From Mailhella sp. (GTDB taxonomy: Bacteria; Desulfobacterota; Desulfovibrionia; Desulfovibrionales; Desulfovibrionaceae), in assembly GCA_029258655.1 (NCBI GenBank), contig JARHYD010000129.1, positions 1-49,521 on the forward strand: 49,521 bases of DNA. Direction: 5' to 3'. Below, piece after piece: positions 1 to 49,521 of this stretch (positions within the stretch are counted from its first letter, which is position 1; each line of letters starts with the position of its first letter). A program made the translations under genes and the position numbers. The notes beneath the pieces were generated by a model that was not told the origin of the DNA, ran no database searches, and saw nothing but the letters and a program-made list of their open reading frames with translations.

Positions 1-2
1 CA

Positions 3-263
3 AGTATCTATTTATCTGCACATGGTTCTTTTGAATATATGTTAGAAGATAAGGTTTTTCCGTGTGAAATTTCTGTTCTTTTTCAAAATCATATACCGCA
101 AGAGTATCCGCAAAAACATTCAAAGGATTTTGTTCCATATTTATCTGTATTAGATGCTTTATTTAATATTGGGCCAGAAAAAACAGCAAAACTTATTAAA
201 TCAGGTACAAAAACATGGCTAACGTGGGATATGATGTATAATAAATATTATACCGTATCATAG
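3..263 (+). CDS. C-terminal end of an unrecognised protein (partial)
   Basis: The reading frame is open to the left edge of the window, so this is the last 86 or so residues of a longer protein; the ATG at 39 is probably internal. The visible part is soluble, with aromatic and lysine-rich stretches and a C-terminus ending YYTVS. I see no motif that assigns a family. It is convergent with islB, and a T-rich hairpin lies between the two genes. The function cannot be inferred from this fragment. Confidence 0.55.
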   Translation, partial: SIYLSAHGSFEYMLEDKVFPCEISVLFQNHIPQEYPQKHSKDFVPYLSVLDALFNIGPEKTAKLIKSGTKTWLTWDMMYNKYYTVS

Positions 264-287
264 AAAGTTAATAGAGGGGGTAGTAAG

Positions 288-320
288 ATACTTTTCTTTT
301 AAAAAGAAAAAAGTTTTTTT
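288..320 (+). terminator. Probable intrinsic terminator of the leftmost gene
   Basis: An A/T-only stem (ACTTTTCTTTT facing AAGAAAAAAGT) is followed by a run of seven T. It lies about 30 bp after the stop codon of the partial gene. The stem is weak because it has almost no G-C pairs. Confidence 0.45.
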
Positions 321-374
321 GTAGTAATTATAAGTAGTTTTTTATGTAATTGCATTTTCGTAAAAAATAAAAAA

Positions 375-397
375 AGCATACTATAAAATAGTATGCT
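375..397 (-). terminator. Intrinsic terminator of islB
   Basis: AGCATACTAT and ATAGTATGCT form a 10-bp perfect stem with a 3-nt loop. Read on the minus strand it is followed by a T-rich tract, and it lies about 30 bp beyond the islB stop codon. Confidence 0.75.
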
Positions 398-427
398 TTT
401 ACTTGGGGTATGAGTGGTACAAAAGAA

Positions 428-1375
428 TTATTTGCTATGAATAATGCGATCTTCACCAAGAATTTCTTGTGCAACTTTTTGGAGAGGAGGCATTTTTTTA
501 GGATCAAGTTGAATTTCTCCCATAGGAGGAATACGATCAAGGAATGTATATTTTTGAGTTCCTAAACGGTGATATGGTAATAATTCATATTGAACATTAG
601 GAAAAGGTTTTATAAATTCACAAATAGCACGAATTTCTTCTACTGTATCATTAAAATTAGGAATAACGGGAGTACGGCATAAAATGGTTTTATCTGGAAC
701 TAAAAGGGCAAGTTTTGCAAAATTATCTAAAATAATTTCATTAGATTTTCCAGTAAATTCTTTGTGTTTATCGCTATCCATGTGTTTTATATCAAAAAGA
801 AAGTAGTTGATAAATTCTGCTGCTGTTTCCATTGTTTTCCAAGGAACTTGCCCACAGGTTTCAATGGCTGTTTTTATACGGCGGCGGCGAGCTTCTCGTA
901 AAAGAGCAATGGAAAATTCACCTTGAGCAAGAGGTTCACCACCTGATAAGGTCATACCGCCTGAAGAACGAGAATAAAAAACCATATCTTGTTCAACGGA
1001 ACGTAAAATTTCATCAACACTTTGTTGTTTGCCATACGTAATTAATCCTTGAGAAGGGCAGGCTTTAGCACAAAGTAAATCGCAATCAGCACATAAAGAA
1101 CGATTAACAGAAAGTGTGCCGTCTTCTTTTTCAATAAGAGCATGATTAGGGCAAACATTAAGGCAATGTTTACATTTCTTCGTGGTAAGACATCGCCCTA
1201 CATTATACGCAAGTTCTGCTTCACGAGCTTGTGACTCTGGGTTACTACACCATTTGCAATGTAAAGGGCAACCTTTTAGAAAAACAATAGTACGAATTCC
1301 AGGTCCATCATGTACAGAGTATTTTTGAATATTGAAAATTTCGCCTTTTATGGAATTGTCAGTGTAAGAACTCAT
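428..1375 (-). CDS. islB: Isethionate sulfite-lyase activating enzyme (glycyl-radical activase, radical SAM)
   Basis: This is a radical-SAM activase that would install the glycyl radical on the neighbouring lyase, using S-adenosylmethionine and a reduced 4Fe-4S cluster. The protein has 315 residues, a normal length for activases with an inserted ferredoxin domain. The cluster motif CxxxCxxC is seen as CPLHCKWC near residue 36. Two further cysteine clusters follow at about residues 62-110 (CKHCLNVCPNH and CDLLCAKACP), typical of activases of the CutD/IslB/HpsH type. A TLSGGEPL motif follows near residue 140. The start has AAGGAG a few bases upstream. The assignment to IslB rather than another activase rests on the adjacent islA; the two are separated by about 425 bp holding a terminator and a repeat element, so islB may also have its own promoter. 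Confidence 0.88.
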   Translation of the reverse strand: MSSYTDNSIKGEIFNIQKYSVHDGPGIRTIVFLKGCPLHCKWCSNPESQAREAELAYNVGRCLTTKKCKHCLNVCPNHALIEKEDGTLSVNRSLCADCDLLCAKACPSQGLITYGKQQSVDEILRSVEQDMVFYSRSSGGMTLSGGEPLAQGEFSIALLREARRRRIKTAIETCGQVPWKTMETAAEFINYFLFDIKHMDSDKHKEFTGKSNEIILDNFAKLALLVPDKTILCRTPVIPNFNDTVEEIRAICEFIKPFPNVQYELLPYHRLGTQKYTFLDRIPPMGEIQLDPKKMPPLQKVAQEILGEDRIIHSK

Positions 1376-1463
1376 TGCTTGCTCCTTTTGTTAAGAAGAG
1401 AGGCGTATTAAATAATTATATGTTATAAGATAACTAAGTATTTAATAAGTATATTTTTTTATT

Positions 1464-1715
1464 TTAAGGTGTTTTTCCAAATTGATTTTATTTTTTTGGG
1501 GTACATTGTCTTTATCTGTATTTCCTTTACCATAACGGTTAAAGTGAAATGATTTTCCCCAAGTTTTCTCAATTAAGTAAATTTATTGAAATCAATTTCA
1601 ATAAATTTTTCAATAAATTTTTCTATGTTAGGGCATGAGTAAAAAGTTTTTTTCTCAAAAATAAAAATTACTTATTTTTGTATATTGTATATAAATAAGT
1701 TGGAAATATATCCTA
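1464..1715 (+). repeat. MITE-like dispersed repeat, copy A (degenerate)
   Basis: The left end TAAGGTGTTTTTCC and right end GGAAATATATCCTA are decayed versions of the inverted ends of the family. The conserved core (TTTATC...TAACGG...AAAGTGAAATGATTT) and the central TTTATTGAAA/TTTCAATAAA dyad are present, the latter partly duplicated. It lies between islA and islB and contains no open frame. Confidence 0.75.
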
Positions 1716-1765
1716 GATGTTATGAGAAAAATTTTATAAAAAATGGTTATCATAAATCTAAGAAA

Positions 1766-1788
1766 CAGAGGAGGAAAATCCTCCTCTG
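1766..1788 (-). terminator. Hairpin terminator or attenuator after islA
   Basis: CAGAGGAGGA and TCCTCCTCTG form a perfect 10-bp GC-rich stem with a 3-nt loop. On the minus strand it is followed by TTTCTT, a modest T tract, 12 bp past the islA stop codon. It probably limits read-through into islB, giving more lyase than activase. Confidence 0.7.
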
Positions 1789-1800
1789 CTTTATAGATTT

Positions 1801-4296
1801 TTATAAGTCACCGTGTTCAGTACGAGCAATAAGGTCATCTTGAAGGTCTGGTGAAAGGTCAACGAAGTAAGCACTGTAACCAGCAATACGAACAATAAGG
1901 TTGCGGTATTTTGCAGGATCTTTCTTTGCTGCAATAAGGGTTTCACGGTTGATAACGTTGAATTGTACGTGCCAAATCTTGAGGTCGCAGAAAGTACGGA
2001 TAAAGGAAACAAGCTTTTCTGTACCTGATTCACCTTCAAGGCATTTTGGAGTAAATTTAATGTTGAGCATACGAGCTGCACGGTCACGCATACCATAGTT
2101 TTTGGTATTGTAGTTTGAAAGTAAAATTGCAGTTGGACCATTTACATCTGCACCGTGAGAAGCTGATGAACCGTCGGAAAGTGGGGTAAATTGCTTACGT
2201 CCGTTAGGTGTTGCTGATACAACTTTACCAAATGGAACGTGAGAGGTGAATGGAACATAACGAACATCATTATGCATACCAAGTTCTTTACTGTATTTGC
2301 CACCAAATTCAACTGAAATTTTATCAATTTCATGTCCAATAGCGTCAGCGTATGGATCGTTATTGCCATAACAAGGAGCAGAACGGAGCATTGCCTCTAC
2401 ATCTTCATAGCCTTCAAAGTTTGCATCAATAGCATCAATAATTTGTTGCATGGTAAGTTTTTTATCTTCAAAAACTAATTTTTTGATAGCAGAAAGTGAG
2501 TCTACAACTGTACCAAGTCCCATGTATTCAAAATAACCAAGATTAATGCCTTCTGGAATTTGTGGTTGGTGTAAGTCTATGCAATGTTTCATGCAAAGAT
2601 CATGCATTGCAGAACCCATTGGTTGTGCAAAGTGTTTAGCACGAAGATTGTTAATGGTGTATTGTTGAATAAAAGCTGCACGGAGGAAAAGAAGATGTTG
2701 TTTTACATAAGCGTCCCAGAATTGTTCCCAACTGGTAAATTTCGTTGGATCGCCAGTTTCAAGTCCAAGAACTTTATCTCCGTATTTTTTCATACGTCCA
2801 TTTCGTAAAACCATTTCAACTGCTGCTGCAAAGTTTACATAAGCACCACCAGAAGTATAAGTATCACGGTTTGGCATACGTGCTTCTGTACAACCTGATA
2901 CTGCATAATCATAGGCTTCTGCAAATGTTGCACCTTTAGAAACATAAAGAGGTACTACTTCTTCATCATTGATAAGTTTTGGGAAACCTGAACCATCTTT
3001 AATGGTTTCTGCTACGTCCCATAAATAACTTTCTGGAGCACAACTGTGTATACGTGCTGCAAGGTCAGGATAGTGCAATGGGAATTCACGTTTTGATTTC
3101 AAAATAAGGTGCGTTAAAGCATTGGTTGCATCGCGTCCATCTGGTGTTTGGCCTCCAACAGTTACAGCCTCCCAGTGAGCATAACCTTCATTGAATGCAC
3201 CACCTGTTGGGGAAATGTACATATCAATAAATTCTGCCATGCCTACCCACATACATTCAAGAAGTTCAATCGCTTTATCTTCATTGATTTTACCACTTGC
3301 CATATCTTGTTCATAATATGGGTAGAAATATTGATCCATACGACCATTTGAAATAGTTGTACCTGTTTTTTGTTCAATACGTGAGAACATTTGTGTAAAC
3401 CATTGGCTTTGGCAAGCTTCCCAGAAATCACGAGCAGGTTCGCCAGGTACGCGTTCTGCATTTTCTGCCATACGGATAAGTTCTGCTTTACGAACTGGAT
3501 CGGTTTCTGTTGCAGCCATTTCACGCGCTAATACAGCATGGCGTTTTGCCCAAAGAACAATAGCTTCTGATACTAAAATTACAGCTTCAAGGAATGGTTT
3601 CTTTTCGCAGTTATCTTTTGGAGAAAGTGGATCAAGAGCTGCTAATTTTTCTTGTGCTTCACGTTTAATATCATTGAAACCACGTTTTAAGATTTTTTCA
3701 TAATCATGCACCCATTGAATGGAAGAACGGAAAGATGCTGTTTCGTTTACAATAAAACGAGAAATAAGCCCTTGTGGATCATCGTAGGTAAGTTTATGCA
3801 CATCTTCAGGTAATGCAGCATTTAATGCTTCGTGGAATGTTTTACCTTTCCAGTAAGGTGCAATTTCTTCTACTACACGTTTTGCGTCTTCTGGAGTAAT
3901 GGTTGCAGGAGAAGTTGGTCTATTAGGTAATTCTTTTACTGCAATATCAAGAAAGTCACCGTCAAGTTCTGGATATAAAATTCCATAACGACCAGCATCT
4001 GTACCAGCACGACCGAGTAAAAGTTGATCATCTTGTACGTAAACAGTGATATTTTCTGCAATATGATATAATGCTTTTGCCCAACGAAGAACTAATGGTT
4101 GTCCTTCTGTTTGTTTCATGGATTGGGTAAAATATAAAGCGCGTTCAATATCAATTTGAGGTTTTTGTCCTTCAAAACGTTCAAGAATTTTGAATACACG
4201 TTCATGGGTTGCACGGAATCTATCAACCTTTCCGTCAATTTTATCATGGAGACGTTGTTCTTGAGGGGACATACATTCACATAGTAGTTGGGCCAT
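1801..4296 (-). CDS. islA: Isethionate sulfite-lyase (glycyl radical enzyme)
   Basis: This enzyme cleaves the C-S bond of isethionate (2-hydroxyethanesulfonate) to sulfite and acetaldehyde; sulfite then serves as electron acceptor in anaerobic respiration. The 831 residues are the expected length of IslA. Every active-site position I recall for Bilophila IslA is found one residue later here: Arg190, Gln194, Trp375, the thiyl Cys469 in SGCTEAR with Glu471, Arg679, Phe683, and the radical Gly806 in RIAGYSAYF. Choline lyase, glycerol dehydratase and pyruvate formate-lyase differ at these positions. The ATG at 4296 is preceded by a near-perfect AAGGAGGT. A sigma-54-like promoter lies about 110 bp upstream, with three dyad repeats further up. 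No sulfoacetaldehyde reductase, taurine transaminase or TRAP transporter is visible in the window, so isethionate is presumably imported by something encoded elsewhere or by the nearby NhaC-type carrier. Confidence 0.92.
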
Positions 4297-4405
4297 GGTA
4301 AACCTCCTTCCATTATGGAAATAGTAAAATTTTCTTTGTTTTTTTGATAAAAGAAATAAATTTCTTATTCCATTTTTTTATCATGTTTCGTTCTTGAAAA
4401 TGTAT

Positions 4406-4423
4406 AAGCATATAGTATACCAA
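4406..4423 (-). promoter_or_regulatory. Sigma-54 promoter of islA
   Basis: On the minus strand the sequence reads TTGG-N10-GC (TTGGTATACTATATGCTT), the GG-N10-GC spacing diagnostic of RpoN promoters, with TTGG at -24 and TGCT at -12. It lies about 110 bp upstream of the islA start codon. A matching promoter faces the other way at 4963. Confidence 0.7.
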
Positions 4424-4506
4424 TCAATATATATTATTTTATATCAAATAGTTATATAGTTTTTTATGTATCATGTGTAAAAAATATCAAACTAAAAAAT
4501 AAAATG

Positions 4507-4524
4507 GTTGCAAAAATGCACCAT
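4507..4524. promoter_or_regulatory. Dyad repeat 1, candidate enhancer-binding-protein site
   Basis: The sequence GTTGCAAAAATGCACCAT has a TGCA-N4-TGCA core that extends to a TGGT...ACCA-like dyad. It is identical to the copy at 4559 and lies about 100 bp upstream of the islA sigma-54 promoter. Confidence 0.65.
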
Positions 4525-4558
4525 ATAAAGAAAATATGGGGTTAAGAGAAAAAATATA

Positions 4559-4576
4559 GTTGCAAAAATGCACCAT
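4559..4576. promoter_or_regulatory. Dyad repeat 2, candidate enhancer-binding-protein site
   Basis: Exact second copy of the 18-bp GTTGCAAAAATGCACCAT, starting 52 bp after the first. That is close to five helical turns, so both sites face the same side of the DNA. Confidence 0.65.
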
Positions 4577-4631
4577 TAAATACAATAAAAACTAATAATG
4601 CAGATTTTCACAAAGTATGTTTTTATTTAAT

Positions 4632-4649
4632 GTTGCAAATTTGCACTAT
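4632..4649. promoter_or_regulatory. Dyad repeat 3, candidate enhancer-binding-protein site
   Basis: The variant GTTGCAAATTTGCACTAT contains the perfect palindrome TGCAAATTTGCA. It starts 73 bp after repeat 2, about seven helical turns. It lies about 310 bp upstream of the rightward sigma-54 promoter. Confidence 0.6.
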
Positions 4650-4962
4650 ATTATTTTCTTGTTAAAAATGCGTTGTTTTTTAGTTTTTTATATAACTATT
4701 TAATTTTATAATATTTTATTATTTGTCAGGAGTTTTTATTGTTTTTTATTAAAGGTAACATAATGAATAAGAAAAAAATACATTAATTTATTGATGATAG
4801 TTTATGTTAAGATCTAATGGTATTATTGTGTCTGTTTTTTATATATATTAATGATGAGTAATCTTGATAGATAAATTTTATCTTTAAAATCAATATGTTA
4901 TACTAAGTAAATATATTTTCTTATTTAATTAATGTAATAAATAATTTTGTGAAAAAAATAGT

Positions 4963-4979
4963 TTGGCATATATCATGCA
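4963..4979 (+). promoter_or_regulatory. Sigma-54 promoter of the amidohydrolase gene
   Basis: TTTGGCATATATCATGCA has GG and GC separated by exactly 10 bases, close to the RpoN consensus TTGGCAC-N5-TTGCA. It is about 100 bp upstream of the ATG at 5080 and diverges from the islA promoter. Confidence 0.72.
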
Positions 4980-5024
4980 GGGAAAAGTATTGGTTTTGTG
5001 TGGATAAAATCAATAGAGGTCTTG

Positions 5025-5042
5025 AAAACTACTAGTAGTTTT
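5025..5042. promoter_or_regulatory. Perfect 18-bp palindrome in the leader, possible operator
   Basis: AAAACTACTAGTAGTTTT is fully self-complementary and lies about 45 bp downstream of the sigma-54 promoter and 38 bp before the start codon. It could be an operator or a small leader hairpin; no T tract follows it, so it is not a terminator. Confidence 0.4.
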
Positions 5043-5079
5043 AATGTTGTGTTAACCAATTTAGTTGAAGGAGATTTAT

Positions 5080-5916
5080 ATGAAAGTTATAGATTTTCGT
5101 TTTCGTCCAAATACACCAGAAATTATTAATGGTATTAAAAATAGTACTATGTTTAAAGCTGCTTGTAAGGCTATTGGGTTTGATGCTCGCAAGCCACAGC
5201 CATTAGAAGAAATAGTACAAAATCTTGATAGATTAGGGGTTGATATAGGTGTTATTACAGGGCGTGATGCAGAAACAACGTATGAATTTCCTGCAAATAA
5301 TGGTAGTGTTTTAGAATTTTGCAAAGCCTATCCAGAACGTTTTATTGGTTTTTGGGGTATTGATCCACATAAAAAAATGGCTGCTGTCTATGAAATTGTT
5401 AAAGCCGTGGAAGAATATGGCATGAAAGGTATTGCTATTGATCCATATCTTGCACATATTCCAGCTTGTGAGGCTCGTTTTTATCCTTTATATACAAAAT
5501 GCAGTGAATTAAATATTCCTGTTTTTATTACTATGGCTCCACCTCCACAGGTTTCTGGGGCTTTGATGGATTATTGTGATCCACGACAAGTAGACCAAGT
5601 CGCACGTGATTTTCCAGAGCTTACTTTAATAATGAGTCATGGTGGTTATCCTTTTGTTAATGAAGCAATTTACGCTTGTTTGCGAAATGCTAATGTTTAT
5701 ATGGATTTTTCCGAATATGAAAGAGCTCCTATGAAAGATGTTTTTGTAGAAGCAATGAAAGGTATTATTCAAGATAAAGTTGTTTTTGCTAGTGCTCATC
5801 CTTTTATTGAACTTGAAGATGCCTTGCAGGCGTATAAGGAATTTGATTTAAGTGATGAAGTACGTGAAAAAGTGATGTACGCTAACGCTGCTCGTATTCT
5901 AAAACTTGATAATTAG
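5080..5916 (+). CDS. Amidohydrolase-superfamily (amidohydrolase_2-like) protein with unusual metal site
   Basis: A 278-residue TIM-barrel protein of the amidohydrolase 2 type. The start is the ATG at 5080, placed after GAAGGAG; an in-frame TTG at 5065 lies before that ribosome site and is rejected. The N-terminal strand reads VIDFRFRPN, so the usual HxH metal ligands are replaced by RxR. The late-barrel motif is FASAHPF where the family normally has an Asp (GxDxPF). The MSHGG histidine is present. Some family members begin IDFRxRP, so this is a known variant rather than damage; it may be metal-free or use other ligands. It is driven by its own sigma-54 promoter divergent from islA, which ties it to the same signal. 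The substrate is unknown; a role on a sulfonate or a derived acid is inference. Its TAG stop codon lies inside the end of a repeat element. Confidence 0.75.
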   Translation: MKVIDFRFRPNTPEIINGIKNSTMFKAACKAIGFDARKPQPLEEIVQNLDRLGVDIGVITGRDAETTYEFPANNGSVLEFCKAYPERFIGFWGIDPHKKMAAVYEIVKAVEEYGMKGIAIDPYLAHIPACEARFYPLYTKCSELNIPVFITMAPPPQVSGALMDYCDPRQVDQVARDFPELTLIMSHGGYPFVNEAIYACLRNANVYMDFSEYERAPMKDVFVEAMKGIIQDKVVFASAHPFIELEDALQAYKEFDLSDEVREKVMYANAARILKLDN

Positions 5917-6090
5917 GGTGTGTTTCTAAATTCATTTTTTAGTTTTTTCTTTTGGGGGGAGACTGCCTTTATCCGTAACTTTCTGTGTTATAACGGCTAA
6001 AGTGAAATGATTTCCCCCAAATTTCCTCAATCAAGCAAATTTATTGAAATATGTTTCAATAAATTTGCCTATTTTAAGGTATTTGTAAAA
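5913..6090 (+). repeat. MITE-like dispersed repeat, copy B (left part)
   Basis: It begins TTAGGGTGTGTTTC, identical to the family end, and runs through the conserved core and the central TTTATTGAAA/TTTCAATAAA dyad. After about 6090 the similarity fades and no right end is found, so it is truncated. Its first bases overlap the stop codon of the amidohydrolase gene. Confidence 0.75.
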
Positions 6091-6280
6091 ATACATAGAT
6101 GTATATTAACTTATTGAAATATTAGTATGAAATAAATCACATATTGTTTTAATAAAAAATTAACTTAGGAAAATCCATTATAAAAATTTTTTGATATAGT
6201 AAATAATGAAATAAAAAATATAATTCCAATTAGTTATAATTTCGCAAAAAGAATATCTTTGATTTAATTTTATATCTATG

Positions 6281-6307
6281 TTGACAAAATATGTATAAAA
6301 ATATACT
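6281..6307 (+). promoter_or_regulatory. Possible sigma-70 promoter of the antiporter gene
   Basis: TTGACA at 6281 and TATACT at 6302 are 15 bp apart, a short but usable spacing, about 50 bp upstream of the start codon. Confidence 0.45.
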
Positions 6308-6313
6308 TGTTAA

Positions 6314-6325
6314 ATTGTCGACAAT
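6314..6325. promoter_or_regulatory. Palindromic operator-like site ATTGTCGACAAT
   Basis: A perfect 12-bp palindrome immediately downstream of the putative -10 of the antiporter gene, well placed for a repressor. The TTGT...ACAA form resembles sites of GntR-family regulators with an FCD domain, which is only a similarity. Confidence 0.4.
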
Positions 6326-6358
6326 CTTATTTAATAGCAAAGATATTGGAGCGTTATT

Positions 6359-7753
6359 ATGGAACAAAAGAAATCAGAAAACGAATTTTTACCTATGTAT
6401 GGTGGAATTTTTGGGGGTATGGTTCCGCTTGTTGTTCTTATTTTAGGCCTTGTTTGGCTTTCTGTTGCAGAAAGAGGAGGAACAAAACCATTTTGGGCTT
6501 GTGCATGGCTTGCAGTGGTTGCGGGGTTATTTTTTGCAAAAAATAAAACTGAATATTGCCAAGCAACAATGCGTGGTATTGGTAATGATACTGGAATTGT
6601 AATTGTTACAGCATGGTTATTTGCAGGTGTTTTTGGGAAATTAATGGCTGCTGGTGGGCTTGTTGACGGTTTATTATGGTTAGGTATGTCCACTGGAGCT
6701 AATGGTTCGATTTTTACTATTCTTGTTTTTATTATTGCAATGCTTTTTTCCTTAGGCACAGGTACTAGCACAGGAACTTGTATTTCACTTACTCCAGTTC
6801 TTTATCCTGCGGGTGTTTTTTTAGGTTGTGATCCTATTTTGTTGGGGACTGCAATTTTATCAGGTGCTGCTTTTGGTGATAATTTAGCTCCAATTTCTGA
6901 TACAACGATTGTTTCGGCTTATACGCAAGAGGCAGAAATGAAAGATGTTGTGCGTAGTCGTTTTCCTTTAGCAATGTCTGCTGCCCTTATTGCGGGGGTG
7001 ATTTTTCTTATTTTTGGTGGAGGAGGGGAAGTTCGTGTTGTTCCAGAAATGCATACCACTCTTGAGCCAAAAGGAATTTTCTTATTGTTTGCTGTTATAG
7101 TTGTGGTTGTTAGTGCTTTACTTGGTAGACATATTATAGAATCATTAATTTATGGTAATGTTACAGCAGCAATTATTTCTGTTGCTATTGGTACATTATC
7201 AATACAAGATATTTTTGGCATTCCAACAGAATCAGGTGGAAGTACTGGGATTATACAAGCAGGTATAGAAGGAGTTGTTGGGGCGATTATTTTTGCTATT
7301 CTCATTTTAGCAGTAACACAAATTCTTGTTGAATGTGGTATTTTAATTAAAATTTTAGATTTTGCTAATAAAAGTATCGTAGCTTCTGTACGACAAGCAG
7401 AACTTTTTATTATTGGTGTTACGGTTATTGCTTCTATTCCTATTTCGGCTAATGCTCCAGCAGAACTTTTAGTAGGACCATCATTAGTAAAACCTATTGG
7501 TGAAAAATTTGGCTTAGCCCCAGCTCGTAGAGCAAATTTAATGGATTGTGCTGTTTGTACTATTTTCTTTATTTTACCATGGCATATTGCTGTTGCAGTG
7601 TGGTATTCTGCGCTTGTTACAGCTTCTAATACGTATGGTTTAACTCCTCCACCTATTAGTGCAGCATTGATTAATCCTTATTCTTGGGCATTATTTGTGG
7701 TTATAATTTTTTCTGCCATTACTGGGTGGAATAGAAAAATGATTGCAAAGTAA
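6359..7753 (+). CDS. NhaC-family Na+/H+ antiporter-type transporter
   Basis: A 464-residue integral membrane protein with about ten or more hydrophobic segments. The family motif GDNLAPISDTT stands near residue 175, preceded by a glycine- and serine-rich segment (GTGTSTGTC). NhaC/ArsB-superfamily members exchange Na+ for H+, and several relatives exchange carboxylates (malate/lactate, for example). The start ATG is preceded by TTGGAG. It follows the amidohydrolase gene on the same strand after a 440-bp gap with a repeat element and its own promoter-like sequence, so it is not clearly cotranscribed. Its position in the sulfonate region makes substrate uptake possible, but this is inference from context; ion homeostasis is the default. 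Confidence 0.8.
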   Translation: MEQKKSENEFLPMYGGIFGGMVPLVVLILGLVWLSVAERGGTKPFWACAWLAVVAGLFFAKNKTEYCQATMRGIGNDTGIVIVTAWLFAGVFGKLMAAGGLVDGLLWLGMSTGANGSIFTILVFIIAMLFSLGTGTSTGTCISLTPVLYPAGVFLGCDPILLGTAILSGAAFGDNLAPISDTTIVSAYTQEAEMKDVVRSRFPLAMSAALIAGVIFLIFGGGGEVRVVPEMHTTLEPKGIFLLFAVIVVVVSALLGRHIIESLIYGNVTAAIISVAIGTLSIQDIFGIPTESGGSTGIIQAGIEGVVGAIIFAILILAVTQILVECGILIKILDFANKSIVASVRQAELFIIGVTVIASIPISANAPAELLVGPSLVKPIGEKFGLAPARRANLMDCAVCTIFFILPWHIAVAVWYSALVTASNTYGLTPPPISAALINPYSWALFVVIIFSAITGWNRKMIAK

Positions 7754-7812
7754 GTAAAGGAAATTATAAGAAATTATGTATTTGATATAAAGGGGGCGTC
7801 TCATTATGAGAG

Positions 7813-7844
7813 GGTAGGGTGATTATATATCACCCTTTTTTTAT
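7813..7844 (+). terminator. Intrinsic terminator after the antiporter gene
   Basis: GGGTGATTATATATCACCC (stem GGGTGAT/ATCACCC) is followed by TTTTTTTATT. It lies about 70 bp past the stop codon. Confidence 0.8.
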
Positions 7845-7925
7845 TATTAGAGAACTATTATAAATAAGTTAGAAACATACTTTAATAAGGTGTGAAAAGT
7901 ATAAAAAGTTTTGTAAGGGGGTTTT

Positions 7926-7958
7926 AGGGGGAGAAACTTTTTCAAAAGTTTTCCCCCT
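7926..7958. repeat. REP-like hairpin (GGGGGAGAAACTTTTT type)
   Basis: AGGGGGAGAAACTTTTT faces AAAAGTTTTCCCCCT as an imperfect long stem just beyond the glnN stop codon. A closely related hairpin occurs at 24518 and a decayed one near 28350, so this looks like a small repeat family that may serve as transcript-end structures. Confidence 0.5.
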
Positions 7959-7982
7959 AAGATAAGAATATTACTTATGTTA

Positions 7983-10154
7983 CTATTTAACAAAAAGCAT
8001 ATTTTGATAACTTGGGAAAGGCCATAAATCTTCGGCAACAATAACTTCTAAGGTGTCTACTATTGTGCGTAATTCTTCCATTGCAGGTAAAATATTATTT
8101 CTGCAATGCTCTGCTTCTGTTAATTGGATATTATAAGAACTTCCTTGTGTTTTGCTTGCTATATCGCGATCGCGTTCACTAACAGGATCGGTATTAATAG
8201 CAAGTTCAAGTTTTTCAATGGCTAAGTTTAATTTATACATTAATTCATTGATTTCTTTGAAAACTGGGTTTTCATAACTTGTTAATTTTACCATAAGTTT
8301 TTGGTTTTTAGCAAGTTCGGTTTGATATCGCATAACAGCAGGATAAATATTAGTTCTTGCCATTCTAAGAGCAAGCTTTGCTTCTGTGTGTGTTGTTTTA
8401 ATATATTGTTCAAAATAAACTTCTTGACGAGAGCGTAATTCTTCACGACAAAGAACGTTGTAACGTGTACAAAGATCAATAATTTCAGGGGTTGTGTAGA
8501 CTGGTAAAGCGTCTGGTGTATAAGGGTGAATAGGAAGTTTTCTTCTTTCTGCTTCTTTATACCAAATTTCAGAATATCCATCGCCACTAAAAAGAACGGC
8601 ACTATGCTCTTCCATAATGTAAGCAATAAGACGTTGGACAGCTTCACCAAGTTCACATTTATTTTGCATTTCTCTTTCAATAAAAGTAGCAACAAAATCA
8701 AGAGATTCTGCTAAAATAGTATTAAGAGCAACAATAGAACCAGCTGGATTTTGGCTTGAGCCAACAGCTCTAAATTCAAAACGATTACCAACAAAAGCAA
8801 AAGGGCTTGTTCTGTTTCTATCACCTGGATCAGCAGGAATTGGAGGTAAAGTATCAACACCAACGTGCATCATACGTTTTTTACGGCTACCTTTTATTTC
8901 ACCAATTCTAAATTGTTCAAGAACATCTTGGAGTTGATCCCCTAAGAAAAGTGACATAATAACTGGTGGTGCTTCGTGTGCACCAAGACGAAAATCATTT
9001 GAGGCAGAGGCAACAGTGGCACGTAAAAAAGAACCGTATTTATGTATTGCTCTGATAACAGCACAAAGAAAAACTAAAAATTGTGCGTTTTCGTGGGGAG
9101 TTTCACCCGGATCAAATAAGTTTCCAACTTCTTTATTACCAATAGAATAGTTTACGTGTTTACCTGATCCATTAAGTCCTTTAAAAGGTTTTTCATGGAG
9201 TAAGCAAACAAGATTATGTTTTCTAGCAACACGGCGTAAAACTGTCATAATAAGTTGGTTATGGTCAGTTGCCAAGTTTGCTTGCTCATAAAGAGGAGCA
9301 ATTTCGTATTGGCTTGGGGCTACTTCATTATGGCGAGTTTTAACAGGAACACCAAGACGATAAAGTTCTTGTTCAACTTCAATCATATAAGCAAAAACAC
9401 GTTCTGGAATAACGCCATAATATTGGTCTTCAAATTCTTGTCCTTTAGGTGGTTTTGCACCAAAAAGTGTACGTCCAGCAATAAGAAGATCAGGGCGTTT
9501 CATTACATAATCGCGATCAACAAGAAAATATTCTTGTTCAAGTCCACCATTGGAAGAAATAGGTAAATTTGTTTGTACACCAAAAATTTTTAAAATTCTT
9601 TGTGCTTGTTTATTAATTGCTTGGTTAGAGCGAAGAAGAGGGGTTTTTTTATCAAGAGCAAGACCTGTCCAAGAAAGGAAAAAAGTAGGTATACAAAGTA
9701 CAATACCACCAGCATTTTCTATAACATAGGCGGGGCTTGTTACGTCCCAAGCAGTATATCCTCGTGCTTCAAAAGTAGAACGAAGTCCACCAGAGGGAAG
9801 GCTTGATCCGTCTGCTTCACCTTGTACAAGAGTTGTGCCGCTAAATTCTGCAATAGCACCACCATTTTCATCTGGAGTTAAAAAAGCGTCGTGTTTTTCT
9901 GCACTATTATCAGTAAGGGGATAAAAAACGTGGGTATAGTGAGTCGCACCTTTGCTGATAGCCCAGTCTTTTATGGCAGATGCCACGACATCAGCAATGG
10001 CAGGATCAAGTTTTTCCCCTTTTTCTATGGTTTGTTTAAGGGATTTGTAAACCGCCTTTGGTAAATGTTGACGCATGGCTTTGTCGTTAAAAACATTATC
10101 ACCATAATAATCTGTTGGTAATTGATTTTTTTCATAGGATAAATGGGCGGACAT
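7983..10154 (-). CDS. glnN: Type III glutamine synthetase
   Basis: Converts glutamate, ammonia and ATP to glutamine in the cytoplasm. The 723 residues fit the GSIII class (about 700-730), not GSI (about 470). Recognisable GSIII features are [12 protein letters not shown] near residue 210, the glutamate-binding [11 protein letters not shown], the [16 protein letters not shown] segment, and the [14 protein letters not shown] and [21 protein letters not shown] blocks. The start has AAGGAG upstream. It follows the yitT-like gene by 38 bp, so pcm, yitT-like and glnN are probably one transcript. I see no NtrC or RpoN site in front of this operon. Confidence 0.95.
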
Positions 10155-10192
10155 AGCATCTCCTTATTTTATGTATAAGCATATTAATTATT

Positions 10193-11047
10193 TTATTTTG
10201 AAATTCTACGATACTGACCACCAACGGCATAAAATGTATCTTCTACCGAGAAAATTGCATTGGGATCAGTTCTAAAAACAAGTTCTTCCATTGTTTTGAT
10301 CATAGTTTTTGTGATAATGGTTAAAACAATTTCTTTTGCTTCATGGCTGTAACCACCATAAGCAGGTAAAATTGTTGTTCTAGCACCTGTTTTAGCTAAT
10401 GCTTGGCATAACTCATGGCCTTTATTGGTGATAATAACAATCATTTTTCTTTCATTAAACATACCAACAACATAGTTTGTGACTTGGCCTACAATAAAAA
10501 TTTGAATAAAGGAAATAATAATTAAATCAAGAGCAATGCTAAAAATAGAGGCAGAAAAAACAACACTATTAAAGATAAAAGAAAACGTTCCAACTTGTAT
10601 GCCCCATTTTTCGTTAATGTAAACGCCAATAAAATCAAGACCGCCACTAGAGCCTTTTGTTTTTAACATAATACCACAGCCTACGCCGTATAAAACACCA
10701 GATAAAATACAGGCAAAAAGTGGTTCTTCAATGGGGACATTAATACCACTGAGAATTGGCCCCCAAAGGGACATAATAACAGTGCCATAAATAGAATAAA
10801 TAACAAAACTGCGACTAACATTAAACCAACTAAAGACCATAAGAGGAATATTGAATATTAAGTTCCATGTGGTAGCAGCCATAAAATCGCCAGTAATATA
10901 GGTACATAAAAGACTGACGCCCATAATTCCACCAGTTAAAAAACCATGTGGAGCAGCAACGTTTTGTACGGAAAAAGTAATAAATCCTGCTCCTAAGGTG
11001 AGAAGAAATAAATTCCATAAGGTATAATCGTACAAACGTTTTTTCAT
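10193..11047 (-). CDS. YitT-family membrane protein (DUF161 + DUF2179)
   Basis: A 284-residue protein with five to six transmembrane segments in the first 200 residues (for example LFLLTLGAGFITFSV at about 13-27), including the family signature KTKGSSGGLDFIG near residue 127. A soluble C-terminal DUF2179 domain follows (VIITNKGHELCQAL...RTTILPAYGGYS). The function of the family is not established; transport and regulation by a small ligand have been suggested. The start is preceded by AAGGA. It lies between pcm and glnN with short gaps. Confidence 0.85.
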   Translation of the reverse strand: MKKRLYDYTLWNLFLLTLGAGFITFSVQNVAAPHGFLTGGIMGVSLLCTYITGDFMAATTWNLIFNIPLMVFSWFNVSRSFVIYSIYGTVIMSLWGPILSGINVPIEEPLFACILSGVLYGVGCGIMLKTKGSSGGLDFIGVYINEKWGIQVGTFSFIFNSVVFSASIFSIALDLIIISFIQIFIVGQVTNYVVGMFNERKMIVIITNKGHELCQALAKTGARTTILPAYGGYSHEAKEIVLTIITKTMIKTMEELVFRTDPNAIFSVEDTFYAVGGQYRRISK

Positions 11048-11094
11048 AAAAAATCCTTACAACTGCAAATCCGTAGCTATTTTTAAAAATTGTT

Positions 11095-11988
11095 TTACCA
11101 GCCTTGTTTGCCGACAAGATCAACAAAGGTTGTTGAACCGTGATTTTCTTCTTTATATGAGCCATTAATTTTAAAAACTCGTACCAAACTTTGACGCATT
11201 TTTTCGCCACCAACAGGAATAAGCATAATAGCATTATGTTCCATTTGGTCTTTTAACGCTTGGGGAATAGTTGGCCCACCAGCGGCTACAATAATTCTAT
11301 CAAAAGGAGCAAAGCTTTTAAGCCCAAGTGTTCCATCACTAAGAAATAATAATAAATCTGTATAACCTAGTGTATTTTTAAGCAATTTCTTTGTATTGTG
11401 ATAAAGTTCAGGAATACGTTCCACAGAAAATACTTTTGCTCCCATTTCTCGCAATACTGCAGCTTGATAGCCTGATCCCGTTCCAATTTCAAGGACTTTC
11501 ATGCCTTTTTCAAGCATAAGTAATTGGCACATTAAAGCAACTGTATAAGGCTGTGAAATTGTTTGACCACAAGCAATGGGTAAAGGGCGATCATCGTATG
11601 CTGTATTTTGTAATGCTTCATTTACAAATAAATGGCGAGGAACTATGCTCATGGCGTGTAAAACTAGAGGATCAGTAATACCGCGATTAATGAGTTGCTC
11701 TTGTACCATTTTGTTACGGGAGTATTTATAAATGTCTGCTTGTTTTTCAGTGGGTAATGTACAGTATGAAGCTGTTTTTTTTGAGTTTTTTAGATGTAAA
11801 AGTTCTGCAGGTGTAATAAAATGACGGATAATTTCTTTTGATTTTGCATTTTCTTCTTGCATTTGGTATTGGGCATTAAGCCGCATAACGCGTTGTGTAG
11901 GCATACCAAGTGGCTCATAACATAAGCCTTCAATTTTTTGTGGTTTGGTGCAAGTTTTTTTTGCGTTATGGAATTCTTTTTTATTCAT
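11095..11988 (-). CDS. pcm: Protein-L-isoaspartate O-methyltransferase with N-terminal extension
   Basis: A SAM-dependent repair methyltransferase that acts on isoaspartyl residues of aged proteins. The catalytic part, from about residue 90, carries the family blocks VPRHLFV, YDDRPLPIACGQTISQPY (substrate loop), motif I VLEIGTGSGYQAAVL and the FDRIIVAAGGP motif. At 297 residues it is about 85 residues longer than typical Pcm (about 210). The extra N-terminus is basic and cysteine-containing, with no recognised domain. The start at 11988 has AGGGGAT upstream, which supports the long form. First gene of the pcm - yitT-like - glnN run. Confidence 0.88.
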   Translation of the reverse strand: MNKKEFHNAKKTCTKPQKIEGLCYEPLGMPTQRVMRLNAQYQMQEENAKSKEIIRHFITPAELLHLKNSKKTASYCTLPTEKQADIYKYSRNKMVQEQLINRGITDPLVLHAMSIVPRHLFVNEALQNTAYDDRPLPIACGQTISQPYTVALMCQLLMLEKGMKVLEIGTGSGYQAAVLREMGAKVFSVERIPELYHNTKKLLKNTLGYTDLLLFLSDGTLGLKSFAPFDRIIVAAGGPTIPQALKDQMEHNAIMLIPVGGEKMRQSLVRVFKINGSYKEENHGSTTFVDLVGKQGW

Positions 11989-12122
11989 TTTATCCCCTTA
12001 ATTGCTTTATTTATTGTAGTAAAACAGGGTTATTGTGTCAAAGTATTTCTTTTCTCTTTTTTGAATAAGATGTTTTTATATTTATACGATAAAAATAAGG
12101 TATGTTTTTAAATTAGTTATAA

Positions 12123-12451
12123 TTAGGGTTTGTTTCCAAATTATTTATAATTCTTTTAATATATTAGACTGATAAAACAAAAAATATTTTCATAAAGTCA
12201 CTGACCTAATAAGTTTCACTCTCTGGAAGCGAGGAGCAAAGCGACTTGCTGAAAGAGTGTGAAACTGGGGGGCATTGCTTGGGGGTGCGGGGGGTGAGAG
12301 CAAGGGGGGATTTCCCCCCGTTAGCTTACCCCCTGCTCGGGGCAAAGGGGTGAAACCCCTTATAAAACGTAATACTATGTAATAGTAGAATAAATAAAAA
12401 AATCTTATATAAACAAGAAAAATAAAAAATTAATTTAGAAACACTCCCTAA
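12123..12451 (-). repeat. MITE-like dispersed repeat, copy C, carrying a GC-rich insert
   Basis: The ends TTAGGGTTTGTTTCC and GAAACACTCCCTAA are the inverted ends of the family, and the flanking AT-rich arms match other copies in reverse orientation. The usual core is replaced between about 12210 and 12361 by unrelated, strongly G/C-rich sequence with several hairpins. The element ends ten bases from the thiE stop codon. Confidence 0.75.
12210..12361. other. GC-rich structured segment inside repeat copy C
   Basis: The base composition is sharply different from everything around it. Visible pairings are GTTTCACTCT (12213) with AGAGTGTGAAAC (ending 12265), GGGGGG-ATTT-CCCCCC (12304-12319) and GGGG-TGAAA-CCCC (12347-12359). 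No open frame of useful length is present. It may be a structured RNA, a remnant of another element or a recombination substrate. Confidence 0.5.
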
Positions 12452-12460
12452 TTTCTATCA

Positions 12461-13123
12461 TTATACTTTAGGCTTAAACGATAATAAAAATTGCTTTACA
12501 GTTTCTTCCACATTTGTAGCAGAACAAATAGCAGAAACAACAGCAATACTATCAACACCAGTATTCAATACATCTTTAGCATTATCAAGATTAATTCCAC
12601 CAATAGTTATAAGAGGAAGTGTACAATGCTTTTCGTCCATAAATTGCCGAGCTTTTACCATTCCTTCAAGTCCCCAAGCTGGAGCAGCATCTTTTTTTGT
12701 TGTAGTAGGAAAAACAGGGCTTACAGCTATATAATTAACTTCTTCTTTTATACTCCGCTCTAAATCTTCCATTGTAGGAGCTGTACGACCAATAATTCTC
12801 CGTGTTCCCATAAGACGCCGAGCATCAACAATAGGCATATCACTTTGCCCTAAATGTACACCTGCTGCTCCACTAGCAAGAGCAATGTCCACTCTATCAT
12901 TAATAATAATGGGAATATTTTTTTTTGTTTGTACTTCACGTACAAGAAGTTTAGCTAATGCAAGAAAATCTCGTGTATTATTGTTTTTTTCACGAATTTG
13001 TACAGCATTAACCCCACCTTGCACGGCTTCAAGCACAACATCAAGCAAAGGACGACCTTTACATAAATCTTGATCAGTCACAAGATATAAACCATAATCA
13101 CGAAATTCAGACCATTCTGCCAT
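12461..13123 (-). CDS. thiE: Thiamine-phosphate synthase
   Basis: Joins hydroxymethylpyrimidine diphosphate and hydroxyethylthiazole phosphate to thiamine phosphate. The 220 residues form a TIM barrel with family motifs: YLVTD near residue 13, the pyrimidine-binding VQIREKN, IIINDRVDIALASGAAGVHLGQ, and GINLDN / GVDSIAVVSAI for phosphate binding. It is 11 bp downstream of thiM, so the two form a thiazole-salvage operon. No thiamine pyrophosphate riboswitch is visible in the short leader before thiM. Confidence 0.95.
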   Translation of the reverse strand: MAEWSEFRDYGLYLVTDQDLCKGRPLLDVVLEAVQGGVNAVQIREKNNNTRDFLALAKLLVREVQTKKNIPIIINDRVDIALASGAAGVHLGQSDMPIVDARRLMGTRRIIGRTAPTMEDLERSIKEEVNYIAVSPVFPTTTKKDAAPAWGLEGMVKARQFMDEKHCTLPLITIGGINLDNAKDVLNTGVDSIAVVSAICSATNVEETVKQFLLSFKPKV

Positions 13124-13134
13124 AACTTATCCTA

Positions 13135-13926
13135 TTATGAAAGTTTTACACGTTTTGCTGCATCTTGAAAATCAGCATGATAAAGTTCATCTAAAAAAAG
13201 TGGAAGAAATGAACCCGGGCCTTGAGCTTTTTTACCTGCTTTTTCTCCTGCACTTGCAAATAACGCCATAGCTGACACTGCACCAATAAAAGGAGTTTTT
13301 GCCACAGCCATACAAGCACCTGTAACAGCAGTTGCAGAACAGCCAATACCTGTTACTAATGTCATTAATGAATTACCACCAAAAACATGGGCTATATGTT
13401 TTCCGTCGGTAATCATATCCACTTCCCCACTCACACTTACAACCATATTAAAATCATTAGCAATGCGTTTTGCTTCTTTTACCACAGAAAGACTATCTTT
13501 TGTGCTATCAACGCCTTTTGTTTCTCCAAGTTCACCAGCTAATGCCATAATTTCTGATCCATTTCCTCGAACAATACAAGGCTTAATCGTACGTATAATT
13601 GAAAGAGCTGTTTCTGTTCGTAATCGTGAAGCACCTGCCCCTACGGGATCAAGTACAACAGGTTTTTTATATTTATTAGCAAAATCACCTGCTACATTCA
13701 TAGAAGCAATAGTATGTTTATCAAGTGTTCCAATGTTTAAAACTAATGCATTTACAATTTTTTCTAAATCTTCTAATTCTTCCTGTGCATGAGCCATTAA
13801 AGGCGAAGCACCACAAGCTAATAACACATTAGCATTTACTTGCATAACTACTAAATTGGTAATGCAATGCACTAAAGGAGATTTTTCTCGCATTTTTTGT
13901 AATGTTTCTAAAATATCATTTTGCAT
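13135..13926 (-). CDS. thiM: Hydroxyethylthiazole kinase
   Basis: Phosphorylates 4-methyl-5-(2-hydroxyethyl)thiazole with ATP, the salvage route to the thiazole half of thiamine. The 263 residues have the ThiM blocks PLVHCITNLVVMQVNAN near residue 17, LNIGTLD, VLDPVGAGAS, RGNGSEIMALAG and the catalytic-loop GIGCSATAVTGA, whose Cys is characteristic. AAGGA lies upstream of the start. It is first in the thiM-thiE pair; a dispersed repeat begins about 40 bp upstream, so any promoter must lie between or inside the repeat. Confidence 0.95.
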   Translation of the reverse strand: MQNDILETLQKMREKSPLVHCITNLVVMQVNANVLLACGASPLMAHAQEELEDLEKIVNALVLNIGTLDKHTIASMNVAGDFANKYKKPVVLDPVGAGASRLRTETALSIIRTIKPCIVRGNGSEIMALAGELGETKGVDSTKDSLSVVKEAKRIANDFNMVVSVSGEVDMITDGKHIAHVFGGNSLMTLVTGIGCSATAVTGACMAVAKTPFIGAVSAMALFASAGEKAGKKAQGPGSFLPLFLDELYHADFQDAAKRVKLS

Positions 13927-13965
13927 AAGAATCTCTTTTCCTTTTGATAAGATATGCTATTTCAA

Positions 13966-14286
13966 TTAAATGTGTTTCTAAATTAATCTTATTTTATTTT
14001 TTCTTTGGGGATTACACTGTTTTTATCCATAACTTCCTTTGCTGTAACGGCTAAAGCAAAATAATTTCCCCAAAGCCCTCAATCGGGCAAATTTATTGAA
14101 ATACGTTTCAATCAATTTACCTATTTTAGGGCATTAGTAAAAAAAATTTTTCTCCTCAAATAAAAAAATTCTTTGTTTTCACCTCATACTACAAATATTT
14201 TCTAATGCTATTATATTGCAACTATTTTATTTTTATTATTAAAGAATGAAGATTAATACGTATAATTATTTTGAAAACATACCCTA
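13966..14286 (+). repeat. MITE-like dispersed repeat, copy D
   Basis: About 320 bp running from TTAAATGTGTTTC to GAAAACATACCCTAA, with the conserved core (TTTATCC..TAACTTCC..TAACGGCTAAAGC) and central inverted repeat. It fills most of the gap between the thiM start and the nitroreductase gene. No coding frame. Confidence 0.8.
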
Positions 14287-14326
14287 AAAGAAAATTAAAA
14301 ATATTAATTCTCCTTTTAAAAATACA

Positions 14327-14923
14327 TTATTTTTGTAATAATAGCACATCTGTTAAAGCACGCTTTGGTACTATATTTGTACCATTTTCATCATGGTAAT
14401 AACTGGTAATACCATCTTCTCCAACTTGTACTATTTGTCGTTTTTCTCCTGCATAGCCAACAGCCATAATTAAATAAGGAACTAATGTATGTTCCTGTAA
14501 ATTTACTTGTTCTTCTTGCAAAATTTCAAGCACAACATTTTTCTTAAATGCACCAATCATACACGTTGCATAACCTTTTTCGGTTGCTAATAACTGTATA
14601 GTCTGTGCTGCAATGCCAATATCCATAATACCAAATTGGCTAATATTACTAGGTGCTAATAAAATAATATATGCAGTTGGATCATCTATTCCTTTTCTTG
14701 GTTTTTCTTCTGGAGAATACGCACCACCAAGAACATAGGCTGTTTCCATTTTTTTCCTTAATTTTTTATCTTGAATAATCACATAACGTAAAATTTGTGC
14801 ATTCATTGCAGACGAAACAAGGCGTGTAGTATCAACAAGTTCTGTTAAAAGAGAAGAAGAAAGCTCTTCTTGACGAAAACGCCGACAAGTTCTTGCTTCA
14901 GTTACTAATGTGTGTAAATTCAT
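14327..14923 (-). CDS. Nitroreductase-family flavoprotein
   Basis: A 198-residue FMN-dependent nitroreductase fold. Near the N-terminus ARTCRRFRQEEL is the flavin-phosphate-contacting RSxRxF-like motif; SSAMNAQILRYVII follows, then GIAAQTIQLLATEKGYATCMIGAF and a MAVGYAGEKR C-terminal block. The substrate is unknown; the family reduces nitro groups, quinones or flavins with NAD(P)H. The start has GGAGGA upstream and overlaps the end of maf by four bases, so the two are translationally coupled. Confidence 0.85.
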   Translation of the reverse strand: MNLHTLVTEARTCRRFRQEELSSSLLTELVDTTRLVSSAMNAQILRYVIIQDKKLRKKMETAYVLGGAYSPEEKPRKGIDDPTAYIILLAPSNISQFGIMDIGIAAQTIQLLATEKGYATCMIGAFKKNVVLEILQEEQVNLQEHTLVPYLIMAVGYAGEKRQIVQVGEDGITSYYHDENGTNIVPKRALTDVLLLQK

Positions 14924-15711
14924 ATTTCTTCCTCCATAACTTGAATAACATTATTCCATAATAAAAATTCAATACATTTTGCAATAGGAAGACCAACCAC
15001 TGTATCCCATGAACCTTGTATTGAATCAGATAAAAAACAACCTAAACCAGAAATACCATAAGCCCCTGCTTTATCAAAACTTTCCCCTGTTTTTATATAA
15101 GCTTTTAATAAAGAAATTGACCAAGGCATAAAATTAACCTTTGTTTGATCATAAAAACTATATAAAATTTTTTCCTTTGTATTAATAATACTTACAGCTG
15201 TTATTACTAAATGTGAACGTCCAACTAAAGAACGCAACATAGTTAATGCTTCTTCATGGGATTTTGGTTTACCTAAAATTTCATTCCCCAAACAAACAAT
15301 AGTATCTGCACTAAGAAAAATTTTTTCTTCTAAGTCCTTTAAAAAAGGTAATTCATATTGTTTAATAGGATATGATAATTGCAAATCTTTTTCATGGCAA
15401 AAAATATTTTCTACTTTTTGTATGCAATACTCTGTTTCTATAACATTATAAAAGGAAAAAACAGCATTTATGGCTTTTTTATTTGCCATTCTGCAAGCAT
15501 ACATTATAGGAGATTCATTTACAGAAGGTCGTTCTTCTGTATCATTGCAACCTAAAACGCCTCTTTTTGCAATTTCAATATTTTTTGAAGAAAGAGTATG
15601 ATTATTAGAAGTAGTATTTAATAATGAAAAGTCAATTCCAAGATCTTTAAAAAATTGCTGTCTACGGGGAGAATGAGAGGCAAGAATAATTTGTTTCTGT
15701 GTTTTAAACAT
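14920..15711 (-). CDS. Maf-like nucleoside triphosphate pyrophosphatase with an insertion
   Basis: Maf proteins hydrolyse non-canonical or specific nucleoside triphosphates (dTTP/UTP or m7GTP) to monophosphates. The nucleotide-binding motif ASHSPRRQ stands near residue 11, the catalytic LSADTIVCLGNEILGKP near residue 134, and FDKAGAYGISG and DSIQGSWDTVVGLP follow. At 263 residues it is about 65 longer than usual (about 195). The extra sequence lies between the first strand (LGIDF) and the catalytic Asp and is Asn/Cys/Glu-rich with no known domain; the conserved CRMANKKA helix lies inside it. No clear ribosome site precedes the ATG. Confidence 0.85.
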   Translation of the reverse strand: MFKTQKQIILASHSPRRQQFFKDLGIDFSLLNTTSNNHTLSSKNIEIAKRGVLGCNDTEERPSVNESPIMYACRMANKKAINAVFSFYNVIETEYCIQKVENIFCHEKDLQLSYPIKQYELPFLKDLEEKIFLSADTIVCLGNEILGKPKSHEEALTMLRSLVGRSHLVITAVSIINTKEKILYSFYDQTKVNFMPWSISLLKAYIKTGESFDKAGAYGISGLGCFLSDSIQGSWDTVVGLPIAKCIEFLLWNNVIQVMEEEI

Positions 15712-15762
15712 AACCTAAAAAGTTAACTATTTTTACAATAAAGACATTATTATTCTAACATA

Positions 15763-16065
15763 TTAGAGTGTGTTTCTAAATTAATTTTATTTTTTCTTTG
15801 GGAGTTACTATCTTTATCCGTAATTTCCTTTATCATAACGGCTAAAGCAAAATGATTTCCAAAAGCCCCCTCAATTAGGTAAATTTATTGAAATAAATTT
15901 ACCTATATTAAGGCATAAATAGAAAGTTTTTCCTCAAAATAAAAAAGTTATTTGTTTTGATATTAAATATAAATATTTTCTCATATTACTACACTACAAA
16001 TCTTTTATTTTTATTGTTAGAAAGCAAAATTTAATACTTATAAATAATTTGAAAACACACCCTAA
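15763..16065 (+). repeat. MITE-like dispersed repeat, copy E
   Basis: A 303-bp copy with both ends readable (TTAGAGTGTGTTTC ... GAAAACACACCCTAA) and the full conserved core. It occupies the gap upstream of maf. One of the best preserved copies. Confidence 0.85.
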
Positions 16066-16175
16066 TCTAGTATTTTTTTATATTTTTTACTGATACGAGT
16101 ATGCTTTCTCTTTTTTCTTTTTCATAACAAAATAAAAAACAGAAAAACATACTCTTTATTATTTATCTGATAAAA

Positions 16176-17039
16176 TTATTGAACTTTTTCTTGTACAACA
16201 TCTTCTGGATTAATATCAACAACTCTGCCTTGTAACCAAAAAATAAGATCTACTTCATCATCTTTATGTGGAACATACCCATTAAAACAAACTTTTTCTG
16301 GAACAAAAAGTAAAATGCGTATTTTTTCTTCATCACCAAAAGTTGCCACAAAACGATAAATTTTTTCTGGTCCTGTATCTGGTCCAAACATAAATTCTTC
16401 TACTTCCTCAACTACAACTCTAGCTTGATATTCTGTTGCAATATCAGTAGGAGCTAAAAGGCGTTTTCCATGAATATTAACTTTTAATGCTGGAACATCT
16501 AAGCGAGTTTTTTCGGGATTTTCAGCAAGCCATTTTGCAGCATGAGCTTCATAATGTGGACCACTTGTTACAGTGATTTCATCTAATAAAGCACGACGCA
16601 TTCCCATACATAAGCCTGACAAATAAAAAGTTTGCTCAACACCTTCTGTTAAATCCACTTTACTATCACGGAAAAATAAGGGATCATAAAACCATAATGG
16701 ATCTTTTGCATTTCCTGCAATGCAAGCAACTTCCCCCTCTAAACCATTAGAGTAAGCATACGTTTTTTCAACACGCATAGTATTTGGAAAACCTTCCATA
16801 AAAGGAAAAATAGCTTTTGGTTCTAATTTTCCTTCTACTTCACCACCAACAATAATGCCTGCACGCAAAAGAGTATCTTTAGGCCACGCCATAAGAAAAT
16901 TTTCATCTTTACTATCTTTTGTTTGCCAAACTGGACGAGTACCACCTTCATTTACAACAACAGCCATCACAGCAGGAAGTTCTTTTAAATTTCTAAGAAT
17001 ACAACTCCAAGGTTTTACCAATACTTCTTCGTGTTTCAT
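16176..17039 (-). CDS. Conserved-looking protein of unknown function
   Basis: A 287-residue soluble, acidic protein that I do not recognise. It has no signal peptide or membrane segment. A glycine-rich patch at about residue 60 (GIIVGGEVEGK) is followed by a central segment with FYDPLFFRD and YLSGLCMGMRRALLDE, and the C-terminal third is rich in beta-forming residues (YRFVATFGDEEKIRILLFVPEK). The start is supported by AAGGT. Codon use and length are those of a real gene. It is alone between a repeat element and the divergent DEAD-box helicase gene. Confidence 0.6.
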   Translation of the reverse strand: MKHEEVLVKPWSCILRNLKELPAVMAVVVNEGGTRPVWQTKDSKDENFLMAWPKDTLLRAGIIVGGEVEGKLEPKAIFPFMEGFPNTMRVEKTYAYSNGLEGEVACIAGNAKDPLWFYDPLFFRDSKVDLTEGVEQTFYLSGLCMGMRRALLDEITVTSGPHYEAHAAKWLAENPEKTRLDVPALKVNIHGKRLLAPTDIATEYQARVVVEEVEEFMFGPDTGPEKIYRFVATFGDEEKIRILLFVPEKVCFNGYVPHKDDEVDLIFWLQGRVVDINPEDVVQEKVQ

Positions 17040-17200
17040 GCTATTACCTTTTTATAAAAAATAAATAATTATTCAATTTGAGAAAATAATACTAACAAAT
17101 TTTTTTAAAAAGGTCTACTAAGCAATAATAAGGCTTGTATAATTTTTTATACAATAAAATTTTATAAAATCAATATATTACATATATAAAAAAACATCTC

Positions 17201-17228
17201 TTGCAATACATATAAGTTTTGGTATAAT
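17201..17228 (+). promoter_or_regulatory. Sigma-70-type promoter of the helicase-tRNA methylation gene run
   Basis: TTGCAA at 17201 and TATAAT at 17223 are 16 bp apart, about 50 bp upstream of the helicase start codon. Confidence 0.6.
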
Positions 17229-17276
17229 AAGAAAGCTTACTAACAATATTATTTTACAAAATTTTATACAAAAGCT

Positions 17277-18725
17277 ATGTATGATATAAACCAATCACCC
17301 ATTATCCAAACACCTACAATCAATCTTGAGCCTATAACGATTGAAAATCTAAGCCAAGATTTACAAAATGCTTGCCATAATGCCCATTGGAAAAACCTTA
17401 TGCCAGTGCAATCTTATAGCTTACCGTATATTTTTGCTGGACATGATATTATGATACAATCAAGAACAGGCAGTGGAAAAACAGGTTCTTTTTTGCTTCC
17501 TTGCCTTGAAAAAATCAATAGTGAACATAATTATTGTCAAGTACTTATTCTTGTTCCCACAAGAGAACTGGCATTGCAAGTAGAACAAGAAGCAAAAACA
17601 CTTTTTTCTCATAAAAATATTCAATGTCTTTCCCTTTATGGAGGAACAAAATATTCCAAACAATTACAAGCCCTACAAAAAGGTATACATTTAATTATTG
17701 GAACACCGGGAAGAATATTAGATCATTTACTACGTCGTTCTTTAGATTTATCAAAATTAACATTTCTTATTTTTGATGAAGCTGATCGTATGCTTTCTAT
17801 TGGTTTCCATCAAGATATGCAAGAAATAAAACGTTTTATTCCAAAACAAAACGTCCAAACAGCTCTTTTTTCTGCTACTTACCCACCCCATGTTCTTTCA
17901 TTAGCAAAAGATTTTATGAAAGACGCACAAATGCTAAGCCTTTCAGAAGGTCAAGTCCATGTTGCAAAGTCTTCTCATTTTGTTTGCGAATGTAAACCTA
18001 TGGATAAAGATAGATGCCTTGTACGATTATTGGAAAAAGAAAACCCAAGCCAAGCTATTATTTTTTGTAATACAAAAGCTAATGTACATTATGTTACAGG
18101 CGTATTACAAGGTTTTGGATATAATGCACAAGAACTTTCTGCTGATTTACCACAAAACAAAAGAGAACAAGTCTTACAAAATCTTCGTCATGGAACATTA
18201 AAATATTTAGTAGCAACTGATGTAGCAGCACGTGGTATTGATATTCCCCAATTATCTCATGTTTTTCTTTATGAAATTCCAGAAGATAAAGAATCCTACA
18301 TTCATAGAGCAGGAAGAACAGGAAGAGCTGGCTGTGCTGGCACAATTATTTCCCTTGTTGATATTATGGAAAAACTTGAACTTATTAGACTTGCAAAGTA
18401 TTATAAAATTGATTTAATTCCTCTTCAAGATCCCCAACAAGAAGAAATAGCACAAATTATTAGTGAACGCATGGCAACCCATTTAAATAGTCTTCGTCGT
18501 AAAAAAACAGGACTTGAAATGGAAAGAGCAAAACTTTTTATTCCTTTACTAAAAGAACTTATTGCCGATATGGAAGATAATGAAAATTTACAGCTTCTTA
18601 CCATGCTTTTAGATAAAGAATATCAAAATTCTTTTTTAGCTACGCAAGAAACAGTAAAAAAAGAAAATATACAACCAAAACAAAAGAAAAAATTTTTCCC
18701 AAAGAAAACAAAACAAAAGCAATAG
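17277..18725 (+). CDS. DEAD-box ATP-dependent RNA helicase
   Basis: A 482-residue RNA helicase with all core motifs in order: Q motif (PVQSYSLP near residue 43), Walker A SRTGSGKTG near 63, PTRELA, GTPGR, DEAD near 167, SAT near 199, then the second RecA domain with ARGIDIP near 319 and HRAGRTGRAG near 343. The lysine-rich C-terminus (from about 460) probably binds RNA. It resembles the CsdA/CshA/RhlE group used in ribosome assembly and mRNA decay, but the exact orthologue is not assignable. First gene of a plus-strand run; the next gene begins 7 bp after its stop. The ribosome site before the ATG is weak. Confidence 0.92.
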   Translation: MYDINQSPIIQTPTINLEPITIENLSQDLQNACHNAHWKNLMPVQSYSLPYIFAGHDIMIQSRTGSGKTGSFLLPCLEKINSEHNYCQVLILVPTRELALQVEQEAKTLFSHKNIQCLSLYGGTKYSKQLQALQKGIHLIIGTPGRILDHLLRRSLDLSKLTFLIFDEADRMLSIGFHQDMQEIKRFIPKQNVQTALFSATYPPHVLSLAKDFMKDAQMLSLSEGQVHVAKSSHFVCECKPMDKDRCLVRLLEKENPSQAIIFCNTKANVHYVTGVLQGFGYNAQELSADLPQNKREQVLQNLRHGTLKYLVATDVAARGIDIPQLSHVFLYEIPEDKESYIHRAGRTGRAGCAGTIISLVDIMEKLELIRLAKYYKIDLIPLQDPQQEEIAQIISERMATHLNSLRRKKTGLEMERAKLFIPLLKELIADMEDNENLQLLTMLLDKEYQNSFLATQETVKKENIQPKQKKKFFPKKTKQKQ

Positions 18726-18732
18726 GCTTACA

Positions 18733-19194
18733 ATGTGTGAACTAGTAAATGATCAAAATAAAGAAGTTGCAAGTAATTTCATGGCATTATTATCTGATTT
18801 TAATTATACTGATGAAATGGAATTACTAAATATAAGCAAACTTAATTTTATCCAAAGAAAAAACCTTACGCAGGAATTTGAAGCATTGTATATTGCTTTA
18901 TGGTATTCTTGTTTGCAAATTTCTTTCCCTAATGATTACAAAGAAATTTTTAAGCTTTTTATTGATATAGAACTACCACAAAAATATAAAGACTCAAAAC
19001 TGCATCATGTTATTGAACTAACAGAACAATATATAGAATTATTAGCTGATAGTGCAAGTACAGATCTAACCCCCATAGGACATCATATTTTATCTCTTTT
19101 ACAATTTGATGAAACAATTCAACGTGCCTATACATTAAAAATAGCATTGCATCTTAGAAAAGTTTACACATATATTTTTGAACGACTTATATAA
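18733..19194 (+). CDS. Small hypothetical protein between helicase and TrmI genes
   Basis: A 153-residue, mostly alpha-helical soluble protein rich in Leu, Glu and Tyr. I see no known motif. It starts 7 bp after the helicase and ends 21 bp before trmI, so it is very likely cotranscribed with both. Its helical, all-leucine pattern could suit a protein-interaction role, which is a guess. Confidence 0.6.
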   Translation: MCELVNDQNKEVASNFMALLSDFNYTDEMELLNISKLNFIQRKNLTQEFEALYIALWYSCLQISFPNDYKEIFKLFIDIELPQKYKDSKLHHVIELTEQYIELLADSASTDLTPIGHHILSLLQFDETIQRAYTLKIALHLRKVYTYIFERLI

Positions 19195-19215
19195 TAAAAT
19201 AAAAAAGGATTTTTC

Positions 19216-20136
19216 ATGCCACAATATGGTGATTTAGTTTGCATTGTTTCTGTCAAAGGCAGAAGAAAAATGCACCGCATTATAGAAAAAGAAGATTGGC
19301 ACACACAACACGGCACTATTCGTATGGAAGATATTATTCAAGTGCCTTATGGTAGTGAAGTAAAAAGTTCACTTGGTGTTCCTTTTCGAGTAGAACGCCC
19401 TCAACTATTTGATTTAATTATGGGAATAAAACGCCAAACACAAATTATGTACCCTAAAGATATGGGCTATATATGCATGAAATTAGGCGTTGGTAATGGA
19501 AGAACTATTTTAGAAGCAGGCAGTGGCTCTGGTGGTTTTACCATTGCACTTTCTTGGTTTAGTGGCGAAAAAGGTCATATTCATAGTTTTGAAGCTCGCG
19601 AAGAATTTCATCAATTAGCTAAAAAAAATGTAGCTTGGGCTGGTGTGGGAGAAAATGTTAGTTTTCACCACAGAGATATTGAAAATGGTTTTGGAATTGA
19701 TGATCCCAATATTCTTAATGGACAAAAAGCTGACGCTCTCTTTTTAGATGTGCGTACTCCATGGGACTATTTAGACCATGCATTAAAAGCTCTTGTTCCT
19801 GGTGCTCCAATAGCTTTTCTTCTTCCTTGTATTGATCAAGTTTCACAATTACTCCTTGCTCTTGAAAAAGGACCTTTTGAAAGCACAGAAGTTACAGAAA
19901 TTCTTGTTCGCCCTTGGAAAGCTGTACCAGATAGATTACGCCCAGCAGATAGAATGTGTGCCCATACTTGCTTTTTAGTATTTACAAAACATCAAGAAAA
20001 AAGCCCTGAATGGGATACTTTTATTACTCTTGGCACAAGAGAACGAAAACAACACGCAGCTAAAATGAAACGGTTAGGTCTTGCTGTTGATGATGATAAT
20101 GATAATTTTTCTAATGAAGAAGAAAACATTTCTTAA
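19216..20136 (+). CDS. trmI: tRNA (adenine-N1)-methyltransferase, TrmI/GCD14 family
   Basis: Methylates the N1 of adenine 58 in the T loop of tRNA. The 306 residues contain the N-terminal beta domain, then YPKDMGYICMKLGVGNGRTILEAGSGSGGFTIAL (residues about 78-110, in two adjoining pieces) with SAM motif I EAGSGSGGF, followed by DALFLDVRTPWDYL, the acidic motif typical of TrmI, and RPADRMCAHTCFL near the end. An acidic Asp/Asn/Glu tail ends the protein. Ribosome site AAAAAGGAT lies upstream. Part of an RNA-processing gene run with the helicase. Confidence 0.88.
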   Translation: MPQYGDLVCIVSVKGRRKMHRIIEKEDWHTQHGTIRMEDIIQVPYGSEVKSSLGVPFRVERPQLFDLIMGIKRQTQIMYPKDMGYICMKLGVGNGRTILEAGSGSGGFTIALSWFSGEKGHIHSFEAREEFHQLAKKNVAWAGVGENVSFHHRDIENGFGIDDPNILNGQKADALFLDVRTPWDYLDHALKALVPGAPIAFLLPCIDQVSQLLLALEKGPFESTEVTEILVRPWKAVPDRLRPADRMCAHTCFLVFTKHQEKSPEWDTFITLGTRERKQHAAKMKRLGLAVDDDNDNFSNEEENIS

Positions 20137-20241
20137 TTTTTTAGAAAACAAAAAATTTTCTCTCAATAAAAACAAATAACTCCATTCAAAACAAAATATA
20201 ACAACGTATTTTTTCTCATAGATTAAGAACATAAAACTATT

Positions 20242-22236
20242 ATGAATATTACTTTACAAAATATCTCAAAATCCTATGGTGGACGTGATATTTTAACCGA
20301 CTTCTCTCTTGATGTTGTTGACGGTATGCGTCTTTGCGTTTGTGGTCCTAATGGTTGTGGTAAATCAACACTCATTAGAATTATGGCTCTTGCCTCTCCA
20401 CCTGATGGTGGACGTGTTATTACTCCCAAAAATTGCCGTGTTGGTTATGTAGAGCAAATCATAGAAGAAAATGAACTTGATTGTGAGCTTTTAGCATGGG
20501 TTCAATCTGCTTTACCTGATTGGGGTGATTTTTGGCAAGAATGGGATAAAGCTCACAAAGAAAATGATACGCAAACCCTCAATAAACTAATGGCAAAACA
20601 ACATGATTTAGAAGCACAATTTGGCTATAATCCAGAACAAAAAGCCCAAACTGTTCTTTCTGGTCTTGGTTTTGAAAAAGAAAAATGGTCACTTAGTTTA
20701 AGAAAACTCTCTGGTGGGTGGCGTGAAAGAGCAAAGCTTGCACGTGTTCTTGTTGCTGGTGCAGATATTTTATTACTTGACGAACCTACTAACCATTTAG
20801 ATTTAGATGCCGTTGAGTGGCTTGAAGAATTTTTGCTTTCTTTTAAAGGCTCTTTAGTTTTTGTAGCTCACGATAGAGTTTTTATGGATCATATTAGTAC
20901 CCATATTCTTTATTTAGGTGCATCAAAACCTATTTTAAGAAAAGCTACCTTTTCTCAATTTCTTGAAATGCAAGAAGAAATTGAAGAACAAAGAGAAAGA
21001 GAAGCTAAAAAATTAGCTGAAGATTTAAACCATAAAATGGAATTTATACGCCGTTTTAAAGCAAAAGCCACAAAAGCAAGACAAGCTGCCTCACGACAAA
21101 AACAAGCTAAACGTCTTGAAAAAGAAATGGAAAATTATAAACCAGAACCCAAAAGACGAGAACTTTCCTTTAAATGGCCAGAAGCATCTAAAAGTGAAAA
21201 AGTAGTTCTTTCTGCTGCTGATTTATATTTTGAATTTCCTGATAAAGTCCACCTTTGGCCTCCTCTTACTTTTACTCTTTTTAGAGGGCAACGCATTGGA
21301 TTAGTTGGTCATAATGGTTGTGGAAAATCTACCTTATTAAAAATTTTAGCAGGAAAACTCCCCAAAACAAGTGGACAAATTCAAATAGGTTCACTTACAA
21401 AACTTGGTTATTATAGCCAACAACAAACAGAAACACTAGAACTAAAAGGCACTGTTCTTGGCGAAATGCGTCGTCTTTCTGATCCTCGTACCACAGAAGA
21501 AGAACTTATGAGTGTACTTGGACTTTTCCTTTTAGGACAAAATTATTTTGATAGACAAATTTCTGCTCTTTCTGGTGGAGAACGTAGCAGACTTGCTCTT
21601 GCTGTTCTTTTTCTTGCTCGATGCAATTTTCTTATTCTTGATGAGCCAACAAACCACTTAGATCTTGAAAGCCGTGAAGCTCTTTCTGAGGCTCTTGATA
21701 GTTTTGATGGAACAGTATTACTTGTTGCCCATGATAGACATTTACTTTCTACTGTTGTTGATGAAATCTGGGAAGTAACAGAACATGGCTTTATTCTTTA
21801 TGAAAATGGTTTTGAAGAATACGAAGAAGCACGTCAAAAAGAAAAACAAAAAAGTAAAATTTTAGCCTCTTCACAAAATACGCAATCCCCCAATAATATT
21901 ACAATAAAACAAAATCTTTCCCGCGAAGATTTAAAACGTATCAAACGCGAACAAGCAGAACAACGTAATGCTCTTTCTCGTGAACTTAAACCATTACAGC
22001 AAGCCTATGAAAAACTTGAAATAAAAATGGAAGAAACCCTTACCAAACAAACAGAATTAGAAGAACTTCTTGCCTCTCAAGAAGTGTATGAAGATGGTAA
22101 ACGTGCAGCACAGCTTTTAAAAGATTTTCATGCTATCCAAAATCAAGCAGAAAAAGAATTAGAAGAATTAAGTATGCTAGAAGAAAAAATTAATAGTATA
22201 AAAGAAAAAGCAAAAGCTATTGAAGATATAGAATAA
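20242..22236 (+). CDS. ABC-F family ATPase (ribosome-associated)
   Basis: A 664-residue cytoplasmic protein with two ABC ATPase domains and no membrane segments. Walker A motifs are GPNGCGKST near residue 35 and GHNGCGKST near residue 355. The signatures are LSGGWRERAKLARVL and LSGGERSRLALAVL, each followed by LLDEPTNHLDL / ILDEPTNHLDL. The charged linker between them is the P-site tRNA interaction motif, and the last 120 residues form a coiled coil, as in Uup/YdiF-type members. ABC-F proteins act on stalled or initiating ribosomes, which fits the neighbouring RNA genes. The exact subgroup is not assignable by eye. Confidence 0.9.
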   Translation: MNITLQNISKSYGGRDILTDFSLDVVDGMRLCVCGPNGCGKSTLIRIMALASPPDGGRVITPKNCRVGYVEQIIEENELDCELLAWVQSALPDWGDFWQEWDKAHKENDTQTLNKLMAKQHDLEAQFGYNPEQKAQTVLSGLGFEKEKWSLSLRKLSGGWRERAKLARVLVAGADILLLDEPTNHLDLDAVEWLEEFLLSFKGSLVFVAHDRVFMDHISTHILYLGASKPILRKATFSQFLEMQEEIEEQREREAKKLAEDLNHKMEFIRRFKAKATKARQAASRQKQAKRLEKEMENYKPEPKRRELSFKWPEASKSEKVVLSAADLYFEFPDKVHLWPPLTFTLFRGQRIGLVGHNGCGKSTLLKILAGKLPKTSGQIQIGSLTKLGYYSQQQTETLELKGTVLGEMRRLSDPRTTEEELMSVLGLFLLGQNYFDRQISALSGGERSRLALAVLFLARCNFLILDEPTNHLDLESREALSEALDSFDGTVLLVAHDRHLLSTVVDEIWEVTEHGFILYENGFEEYEEARQKEKQKSKILASSQNTQSPNNITIKQNLSREDLKRIKREQAEQRNALSRELKPLQQAYEKLEIKMEETLTKQTELEELLASQEVYEDGKRAAQLLKDFHAIQNQAEKELEELSMLEEKINSIKEKAKAIEDIE

Positions 22237-22237
22237 T

Positions 22238-23044
22238 ATGAAAAAAGATTTTGCAGTACCTTCCTATGTTATCCCTAAATCAACAAAAGATAACATTGCT
22301 TTTTTACAAGGAAAAGTTTCTGAAATTGCCTTATCAGCTTTTGAACCTTCTTTACCGCATATAAAAGACTTACTTCCTTTTAAGGGCAAGTGGCATATAC
22401 ACTTGCCTTATATTTTACCCCATGATTTTTATTTTCATCATGAAAATTATACAAAAGAAAATATCCAATATACAGAAAAAACTCGTTGGGTTGACGCATG
22501 GAAACTTGCTCACACAAAACAGGATATTCAAAAATATTGCCTTGCAACAATAAAAATTGTCCAACATTGTCAATTCTTAAATCCTCATCTAGTGGTACTC
22601 CATTTACCAAATGCAAGTATTCCAAATGCCAAAAAATTTTTAGAAATTTTTCTTCATACATGGGAAAAATATTTTCCTCTTTCCATGCTTTGCCTTGAAA
22701 ATGTACGTAATGCCTCCCATGTAATGTTTAAAAATCTTTTACTTGAAAAAAATTGTTCTCTTTGTTTTGATATGGCTCATGCTCTAACGTATGCACAAAC
22801 AGATACCCTTAATTACCCTAAATTAATGGAAAAAGTAAAAATTATTCATTGGTCAGCTCCTTTTGAAGAACATACCCTTCAAAAAGGAAAGGACAAGCAC
22901 TTAGGGCTTTATCACTTGAAAGAGCATAAAAAATATTGTAATGATATTATAACAGCAACACCAAATGTAATAACAAATGTTTTAGAACTTTTTACTTGGA
23001 AAGAAATAGAAAAATCTATTCCTTTTTTCCAACAACTATCATAA
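22238..23044 (+). CDS. AP-endonuclease-2-type TIM-barrel protein, candidate cobamide-remodelling CbiR
   Basis: A 268-residue protein starting one base after the ABC-F stop codon. The pattern FAVPSYVIP (N-terminal strand), KWHIHLPYILP, VVLHLPNAS, LCLENVRNA, LCFDMAHAL and IIHWSAPFEEH places conserved His, Glu and Asp residues at barrel strand ends as in xylose-isomerase-like/AP endonuclease 2 proteins. The combination PSYVIP, LENV, DMAHA and HWSAP matches my memory of CbiR, which opens the nucleotide loop of cobamides for remodelling. That assignment is from recall and moderate; a sugar-phosphate isomerase-like enzyme is the alternative. Confidence 0.6.
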   Translation: MKKDFAVPSYVIPKSTKDNIAFLQGKVSEIALSAFEPSLPHIKDLLPFKGKWHIHLPYILPHDFYFHHENYTKENIQYTEKTRWVDAWKLAHTKQDIQKYCLATIKIVQHCQFLNPHLVVLHLPNASIPNAKKFLEIFLHTWEKYFPLSMLCLENVRNASHVMFKNLLLEKNCSLCFDMAHALTYAQTDTLNYPKLMEKVKIIHWSAPFEEHTLQKGKDKHLGLYHLKEHKKYCNDIITATPNVITNVLELFTWKEIEKSIPFFQQLS

Positions 23045-23056
23045 ATTGAGATTAGC

Positions 23057-24115
23057 ATGGCTTATTTTCGTGTGTTATCAACACAAATAGAAAAAATTTA
23101 TTCTTTACTCAAAAAAAATGAAGACTGGCTTATTATCATTAATGCCGATCCCGATGCTATGGGCAGCGCCGTAGCTTTACAAAGACTTTTGCGTTATCGT
23201 GTAAAAAGCGTCCATATTGCTAGAATTAATACTATTTCCAGACCAGATAACCTTGCAATGATAAAAAAATTGCATATCCATATGCGAACTTGGGAAGATA
23301 ATATGAAAGAAAAATACCACAAGTTCGCTATCGTTGACTCACAACCACATCATAGCCCTATCTTTAAAGATATTCCTTTTTCTATTATCATTGATCATCA
23401 CCCACTCCCTGATAAAAATAATCCCCCCCTCCTTACAGAACAATATCATTTCGATGTACGCCCAGATTACGGTGCAACCAGTACCATGTTAACAGAATAT
23501 CTTTACAATGCAGAAATCAAACCCGGAAAGTATGTGGCAACAGCTCTCCTATATGGTATTCGTACAGATACAAGCACCTTTAGCCGACATACTATTGAAG
23601 TAGACCTTAGAGCTTACCACTATTTAACACGATTTTTTGATCATAATCTACTTACAGCTATTTTACGCAGTGAATACTTTATTCAATGGCTACCCTATTT
23701 CACCAGAGCCTTTGAAAAACTTCGTCCCTGTGGTTTAGGGCATTTTACCTATTTATCCGATGTTGACAGCACAGATATTTTAGTAGTTATTGCAGATTTT
23801 TTCTTAAAAGTATATGGTTTAAAATATATCATTGTCGCAGGTATAAATAATAAAAACGCTGTCTGCGTTTTTAGAGGAAGCAAATATAATTTAGGTGAAT
23901 TAGCACAAAAAGCTTTTTCTGATATTGGATCAGCTGGTGGACACAATGCCCTAGCTCGTGCAGAAATCCCCCTTTCTGTTCTCAAAGGCGGAAAAAATCC
24001 TATCAAAATTGATTTTAGACGCAAAAATTTCAGCAAAGAACTTCATGCCCAAATTGAAAATGTTCTTTTTGTTCGTCTAAAGCAAAATGGTTCTTCTAAA
24101 AAAATTACAAAATAA
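23057..24115 (+). CDS. DHH-family phosphoesterase
   Basis: A 352-residue protein with the DHH/DHHA1 architecture: the metal-binding ADPDAMGSAVALQ (near residue 32), the DSQPHHS and IDHHPLPD motifs (the DHH signature), YGIRTDTSTFSR, and a C-terminal GSAGGHNALARAEIP of the DHHA1 RNA/nucleotide-binding type. Relatives degrade oligoribonucleotides (NrnA) or cyclic dinucleotides; the first is likelier in the RNA-processing setting. It starts 12 bp after the preceding gene and is soluble, with no PAS or membrane part. Confidence 0.85.
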   Translation: MAYFRVLSTQIEKIYSLLKKNEDWLIIINADPDAMGSAVALQRLLRYRVKSVHIARINTISRPDNLAMIKKLHIHMRTWEDNMKEKYHKFAIVDSQPHHSPIFKDIPFSIIIDHHPLPDKNNPPLLTEQYHFDVRPDYGATSTMLTEYLYNAEIKPGKYVATALLYGIRTDTSTFSRHTIEVDLRAYHYLTRFFDHNLLTAILRSEYFIQWLPYFTRAFEKLRPCGLGHFTYLSDVDSTDILVVIADFFLKVYGLKYIIVAGINNKNAVCVFRGSKYNLGELAQKAFSDIGSAGGHNALARAEIPLSVLKGGKNPIKIDFRRKNFSKELHAQIENVLFVRLKQNGSSKKITK

Positions 24116-24126
24116 AAGGAAACATT

Positions 24127-24489
24127 ATGTTTGATCAAGAATTTCTTACCCAACTTTTCCCACCAGAACGCACAAATGAATTTTTTGAAGCTCTTTTTGG
24201 TGATGCAGAAGAAGGTGCTTATGATATAAAACTAAGCTATCAAGGAAAAGAAGGAAAAAGCCTTAAATTTTTCTTTGAACTACACGCTCGCCCTCATCAA
24301 TGTTTACGTTGCAACCTTACCACTGGACTTCCTCCTGTTTTTGAACGACATCCTATTATTGCCACTAAAAAAATTGCAGAAGAAATTGCAAAAAAAGCTG
24401 GCTTTGATAAACATACTTGGAAACTAGGACAAACCATTCAATATTCAGAAAACTTACATTTTGTGCCGTTATTGGTTACAGAAGATTAA
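24127..24489 (+). CDS. Small conserved protein of Desulfovibrio type, unknown function
   Basis: A 120-residue protein with the N-terminal pattern FPPERTNEFFEALFGDAEEGAYDI and a CLRC...LTTGLPPVFERHP segment that could hold a metal through its two cysteines. I recall close relatives in Desulfovibrio that carry a meaningless homeobox-like database name; no homeodomain is present. It is the last gene of the run, 11 bp after the DHH gene, with AAAGGA before the ATG and a terminator after it. Confidence 0.65.
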   Translation: MFDQEFLTQLFPPERTNEFFEALFGDAEEGAYDIKLSYQGKEGKSLKFFFELHARPHQCLRCNLTTGLPPVFERHPIIATKKIAEEIAKKAGFDKHTWKLGQTIQYSENLHFVPLLVTED

Positions 24490-24517
24490 TCTTTTATATT
24501 ACAATTAAATATTTTTT

Positions 24518-24560
24518 AGGGGGAGGACTTTTTATAAAAAGTTCTCCCCCTCCCTTTTTT
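24518..24560 (+). terminator. Strong hairpin terminator ending the RNA-processing gene run
   Basis: AGGGGGAGGACTTTTT pairs with AAAAAGTTCTCCCCCT (one G-T), followed by CCCTTTTTT. It belongs to the same hairpin family as that at 7926. Confidence 0.75.
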
Positions 24561-24651
24561 CAAAAATTTTTACTCTTATTTTTCCCCAAAATAATTCAAA
24601 ATATACAATATAACTCTCCAAAACCATATCTAAAAATATTATCTAATGGAT

Positions 24652-24923
24652 ATAGGGTGTGTTTCTAAATTAATTTTCTTTTTTTCTTTTGGGAAATCAT
24701 TTTCCCCAAGCCCCCCAATCAAGCAAATTTATTGAAACAAGTTTCAATAAATTTACCTATTTTGGGACATACATAGAAAGTATTTTCTCTCAAAAATAAA
24801 AAAGTTTTTTATTTTTGTATAGTAACTACAAGTAATTTCTAACACTATTATATTGTAAATATTTTATTTTTATAATTAGAAAACGAAATTTAATTATTAT
24901 AAATACTTTAAAAACACAGTCTA
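24652..24923 (+). repeat. MITE-like dispersed repeat, copy F
   Basis: A 272-bp copy from TAGGGTGTGTTTC to AAAACACAGTCTA. The core segment with TTTATCC..TAACGG is missing, while GGGAAATCATTT and the central dyad remain, so it carries an internal deletion. Confidence 0.8.
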
Positions 24924-24927
24924 TAAA

Positions 24928-24957
24928 AATCTCTTTGAAAATTTCAAAGAGATTTTT
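24928..24957. terminator. Bidirectional terminator between repeat F and the rsmF-like gene
   Basis: AATCTCTTTGAAA and TTTCAAAGAGATT form a 13-bp perfect stem around a single base, with T runs after it on both strands. Confidence 0.65.
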
Positions 24958-24970
24958 TGCATGAGGGGAG

Positions 24971-24993
24971 GTGGGGGAAATCATTTCCCCCAC
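24971..24993. other. Perfect GC-rich hairpin downstream of the rsmF-like gene
   Basis: GTGGGGGAAA-TCA-TTTCCCCCAC is a 10-bp stem 28 bp past the stop codon of the minus-strand gene. T residues precede rather than follow it on that strand, so it may be an RNA 3'-end stabiliser rather than a terminator. Confidence 0.5.
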
Positions 24994-25021
24994 AAAAAAA
25001 ATAAAAATACAAAAATAAAAT

Positions 25022-26266
25022 TTATCGTTCTGACCAAATCAAACGTTTATTTTTGACCTTTAATCGTCCTAAAACAAGTCCATTCCATGCCATAAGAACA
25101 TTTTTTTCTTTATAATCACCATTAAAACTTTGCCCACTTAATAAACCTTTTATCTTTTCTAAACCTTGTTTTCCCTCAAAATGAATAATAGGTAAATTTC
25201 CCCCCATACGAACGCGAGGATTTAATTGTACTTCTTTTGATTTAGCAACTTTTCCCATATACATACCTTGCCAAGCAAAATTTTCTGGTAAATTTTTTGC
25301 TCTATGAGGTACAAAATGAATACTTTCCTTAAAAACAGCTATATCCCCATAAGCTAAATAGGAAGTATCAATACCAAGTTCCTTAACATAATTTTCTGAT
25401 AAATTTTCTCCCCATGAATGAAAATTGGGCGTATATATTTCACCTTGATTTTTTTTTCTAAGTCTAGCAACAAAAAAACCTTGTGTATCACCTATTCTAG
25501 GAGAAAGTCGCCATACACCATCCATACCAAACATAGGCGTATCTAACACAAATTCTGGCAAATCTGGTAATTTTTCTACTTCTAACCCTAATTCTTCTAC
25601 TGCAAAACGAACTTGTTCCTCATTTTCTTCTTTATTTGTTGTACAAGTTGAATAAACGAGAACCCCATTAGGTTGTAATAATTTTTCTGCTTTTTTTAAT
25701 AATTCTTTTTGCAATTTGACAAGTGGCAGTGTTTTATCCTCTTTCCACATTTCCATTACATTTGGATTTTTTTCCACTGTTCCCCAACCACTACAAGGTG
25801 GATCAAGCTGGATAAATTCACAATACCCATTTGGTAATGCAATATTTTGTCCTTCATAACAACAACTTGCAGCTTGAAAAAGTCCCATTTGCTGTAAATT
25901 TCGCCTTAAAGTTGCTAATCGTTGCGGAGAAACTTCATTTCCTATAACAAAACCATTTTTTCCTATAATTTGTGCTAATTGCCCTGTTTTACTTCCAGGA
26001 CTTGCACACATATCTAAAACAAAAGCCCCTTCTTTTGGCATAAGAGCAACAGGTGGTAGCATGGAAGCTCTATCTTGAATATACAAAAAACCAAAAAAAC
26101 ACGCCAAAGATGATCCAAGAGAAAAAGGCTCATCAACTAAACGGCAAGAGTAAGCAAAAAATTGCTCTTGCTCCCAAGTAAAGCCTTGTAAACGAAGCAT
26201 TTCTTCTACGATATTTCGTTCATTTTCATCACAAACAAAGCGAAAAGAGCGTTTATATTGTTTCAT
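25022..26266 (-). CDS. RsmF-like rRNA (cytosine-C5)-methyltransferase
   Basis: A 414-residue NOL1/NOP2/Sun-type enzyme that transfers methyl from SAM to C5 of cytosine in RNA. SAM motif I is VLDMCASPGSKTGQ (near residue 85). The two catalytic cysteines are in DPPCSGWG (release) and VYSTCTT (nucleophile). The last 130 residues form the C-terminal RNA-binding domain of RsmF/YebU-type proteins, ending ...LGRLKVKNKRLIW. No N-terminal NusB-like domain is present, which separates it from RsmB. The 16S rRNA target is likely, but another RNA is possible. Confidence 0.85.
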   Translation of the reverse strand: MKQYKRSFRFVCDENERNIVEEMLRLQGFTWEQEQFFAYSCRLVDEPFSLGSSLACFFGFLYIQDRASMLPPVALMPKEGAFVLDMCASPGSKTGQLAQIIGKNGFVIGNEVSPQRLATLRRNLQQMGLFQAASCCYEGQNIALPNGYCEFIQLDPPCSGWGTVEKNPNVMEMWKEDKTLPLVKLQKELLKKAEKLLQPNGVLVYSTCTTNKEENEEQVRFAVEELGLEVEKLPDLPEFVLDTPMFGMDGVWRLSPRIGDTQGFFVARLRKKNQGEIYTPNFHSWGENLSENYVKELGIDTSYLAYGDIAVFKESIHFVPHRAKNLPENFAWQGMYMGKVAKSKEVQLNPRVRMGGNLPIIHFEGKQGLEKIKGLLSGQSFNGDYKEKNVLMAWNGLVLGRLKVKNKRLIWSER

Positions 26267-26328
26267 ATAAATAGATTTTATCCTTATAGGTATTGCTTGC
26301 TAGTTATCTAAAAAAAAGATATAAGTTG

Positions 26329-26366
26329 AAAATATTGTTAAGACAAGAAAAAGAAAACAATATTTT
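26329..26366. promoter_or_regulatory. Inverted repeat upstream of the exported protein gene
   Basis: AAAATATTGTT and AACAATATTTT are perfect 11-bp arms 16 bp apart, about 35-70 bp before the start codon. An operator or a leader hairpin is possible. Confidence 0.4.
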
Positions 26367-26401
26367 AACGTTTTATTTTTATAAATTTTTGAGGAGACCT
26401 T

Positions 26402-28015
26402 ATGCGTTTTTCCGTTCTTGCAAGTGCTGTACTTGGTTTACTTTTATGTGTAAACAATGCAAATGCAGCAGATTATGCTATTGCCCCTTTTAAAGTAAAC
26501 GGAGCAAAAAGCTATGAATATTTAAAAAATGCTATTCCACCCATGCTTAATTCTCGTCTTTTTACAGCTGGAACAAATGAACCAGTAGCCAATCAAGATG
26601 CTCTTTATCAAGGAAACGCTCCAACAAGTAAGCAAAATGCGGAAAAACTCCGCCAACAATATAAAGCAGATTATCTTATTTATGGCTCTGTTAATGTTAT
26701 TGGTGAACAAGCAAGCTTAGATATTAATGTTATAGGAAAAAATAATTTTTCATGGCAAGGCTCTGATAACAATAGTGTCCATAATCTTCTTGCTAGTGTT
26801 GAAAATATTGCTAATCAAATCAATCAAAACGTTTTCAAAACAACTGGCACACAAAATTCACATACAACACAAAATCGCTCTTTTATTAATAACGAAACAG
26901 GAGCTCCAAGTACAAGTTATTTAAACCCTGAACTTCGTTATCAAGGTACAGAAGAAAATAAACAACGTTCCCAAACCATGCCTTATGAATCAGTAGGAAT
27001 GGAAATTGCCGATTTTGATGGCAACGGTTTTAATGAAATTCTACTTGGGGATAGAAATGAGCTTATCCTATATACTTACAACAATGGGCAAGCAAAAGAA
27101 ATTGCTCGCCATAAGCTTTCATCTTCTCTTAGTATTTTACGTTTTCGTGCTTTCCCTTATAAAGGAAAAACATACTTAGTTGTTGCTGCAACAGATACAA
27201 GCAATTACGATGCAAAAAGCTATATTTTTACCTTTAATGGAAAAAAATTTCAAGAAATTCTTTCTTCAAGATATTATCTTAATGTTGCAAAAACAAATGC
27301 AAATGGAGAACTTGAAATTGTAGGACAAAATAGCGATGCTACTCGATTTGTAAAAGGTCCTGTTTTTAGAATTAATTTTGATGGAAAAAATATTTCAAAA
27401 GGATCAACCCTTTCTCTTCTCCCCTCAAAAGCAGATGTATTCAATTTTACTTGGATTCCTTCAAGCCAAGATTCTGGAAATATTCTTGCTGTACTTGACG
27501 ATCAAGACCGTTTGCTTATTTACAACAGCAAAGGAAATGTACTTACCAAAACAGATGATTATTACGCTAGTGGGGCAAACCGTGTACGCATCACTCGTGA
27601 TATTGGTGGATTTGTTTCCCAAGAAGGCAGCCAAGACGCACTTTATCATTATATCCCAAGCTCTATTAATGTTACCGATCTTGACCGTGACGGTAAATAC
27701 GAAATTATTTTATCTAAACCCCTTAGTGTTGCGGCAAATCTTCTTAACAATTACCGTAACTATGCTCAAGGAGAAGTTCATGCCCTTGTTTGGGACGGTG
27801 TTGGAGTAAATCTTTTATGGAAAACTCGCCGTATCAAAGGTACTATTTGTGATGTAAAAGTAGCAGATGCAGATAATGACGGCGTGCTTGATCTTGTTGT
27901 AAATGTGAATACTTATCCAGGAACACTAGGTGCAAGTAAAATTAGAACATTTATTACAAGCTATCCATTAAATACTGATAATATTAATAAAAATGCAGTT
28001 AACTTTGCTGAATAA
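26402..28015 (+). CDS. Exported VCBS/FG-GAP repeat protein
   Basis: A 537-residue protein with a clear signal peptide (basic MRFSVLAS, hydrophobic core, cleavage after NANA near residue 24), so it is periplasmic or outer-membrane-bound. The first 150 residues resemble a small alpha/beta domain (KQNAEKLRQQYKADYLIYGSVN), similar to a TolB-N-like or LpoB-like region. The rest has beta-propeller repeats with calcium-binding FG-GAP loops: DFDGNGFNEILLGD (near residue 205), DLDRDGKYEIILSK and DADNDGVLDLVVNV. The role is unknown; such proteins scaffold or bind ligands at the envelope. It has GAGGAG before the ATG and is followed by a strong terminator. Confidence 0.8.
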   Translation: MRFSVLASAVLGLLLCVNNANAADYAIAPFKVNGAKSYEYLKNAIPPMLNSRLFTAGTNEPVANQDALYQGNAPTSKQNAEKLRQQYKADYLIYGSVNVIGEQASLDINVIGKNNFSWQGSDNNSVHNLLASVENIANQINQNVFKTTGTQNSHTTQNRSFINNETGAPSTSYLNPELRYQGTEENKQRSQTMPYESVGMEIADFDGNGFNEILLGDRNELILYTYNNGQAKEIARHKLSSSLSILRFRAFPYKGKTYLVVAATDTSNYDAKSYIFTFNGKKFQEILSSRYYLNVAKTNANGELEIVGQNSDATRFVKGPVFRINFDGKNISKGSTLSLLPSKADVFNFTWIPSSQDSGNILAVLDDQDRLLIYNSKGNVLTKTDDYYASGANRVRITRDIGGFVSQEGSQDALYHYIPSSINVTDLDRDGKYEIILSKPLSVAANLLNNYRNYAQGEVHALVWDGVGVNLLWKTRRIKGTICDVKVADADNDGVLDLVVNVNTYPGTLGASKIRTFITSYPLNTDNINKNAVNFAE

Positions 28016-28019
28016 TATT

Positions 28020-28043
28020 AAGCCCGCTTAGCGGGCTTTTTCA
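28020..28043 (+). terminator. Intrinsic terminator after the VCBS gene
   Basis: AAGCCCGC-TTA-GCGGGCTT is followed by TTT. A textbook rho-independent hairpin directly after the stop codon. Confidence 0.9.
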
Positions 28044-28061
28044 TAATATGGAGAAAAAAAA

Positions 28062-28322
28062 ATGGACGAAAATATGCAATTACCAGAAGTAACTTTTTCC
28101 ACATTTATTTTATCGTTAGCGTCCTCTACTCTCATGCATTTAGGAGAAGTTCCTAATCCAGATACTCAAAAAAAAGAAAAAAATCTTTTACTTGCAAAAC
28201 ATAGTATTGATCTTCTCACCATGCTTGAAGAAAAATTTCGTACAGGATTAACCACAGAAGAAAGCAAACTACTTCAAGATCTTCTTTATGAAGTAAGAAT
28301 TAAATTTGTCCAACAATCATAA
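28062..28322 (+). CDS. DUF1844-like small protein
   Basis: An 86-residue helical protein with the pattern LPEVTFSTFILSLASSTLMHLGEVPNP, DLLTMLEEKFRTGLTTEE and LLQDLLYEVRIKFV, which matches the DUF1844 family found in delta-proteobacteria and others. Function is unknown. GGAG precedes the ATG. It lies between the VCBS terminator and argC. Confidence 0.75.
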   Translation: MDENMQLPEVTFSTFILSLASSTLMHLGEVPNPDTQKKEKNLLLAKHSIDLLTMLEEKFRTGLTTEESKLLQDLLYEVRIKFVQQS

Positions 28323-28347
28323 TTTTTCTTATTTTTATTTTTTATAG

Positions 28348-28385
28348 AGGAAAAACTTTGAAAAACGTTTCTCCCCCTTATAAAA
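28348..28385. repeat. Decayed REP-like hairpin
   Basis: GAGGAAAAACTTTG...AACGTTTCTCCCCC is an imperfect version of the hairpins at 7926 and 24518, located 26 bp after the DUF1844-like gene. Confidence 0.35.
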
Positions 28386-28543
28386 CTTTCTATCACTAAT
28401 TATATTAGATAAAGTTTTTCTAATTTGTTTAATTATACCGAATAAAGACCTTTTGGATTATTTTCTTTTAAAATTTTATATTACATACTTATTATCAGCT
28501 AAAACTTATACAAAGAAAAATATTACGTTAGCAAAGGAAAACA

Positions 28544-29608
28544 ATGTATCAAGCAGGATTAATTGGAATAACAGGCTATACAGGCATGGAACTTGCCAGA
28601 ATTTTAGCTACGCACCCAAATATTTCATTAAAATATGCAACTTCCCGCCAAGAAAACGGAAAGTATATAGAAGAACTCTACCCTTTTTTGCGTTCTTATC
28701 CCATAGGAAAAGTACAAATTACAGATTTTGACGCTACTACAATTACAAAAGAATGCGATATTATTTTTTTAGCAGTTCCTCATGGTACAGCAATGAATAC
28801 CGTAGGAGAAATTTTTCAACTTGCTACCAAACTTAATAAAAAAATAAAAGTAATTGATTTATCAGCTGATTTTAGAATAAAAGACCCACAACTATTTGAA
28901 AATTGGTATCAAATAAAACATAACCAAACAGCTCTCTTAAAAAATGCTGTATATGGTCTTTTTGATCTTTACGAAGAACAAATAAAAGAGGCAAGTCTTA
29001 TTGCAAATCCTGGTTGCTATCCAACAGCAAGTATCTTAGGTCTATATCCAGCACTTAGCCATAATATCATAAAAAAGGATATTATTATTGACGCAAAATC
29101 AGGTACAACAGGAGCAGGAAGAAAAGCACAAGTACCTAGTCTTTTTTGTGAAGTTTATGATAACTTTCGCCCCTATTCTATTGGAGGTAAACATAGACAT
29201 ACTCCAGAAATTGAACAAGAATTATCTCGGCTAACACAAGATACTATTATTGTGTCTTTTAATCCTCATTTACTCCCCATTGAACGTGGTATTTTAAATA
29301 CTATTTACGCTCCCTTATCACAAAATATTACACTACAAGAAATTCACACATTATACCAAAAAACCTATCAAAACAAAAAATTTATTCGTATTCTTCCTCT
29401 TGGACAACTTCCAGAAACAAGAAATGTTCGTGGTTCGCTCTTTTGTGATATTGGTATTGCCGTTGATAATCGCACACAAAAACTTATTATTACATCAGCT
29501 ATTGATAATTTAGCTCGTGGTGCTTCTATGCAAGCTATTGCAAATGCTAATCTTTGTCTTGGATTAGATGTCGATACAAATATTAATTTTGCCCCAGTTT
29601 GCCCATAA
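28544..29608 (+). CDS. argC: N-acetyl-gamma-glutamyl-phosphate reductase
   Basis: The third step of arginine synthesis: NADPH-dependent reduction of N-acetylglutamyl phosphate to the semialdehyde. The 354 residues begin with the nucleotide-binding GITGYTGMELARIL. The catalytic Cys lies in NPGCYPTA near residue 157, with FLAVPHGTAM and DLSADFR before it. GTTGAGRKA, RHTPEIEQEL and the conserved VRGSLFCD near the C-terminus follow. Ribosome site AAGGA. No other arg genes are adjacent. Confidence 0.95.
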   Translation: MYQAGLIGITGYTGMELARILATHPNISLKYATSRQENGKYIEELYPFLRSYPIGKVQITDFDATTITKECDIIFLAVPHGTAMNTVGEIFQLATKLNKKIKVIDLSADFRIKDPQLFENWYQIKHNQTALLKNAVYGLFDLYEEQIKEASLIANPGCYPTASILGLYPALSHNIIKKDIIIDAKSGTTGAGRKAQVPSLFCEVYDNFRPYSIGGKHRHTPEIEQELSRLTQDTIIVSFNPHLLPIERGILNTIYAPLSQNITLQEIHTLYQKTYQNKKFIRILPLGQLPETRNVRGSLFCDIGIAVDNRTQKLIITSAIDNLARGASMQAIANANLCLGLDVDTNINFAPVCP

Positions 29609-29657
29609 TGTATTCATAAATCTATTTTGATTAAAGAAAAATACCCTTTAATCAAAA

Positions 29658-29980
29658 TAGAGTATGTTTCTAAATTAGTGATAATAATTAAACTTTGTTC
29701 TATAATAATCAAAATAAAATAGTTACAATACAATAGCATTAGGAAATATTTATAATTACAATGTAAAAACAAAGAACTTTTTTATTTTTGAGAGAAAAAT
29801 TTTTTTACTAATGCCTTAACATAAGCAAATTTATTGAAAAAAATTTCAATAAATTTGCTTGATTGAGAAAACTTAGAGGAACTCATTTCGCTTTAGCCTT
29901 TATAATAAAGGATATTACGCATAAAGACAATGCACCCCAAAAAAGAAAAAAAATAAGATTAATTTAGAAACACGCCCTAA
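29658..29980 (-). repeat. MITE-like dispersed repeat, copy G
   Basis: A 323-bp copy in reverse orientation, from TAGAGTATGTTTC to GAAACACGCCCTAA, with full core and a central perfect AAATTTATTGAAA/TTTCAATAAATTT dyad. Between the convergent argC and TylF-like genes. Confidence 0.85.
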
Positions 29981-30000
29981 TTAATTAAATTTTATCTAAT

Positions 30001-30684
30001 TTATTTTTTTTCTAAAAAATAGACACCAAATTCATTTTTTTGTATTCTTTCATATTCTTCTTTACCTAAAAATTCTAAAGTCGCTTTACGAGATCCAGGA
30101 AACGATGGATTTAAATTAGTTTCTTCAGAAAAATCATCAAATAAAATAATTCCACCAGGAACAACTTTATCATATAAATATGTTAAACAATCTTTATATG
30201 ATGAATATAAATCTCCATCAATATTTAATAAAGCTATCTTGTCAATATTTGCTTTAGGTAATGATTCATTAAAAAAGCCTTTTGTTATTTTTAAAGATAG
30301 TCTATCAAGTGGGATTTCAGCTTCTTTCAAGATAGTTAAACAAAAATCTTCAGTATATTTATACTTACCTGAAGGAGAACAATTCCAATCACCTTTTTGT
30401 GGATTTCTTTTTGAAAAATCTTCAATAGTTGGTTCTGGAAAACCTTCAAAACTATCAAATGCATATAACGTTCGTTTACTTTCAAAGTACACAAGTAATG
30501 AAGATAAAATTACCAAAGATCTAGAACGACCTATGCCACATTCTACAATATCTCCTTCTATATTTTCTATTTTTTTAAAAAAACTTCCGAAACTAGCAGA
30601 ACTTAATACATTATAACAAGTTAATTGATGAAATTTTTCATCAATTAACTTGTTATGTGGTTTTAAATAATTAGCTAAAATCAT
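30001..30684 (-). CDS. TylF/MycF-like SAM-dependent methyltransferase
   Basis: A 227-residue class I methyltransferase of the macrocin-O-methyltransferase (TylF) type. The motif I region is DIVECGIGRSRSLVIL near residue 45, then LYAFDSFEGFPEPT (family signature), LLNIDGDLYSSYKDCL with metal-binding acids, and GGIILFDDFS. Members in bacteria methylate sugars in natural products or surface glycans; the substrate is not deducible. AGGAGG precedes the start. Coding bases for residues about 10-24 form a perfect 44-bp palindrome, which is unusual. Confidence 0.8.
   Translation of the reverse strand: MILANYLKPHNKLIDEKFHQLTCYNVLSSASFGSFFKKIENIEGDIVECGIGRSRSLVILSSLLVYFESKRTLYAFDSFEGFPEPTIEDFSKRNPQKGDWNCSPSGKYKYTEDFCLTILKEAEIPLDRLSLKITKGFFNESLPKANIDKIALLNIDGDLYSSYKDCLTYLYDKVVPGGIILFDDFSEETNLNPSFPGSRKATLEFLGKEEYERIQKNEFGVYFLEKK
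30613..30656. repeat. Perfect 44-bp palindrome inside a coding region
   Basis: Arms of 21 bp (ATAACAAGTTAATTGATGAAA and its exact complement) are separated by TT. It lies within codons near the 5' end of the TylF-like gene. Confidence 0.8.
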
Positions 30685-31118
30685 ATATACCTCCTGCTAG
30701 CAACTTACTATATATATATATATATCAAGTTAATTTTATAACATCAGTTAACATAATTTATAGATTACTATATACTGCCCTCCTATAAAATTATATGCAT
30801 AGAGAATAAACAAAGTTCGCGTAAAAATATAAAACTTAGAAAATATACTTGAAATTATGAGAAAACAATTTAGAAGAATTGTCCTTTTAATTTTCTCCTT
30901 GTAATTTCCTACTAATCCAAATTAAAGGGATAAAGCATTATATTGCCCCCATTAACAACATATAAAAATGATTAAATAAAGTTTATATGTTAATTGATTT
31001 ATAATTTAATCTCTACTTTCTATTAAAATAAAATTACTGCATTTTTTTCATTGTCCTTAATTAATCTTTACTTTTTTTTATATGTGATTATACTATACAT
31101 TATAAAAATACCCCCAAT
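30685..31118. other. Intergenic stretch with a (TA)n tract, no gene seen
   Basis: AT-rich non-coding sequence between the TylF-like gene and tmRNA. It contains an alternating TA run at about 30709-30725 and short A/T homopolymers. I find no open frame with coding character and no repeat of the MITE family. Confidence 0.6.
31067..31094 (+). promoter_or_regulatory. Possible sigma-70 promoter of tmRNA
   Basis: TTTACT and TATACT are 16 bp apart, 25 bp before the mature 5' end of ssrA; the precursor would be trimmed by RNase P. Confidence 0.4.
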
Positions 31119-31496
31119 GGGGGCGCATTGGCTTCGACGTGGATAAAGAAGCCAAAGTCGCAGGTCGAGGCGCCGCTGGCCTCGTAAAAAGCGGCAACAA
31201 TGTAATTGCAAACGACGATTACGCTTACGCATACGCTGCTTAAGCAGCTATGCTCCTGAGCTCAATTAGAAGCTCACGTCAATCTTAGAGATGCCTAATA
31301 TCTAAGTGCGATGTCATTTTCTTAGGCTGGCAGAACTCTTTGCTTTGTGGGAGAACTGTAAGATTAAAACGCAAAGCTACCCATAAATTACCTGTTTGGG
31401 GGTACAGTTTATGGTGAGCTTATACCCAAACTAAACCTGTAGACGCTTTGCGTGGATTATTCGCGGACGGGGGTTCAACTCCCCCCGCCTCCACCA
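31119..31496 (+). ncRNA. ssrA: Transfer-messenger RNA (tmRNA)
   Basis: About 378 nt, from GGGGGCGCATTGGCTTCGACG to GTTCAACTCCCCCCGCCTCCACCA. The 5' GGGGGCG pairs with the 3' CGCCTCC to form the tRNA-like acceptor stem, and CCA is encoded. The tag frame at 31208-31243 reads ANDDYAYAYAA followed by TAA, of the type seen in Desulfovibrionaceae. It rescues stalled ribosomes and tags the products for proteolysis. Its 3' end is the integration site of the island that follows. Confidence 0.95.
31482..31496 (+). other. attL: left boundary of the ssrA island
   Basis: CCCCCGCCTCCACCA, the last 15 bases of tmRNA, is repeated exactly at 43937-43951. The integrase gene begins about 215 bp to the right, as is typical of islands in tmRNA 3' ends. 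Confidence 0.85.
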
Positions 31497-31530
31497 AATA
31501 AGAAATTTTTTAAATCCAAAAAAATATTTT

Positions 31531-31568
31531 ACCCATAATATTCAATATATTATGGGTATTTTTTTGTC
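31531..31568 (+). terminator. Island-borne terminator just after ssrA
   Basis: ACCCATAATAT and ATATTATGGGT form an 11-bp stem followed by ATTTTTTTG. It replaces the chromosomal terminator that now lies beyond attR. Confidence 0.75.
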
Positions 31569-31576
31569 CTATATAG

Positions 31577-31633
31577 TCCGATAAAATCCGACCTCGTCCG
31601 TGTACACAAGTGTACCCCAAAGTGGACACAAGT
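31577..31633. promoter_or_regulatory. Cluster of phased and repeated motifs before the integrase
   Basis: TCCG occurs at 31577, 31587 and 31597, exactly 10 bp apart. GTACACAAGT at 31602 recurs as GGACACAAGT at 31624, and a palindromic GTGTACAC lies at about 31600. Candidate integrase arm sites or AlpA/excisionase sites. Confidence 0.4.
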
Positions 31634-31650
31634 CTAAAATCTGTTATAAT
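31623..31650 (+). promoter_or_regulatory. Sigma-70 promoter of the integrase gene
   Basis: TGGACA at 31623 and TATAAT at 31645 are 16 bp apart, about 60 bp before the integrase ATG. The -35 overlaps the second GGACACAAGT repeat, so a factor bound there would repress. Confidence 0.55.
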
Positions 31651-31710
31651 CAAGAAAAATGTGTACACTTTTTATTTTATTTTCAAATATTTCAATAAGT
31701 AGGACAAAAA

Positions 31711-32898
31711 ATGCTAAATAATAACATTATAAAAAATTTACCCCCAAAAGAAATAAGATACTCCATAAGTGATGAAAGAGGACTATATCTTGAAATTATG
31801 CCTAATGGAAAAAAATCTTGGCGTTTTAGATATTCATTTCAAGGAAAGAAAAATAAACTTTCACTCGGTTCATATCCAGAGATAACCTTAAGCGACGCAA
31901 GAAAGAAACGTGATGAACTGCGAGTACTGCTTGCTAATGGTATAGACCCGCAGGAAAAACGGAGACAAGAAAAAGCTCTTACAGATGAAAAATACCATTT
32001 TGAAAATATAGCTCGTGAATGGCATAAAAAATTCAAATCTCGATGGACAGAAGGACACGCAGAATTAACTCTTACCCGCCTAGAAAAAAATATTTTTCCA
32101 TATCTTGGTAAAGTTCCTATTTCTGAAATTACTCCTCCAAAACTTTTAGAGGTATTACGTCTTATTGAAAAACGTGGAGCATTAGAAACAGCTAAACGTG
32201 TACGTGGTATTTGTTCTATGGTTTTTCGTTATGCTATTGCGTGTGGATTAGCAGAACGTGATTCAGCTCAAGATTTACAAGGAGCATTGACTCCTCCAAA
32301 AGGTAAACATTTAGCAAGTATAACTGACCCCAAAAAAGTAGGACAATTATTACGCGATTTAGCTAATTGCAAATCACATTTTTCTGTATACTGTGCTTTA
32401 CAATTAGCTCCATTAGTTTTTGTTCGTCCTGGAGAATTACGTCATGCAGAATGGGAAGAATTTAATTTTGAAGAAAAAATTTGGCGTATTCCAGCCCATA
32501 AAATGAAAATGCGTAGTACGCATTTAGTTCCTTTATCAAAACAAGCGATTAATATTCTATTAGAATTAAAACCTCTTACAGGTGAAGGGAAATATGTTTT
32601 TCCTTCTATTCGTTCTAAAACTATTCCTATGTCAGAAAATACATTAACAGTTGTATTGCGAAGACTTGGTTATTCAGGAGAAGAAATGACAGTTCATGGT
32701 TTTCGTTCTATGGCGTCTACTTTGTTAAATGAACTTGGTTGGAATAGGGACGCTATTGAAAGACAACTTGCCCACTGCGAACGTGATAGTGTACGTGCAG
32801 CATATAATTATGCAGAATTTTTGCCCGAACGCCGTCGTATGATGCAGGCTTGGGCTGATTATTTGGAGGAATTGAAAAATGATGTTGAAAAAGAATAA
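31711..32898 (+). CDS. int: P4-type tyrosine recombinase (island integrase)
   Basis: A 395-residue tyrosine recombinase with an N-terminal DUF4102 arm-binding domain (ISDERGLYLEIMPNGKKSWRFRY, LGSYPEITLSDARKKRDELR), a SAM-like core-binding region and the catalytic domain. Catalytic residues are visible as the first Arg in RPGELRHAEW (near 238), HGFRS, LAHCERD and the nucleophilic Tyr in AAYNYAEFLP near the end. It would integrate and excise the island at the tmRNA 3' end. AGGA precedes the ATG. It is adjacent to attL, transcribed away from ssrA. Confidence 0.95.
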   Translation: MLNNNIIKNLPPKEIRYSISDERGLYLEIMPNGKKSWRFRYSFQGKKNKLSLGSYPEITLSDARKKRDELRVLLANGIDPQEKRRQEKALTDEKYHFENIAREWHKKFKSRWTEGHAELTLTRLEKNIFPYLGKVPISEITPPKLLEVLRLIEKRGALETAKRVRGICSMVFRYAIACGLAERDSAQDLQGALTPPKGKHLASITDPKKVGQLLRDLANCKSHFSVYCALQLAPLVFVRPGELRHAEWEEFNFEEKIWRIPAHKMKMRSTHLVPLSKQAINILLELKPLTGEGKYVFPSIRSKTIPMSENTLTVVLRRLGYSGEEMTVHGFRSMASTLLNELGWNRDAIERQLAHCERDSVRAAYNYAEFLPERRRMMQAWADYLEELKNDVEKE

Positions 32899-33823
32899 AA
32901 TAATTACAAAGATAAAAGATATTATTAATTATATGAAATCTTTTGTGACACCTGATGATTATCCTATAAAACCAATAACTGTCAGAAGCAATAAATACTA
33001 TGCAAAACCTGAACAGCTTATTAGCTTGGAAGATTTATGTTTAACTATAAAATGTGACTGTGCTGAAGTATTATCAAATGCAATAAGGGCAAAAGAAATA
33101 ACGATGCTTTTTCACCATAAAATGATAGAAACAGCCAATGGAAAAAGAATGGTTATTTATACTTTTCCTCCTTATTTGGAAAATAAGCGTCAAGTCATAC
33201 TTGCCAGAAACAGATTGTATTTTGATAAACAAGAAGTTGCTTTCTGTTTGAAATTATTACCTTTATCAAAAGAGCTTATCAATATATTTGAAGTTCCTCC
33301 AGAAAGAACCGCAACAGAAGAGAATGTTCGGTTCATAATGAAAAAAGTCATTCAATGGGTTAATATTTCTAGAGGTCGTATAAAACCAACATGCAGTTTT
33401 GGCGATATTTTAGAACTTATACTTTTATTATTAGTTTCTTTGCCCATAACATTTATGCTGCGCTTATATGCTATTTTTACAACCCGCAATAAACCTTACC
33501 ATTGTTCGCAGATTGAAGGATATTCACCTCATCTGCCATTAAATTATTCGTTTGAGGAAGCTCGCCAATTATACGAAGAAAAATTTAAACATATTGATTA
33601 TAGAAAATATAATCTTAAAGAAAAGCAATTTAAAGACTTAGTAGCTTTTTATTTCGATATTTTTAATTTAAAAAATTATGAAATTGGCAAAATTCTTTAT
33701 GAAACACCTTCAAAGGATTTATCCCATGAAACATTTGAAAAATACGGTTATAGAAGCGTTATAAACGGCAGAGCTTTATATGAGGAAAACAAGGGAATTT
33801 TAAATATTTTGAAAAATTGTTAA
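32879..33823 (+). CDS. Island protein of unknown function with one hydrophobic segment
   Basis: A 314-residue protein not recognised. Its start overlaps the end of the integrase gene by 20 bp, with a GGAGG ribosome site inside int, so it is translationally linked. The middle contains a single strongly hydrophobic stretch (LELILLLLVSLPITFMLRLYAIF, residues about 180-202, quoted in two overlapping motifs: LELILLLLVS and PITFMLRLYAIF). The ends are charged and lysine-rich. A terminator follows. Confidence 0.6.
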   Translation: MMLKKNKIITKIKDIINYMKSFVTPDDYPIKPITVRSNKYYAKPEQLISLEDLCLTIKCDCAEVLSNAIRAKEITMLFHHKMIETANGKRMVIYTFPPYLENKRQVILARNRLYFDKQEVAFCLKLLPLSKELINIFEVPPERTATEENVRFIMKKVIQWVNISRGRIKPTCSFGDILELILLLLVSLPITFMLRLYAIFTTRNKPYHCSQIEGYSPHLPLNYSFEEARQLYEEKFKHIDYRKYNLKEKQFKDLVAFYFDIFNLKNYEIGKILYETPSKDLSHETFEKYGYRSVINGRALYEENKGILNILKNC

Positions 33824-33846
33824 CTTTTTTTGTTTTGTCTATTGAT

Positions 33847-33863
33847 TTGTCCAGTACGGACAA
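33847..33863. promoter_or_regulatory. Inverted repeat TTGTCC-AGTAC-GGACAA
   Basis: Perfect 6-bp arms shortly after the unknown gene and before the AlpA-like gene; an operator-like site, possibly for the AlpA-like protein. It shares the GTCC/GGAC motif with the site cluster before the integrase. Confidence 0.35.
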
Positions 33864-33872
33864 GTTTAGAAC

Positions 33873-33902
33873 AGTCCTAATAAATCCATTAGGACTATTT
33901 TT
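33873..33902 (+). terminator. Intrinsic terminator before the alpA-like gene
   Basis: AGTCCTAAT and ATTAGGACT form a 9-bp stem with a short loop, followed by ATTTTTTTAT. Confidence 0.8.
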
Positions 33903-33923
33903 TTATAAGGAGAAAACAGAAAC

Positions 33924-34160
33924 ATGAAACAACATAAAAATCAAAATTTAGAACTTCCCAAAGAAGGTTTTGTTCGTTTACCACAAATTTTGGCAGTGAT
34001 ACCTATTAGTAAAAGTCAGTTTTGGCTTGGAGTTAAAAATGGACATTATCCTAAACCTATAAAGCTAGGAGCAAAAACAACAGTATGGCGAGTAGAGGAT
34101 ATACGTTATTTAATAGCAAGGATTGGTCAATGTCTAGAAAAGGATAATAGTGAGGAATAA
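33924..34160 (+). CDS. AlpA-like DNA-binding protein
   Basis: A 78-residue winged-helix protein of the AlpA type: VRLPQILAVIPISKSQFW, GHYPKPIKLGAKTTVWRVEDIRYLIAR. AlpA proteins act as excisionase or activate integrase expression in P4-like islands. AAGGAG lies before the ATG. The following ATPase gene begins directly after its stop codon, so the two are coupled. Confidence 0.85.
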   Translation: MKQHKNQNLELPKEGFVRLPQILAVIPISKSQFWLGVKNGHYPKPIKLGAKTTVWRVEDIRYLIARIGQCLEKDNSEE

Positions 34161-34161
34161 T

Positions 34162-35142
34162 ATGCAAAATGCACTTATTTCTATGGACTTTGTACAGAAT
34201 AACCAAGAGCAGAAAGTTACTGTTGATAATATCATGCAACAACATCAAATATTAAATGAATTAATTATGGTGAATATGGCAGATTTTCTTTCTATGGATT
34301 TACCAGAACGAGGCTTTTTATTAGAACCAATAATTCCAACACAAGGCATAGTGATTTTATATGCTCCTAGAGGAATAGGCAAAACCTTTACAGCTTTAAG
34401 TATGTCGCTGGCAGTAGCAGGAGGGCTTTCATTGTATAATTGGCAGGCAAGTAAACCTAGCAAGGTATTATATGTTGATGGTGAAATGCCCGCAATTACA
34501 ATGCAAGAACGTTTAAAAGCTCTTGCTTGTGGAATGCAAGCACCTGAACTAGCAATGCAAAATTTTTCTTTAATAACTCCTGATATGCAAAATCGTTCTA
34601 TGCCAGACTTTGCAACAAGTGCAGGGCAACAGGCATTAGAACCCTTTTTGAAAAACATAAATTTATTGGTACTTGATAATATTTCTACTCTATGCCGAAC
34701 AGGTAAAGAAAATGAATCTCAATCTTGGCAACCTATGCAAACGTGGCTTCTTGATTTGCGAAGACGTGGCATTGCCGTTTTACTTGTTCATCATGCAGGT
34801 AAATCAGGCGATCAAAGGGGAACATCTGCTCGTGAAGATATTATGGATACGGTAATTAGTTTACGGCGTCCAAAAATTTATAATATGGCAGAAGGAGCAA
34901 GATTTCAAATACATCTTACCAAAGCTCGGAGCATAACAGGCAAAGACGCTCTTCCTTTTAAAGTACATTTAAAATCAGAAAATAATGTTTTGCAGTGGGA
35001 TATTTTTGAAATTCACGAAGCAGAACTTGAGCAATTAAAAAAGCTATTAAGCGAGGGCTATTCCCTTAGAGATTGTGCAGAAGAAATGGGCATATCAAAA
35101 AGTACAGTACATCGCTTAAAGAAAAAATTAGACATAGAATAA
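34162..35142 (+). CDS. RepA-like AAA ATPase with C-terminal helix-turn-helix
   Basis: A 326-residue RecA-fold ATPase of the RSF1010 RepA/AAA_25 type. Walker A is YAPRGIGKTFTAL (near residue 68), VLYVDGEMP carries the catalytic acid, Walker B is LLVLDNIS, and sensor VLLVHHAGKSGDQRGTSARED follows. The last 45 residues form a helix-turn-helix (YSLRDCAEEMGISKSTVHRL), so it probably also binds DNA. The ATG at 34162 with GAGG upstream is preferred over the in-frame GTG at 34150. It may act as a replicative helicase for the excised circle. Confidence 0.8.
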   Translation: MQNALISMDFVQNNQEQKVTVDNIMQQHQILNELIMVNMADFLSMDLPERGFLLEPIIPTQGIVILYAPRGIGKTFTALSMSLAVAGGLSLYNWQASKPSKVLYVDGEMPAITMQERLKALACGMQAPELAMQNFSLITPDMQNRSMPDFATSAGQQALEPFLKNINLLVLDNISTLCRTGKENESQSWQPMQTWLLDLRRRGIAVLLVHHAGKSGDQRGTSAREDIMDTVISLRRPKIYNMAEGARFQIHLTKARSITGKDALPFKVHLKSENNVLQWDIFEIHEAELEQLKKLLSEGYSLRDCAEEMGISKSTVHRLKKKLDIE

Positions 35143-35495
35143 TGCTAATTATTTTTATAAATTTTAGTCCCAGTGTCCCACACTGTTGCGTGGAATTTTG
35201 CTTGATTTTGAGTATTAGCTCATGTTGTCCCTTTGTCCCTTTACCTAGAATAGAGACAGTGGGACGAAAAAAAATTCTACAAAAGCAACTCTCTTTTTGG
35301 AGTTGTAAAAATACGTTTGGGCATTTTGCATTCTGTTTCTGATAAAACAGTAAACAAATTTTGTGAACATATTTTTATAGAAGCAAGCCATGTTTTCGCT
35401 TTACTCAAACTAGCTTGCTCTGCGAGGCTAAATTGTAAACTCCAAAGATTGAATATTGTAATTTTTTTTAACGTCTTTCAAGATGAGATTTTAGT
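35143..35495. other. Gene-free stretch before mobC, candidate oriT region
   Basis: About 350 bp without a convincing gene, upstream of the mobilisation genes where oriT usually lies. Inverted repeats seen: GTCCCACACTGT-like at about 35170 with ACAGTGGGAC near 35268, CAACTC-N7-GAGTTG at about 35286-35305, and AGCAAGC with GCTTGCT between about 35380 and 35420. No nick consensus could be identified. Confidence 0.4.
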
Positions 35496-35900
35496 ATGAA
35501 GATAAAAAAAGGAACAGGGCGTCCCTGTATAGAAAAAGAAAAACTCCGTTATAAAACAATAGGGGTTCGCGTAAACCAAAATGAATGGGACAATCTGCAA
35601 CAAAAGGCAGACTATTTAGGTATTTGTCCTGCAACACTTTTACGAGATTTTGCTCTCAAAAAAAGATTACCACCTCCACCAGTTCCTGAGCTAAATCGTA
35701 AATCTTATGCAAATCTAATGCATTTAGCGAGTAATATAAATCAATTAACACGTTCAATAAATCAAGGGCAAAAAACACTTTCTGTTCAATATATGGCACT
35801 TTTTAAAACTCTCTTGACAGAAATTTGCATAACGCAAGAGTTATTGCTTGGACTTTATAAAGCTGAAAAAGAGAATATAGAACAAAAGGAAGAAGAATGA
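35496..35900 (+). CDS. mobC: MobC-like mobilisation accessory protein
   Basis: A 134-residue protein: a basic N-terminus, KTIGVRVNQNEWDNLQQKADYLGICPATLLRDFAL resembling a ribbon-helix-helix DNA-binding domain, then ANLMHLASNINQLTRSIN, the characteristic MobC block. It would help load the relaxase on oriT. The stop codon overlaps the start of the relaxase gene (ATGA), so expression is coupled. Confidence 0.82.
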   Translation: MKIKKGTGRPCIEKEKLRYKTIGVRVNQNEWDNLQQKADYLGICPATLLRDFALKKRLPPPPVPELNRKSYANLMHLASNINQLTRSINQGQKTLSVQYMALFKTLLTEICITQELLLGLYKAEKENIEQKEEE

Positions 35901-36945
35901 TAGCCAAAACTATAAAAGGGAAAGGATTTCGAGGTGCAGTTGCGTATGATTTGCAAAAAGGGAAAAGTATTTTACTTAATACTAATATGTCGGCAAAGCA
36001 TAAAGCAAGTGTAAATGCTTTTGCTCAAGAATTTGGTATTGTTCGTTCTCTTCGCCCAAACCTAAAAAAAGCCGTTTGTCATGTTAGTATTAGTATACAC
36101 CCAAACGAAACATTAACAGATAATGAATGGTGCAAAGTTGCTCATACATGGCTAAATGATATGGGATTTACTAATAATCAATATATTATAAGTCGTCATA
36201 CAGACACAAAACACCCACATATACATATTCTTGTTAATCGTGTTGAGCTTGATGGTTCAGTAGTTAATGATTCTTATGATTATAAACGACAAGAAGTTAT
36301 TATGCGAAAACTCGAAAAAGAGTTTGGGCTTATTAATGTACAAAATAGTAAAGAAGTACAAAAAACTTCTCCTAAAAAAGGTGAATTAGAACAAGCAATC
36401 AGAAAACAAGAGCCATCAGTACGTATGTGCTCTTGCAAAATTGTATTGATAATATTTTACAACGCCCTATGCCCTTACAAGAATTTATTAATGAACTCCA
36501 TAAAAATAATATTGAAGTTAAACTCAATCAGGCAAGCACAGGCAAAATTAGTGGGATTAGTTTTTCTTTAAACGGTATTAATTTTAAAGGAAGTAAACTT
36601 GGAAAAAGTTTTACTTGGAATGCATTACAGAAAAAAGGATTATATTATGAAAATGGATATGTTACGGAACATGAACCAATCCGCCATGAATACAGCCAAG
36701 ACAAACGGACATCAGACAGTGCATACACCGCAACAAACAACACAACAGGCACAACAGCAAGTACAGCCGCTGAACGAACAGGAACTTTTGGAAATGCGTT
36801 TAGCTCTCCTCAATCAGCAGGAGAAAACAAAATTACAGAACAATCAAGAATTATTGAAAACTTTGCAAGACTTGAAAAAGAACTTTGTCGAGATAGACAA
36901 AGATCTCAAAAAACTTTCCAGCGAGATACAGGGCTTTCACGTTAA
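35897..36945 (+). pseudogene. MobA/VirD2-type relaxase, frameshifted
   Basis: The first frame (35897-36571) holds the catalytic part: KGFRGAVAYDLQKGK at the N-terminus, then the metal-binding three-histidine motif HTDTKHPHIHILVN near residue 100. After about 36424 the relaxase sequence continues in another frame (36427-36945: LLQNCIDNILQRPMPLQEFINELH...), which is the usual continuation of such relaxases. A single missing base at CGTATGTGC would explain this. As written, the protein ends in a 50-residue unrelated tail. It could be a real mutation, a sequencing error in a short homopolymer-free stretch, or, less likely, programmed slippage. The catalytic domain is intact. Confidence 0.8.
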
Positions 36946-37168
36946 AGCTTATAATAATTATAAAAGTTCTGTGCAAGTACCTTTTAATGCTGTATGTAAA
37001 ACAGCAGAAGAAACAAATAATCTTCTCCATATTGTTCAAGAAGAACATAAAAATATTTCTTCTTCGTGGTCGTACTCTATTTTCTTAACGTCATTTATAG
37101 CTAGTCTAAGTACAAGTATTTTATTATTTATTTTATATAATATCCTTCCGAAGCTTATAAATAATTAA
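36647..37168 (+). CDS. MbeB-like mobilisation protein nested out of frame in the relaxase 3' end
   Basis: The first 300 bp lie inside the relaxase C-terminal frame but are read in a different frame. I chose the ATG at 36647, preceded by AAAGGA; a longer version could start at 36599. About 173 residues: a Gln/Thr-rich segment, a coiled coil (about 60-130; LRLALLNQQEKTKL, TLQDLKKNFVEIDKDL) and a single C-terminal membrane helix (SIFLTSFIASLSTSILLFIL). This resembles MbeB/MobB genes nested in mobA of ColE1- and RSF1010-type plasmids, which anchor the relaxosome at the membrane. Confidence 0.65.
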   Translation: MKMDMLRNMNQSAMNTAKTNGHQTVHTPQQTTQQAQQQVQPLNEQELLEMRLALLNQQEKTKLQNNQELLKTLQDLKKNFVEIDKDLKKLSSEIQGFHVKAYNNYKSSVQVPFNAVCKTAEETNNLLHIVQEEHKNISSSWSYSIFLTSFIASLSTSILLFILYNILPKLINN

Positions 37169-37182
37169 ATGTAAACAATTTT

Positions 37183-37226
37183 CAATAACTAAAAAGTTAT
37201 TGACAAGCTAAAAAAGACATTTTATT
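37183..37226 (+). promoter_or_regulatory. Hairpin and promoter-like sequence before the toxin gene
   Basis: CAATAACT-AAAA-AGTTATTG is an inverted repeat; TTGACA at 37200 overlaps its right arm, with a weak -10 (TATTTT) 17 bp later. The arrangement suits autoregulation of a toxin-antitoxin operon. Confidence 0.4.
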
Positions 37227-37246
37227 TTTTCTTTATGGAGTAGCAA

Positions 37247-37615
37247 ATGGGAAAATATTCCATTTATTTTTATAAGGATAAAAATGGTAAAGAACCAGTT
37301 TTAGAGTATATAAAAGACCTTTTATCTAAAAAAGATAAAAATAATCGCATAAAAGCCACTAAAATTCAAGATTATATCAATATCTTAAGCGAACATGGCA
37401 CAATAGCTGGCGAACCATTTATAAAACATATTGACGGAGAAATTTGGGAACTTCGTCCCCAACGTGATAGAATTTTTTTTGTGGCATGGGTAAATGATAG
37501 TTTTGTTCTTTTACACTATTTTATGAAGAAAACACAAAAAACCCCTAGCAAAGAAATTGAGCAAGCAAAACGAGAACTCAAAGACTTGAAAGAACGGGGA
37601 TTAACCCAAGATTAA
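37247..37615 (+). CDS. HigB/RelE-type toxin (Gp49-like)
   Basis: A 122-residue RelE-superfamily protein with the blocks KEPVLEYIKDL, KHIDGEIWELRPQRDRIFFVAW, VLLHYFMKKTQKTP and EIEQAKRELKDL, typical of the phage-derived Gp49-like HigB family. It would cleave mRNA on the ribosome. GGAG lies before the ATG. The antitoxin follows 12 bp downstream, the toxin-first order characteristic of HigBA. Confidence 0.88.
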   Translation: MGKYSIYFYKDKNGKEPVLEYIKDLLSKKDKNNRIKATKIQDYINILSEHGTIAGEPFIKHIDGEIWELRPQRDRIFFVAWVNDSFVLLHYFMKKTQKTPSKEIEQAKRELKDLKERGLTQD

Positions 37616-37627
37616 CGAGGTAACATT

Positions 37628-37939
37628 ATGAAAACAATAAATAATTCCGCTCTTGGCAGTTCTTGGGAAGATGTTCAAAAAGAACTCTTTACCACCGAAG
37701 AAATACGAGAAAGTAATTTGCGAGTTGCCCTTATTAGCGAAATCATAAAAGCACGACAAGAACAAGGCATAAGCCAAAAGAAATTGGAAGAACTTAGCGG
37801 AGTAAAACAACCCGTCATTGCCCGCATGGAAACAGGACAAACCAGCCCCCAGCTTGATACAGTGCTAAAACTCCTTGCTCCGCTTGGCAAAACCCTTGCT
37901 ATTGTTCCGCTTGAAATCGCGGAAGCTGAAAAAATATAA
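37628..37939 (+). CDS. HigA-type antitoxin (XRE helix-turn-helix)
   Basis: A 103-residue protein. The helix-turn-helix at about residues 41-80 reads ISQKKLEELSGVKQPVIARMETGQTSPQLDTVLKLLAPLG. It partners the preceding toxin. GAGGT precedes the ATG. The family also represses its own operon. Confidence 0.88.
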   Translation: MKTINNSALGSSWEDVQKELFTTEEIRESNLRVALISEIIKARQEQGISQKKLEELSGVKQPVIARMETGQTSPQLDTVLKLLAPLGKTLAIVPLEIAEAEKI

Positions 37940-37984
37940 TATTACAATATAAGTATAGTATAAAAGAAGGAGTTTATATTCCCT

Positions 37985-38485
37985 TTAATTTTTATTTGTT
38001 ATTATGTGCATAAGTTCTTTTACTAGCATTGTAGAAGGATTATTACTTAGAGCATTTTCATCATTTTCATTTTTGAATTTTTCTTTAAATACATTTTTTA
38101 TTAATGAACAAATAATAGTTATTGGAGCTAAGCATAAAGCTAAAATAATTATAATAAGATAAGGAACATCTTTTATTAATTTATAAAAAGGTTTTGGTTC
38201 ATTTATTCCAGAATACCAGAACATTGCCAAAAAGACAATAAAACATAGGAATAAAATTACTATTAGCAATAACGAGATAAAAAAAAGAAGTTTTTTATGA
38301 AAAAGTTGCAATTTGAATTCTTCTCTTTCTAAGTCTATTGATTTTTCTTTCCATTTTTCTGGTACATTAATATAAGAAGAAGAATCTCGAGTTGCAAATT
38401 TACTTTCTGAAACTTTTTTCCCTGTTTTTAATTTATTTTTATTTATCTTAAATTTTGCTATGTGTAATTTTTTATTATTACTCAT
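37985..38485 (-). CDS. Membrane protein coupled to ImmA/IrrE
   Basis: A 166-residue protein with a lysine-rich cytoplasmic N-terminus and two hydrophobic segments (LLFFISLLLIVILFLCFIVFLAM, residues about 81-103, given as LLLIVILFLCFIVF; and YLIIIILALCLAPITIIC near 130). It is not recognised by family. Its start overlaps the end of the ImmA-like gene by four bases, so the two are translationally coupled and probably act together. Confidence 0.65.
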   Translation of the reverse strand: MSNNKKLHIAKFKINKNKLKTGKKVSESKFATRDSSSYINVPEKWKEKSIDLEREEFKLQLFHKKLLFFISLLLIVILFLCFIVFLAMFWYSGINEPKPFYKLIKDVPYLIIIILALCLAPITIICSLIKNVFKEKFKNENDENALSNNPSTMLVKELMHIITNKN

Positions 38486-38946
38486 AATAAATAACCTAAT
38501 CTTTTTAGACGTATCTCCAAGGCTTGATTAGAAACAGAAAATACTTCCGCCATTTCTTTTAAACTTATTTCTGTTTGTTTAATCATATAATTAATAGCTT
38601 CGATTGGCATAAGAAGTTCTGCCGCAAAAAGATTAGCTTCATATTCTTTAAATTGAAAATTTTTCCGATTATAACGAATTTTTGTTCTTGGGCTTGAACC
38701 ATGACCTAAAACAGCATGACCTATTTCATGTGCAATAGTAAAACGTTGTTTATTAATATTATCAAGCTCATTAATAAAGATAGTATTTGTTTTATCGTCA
38801 AAGGAACCACTTAATTCTAAATCAGATCCACCATAAATAACTTTTAAATCAAGTTGCTTAGCAATAGTAACAGGATTAACAGGTAGTAAACCATCCCAAT
38901 ATTGGAGCAAAATGTCTCTTGCCATTGCCTGTGGAGTCAAACTCAT
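38482..38946 (-). CDS. ImmA/IrrE-type zinc metallopeptidase
   Basis: A 154-residue protein with the zinc-binding IAHEIGHAVLG motif near residue 72 and the third ligand in FKEYEANLFAAELLMP, the ImmA/IrrE (DUF955) signature. Such peptidases cleave a repressor (ImmR, DdrO) to switch on mobile elements or stress genes. No XRE repressor stands directly beside it; the nearest is the HigA-type antitoxin. AAGGAGG precedes the start. Confidence 0.85.
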   Translation of the reverse strand: MSLTPQAMARDILLQYWDGLLPVNPVTIAKQLDLKVIYGGSDLELSGSFDDKTNTIFINELDNINKQRFTIAHEIGHAVLGHGSSPRTKIRYNRKNFQFKEYEANLFAAELLMPIEAINYMIKQTEISLKEMAEVFSVSNQALEIRLKRLGYLL

Positions 38947-39313
38947 AACATTTCCTCCTTATTAAATTTAATTGCTTCTCATAAGTAATTATATTGTTAT
39001 CAGTTGTCAAGATAAGTATATATTAATTCTTGACATACTTATAAATTATTTTACAATATATGTATAGTAAAAGTATTTAAAATTTAATTATTTCTATATC
39101 TTAAAGTAAGATAGGAATAAAATAAAAAAAGATAAATTATTATTAAAAAGTTCTTTTAAATAATACTTCCTTTACTCAATATTATTAAATTATTGATTTA
39201 ACGCTTCTCCTTTTTTTCATAAATTATGCTGGACTATCTTGCTTGTCTTTTCCAGTATATTATATTAAATTTGTTTAACAAAATATTTTTATTGGAATAA
39301 TTATTTTAAAAGT
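38947..39313. promoter_or_regulatory. Divergent control region between immA-like and methyltransferase genes
   Basis: A 367-bp AT-rich gap. A plus-strand promoter TTGACA (39030) with TACAAT (39052), spacing 16, overlaps an inverted repeat ATAAGTAT (39012) / ATACTTAT (39035). TTGTCAAG at 39004 gives a second TTGACAA facing the ImmA-like gene. No controller (C-protein) box could be assigned, and nothing else is seen from 39070 to 39313. Confidence 0.45.
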
Positions 39314-41281
39314 ATGTTAAATTTATTAGAAAAGCAAGATATTTTTAAAACAACGCAAATTCATAATAGGCGTTATTTAGGCAATAAATATAAATTATTG
39401 CCTATCATTCATCATATTGTAAAAAAAGAATGTTTTTCAGTAAATTCTATTGCGGATATTTTTGCAGGTACAGGAGCAGTATCTTCTGCTTTTGTTGATA
39501 AACAAATAATTACTAATGATTTGCTGTATAGTAACTATATTAGCAATATAGCATGGTTTGGAAGTCAAGATTTTAATAAAAAAAGAATTATAGAATTTAT
39601 AACATATTATAATTCTATACAGCCAACACAAGAAAATTACATGACTAAAAATTTTTCAGATACCTATTTTAGTCATAAGACTTGTGCAAAAATAGGATAT
39701 ATTAGAGAAGATATAGAAAAAAATTATCATTTGGGAATTATCAATGAAAGAGAAAGAGCTATTCTTATCACTTCTTTACTTTATGGAATGGATAGAATAG
39801 CAAATACTTGTGGACATTATGATGCCTATATAAAAAATGCAACGCTTTCAAAAGAATTAGAACTTGCTGTGCCTGAAGTTTTTCCTCATAATAATAAACT
39901 TAATCAATGCTATAATAAAGACGCAAATCAACTTGTAAAAGAAATTTCAGCAGACCTTATATATATTGACCCCCCATATAATTCTAGGCAATATTGTGAT
40001 ACATATCATTTATTAGAAAATGTAGCAAAATGGGAAAAACCAGAAGTTTTTGGCATTGCTAAAAAAATGGATAGAAACCATTTAAAAAGTGAATATTGTA
40101 CCCAAAATGCAACAAAAGCACTAGAAGAACTTATTGATAATATTAATGCCAAATATATTTTATTTTCTTATAATAATATGGCAAATAAAGGCAATGACCG
40201 TTCTAATGCAAAAATTTCTGATGAAGATATTTTACGAATTTTACAAAAAAAAGGAACAGTAAAAATTTTTACAGAAAATTATAAAGCTTTTACAACTGGA
40301 AAATCTAATATTCAAGAAAACGCGGAACGCTTATTTCTTTGTACTTGTTTTAAGCAAAAAAAAACAATAGCATCTCCTATGAATTACACTGGAGGCAAGT
40401 TTAAATTATTATCTCAAATATTACCGTTATTTCCTAAAAATATTCACACCTTTGTTGATTTATTTTGCGGAGGTTGTAATGTAGGAATAAATGCTCATGC
40501 AACACACTATATTTTTAATGATAACAATCAAAAAATTATAGAATTATATTCTATACTTAAAAATACTCCTACACAAAAAATAATAGATTCTATTCTCACT
40601 ATTATTAATCAATATAATCTTTCAAATTCTGCATTATATGGATATGCATATTATAATTGTGAAAGTAGTTCAGGATTAGGACAATACAATAAAAAAGCCT
40701 TTACAGCTCTACGAAAAGATTTTAATTTATTACAACAAAAAGATTATCATTACTATATAATGCTTTTTGTTTTAATTATTTATTCTTTTAATCATCAAAT
40801 ACGTTTTAACAGTAAAGAACAATTTAATTTACCTGTTGGAAAGCGTGATTTTAACAAAAAAATTCAAGAAAAACTTATTGAATTTATGCAAGCTATTCAA
40901 GAAAAAAAATGTTCTTTTACAGCTTTTTCTTTTATGGATTTTGATATTTCAAGCTTAACAAAAGATGATTTTGTTTATATTGATCCACCCTATCTTATCA
41001 CTTGTGCTAGTTATAATGAAAATGGTGGATGGACAGAAGAAAAGGAAAAAAATTTACTTTTATTCTTAGAGAAATTAGATACATTAAACATTCGTTTTGC
41101 ACTTTCTAATGTTTTACGAAATAAAGGAAAAGAAAATACATTACTTTGTACTTGGTTAAAAAAATATCCGCATATTCAAGTAATTCCAATAAAAAATTCT
41201 TATGCTAATTCAAATTATCAAACAAAGGACAAAAATAGTATTTGTGAAGAAGTTTTAATTATTAATTATAAAGGGGAATAA
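39314..41281 (+). CDS. Fused two-domain adenine-N6 DNA methyltransferase (type IIS)
   Basis: A 655-residue fusion of two Dam-like (D12 class) methyltransferases. The first half has RRYLGNKYKLLPII, the SAM site ADIFAGTGAVSSAFV near residue 50, and catalytic YIDPPYNSRQY near 215. The second has MNYTGGKFKLLSQIL, DLFCGGCNVGINA near 380 and YIDPPYLITCASY near 555. Two active sites in one chain are expected for an asymmetric target, each domain modifying one strand, as in M.FokI. It overlaps nothing upstream, and the endonuclease gene starts two bases after its stop. The ribosome site is weak, which might keep the level modest. Confidence 0.9.
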   Translation: MLNLLEKQDIFKTTQIHNRRYLGNKYKLLPIIHHIVKKECFSVNSIADIFAGTGAVSSAFVDKQIITNDLLYSNYISNIAWFGSQDFNKKRIIEFITYYNSIQPTQENYMTKNFSDTYFSHKTCAKIGYIREDIEKNYHLGIINERERAILITSLLYGMDRIANTCGHYDAYIKNATLSKELELAVPEVFPHNNKLNQCYNKDANQLVKEISADLIYIDPPYNSRQYCDTYHLLENVAKWEKPEVFGIAKKMDRNHLKSEYCTQNATKALEELIDNINAKYILFSYNNMANKGNDRSNAKISDEDILRILQKKGTVKIFTENYKAFTTGKSNIQENAERLFLCTCFKQKKTIASPMNYTGGKFKLLSQILPLFPKNIHTFVDLFCGGCNVGINAHATHYIFNDNNQKIIELYSILKNTPTQKIIDSILTIINQYNLSNSALYGYAYYNCESSSGLGQYNKKAFTALRKDFNLLQQKDYHYYIMLFVLIIYSFNHQIRFNSKEQFNLPVGKRDFNKKIQEKLIEFMQAIQEKKCSFTAFSFMDFDISSLTKDDFVYIDPPYLITCASYNENGGWTEEKEKNLLLFLEKLDTLNIRFALSNVLRNKGKENTLLCTWLKKYPHIQVIPIKNSYANSNYQTKDKNSICEEVLIINYKGE

Positions 41282-41282
41282 T

Positions 41283-43256
41283 ATGCCTTATCCAAATCCA
41301 AATATAGCATATAAAAGTTACTGTTGGAGTTTTGGGACAACAAGTTTTCGGACTAAAAATTTTAACCAAAAAATAGAAACGTTATTGCTATTACTTGATA
41401 AATTTTGGACAATTCCAGAAAATCTTCATCAAGATTGGGAAGGTAATTCTTCTTTGCAAAGTTCTTTTTATGATTTTATGAAAGAACATAATTTTTTAGT
41501 AGGCGATGCCAGTCGCAAAGCTAAGGATGCTCGAGAAAAAACTTCTGGATTAGTTGATATAGGATTAATAACCCCAAAAAGAAAACTCTCTCCTGTGGGT
41601 AATAAATTACTTGAATTAAGTAAAAATAATAATTTTACATCTGATAATATCTTTACTATTCCGCAAGATAGTTATCTTTATTTTATGCAAATGCTTAAAA
41701 CATACAATGAATTTAATGGAGAATATATTCGTCCTTATTTTGTTTTATTGTATTTATTGTCAAAATTTGAATATTTAACGTATGATGAATTTACTTTTTT
41801 ACTTCCCCTTTGCATAAATGAAAGATTAACAAACAAAATAATAAATGTTATCGCAGAAATTAGAAATAACCAAAAATCGATTGATACTGTTATTCTTGAA
41901 ATACTTTTTTCAATGGAAAACTATCAAGAAGTACAAGCATCATTATTAAATAATCCTGTAACAGAAGAACTTATTTGTACTATTGGGATAAATAGAAAAA
42001 GCAGAACTTTTGATAAAGCATATTATCCTTTTTATTTGGAGTTAAAAAACGTTTTTCTTAATGGTTCTGAAAATCTTTTACCTCTTTATAAAGCAACAAA
42101 AGATATTATTATAGGAAAATATTGGCGTTCTTTTTTATTTTCCACACAATATGAAAAAACTATAAAAAATAATAGACGAGAAAGTTTAAATAATACTGTT
42201 TTCAATACAATACAAAATGAAACAGAATTAAAAACCCTCTTTTTTCAATTTATGCATTTATTTAAAGCAAAAGCAACGCTTACGGATTATTTTGATTTAA
42301 ATAAACGATATATTAAAAATACGGATATTATTCTTTTTGAAGACAATACAGTAAAATTAGATATACTTCCAAAACATATTTTCAAAAATATTGAATCTAA
42401 TCTATTAGCGTATGCTTTTTCTAAAACAGAAACATTACATGATAATATTTCGCTACATGAAATCTTACCAGAACTTTCTTTTAATGAACAAGATTTCATT
42501 ACAGCTATTAACGAAGAATTTCATACGAATATCAATACAATAACCGAAGCACAAAACACAATAGAACAACATCGCTACACAAAATTAAATAAAATGATTG
42601 ATACAAAGTTTAGCAATGAAAAACTCATTCAATTACTAGAATATTTTGAAAATAGAAATGATGATAAAATTAATGAATACATAACTGATAACGCAGATAT
42701 TCCAACCATTTTTGAATATATTCTTGGGATAATATGGTATAAAATAAGCGAGCGACAAGGAAAAATTTTAGATTATATGAAATTATCTTTAGAAGCAGAC
42801 TTATTACCTAAAACTCACGCTAGCGGAGGTGAAGCAGATATAGTTTATGAATATTCTGAAACAAATCAATATCCTGCCCATAATCTTTTATTAGAAGCTA
42901 CACTTGCTAATGCCAATTCACAAAGAGCAATGGAATTAGAACCTGTTACTAGGCATTTAGGACAACATATATTAAGAAGCAATAATATAAAATCTTATTC
43001 TATATTTATCAGTAATAAATTAAATGTTAATATTATTTCTGATTTTAGAGGCAGAAAAACATATATATGGTACGATACAACTAATCATGATCATTTTATA
43101 CAAGGTTTAAAAATTATTCCCTTGAAAACAACAGATTTAAAAACTATTCTCCAAAATAATCTAACATATAAAGACCTATACTCCCACTTTGAACAAGTCT
43201 ATCAATCTCCAAATATGGAAGCTTTAAGCTGGTATGAGGAAGTAAAAAGTTTTTGA
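41283..43256 (+). CDS. AlwI-family type IIS restriction endonuclease
   Basis: A 657-residue protein. The N-terminus YCWSFGTTSFRTKNFNQKIE and KAKDAREKTSGLVDIGLI are hallmarks of the AlwI/PleI/MlyI/BstNBI group, whose N-terminal half recognises DNA and C-terminal half cuts it. The probable nuclease site is SGGEADIVYEYS (near residue 516), LLLEATLAN and RAMELEPVTRH: acidic residues spaced as in the nicking relatives. The known family cuts a few bases outside an asymmetric 5-bp site such as GGATC or GAGTC; the exact specificity here is not predictable by eye. GGGG lies before the ATG, and the gene is coupled to the methyltransferase. Confidence 0.88.
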   Translation: MPYPNPNIAYKSYCWSFGTTSFRTKNFNQKIETLLLLLDKFWTIPENLHQDWEGNSSLQSSFYDFMKEHNFLVGDASRKAKDAREKTSGLVDIGLITPKRKLSPVGNKLLELSKNNNFTSDNIFTIPQDSYLYFMQMLKTYNEFNGEYIRPYFVLLYLLSKFEYLTYDEFTFLLPLCINERLTNKIINVIAEIRNNQKSIDTVILEILFSMENYQEVQASLLNNPVTEELICTIGINRKSRTFDKAYYPFYLELKNVFLNGSENLLPLYKATKDIIIGKYWRSFLFSTQYEKTIKNNRRESLNNTVFNTIQNETELKTLFFQFMHLFKAKATLTDYFDLNKRYIKNTDIILFEDNTVKLDILPKHIFKNIESNLLAYAFSKTETLHDNISLHEILPELSFNEQDFITAINEEFHTNINTITEAQNTIEQHRYTKLNKMIDTKFSNEKLIQLLEYFENRNDDKINEYITDNADIPTIFEYILGIIWYKISERQGKILDYMKLSLEADLLPKTHASGGEADIVYEYSETNQYPAHNLLLEATLANANSQRAMELEPVTRHLGQHILRSNNIKSYSIFISNKLNVNIISDFRGRKTYIWYDTTNHDHFIQGLKIIPLKTTDLKTILQNNLTYKDLYSHFEQVYQSPNMEALSWYEEVKSF

Positions 43257-43273
43257 GAATTTATATAAATTAA

Positions 43274-43309
43274 TATAGAATTACACCAGCTATCTGGTGT
43301 AATTCTATA
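43274..43309. terminator. Bidirectional terminator between endonuclease and zinc-ribbon genes
   Basis: A perfect inverted repeat: 16-bp arms (TATAGAATTACACCAG and its complement) around CTAT. It separates two convergent genes and begins 18 bp after the endonuclease stop codon; the other stop codon abuts its right end. Confidence 0.75.
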
Positions 43310-43771
43310 TTATTCATCCATCACTTTCTCATACTGATGGTTGCAATAACTACATAATCCACCGTACTCTTGTTCTTCAGGAGATAAATTTTCTCCACAT
43401 CGCTCACACTGTGTATATTGAAGCTCCTTTTCACATGCTAAACACAAACCTAATGTTGAAATAAAGGTTTCAGTTCCACATTCTGGACAATCCCAAATAA
43501 TTCTTTTTCCTCCATCTGTTATAGAAATATATTCTTCATCTTTATAAATACTTTTAACCAATTCTTCAAAATTAAAAGACTCATCACAATCCAAACATTT
43601 AAATTTTATATCATTTAAATCTTGCAAATCTATGGAAGAAGGTATAAAATTATAAGATTTACAACTAGGACAAATAATATTATCTTTAATGTGATTTAAT
43701 TGAGAAAATTTTGTATATAATTTATCCCAACTTTGACATACTTGTTGCTTATGGTTATCTTTTTTTTTCAT
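43310..43771 (-). CDS. Multi-zinc-ribbon protein of unknown function
   Basis: A 153-residue protein with six CxxC knuckles: CPSC, CLDC, CPEC, CLAC, CERC and CSYC, plus isolated Cys and His residues. These should form three zinc ribbons. No catalytic motif is seen. The AGGAGG before the ATG supports it as real. It lies between the restriction endonuclease and attR on the opposite strand. Nucleic-acid or protein binding is plausible; a link to the restriction system is only positional. Confidence 0.75.
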   Translation of the reverse strand: MKKKDNHKQQVCQSWDKLYTKFSQLNHIKDNIICPSCKSYNFIPSSIDLQDLNDIKFKCLDCDESFNFEELVKSIYKDEEYISITDGGKRIIWDCPECGTETFISTLGLCLACEKELQYTQCERCGENLSPEEQEYGGLCSYCNHQYEKVMDE

Positions 43772-43936
43772 AAAAACCTCCTAAATTATATGATAATATA
43801 TAAATTATCATTAATTATATAAAGTCAATATATAAAAATAATTTAATAATATTACGTGTACATCACATGGGCAAAAAAATTTTAAAATAAATTTTATTTC
43901 TAATTATATCAAATAAATATGTTAAAATAAAAATTT

Positions 43937-43951
43937 CCCCCGCCTCCACCA
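43937..43951 (+). other. attR: right boundary of the ssrA island
   Basis: CCCCCGCCTCCACCA is identical to the tmRNA 3' end at 31482-31496. Just outside lies a hairpin that suits the original ssrA terminator. Confidence 0.85.
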
Positions 43952-43967
43952 GATAAAAATTTTCAAA

Positions 43968-44008
43968 AAGCCCCGTAAGTAATAAAAACCCTTGCGGGGC
44001 TTATGTTT
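43968..44008 (+). terminator. Original ssrA terminator, displaced by the island
   Basis: AAAAAGCCCCG and GCGGGGCTT form a stem across a 16-nt A-rich loop, followed by ATGTTTT. It lies 17 bp after attR, where the tmRNA terminator would be in the empty site. Confidence 0.6.
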
Positions 44009-44052
44009 TATCAATTTTTCATAATACCAATAAGCACTAAAAACTTCTAACC

Positions 44053-44392
44053 AAAAGAGGTAAGTTTTATAATATAACTTACAAAAAAAATTTAAGGTGT
44101 GTTTCCAAATTATGTATAATTAAAATTCTGTATTCTAATAATAAAAATAAAAGACTTGCAGTGTAGTGGTATTATAAATAAATTTTTTATTTTTGAGAAA
44201 AAAGATTTTCTATTCACACCCTAAAAGAGGTAAATTTTATAATGTAACTTACGAAAAAAATTTATGGTGTGTTTCCAAATTATGTATAATTAACACTCTG
44301 TGTTCTAATAATGAAAATAAAAGACTTACAGTGTAGTGGTATTATAAATAAATTTTTTATTTTTGAGAAAAAAGATTTTCTATTCATACCCT
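44053..44392. repeat. Two tandem 170-bp direct repeats containing half of a dispersed repeat
   Basis: The segments 44053-44222 and 44223-44392 are aligned copies with few differences (both start AAAAGAGGTAA and both contain GGTGTGTTTCCAAATTATG and AAAGATTTTCTATTCA). Confidence 0.85.
44092..44222 (-). repeat. MITE-like dispersed repeat, copy H (half element)
   Basis: Begins TTAAGGTGTGTTTCC and matches the outer third of copy I, then stops at the tandem-repeat junction. It arose from duplication of the end of copy I with 39 bp of flank. Confidence 0.8.
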
Positions 44393-44559
44393 CAATCAGG
44401 CAAATTTATTAAAATATATTTCAATAAATTTGCCTGATTGAAAGGGCTTAGGGGAAATCATTTTGCTTTAGCCGTTATGACAAAGGAAGTTGCGGATAAA
44501 GACAATGTAATCCCCAAAGAAAAAAATAGAATAAAAATTAATTTAAAAACACACCCTAA
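44262..44559 (-). repeat. MITE-like dispersed repeat, copy I (full length)
   Basis: A 298-bp copy in reverse orientation, from TTATGGTGTGTTTCC to AAAACACACCCTAA, with the complete core (GCTTTAGCCGTTATGACAAAGG), the central dyad and both ends. It ends 16 bp from the stop codon of the PHP gene. Confidence 0.88.
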
Positions 44560-44575
44560 TTTGATGATAATAGAT

Positions 44576-45568
44576 TTATAGGCTTTCGTTGATAAAAATT
44601 GCATTTGTCCAAGCTATATTATTATTGTAATCAATACATTCAACTCTAACATAAGTTTCTGAACCTTTTAATATATACTCTGCATGGCTAATATATTCAT
44701 TTTGTTTAGCAATTTGTGTTATCCCCACATTAATGTCGCCACCACAAATAAAATTAATTCGTTTACAGGGGCTACATTCAATATGAACCACATTATTTTT
44801 TATTTCATAGGCATAAATTTTTGGACCACTTGAAGAATAAAAATCTCCTTTAAGCATGGCTTCAATAATAGAATCATGGGTAAGGCTATCAGCAAAAACC
44901 TGAATCCACCCCCCACACGCATCATCAAATAGTCCTTCATTGTGGTTATCATCGGAAGCAACGCCATAAATTTGTTTTCCTGTTCGCAAAATACAATCCC
45001 AATAAGTCACATCATAGCCTGTACCACTTTCATTGACGGTATTATAATTATATATTTCTAATCCCCAGACATTTTCTACATATTGAAATTCTTTTAACTC
45101 AACTCTGCTCCAGACAGGGTGATTATAGGTTGTTAGGCAGCCATGTTCTAGTAATTCGTTAACAAGATTTTGTGCCACTGTATGCCCGTCCCAATTATCA
45201 TAATAAAGATTTGGAGTAAGGTATTCCATATGGGAAAAAAGTTTTTTTGCATTTTTTTGCATATTTCTTGAGCCTAAGATACCATGAATATGGTGGGTTT
45301 TTACTCGTCTTGAAGAATTATTTTTTACATACAACGTTGCAGAGGCTTCTAAGCCGGGTAAAATAATGAAATTTTCATCATTAAATTCATTTCGGTAATC
45401 TGTGTATTTATCGTGTTCACTAAGACATAAAAAATGATAATTATTTTTTTTATAAAGCAAAACAGCTTCTTCTGGTGTAAGACAACCGTCGGAATTTGTT
45501 GTGTGACTATGTAAATTTCCTTTATATTGGTTTTTATTTTGTGGTAATCCGATTTTATTTATATTCAT
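44576..45568 (-). CDS. PHP-domain phosphoesterase
   Basis: A 330-residue protein of the polymerase-and-histidinol-phosphatase superfamily. Metal ligands are visible as NLHSHTTNSDG (HxH near residue 20), LSEHDKYTDY, a conserved Glu in LPGLEAS, TYNHPVW and GVASDDNHN. The last 80 residues form a beta-rich domain. Members hydrolyse phosphate mono- or diesters of sugars, nucleotides or histidinol phosphate. It is the last gene of the ABC importer operon (11 bp after the ATPase), so it probably processes the imported compound in the cytoplasm. No signal peptide. Confidence 0.82.
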   Translation of the reverse strand: MNINKIGLPQNKNQYKGNLHSHTTNSDGCLTPEEAVLLYKKNNYHFLCLSEHDKYTDYRNEFNDENFIILPGLEASATLYVKNNSSRRVKTHHIHGILGSRNMQKNAKKLFSHMEYLTPNLYYDNWDGHTVAQNLVNELLEHGCLTTYNHPVWSRVELKEFQYVENVWGLEIYNYNTVNESGTGYDVTYWDCILRTGKQIYGVASDDNHNEGLFDDACGGWIQVFADSLTHDSIIEAMLKGDFYSSSGPKIYAYEIKNNVVHIECSPCKRINFICGGDINVGITQIAKQNEYISHAEYILKGSETYVRVECIDYNNNIAWTNAIFINESL

Positions 45569-45579
45569 GCTATGCTCCG

Positions 45580-46602
45580 TTAATTATTAGCAATGGCTAA
45601 GCAATCATGTTTTGGAATTGATAAAAATATTTCACTATTATTTTCAAACATATGAAAACTTCTAAAAAGAGCGTCAACACGGAAAATAGTATCGTTTACT
45701 TGCACTTTATATCGCAACACATTACCACGTGGAGTATTGCCTAAAACAGTTCCATGTAGAATGTAGCAATTATCTGAAAAATCAGGTTTATTTTTGGTTA
45801 ATGTGATTGTTTCAGGGCGAATAACAATGGTGTAATTTTCCTGTACTGCCATTCCTGTAAGTTGTGAAAATTCCGTCCCATTAATTTGATTATAATTGCC
45901 AATAAAGCTTGCAGCAAAAATTGATACAGGTGAAGTGTAAACATTAACAGGACTTCCTGATTGTTCAATTTTACCTGCATTAAAGAGTTGAATTACATCA
46001 GACATTATCATAGCTTCGTCTTGGTCGTGCGTAACAAAAATTGTTGTTAAATCCATTTCTTCGTGAATTTCACGAATACAATATTGAAGGGAGCGTCGCA
46101 GTTTTGCGTCAATAGCTGAAAGAGGTTCATCTAATAAAAGAACTTTTGGTTTTGTAACAATGGATCTAGCAAGGGCTACTCTTTGCTGTTGCCCCCCTGA
46201 CAAACTAGAAGGATAATAGTTTTGTTTTCCGCCAAGTTCAACAAGTTCAAGAGCATATTGCACTTGCTTGTTTATTTCTTCTTTTGATTTTTTTTGCATT
46301 TTTAACCCAAAAGCAATATTTTGTGCAACTGTCATATTGGGAAAAAGGGAATACTGTTGAAAAACCATACCAATATTTCTTTTGTTTGGAGCTAAATTAG
46401 TAACATTTTTATTATCAATAAAAATTGTCCCGTCAGAAACTTGCTCAAGTCCTGCTAAACAGCGTAAAAGCGTAGATTTTCCACAACCAGAAGGTCCAAG
46501 CAAGGTAACTAATTGTCCTTTTTTAATTTCAAGGTTTATGGAATTTAATACCGTATTATTACCAAAATTTTTTGTAACATTGTTAAAAGAAATATAGCAC
46601 AT
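45580..46602 (-). CDS. ABC transporter ATPase, spermidine/iron/phosphonate-importer type
   Basis: A 340-residue ATPase with Walker A GPSGCGKST near residue 36, Q-loop VFQQYSLFPNMTV, signature LSGGQQQRVALARS, Walker B VLLLDEPLSAID and switch His in FVTHDQDEAM. A C-terminal TOBE domain follows from about 240. The sequence is closest in style to PotA/FbpC/PhnT. It follows the second permease by 4 bp and powers import through the two permeases. Confidence 0.92.
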   Translation of the reverse strand: MCYISFNNVTKNFGNNTVLNSINLEIKKGQLVTLLGPSGCGKSTLLRCLAGLEQVSDGTIFIDNKNVTNLAPNKRNIGMVFQQYSLFPNMTVAQNIAFGLKMQKKSKEEINKQVQYALELVELGGKQNYYPSSLSGGQQQRVALARSIVTKPKVLLLDEPLSAIDAKLRRSLQYCIREIHEEMDLTTIFVTHDQDEAMIMSDVIQLFNAGKIEQSGSPVNVYTSPVSIFAASFIGNYNQINGTEFSQLTGMAVQENYTIVIRPETITLTKNKPDFSDNCYILHGTVLGNTPRGNVLRYKVQVNDTIFRVDALFRSFHMFENNSEIFLSIPKHDCLAIANN

Positions 46603-46606
46603 GATA

Positions 46607-47395
46607 TTATCCTTTTTTGCGGTAGTTTTGAAGTTTTAATAAAAAGCCTGTTATTGCAAAAACAACAAAGAAAATTACAACAACAATAGCACTTGATAAC
46701 CCACTGGAAGTAAACATTTTTTTATTGAGATATACTTGAACATTTTGATAGTTATTCCCTGTGATATTGTTTGCAAGAACAAAATCCCCAAAAACAATGC
46801 TTTCTGCAAGTAATGCTGAAATAAGCAATCCAAAAATAATGTTTGGCAAAATAATTTTTATGTAGGCAATAAATTTATTACAACCTAACATTTGTGCTGC
46901 TTCTAGTAACATTTTGGCATCAATAGAGTTCATACAATTTCGTATTCCTTGATAAATATAAGGAAGAACTAAAATTGAATATGCCCCAAAAAGCATAAGT
47001 ATACGATTTGATAAAATACTTTCTGAAGTTGAATAAAGAGAAATAACACTAATGGATAAAATTACACCTTGAAGTGCATACGGAATCATGCAAATAAATT
47101 GCATATAATTACCTAATTTATTATTTTCAACTACAACAACATACATTGCTAACAATAGAATAATAATGGTAAACAGCACACTTACAGTACATAATAAAAT
47201 TGTTCTGCCAATGGAAAGCCAAAATTCAATGTCTGAAAAAAGTAGCGTATAGTTTCGTAACGTAAAGCCAGAAGGTATACCATTTGTCCACTCCATAAAT
47301 ACTGAATAAACAAGGGTAACGACAAAAGGCAAAAGAAGGTAACAAGATAAAATAATGAGAAAAATTTTTGATAATAAACTGTTATTCCGTGTCAT
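46607..47395 (-). CDS. ABC transporter permease (second, PotC/PhnV-like)
   Basis: A 262-residue inner-membrane protein with about six transmembrane segments. The EAA loop (MLLEAAQMLGCNKFIAYIKIILPNI) near residue 160 contacts the ATPase. Its start overlaps the end of the first permease by four bases, so the two are translated in tandem. Confidence 0.9.
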   Translation of the reverse strand: MTRNNSLLSKIFLIILSCYLLLPFVVTLVYSVFMEWTNGIPSGFTLRNYTLLFSDIEFWLSIGRTILLCTVSVLFTIIILLLAMYVVVVENNKLGNYMQFICMIPYALQGVILSISVISLYSTSESILSNRILMLFGAYSILVLPYIYQGIRNCMNSIDAKMLLEAAQMLGCNKFIAYIKIILPNIIFGLLISALLAESIVFGDFVLANNITGNNYQNVQVYLNKKMFTSSGLSSAIVVVIFFVVFAITGFLLKLQNYRKKG

Positions 47396-48246
47396 ATAAT
47401 AGATCTTCCTTTTACACTACGTTTCATAAAATAATTATTTATTACTGTTGCTATAACCATGAGTAAAATCAGTATAATAGCTAAAGCTCCGCCAGTTGCT
47501 TTATCTATTTGCACATCACCTTTGTATTTAGAGGTAATTTGTAGTGCTAGCAGTGCATAATTATTCATAACAATAGCGTATGCCGTTGCATAAGCTGCTA
47601 ATGCATTGGCAAATAAAACGCTTAGCGTTCCTAAAAGGCTTGGTATCATATAGGGAATTATTATTTTTACCCAGTAGTTGAAGCTATTTGCATTTAAAAT
47701 AATAGCTGCTTCTTTCCATTGGGGTTTTATTCCATTGAATGCAGGAATAAGCAAAATAGTGGCAAGAGGAATTTGAAAATAAATATACACTATCATTAGC
47801 CCATCAGTGCCATATAAATTAAAACCATCAAGAAAAGGTATGGAAAAATTTTTTCCAAGAAGTGTTAGTATACCAGTATTTCCCATAAGTATCATAAAGG
47901 CAAAAGCTAATGGTATTCCTGAAAAATTTGAGGTCATATTTAAAATCATTGCCATTCGTTGCTGAACTTTTGGGCTAGATTCATGGCAAAAATGTGCTGC
48001 CAAAAAGGCAATGATTAATCCAATTATTGATGAAAATAAACTAATATAAATACTATTTATAATAGATTTTTGATATAATGGCGTTGTAAAAATTCGTATA
48101 AAATTTTCAAACCCAATACTTCCACTTTGTTTACCTGTAAGGCTACTTATAGCAAGTTCAACAAGGGGTAAAAATTCATAACAAAAAACAACAAATAAGA
48201 AAGGAAATAATGCTATATAAGGTATTTTTTTGCTTAAATATTTCAT
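47392..48246 (-). CDS. ABC transporter permease (first, PotB/PhnU-like)
   Basis: A 284-residue protein with six membrane segments. The EAA-type loop is PQWKEAAIILNANSFNYWVKIIIPYMI. It follows the binding-protein gene after 42 bp containing a terminator-like hairpin, and no clear ribosome site is seen before the ATG. It pairs with the second permease to form the channel. Confidence 0.88.
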   Translation of the reverse strand: MKYLSKKIPYIALFPFLFVVFCYEFLPLVELAISSLTGKQSGSIGFENFIRIFTTPLYQKSIINSIYISLFSSIIGLIIAFLAAHFCHESSPKVQQRMAMILNMTSNFSGIPLAFAFMILMGNTGILTLLGKNFSIPFLDGFNLYGTDGLMIVYIYFQIPLATILLIPAFNGIKPQWKEAAIILNANSFNYWVKIIIPYMIPSLLGTLSVLFANALAAYATAYAIVMNNYALLALQITSKYKGDVQIDKATGGALAIILILLMVIATVINNYFMKRSVKGRSII

Positions 48247-48259
48247 AAAAAAAGAAAAA

Positions 48260-48284
48260 ATAGCGATGGTAAAACCATCGCTAT
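48260..48284 (-). terminator. Hairpin between binding protein and permease genes
   Basis: ATAGCGATGGT and ACCATCGCTAT form an 11-bp perfect stem with a 3-nt loop, followed on the minus strand by TTTTTCTTTTTTT. It should stop most transcription and leave the binding protein in excess over the membrane parts. Confidence 0.8.
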
Positions 48285-48288
48285 ACGG

Positions 48289-49407
48289 TTAGTGGAGTGC
48301 AGGGATAATATTTTCTTGCCAGTATGTGATAAGTTCTTGGCAAACTTTTGTCCATTTTTGATAATCAACTTGACGGATATTTTTACCGTATTGTGATGCG
48401 TCAATACGTTTTGCTTGGACTTCTGCAGGAAGTTTTACATTACGGATAGGAGTTGCATAGCCTTTTGCTAAATTAATTTGTCCCTTATCACTAAGTATAT
48501 GTTCTCTTGCAAGACAAGCAGCAGCTTTATTTGGGGCATTTTTATTAATAATGGTGCTGTATCCTGATTGAACGCTACCGTCAGAAGGAATATTTATGGT
48601 AAAAGAAGCATTAGGGTTATTTTTTACAGCATTGTCACGATAACCTAAGGCATTATAATCCCATAATAAACAAACTGAAATTTCACCACTTTCAATACGA
48701 GCAACACTTGTATCACCAATATCAAGTCTTCCTTGTTCTGCTAATTTTTTCCAAAAATCATACGCTGGTTGGAGATTATCAATACTGCCCCCCATAGCAT
48801 ACGCTGTTGCTAAAATTGCATGTTGGGCTTGTGCTGCTGTTGAAACGTCCCCAATAGTAACCTTGTAATCACCATTTAAAATGTCTGCAAAACTTTTTGG
48901 TGGATTACTTACAATTTTATTATTTGTAATAATGGAAATTGTACCATAATACGCAACTATCCAATCTCCGTCATCATCTTTCGCCCAACTTGGAATTTCG
49001 TCCCAATAACTTGTTTTATATTTTAAAGTTACGCCTTCTTTTTCTGCAACAGGTCCCCATTGTTGCCCTACATCGCCAATGTCTTTTGTTCCTTTTTTAC
49101 CTTCTTCTTTAAAAAGAGCAATTTCTTCTGCACTAGACATATCTAAGTCTGTGTGCTTAATATTGTATATTCCTTTTATATCTTGCCAAGTTTCAATCCA
49201 GTTTGCCCATGTATCTGGCATACCAACAGAATGAACTTCCCCATCTTTTTTAGCTTTTTCAATAAGTTGTTCTAGTGGTAATGAATTGTAATCTACTGTG
49301 GCTTCACTTTCTTCCTGTGAACTATTACATGCAACAATATTTGTTAATGCAATAAACGTAAAAAGTGAAAGTAAAATTTTTTTACTGAAACGAGAATAAG
49401 CCTTCAT
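48289..49407 (-). CDS. ABC transporter substrate-binding lipoprotein (family 1)
   Basis: A 372-residue lipoprotein: basic start, hydrophobic LLSLFTFIALTNIVAC with lipobox VAC near residue 27. The body is a type II periplasmic binding fold of the spermidine/iron/2-aminoethylphosphonate kind (DGEVHSVGMPDTWANW, IGDVGQQWGPVAEKEGV, IVAYYGTISIITNN, DYKVTIGDVS, SVARIESGEISVCLLWDYNA). Acidic surface residues could bind a cation or a metal-bridged ligand. The PHP phosphoesterase at the operon end suggests a phosphorylated substrate, which is inference. AAGGAG precedes the ATG; a palindrome lies just upstream. Confidence 0.88.
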   Translation of the reverse strand: MKAYSRFSKKILLSLFTFIALTNIVACNSSQEESEATVDYNSLPLEQLIEKAKKDGEVHSVGMPDTWANWIETWQDIKGIYNIKHTDLDMSSAEEIALFKEEGKKGTKDIGDVGQQWGPVAEKEGVTLKYKTSYWDEIPSWAKDDDGDWIVAYYGTISIITNNKIVSNPPKSFADILNGDYKVTIGDVSTAAQAQHAILATAYAMGGSIDNLQPAYDFWKKLAEQGRLDIGDTSVARIESGEISVCLLWDYNALGYRDNAVKNNPNASFTINIPSDGSVQSGYSTIINKNAPNKAAACLAREHILSDKGQINLAKGYATPIRNVKLPAEVQAKRIDASQYGKNIRQVDYQKWTKVCQELITYWQENIIPALH

Positions 49408-49423
49408 AAAATCTCCTTAAAAA

Positions 49424-49441
49424 TTTTGTCTGCTGACAAAA
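49424..49441. promoter_or_regulatory. Operator-like palindrome before the importer operon
   Basis: TTTTGTC-TGCT-GACAAAA has perfect 7-bp arms and lies 17 bp upstream of the binding-protein start codon; a likely repressor site. The promoter itself is not clearly seen before the window ends. Confidence 0.5.
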
Positions 49442-49521
49442 GCTTTTAATCATAGCTTTAACTATTAAACTATCAAGAGAAGGCAAAGTATTTGTAAAAT
49501 AAAAAAGAAAAATTTTATATT

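Follow-up and report, generated by a model that had tools for sequence, protein, structure and literature searches.

A probable divergent sigma-54 control region between islA and an amidohydrolase gene of Mailhella sp. and its candidate activator on a second contig

Production of H2S by gut bacteria is fed by the splitting of isethionate by a glycyl radical enzyme. How such a pathway is switched on is the question raised by a 49,521-nucleotide stretch of contig C116 of a Mailhella sp. genome (the window), in which the isethionate sulfite-lyase gene islA and an amidohydrolase gene diverge from a gap with sigma-54-like elements and repeated dyads. Our answer, drawn from sequence comparison and assigned a probability of about 0.87, is that positions 4407-4979 would constitute a divergent control region, dependent on RpoN, within a regulon for the use of isethionate, and would be activated via the dyads by an enhancer-binding protein (EBP) encoded on contig C87 of the same genome.

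While the initial annotation could not place regulation of islA by such an element in published work, a D. vulgaris counterpart, with DVU2827 acting on DVU2824 and DVU2820, had been predicted in 2015. That study (Kazakov et al. 2015; PMC4641369) predicted that the one-component EBP DVU2827 activates sigma-54 promoters at DVU2822-2825 and at the amidohydrolase gene DVU2820, through sites conserved in five Desulfovibrionales genomes; it named DVU2824 a pyruvate formate-lyase and filed the regulon under pyruvate metabolism. DVU_2824 corresponds to UniProt Q727N1 (PMC10920352), which was demonstrated to be an isethionate sulfo-lyase by Xing et al. 2019 (PMC6453916), so that the regulon was already predicted and its substrate can be reassigned to isethionate. 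A search of the open-access literature, with subscription papers outside its scope, found no work linking isethionate with sigma-54 or an EBP, or reassigning the DVU2827 regulon to isethionate.

The genes flanking the gap are the following.
1801-4296, minus strand: islA, isethionate sulfite-lyase (glycyl radical enzyme), from PDB matches and pocket residues
428-1375, minus strand: islB, radical-SAM activating enzyme, from NCBIfam/Pfam matches to radical SAM glycyl radical enzyme (GRE) activases
5080-5916, plus strand: amidohydrolase (Amidohydro_2) gene, from Pfam PF04909

The best PDB matches of the 1801-4296 product are the isethionate sulfite-lyases 7kq3 (1509 bits) and 5ymr (1500 bits), compared with 1214 bits for 6lon, which we take to be HpsG, its PDB title stating only the family. 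All six residues equivalent to the sulfonate contacts (Arg187/Gln191/Arg676) and the pocket (Ile190/Thr310/Phe680) of D. vulgaris IseG (DvIseG; PMC6453916) are present in the window IslA, offset by three, as R190/Q194/R679 and I193/T313/F683, with 6lon having Leu, Ala and Ile at the positions equivalent to the latter three. The best NCBIfam model is NF048011, sulfopropanediol dehydratase (HpsG), with 1553 bits at a cut-off of 1000; identity as HpsG is ruled out by the stronger matches to 7kq3 and 5ymr than to 6lon together with the three differing pocket residues. We think that NF048011 is an over-wide model, which, with such a score on an IslA, may misname IslA in annotations. Among named records, the best IslA matches are from Desulfomicrobium (90%). 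The order of islB after islA is found in most related loci, and no microcompartment gene was seen adjoining islA.

Membership of the NhaC-like gene 6359-7753 in an operon with the amidohydrolase gene is unsupported, as a 442-bp gap with an inverted repeat separates the two and no such dyad was seen there. The inverted repeat, GCAAATTTATTGAAA/TTTCAATAAATTTGC, is located 3' of the amidohydrolase gene at about 6034-6070 and a palindrome, ATTGTCGACAAT, ahead of the NhaC-like gene at about 6314-6330, which together suggest that the NhaC-like gene forms a unit of its own with different control. In the right half of the window, the region 31711-38946, with an integrase-type recombinase gene, then a RadB/RepA-like ATPase and farther on an IrrE-type peptidase gene, is probably an integrated element.

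Between islA and the amidohydrolase gene, the following elements are arranged from left to right.
4407-4423, minus strand: -24/-12 element for islA, TTGGTATACTATATGCT, from sequence; matrix rank 9 among window positions
4442-4454, plus strand: possible IHF site, exact consensus match TATCAAATAGTTA, between the islA promoter and the dyads
4507-4524, plus strand: predicted EBP site 1, GTTGCAAAAATGCACCAT; core 4509-4520, centre 93.5 bp from the islA -24 G
4559-4576, plus strand: predicted EBP site 2, 18-mer identical to GTTGCAAAAATGCACCAT; core 4561-4572, centre 145.5 bp from the islA -24 G and 52 bp from site 1
4632-4649, plus strand: predicted EBP site 3, variant GTTGCAAATTTGCACTAT; perfect TGCAAATTTGCA core 4634-4645, centre 218.5 bp from the islA -24 G
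4888-4900, plus strand: possible IHF site, exact consensus match AATCAATATGTTA, between the dyads and the amidohydrolase promoter
4963-4979, plus strand: -24/-12 element for the amidohydrolase gene, TTGGCATATATCATGCA, from sequence; matrix rank 2 among window positions

Sigma-54 promoters were recognised by TGGCA-N7-TGC with GG and GC invariant, and were ranked with a matrix built from the islA promoters of relatives and scored at every window position. The GG-N10-GC elements that had been pointed out as facing islA on the minus and the amidohydrolase gene on the plus strand are both in place, and a -24/-12 element precedes either gene, the one of islA being weaker due to GGT in place of GGC at -24. 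By its sequence alone the amidohydrolase promoter is already strong, and its element is among the 21 strict matches that the genome contains. As GG-N10-GC is weak alone and the islA element ranks only ninth, the case for the latter depends on where it lies and on its conservation. No sigma-54-like element in the window scores higher than TTGGCAAAACCCTTGCT (16.6 bits; 37882-37902, plus strand), which is found where ORF 37628-37939 ends, a long way from the islA region and with no dyads nearby.

The three dyads share the symmetric core TGCA-N4-TGCA. Against 0.01 copies expected from shuffles, the islA/amidohydrolase gap contains three; for the whole window three copies compare with 0.13 expected, no shuffle reached three, and outside the gap the 49,521 nucleotides hold no copy. 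Two identical 18-bp sites and a variant, with starts 52 and 73 bp apart, had been described, and these coordinates are exact. Their proposed helical phasing is partly supported by the spacings themselves: 52 and 73 bp amount to 4.95 and 6.95 turns, and neighbouring dyads 52-54 bp apart, frequent in relatives, recur in L095, L097, L105, L106, L108, L113, G017 and on contig C87, which backs this pair, but spacings of 67, 88-92, 113-125 and 141 bp are found too, several of them without whole turns. Taking about 80-250 bp upstream as the usual range of upstream activating sites at sigma-54 promoters, the centres at 93.5, 145.5 and 218.5 bp from the islA -24 are at activating distance, whereas the distance from the dyads to the amidohydrolase promoter, at least 325 bp, is beyond it. 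The two exact IHF-consensus matches in this gap (P about 0.02 by shuffling) are possible IHF sites; no such match occurs in the gap between the C87 EBP gene and dctP.

Conservation was addressed by a scan with an IslA alignment, which gave 80 loci with named organisms and 73 non-redundant islA upstream regions. In these regions k=4 is the only peak for TGCA-Nk-TGCA (44 copies; 0-6 at other k; shuffle mean 1.9) and k=7 the only one for TGGCA-Nk-TGC (50 copies; 0-3 at other k; shuffle mean 1.3), TGGCA-N7-TGC being present 5' of islA in 47 of the 73. These spacing controls together with the shuffles rule out that the dyads arose by chance. The strict dyad is absent from 46/73 regions, in some of them because the promoter sits before an upstream TRAP gene, while in others the site has perhaps diverged. 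5' of dctP the promoter is found in 20/22 and the dyad in 14/22 regions; 5' of islB the dyad is found in 0/58 and the promoter in 1/58, and 5' of dctQM both are absent from all 19 regions. In relatives, the centres of the proximal dyads gather between 91.5 and 94.5 bp from the -24 G, and the distance met most often corresponds to the 93.5 bp of the window. The search of relatives for the dyad near islA, suggested along with the initial annotation, thereby found dyad and promoter kept in front of islA or of the gene that opens the operon.

As a sigma-54 activator whose homologues co-occur with the dyad, the other item to be looked for, the following protein of the same genome stands out.
Contig C87, 7718-9124: EBP with PAS-AAA+-Fis domain architecture (N-terminal PAS)

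The genome encodes one RpoN (Sigma54_DBD, 207 bits, contig C19) and has 15 sigma-54 activator domain matches. The C87 EBP is 64-65% identical to the EBPs directly after islAB in G026, G046 and G058, and in a tree of 66 EBPs, from which DVU2827 itself was left out and in which L131, with the gene order described for the DVU2827 locus, was included, it is nested with starred support in the islA-linked clade, 12 other EBPs of its own genome falling apart from it. An orthologue of the islA-linked EBPs, as belongs to a DVU2827-type regulon, is present in the genome in this protein. The closest curated EBP model is the sigma-54 regulator PrdR (NCBIfam NF041552) with 418 bits, far under its cut-off of 795. 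The EBP gene is divergent from an operon for a TRAP transporter (DctP, fused DctQM) and a TauE family protein, and the gap towards dctP harbours three dyads (0.013 expected), of which two show the 52-bp spacing also seen in the window. In the same gap a strong -24/-12 element, TTGGCATAATTAATGCA, faces dctP. Genome-wide pattern searches gave 24 occurrences of TGCA-WWWW-TGCA and 21 of the strict element TTGGCAY-N5-WTGCW, against 1 for a reversed-pattern control, and only on C116 and C87 is a dyad close to a strict sigma-54 match. Lone dyad matches on C13 (inside rpoB), C110 and C166 and in G004, G005, G018 and G056 are probably due to chance, a convincing sigma-54 element being absent alongside.

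Among 59 related genomes, amidohydrolase homologues are found in exactly the 11 that have an islA-type gene; the EBP is found in nine of these 11, the remaining two being incomplete assemblies, and four genomes that lack islA have EBP homologues of 40-46% identity. The split of this genome is repeated in G024, with islA and a dyad on one contig and the EBP, the amidohydrolase gene and three dyads on another. In the N. liaohensis locus L131 a dyad is found between dctP and the amidohydrolase gene. Dyad, EBP and islA occur together, and the C87 EBP is judged the likely activator of the islA region. In five genomes of the same genus (G001-G005) the islA-type gene and the amidohydrolase gene are both absent, so that the regulon was either gained here or lost in the sisters. 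In Mailhella and relatives, the islA upstream sites of some loci (L138, L149, L150) read TATGCA-N4-TGCATA and the linked EBP of others (L137, L143, L144) is divergent (39-41% identity) and forms its own clade; altered sites and a divergent EBP in different loci of this group suggest that the site may have changed along with the regulator.

The same observations can be held against two other readings of the gap. The promoters might be of the sigma-70 type and the GG-N10-GC matches chance occurrences in AT-rich DNA, a view to which the weakness of GG-N10-GC alone, the many sigma-70-like sequences offered by AT-rich gaps and the merely ninth rank of the islA element lend themselves; the sharp N7 peak of TGGCA-TGC 5' of islA and dctP in relatives and the ratio of 21 strict genome matches to 1 in the reversed control nevertheless make it highly improbable. 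Hardly better placed, and still improbable, is the binding of the dyads by another dimeric regulator such as a repressor or a general nutrient regulator, with the EBP acting elsewhere. TGCA-N4-TGCA with AT-rich flanks is, as general knowledge has it, a plain palindrome bindable by several regulator families, but the dyads are found at upstream-activating distance from sigma-54 promoters with none overlapping them, three adjoin the EBP gene both here and in G024, they co-occur with EBP and islA, and the Mailhella-type loci with TATGCA-N4-TGCATA sites fall in the group with the divergent EBP.

For the preferred reading, activation of a divergent RpoN-dependent region by the C87 EBP, we infer dyad binding, sigma-54 transcription, ligand and IHF role as follows. 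The C87 EBP would bind the three TGCA-N4-TGCA dyads as upstream activating sequence and use its PAS domain to sense isethionate or a closely related compound. Looping of the DNA, in which IHF may assist, would then bring it to the sigma-54 RNA polymerase held at -24/-12, and the islAB and amidohydrolase promoters would be opened. Via the three C87 dyads it would also turn on the operon for the TRAP transporter and TauE-type exporter, so that with one EBP on both target sets uptake, desulfonation and export are proposed to be switched on together. Of the original proposal, an RpoN module with an unlinked EBP tied to isethionate, the architecture is borne out by motif conservation, promoter spacing and an islA-clade EBP elsewhere in the genome with dyads adjoining, while the inducer stays at the level of inference. 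In B. wadsworthia, a PAS-domain regulator gene adjoins islB in a cluster inducible by taurine and isethionate (PMC8667426). As a variant of the preferred reading rather than an alternative to it, the module could be unchanged and the EBP ligand be taurine, sulfoacetaldehyde, acetaldehyde or the amidohydrolase substrate, which is possible and clearly the less probable option. The amidohydrolase, without a known role in isethionate use yet in exactly the islA-bearing genomes, and the taurine induction of the B. wadsworthia cluster speak for such a ligand; the targets speak against it, one being an isethionate lyase and another a TRAP transporter. In D. piger, the binding protein of such a transporter takes isethionate at 0.5 uM but does not bind taurine (PMC6453916).

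Taken more broadly, we lean slightly towards the view that this EBP and the TGCA-N4-TGCA sites form a dedicated isethionate-sensing system of sulfidogens in at least two phyla (Thermodesulfobacteriota and Bacillota), with the sites kept even where regulator and targets are separated. When the regulon predicted in 2015 is combined with the enzyme identified in 2019, a named activator family, a predicted binding site and a target list result, and the joined evidence places an unexplained amidohydrolase in the isethionate pathway.

Among known systems, the iseG/iseH clusters and Bilophila islAB (PMC6453916, PMC8667426) equally comprise enzyme, activase and TRAP transporter, Bilophila having in addition the adjacent PAS-domain regulator, but here islAB and the transporter are on separate contigs; searches of both papers gave no sign of sigma-54 control. 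The closest likeness is the DVU2827 regulon of D. vulgaris Hildenborough, where a one-component sigma-54 EBP is equally predicted to act on a GRE operon and an amidohydrolase gene that both have sigma-54 promoters. In D. vulgaris, however, the EBP gene is part of a sigma-54 operon beside the GRE operon, whereas here it is found on the other contig beside the transporter. The islA region of Mailhella sp. is a further member of the predicted DVU2827-type regulon, in this genome split over two contigs, with the site described here as TGCA-N4-TGCA.
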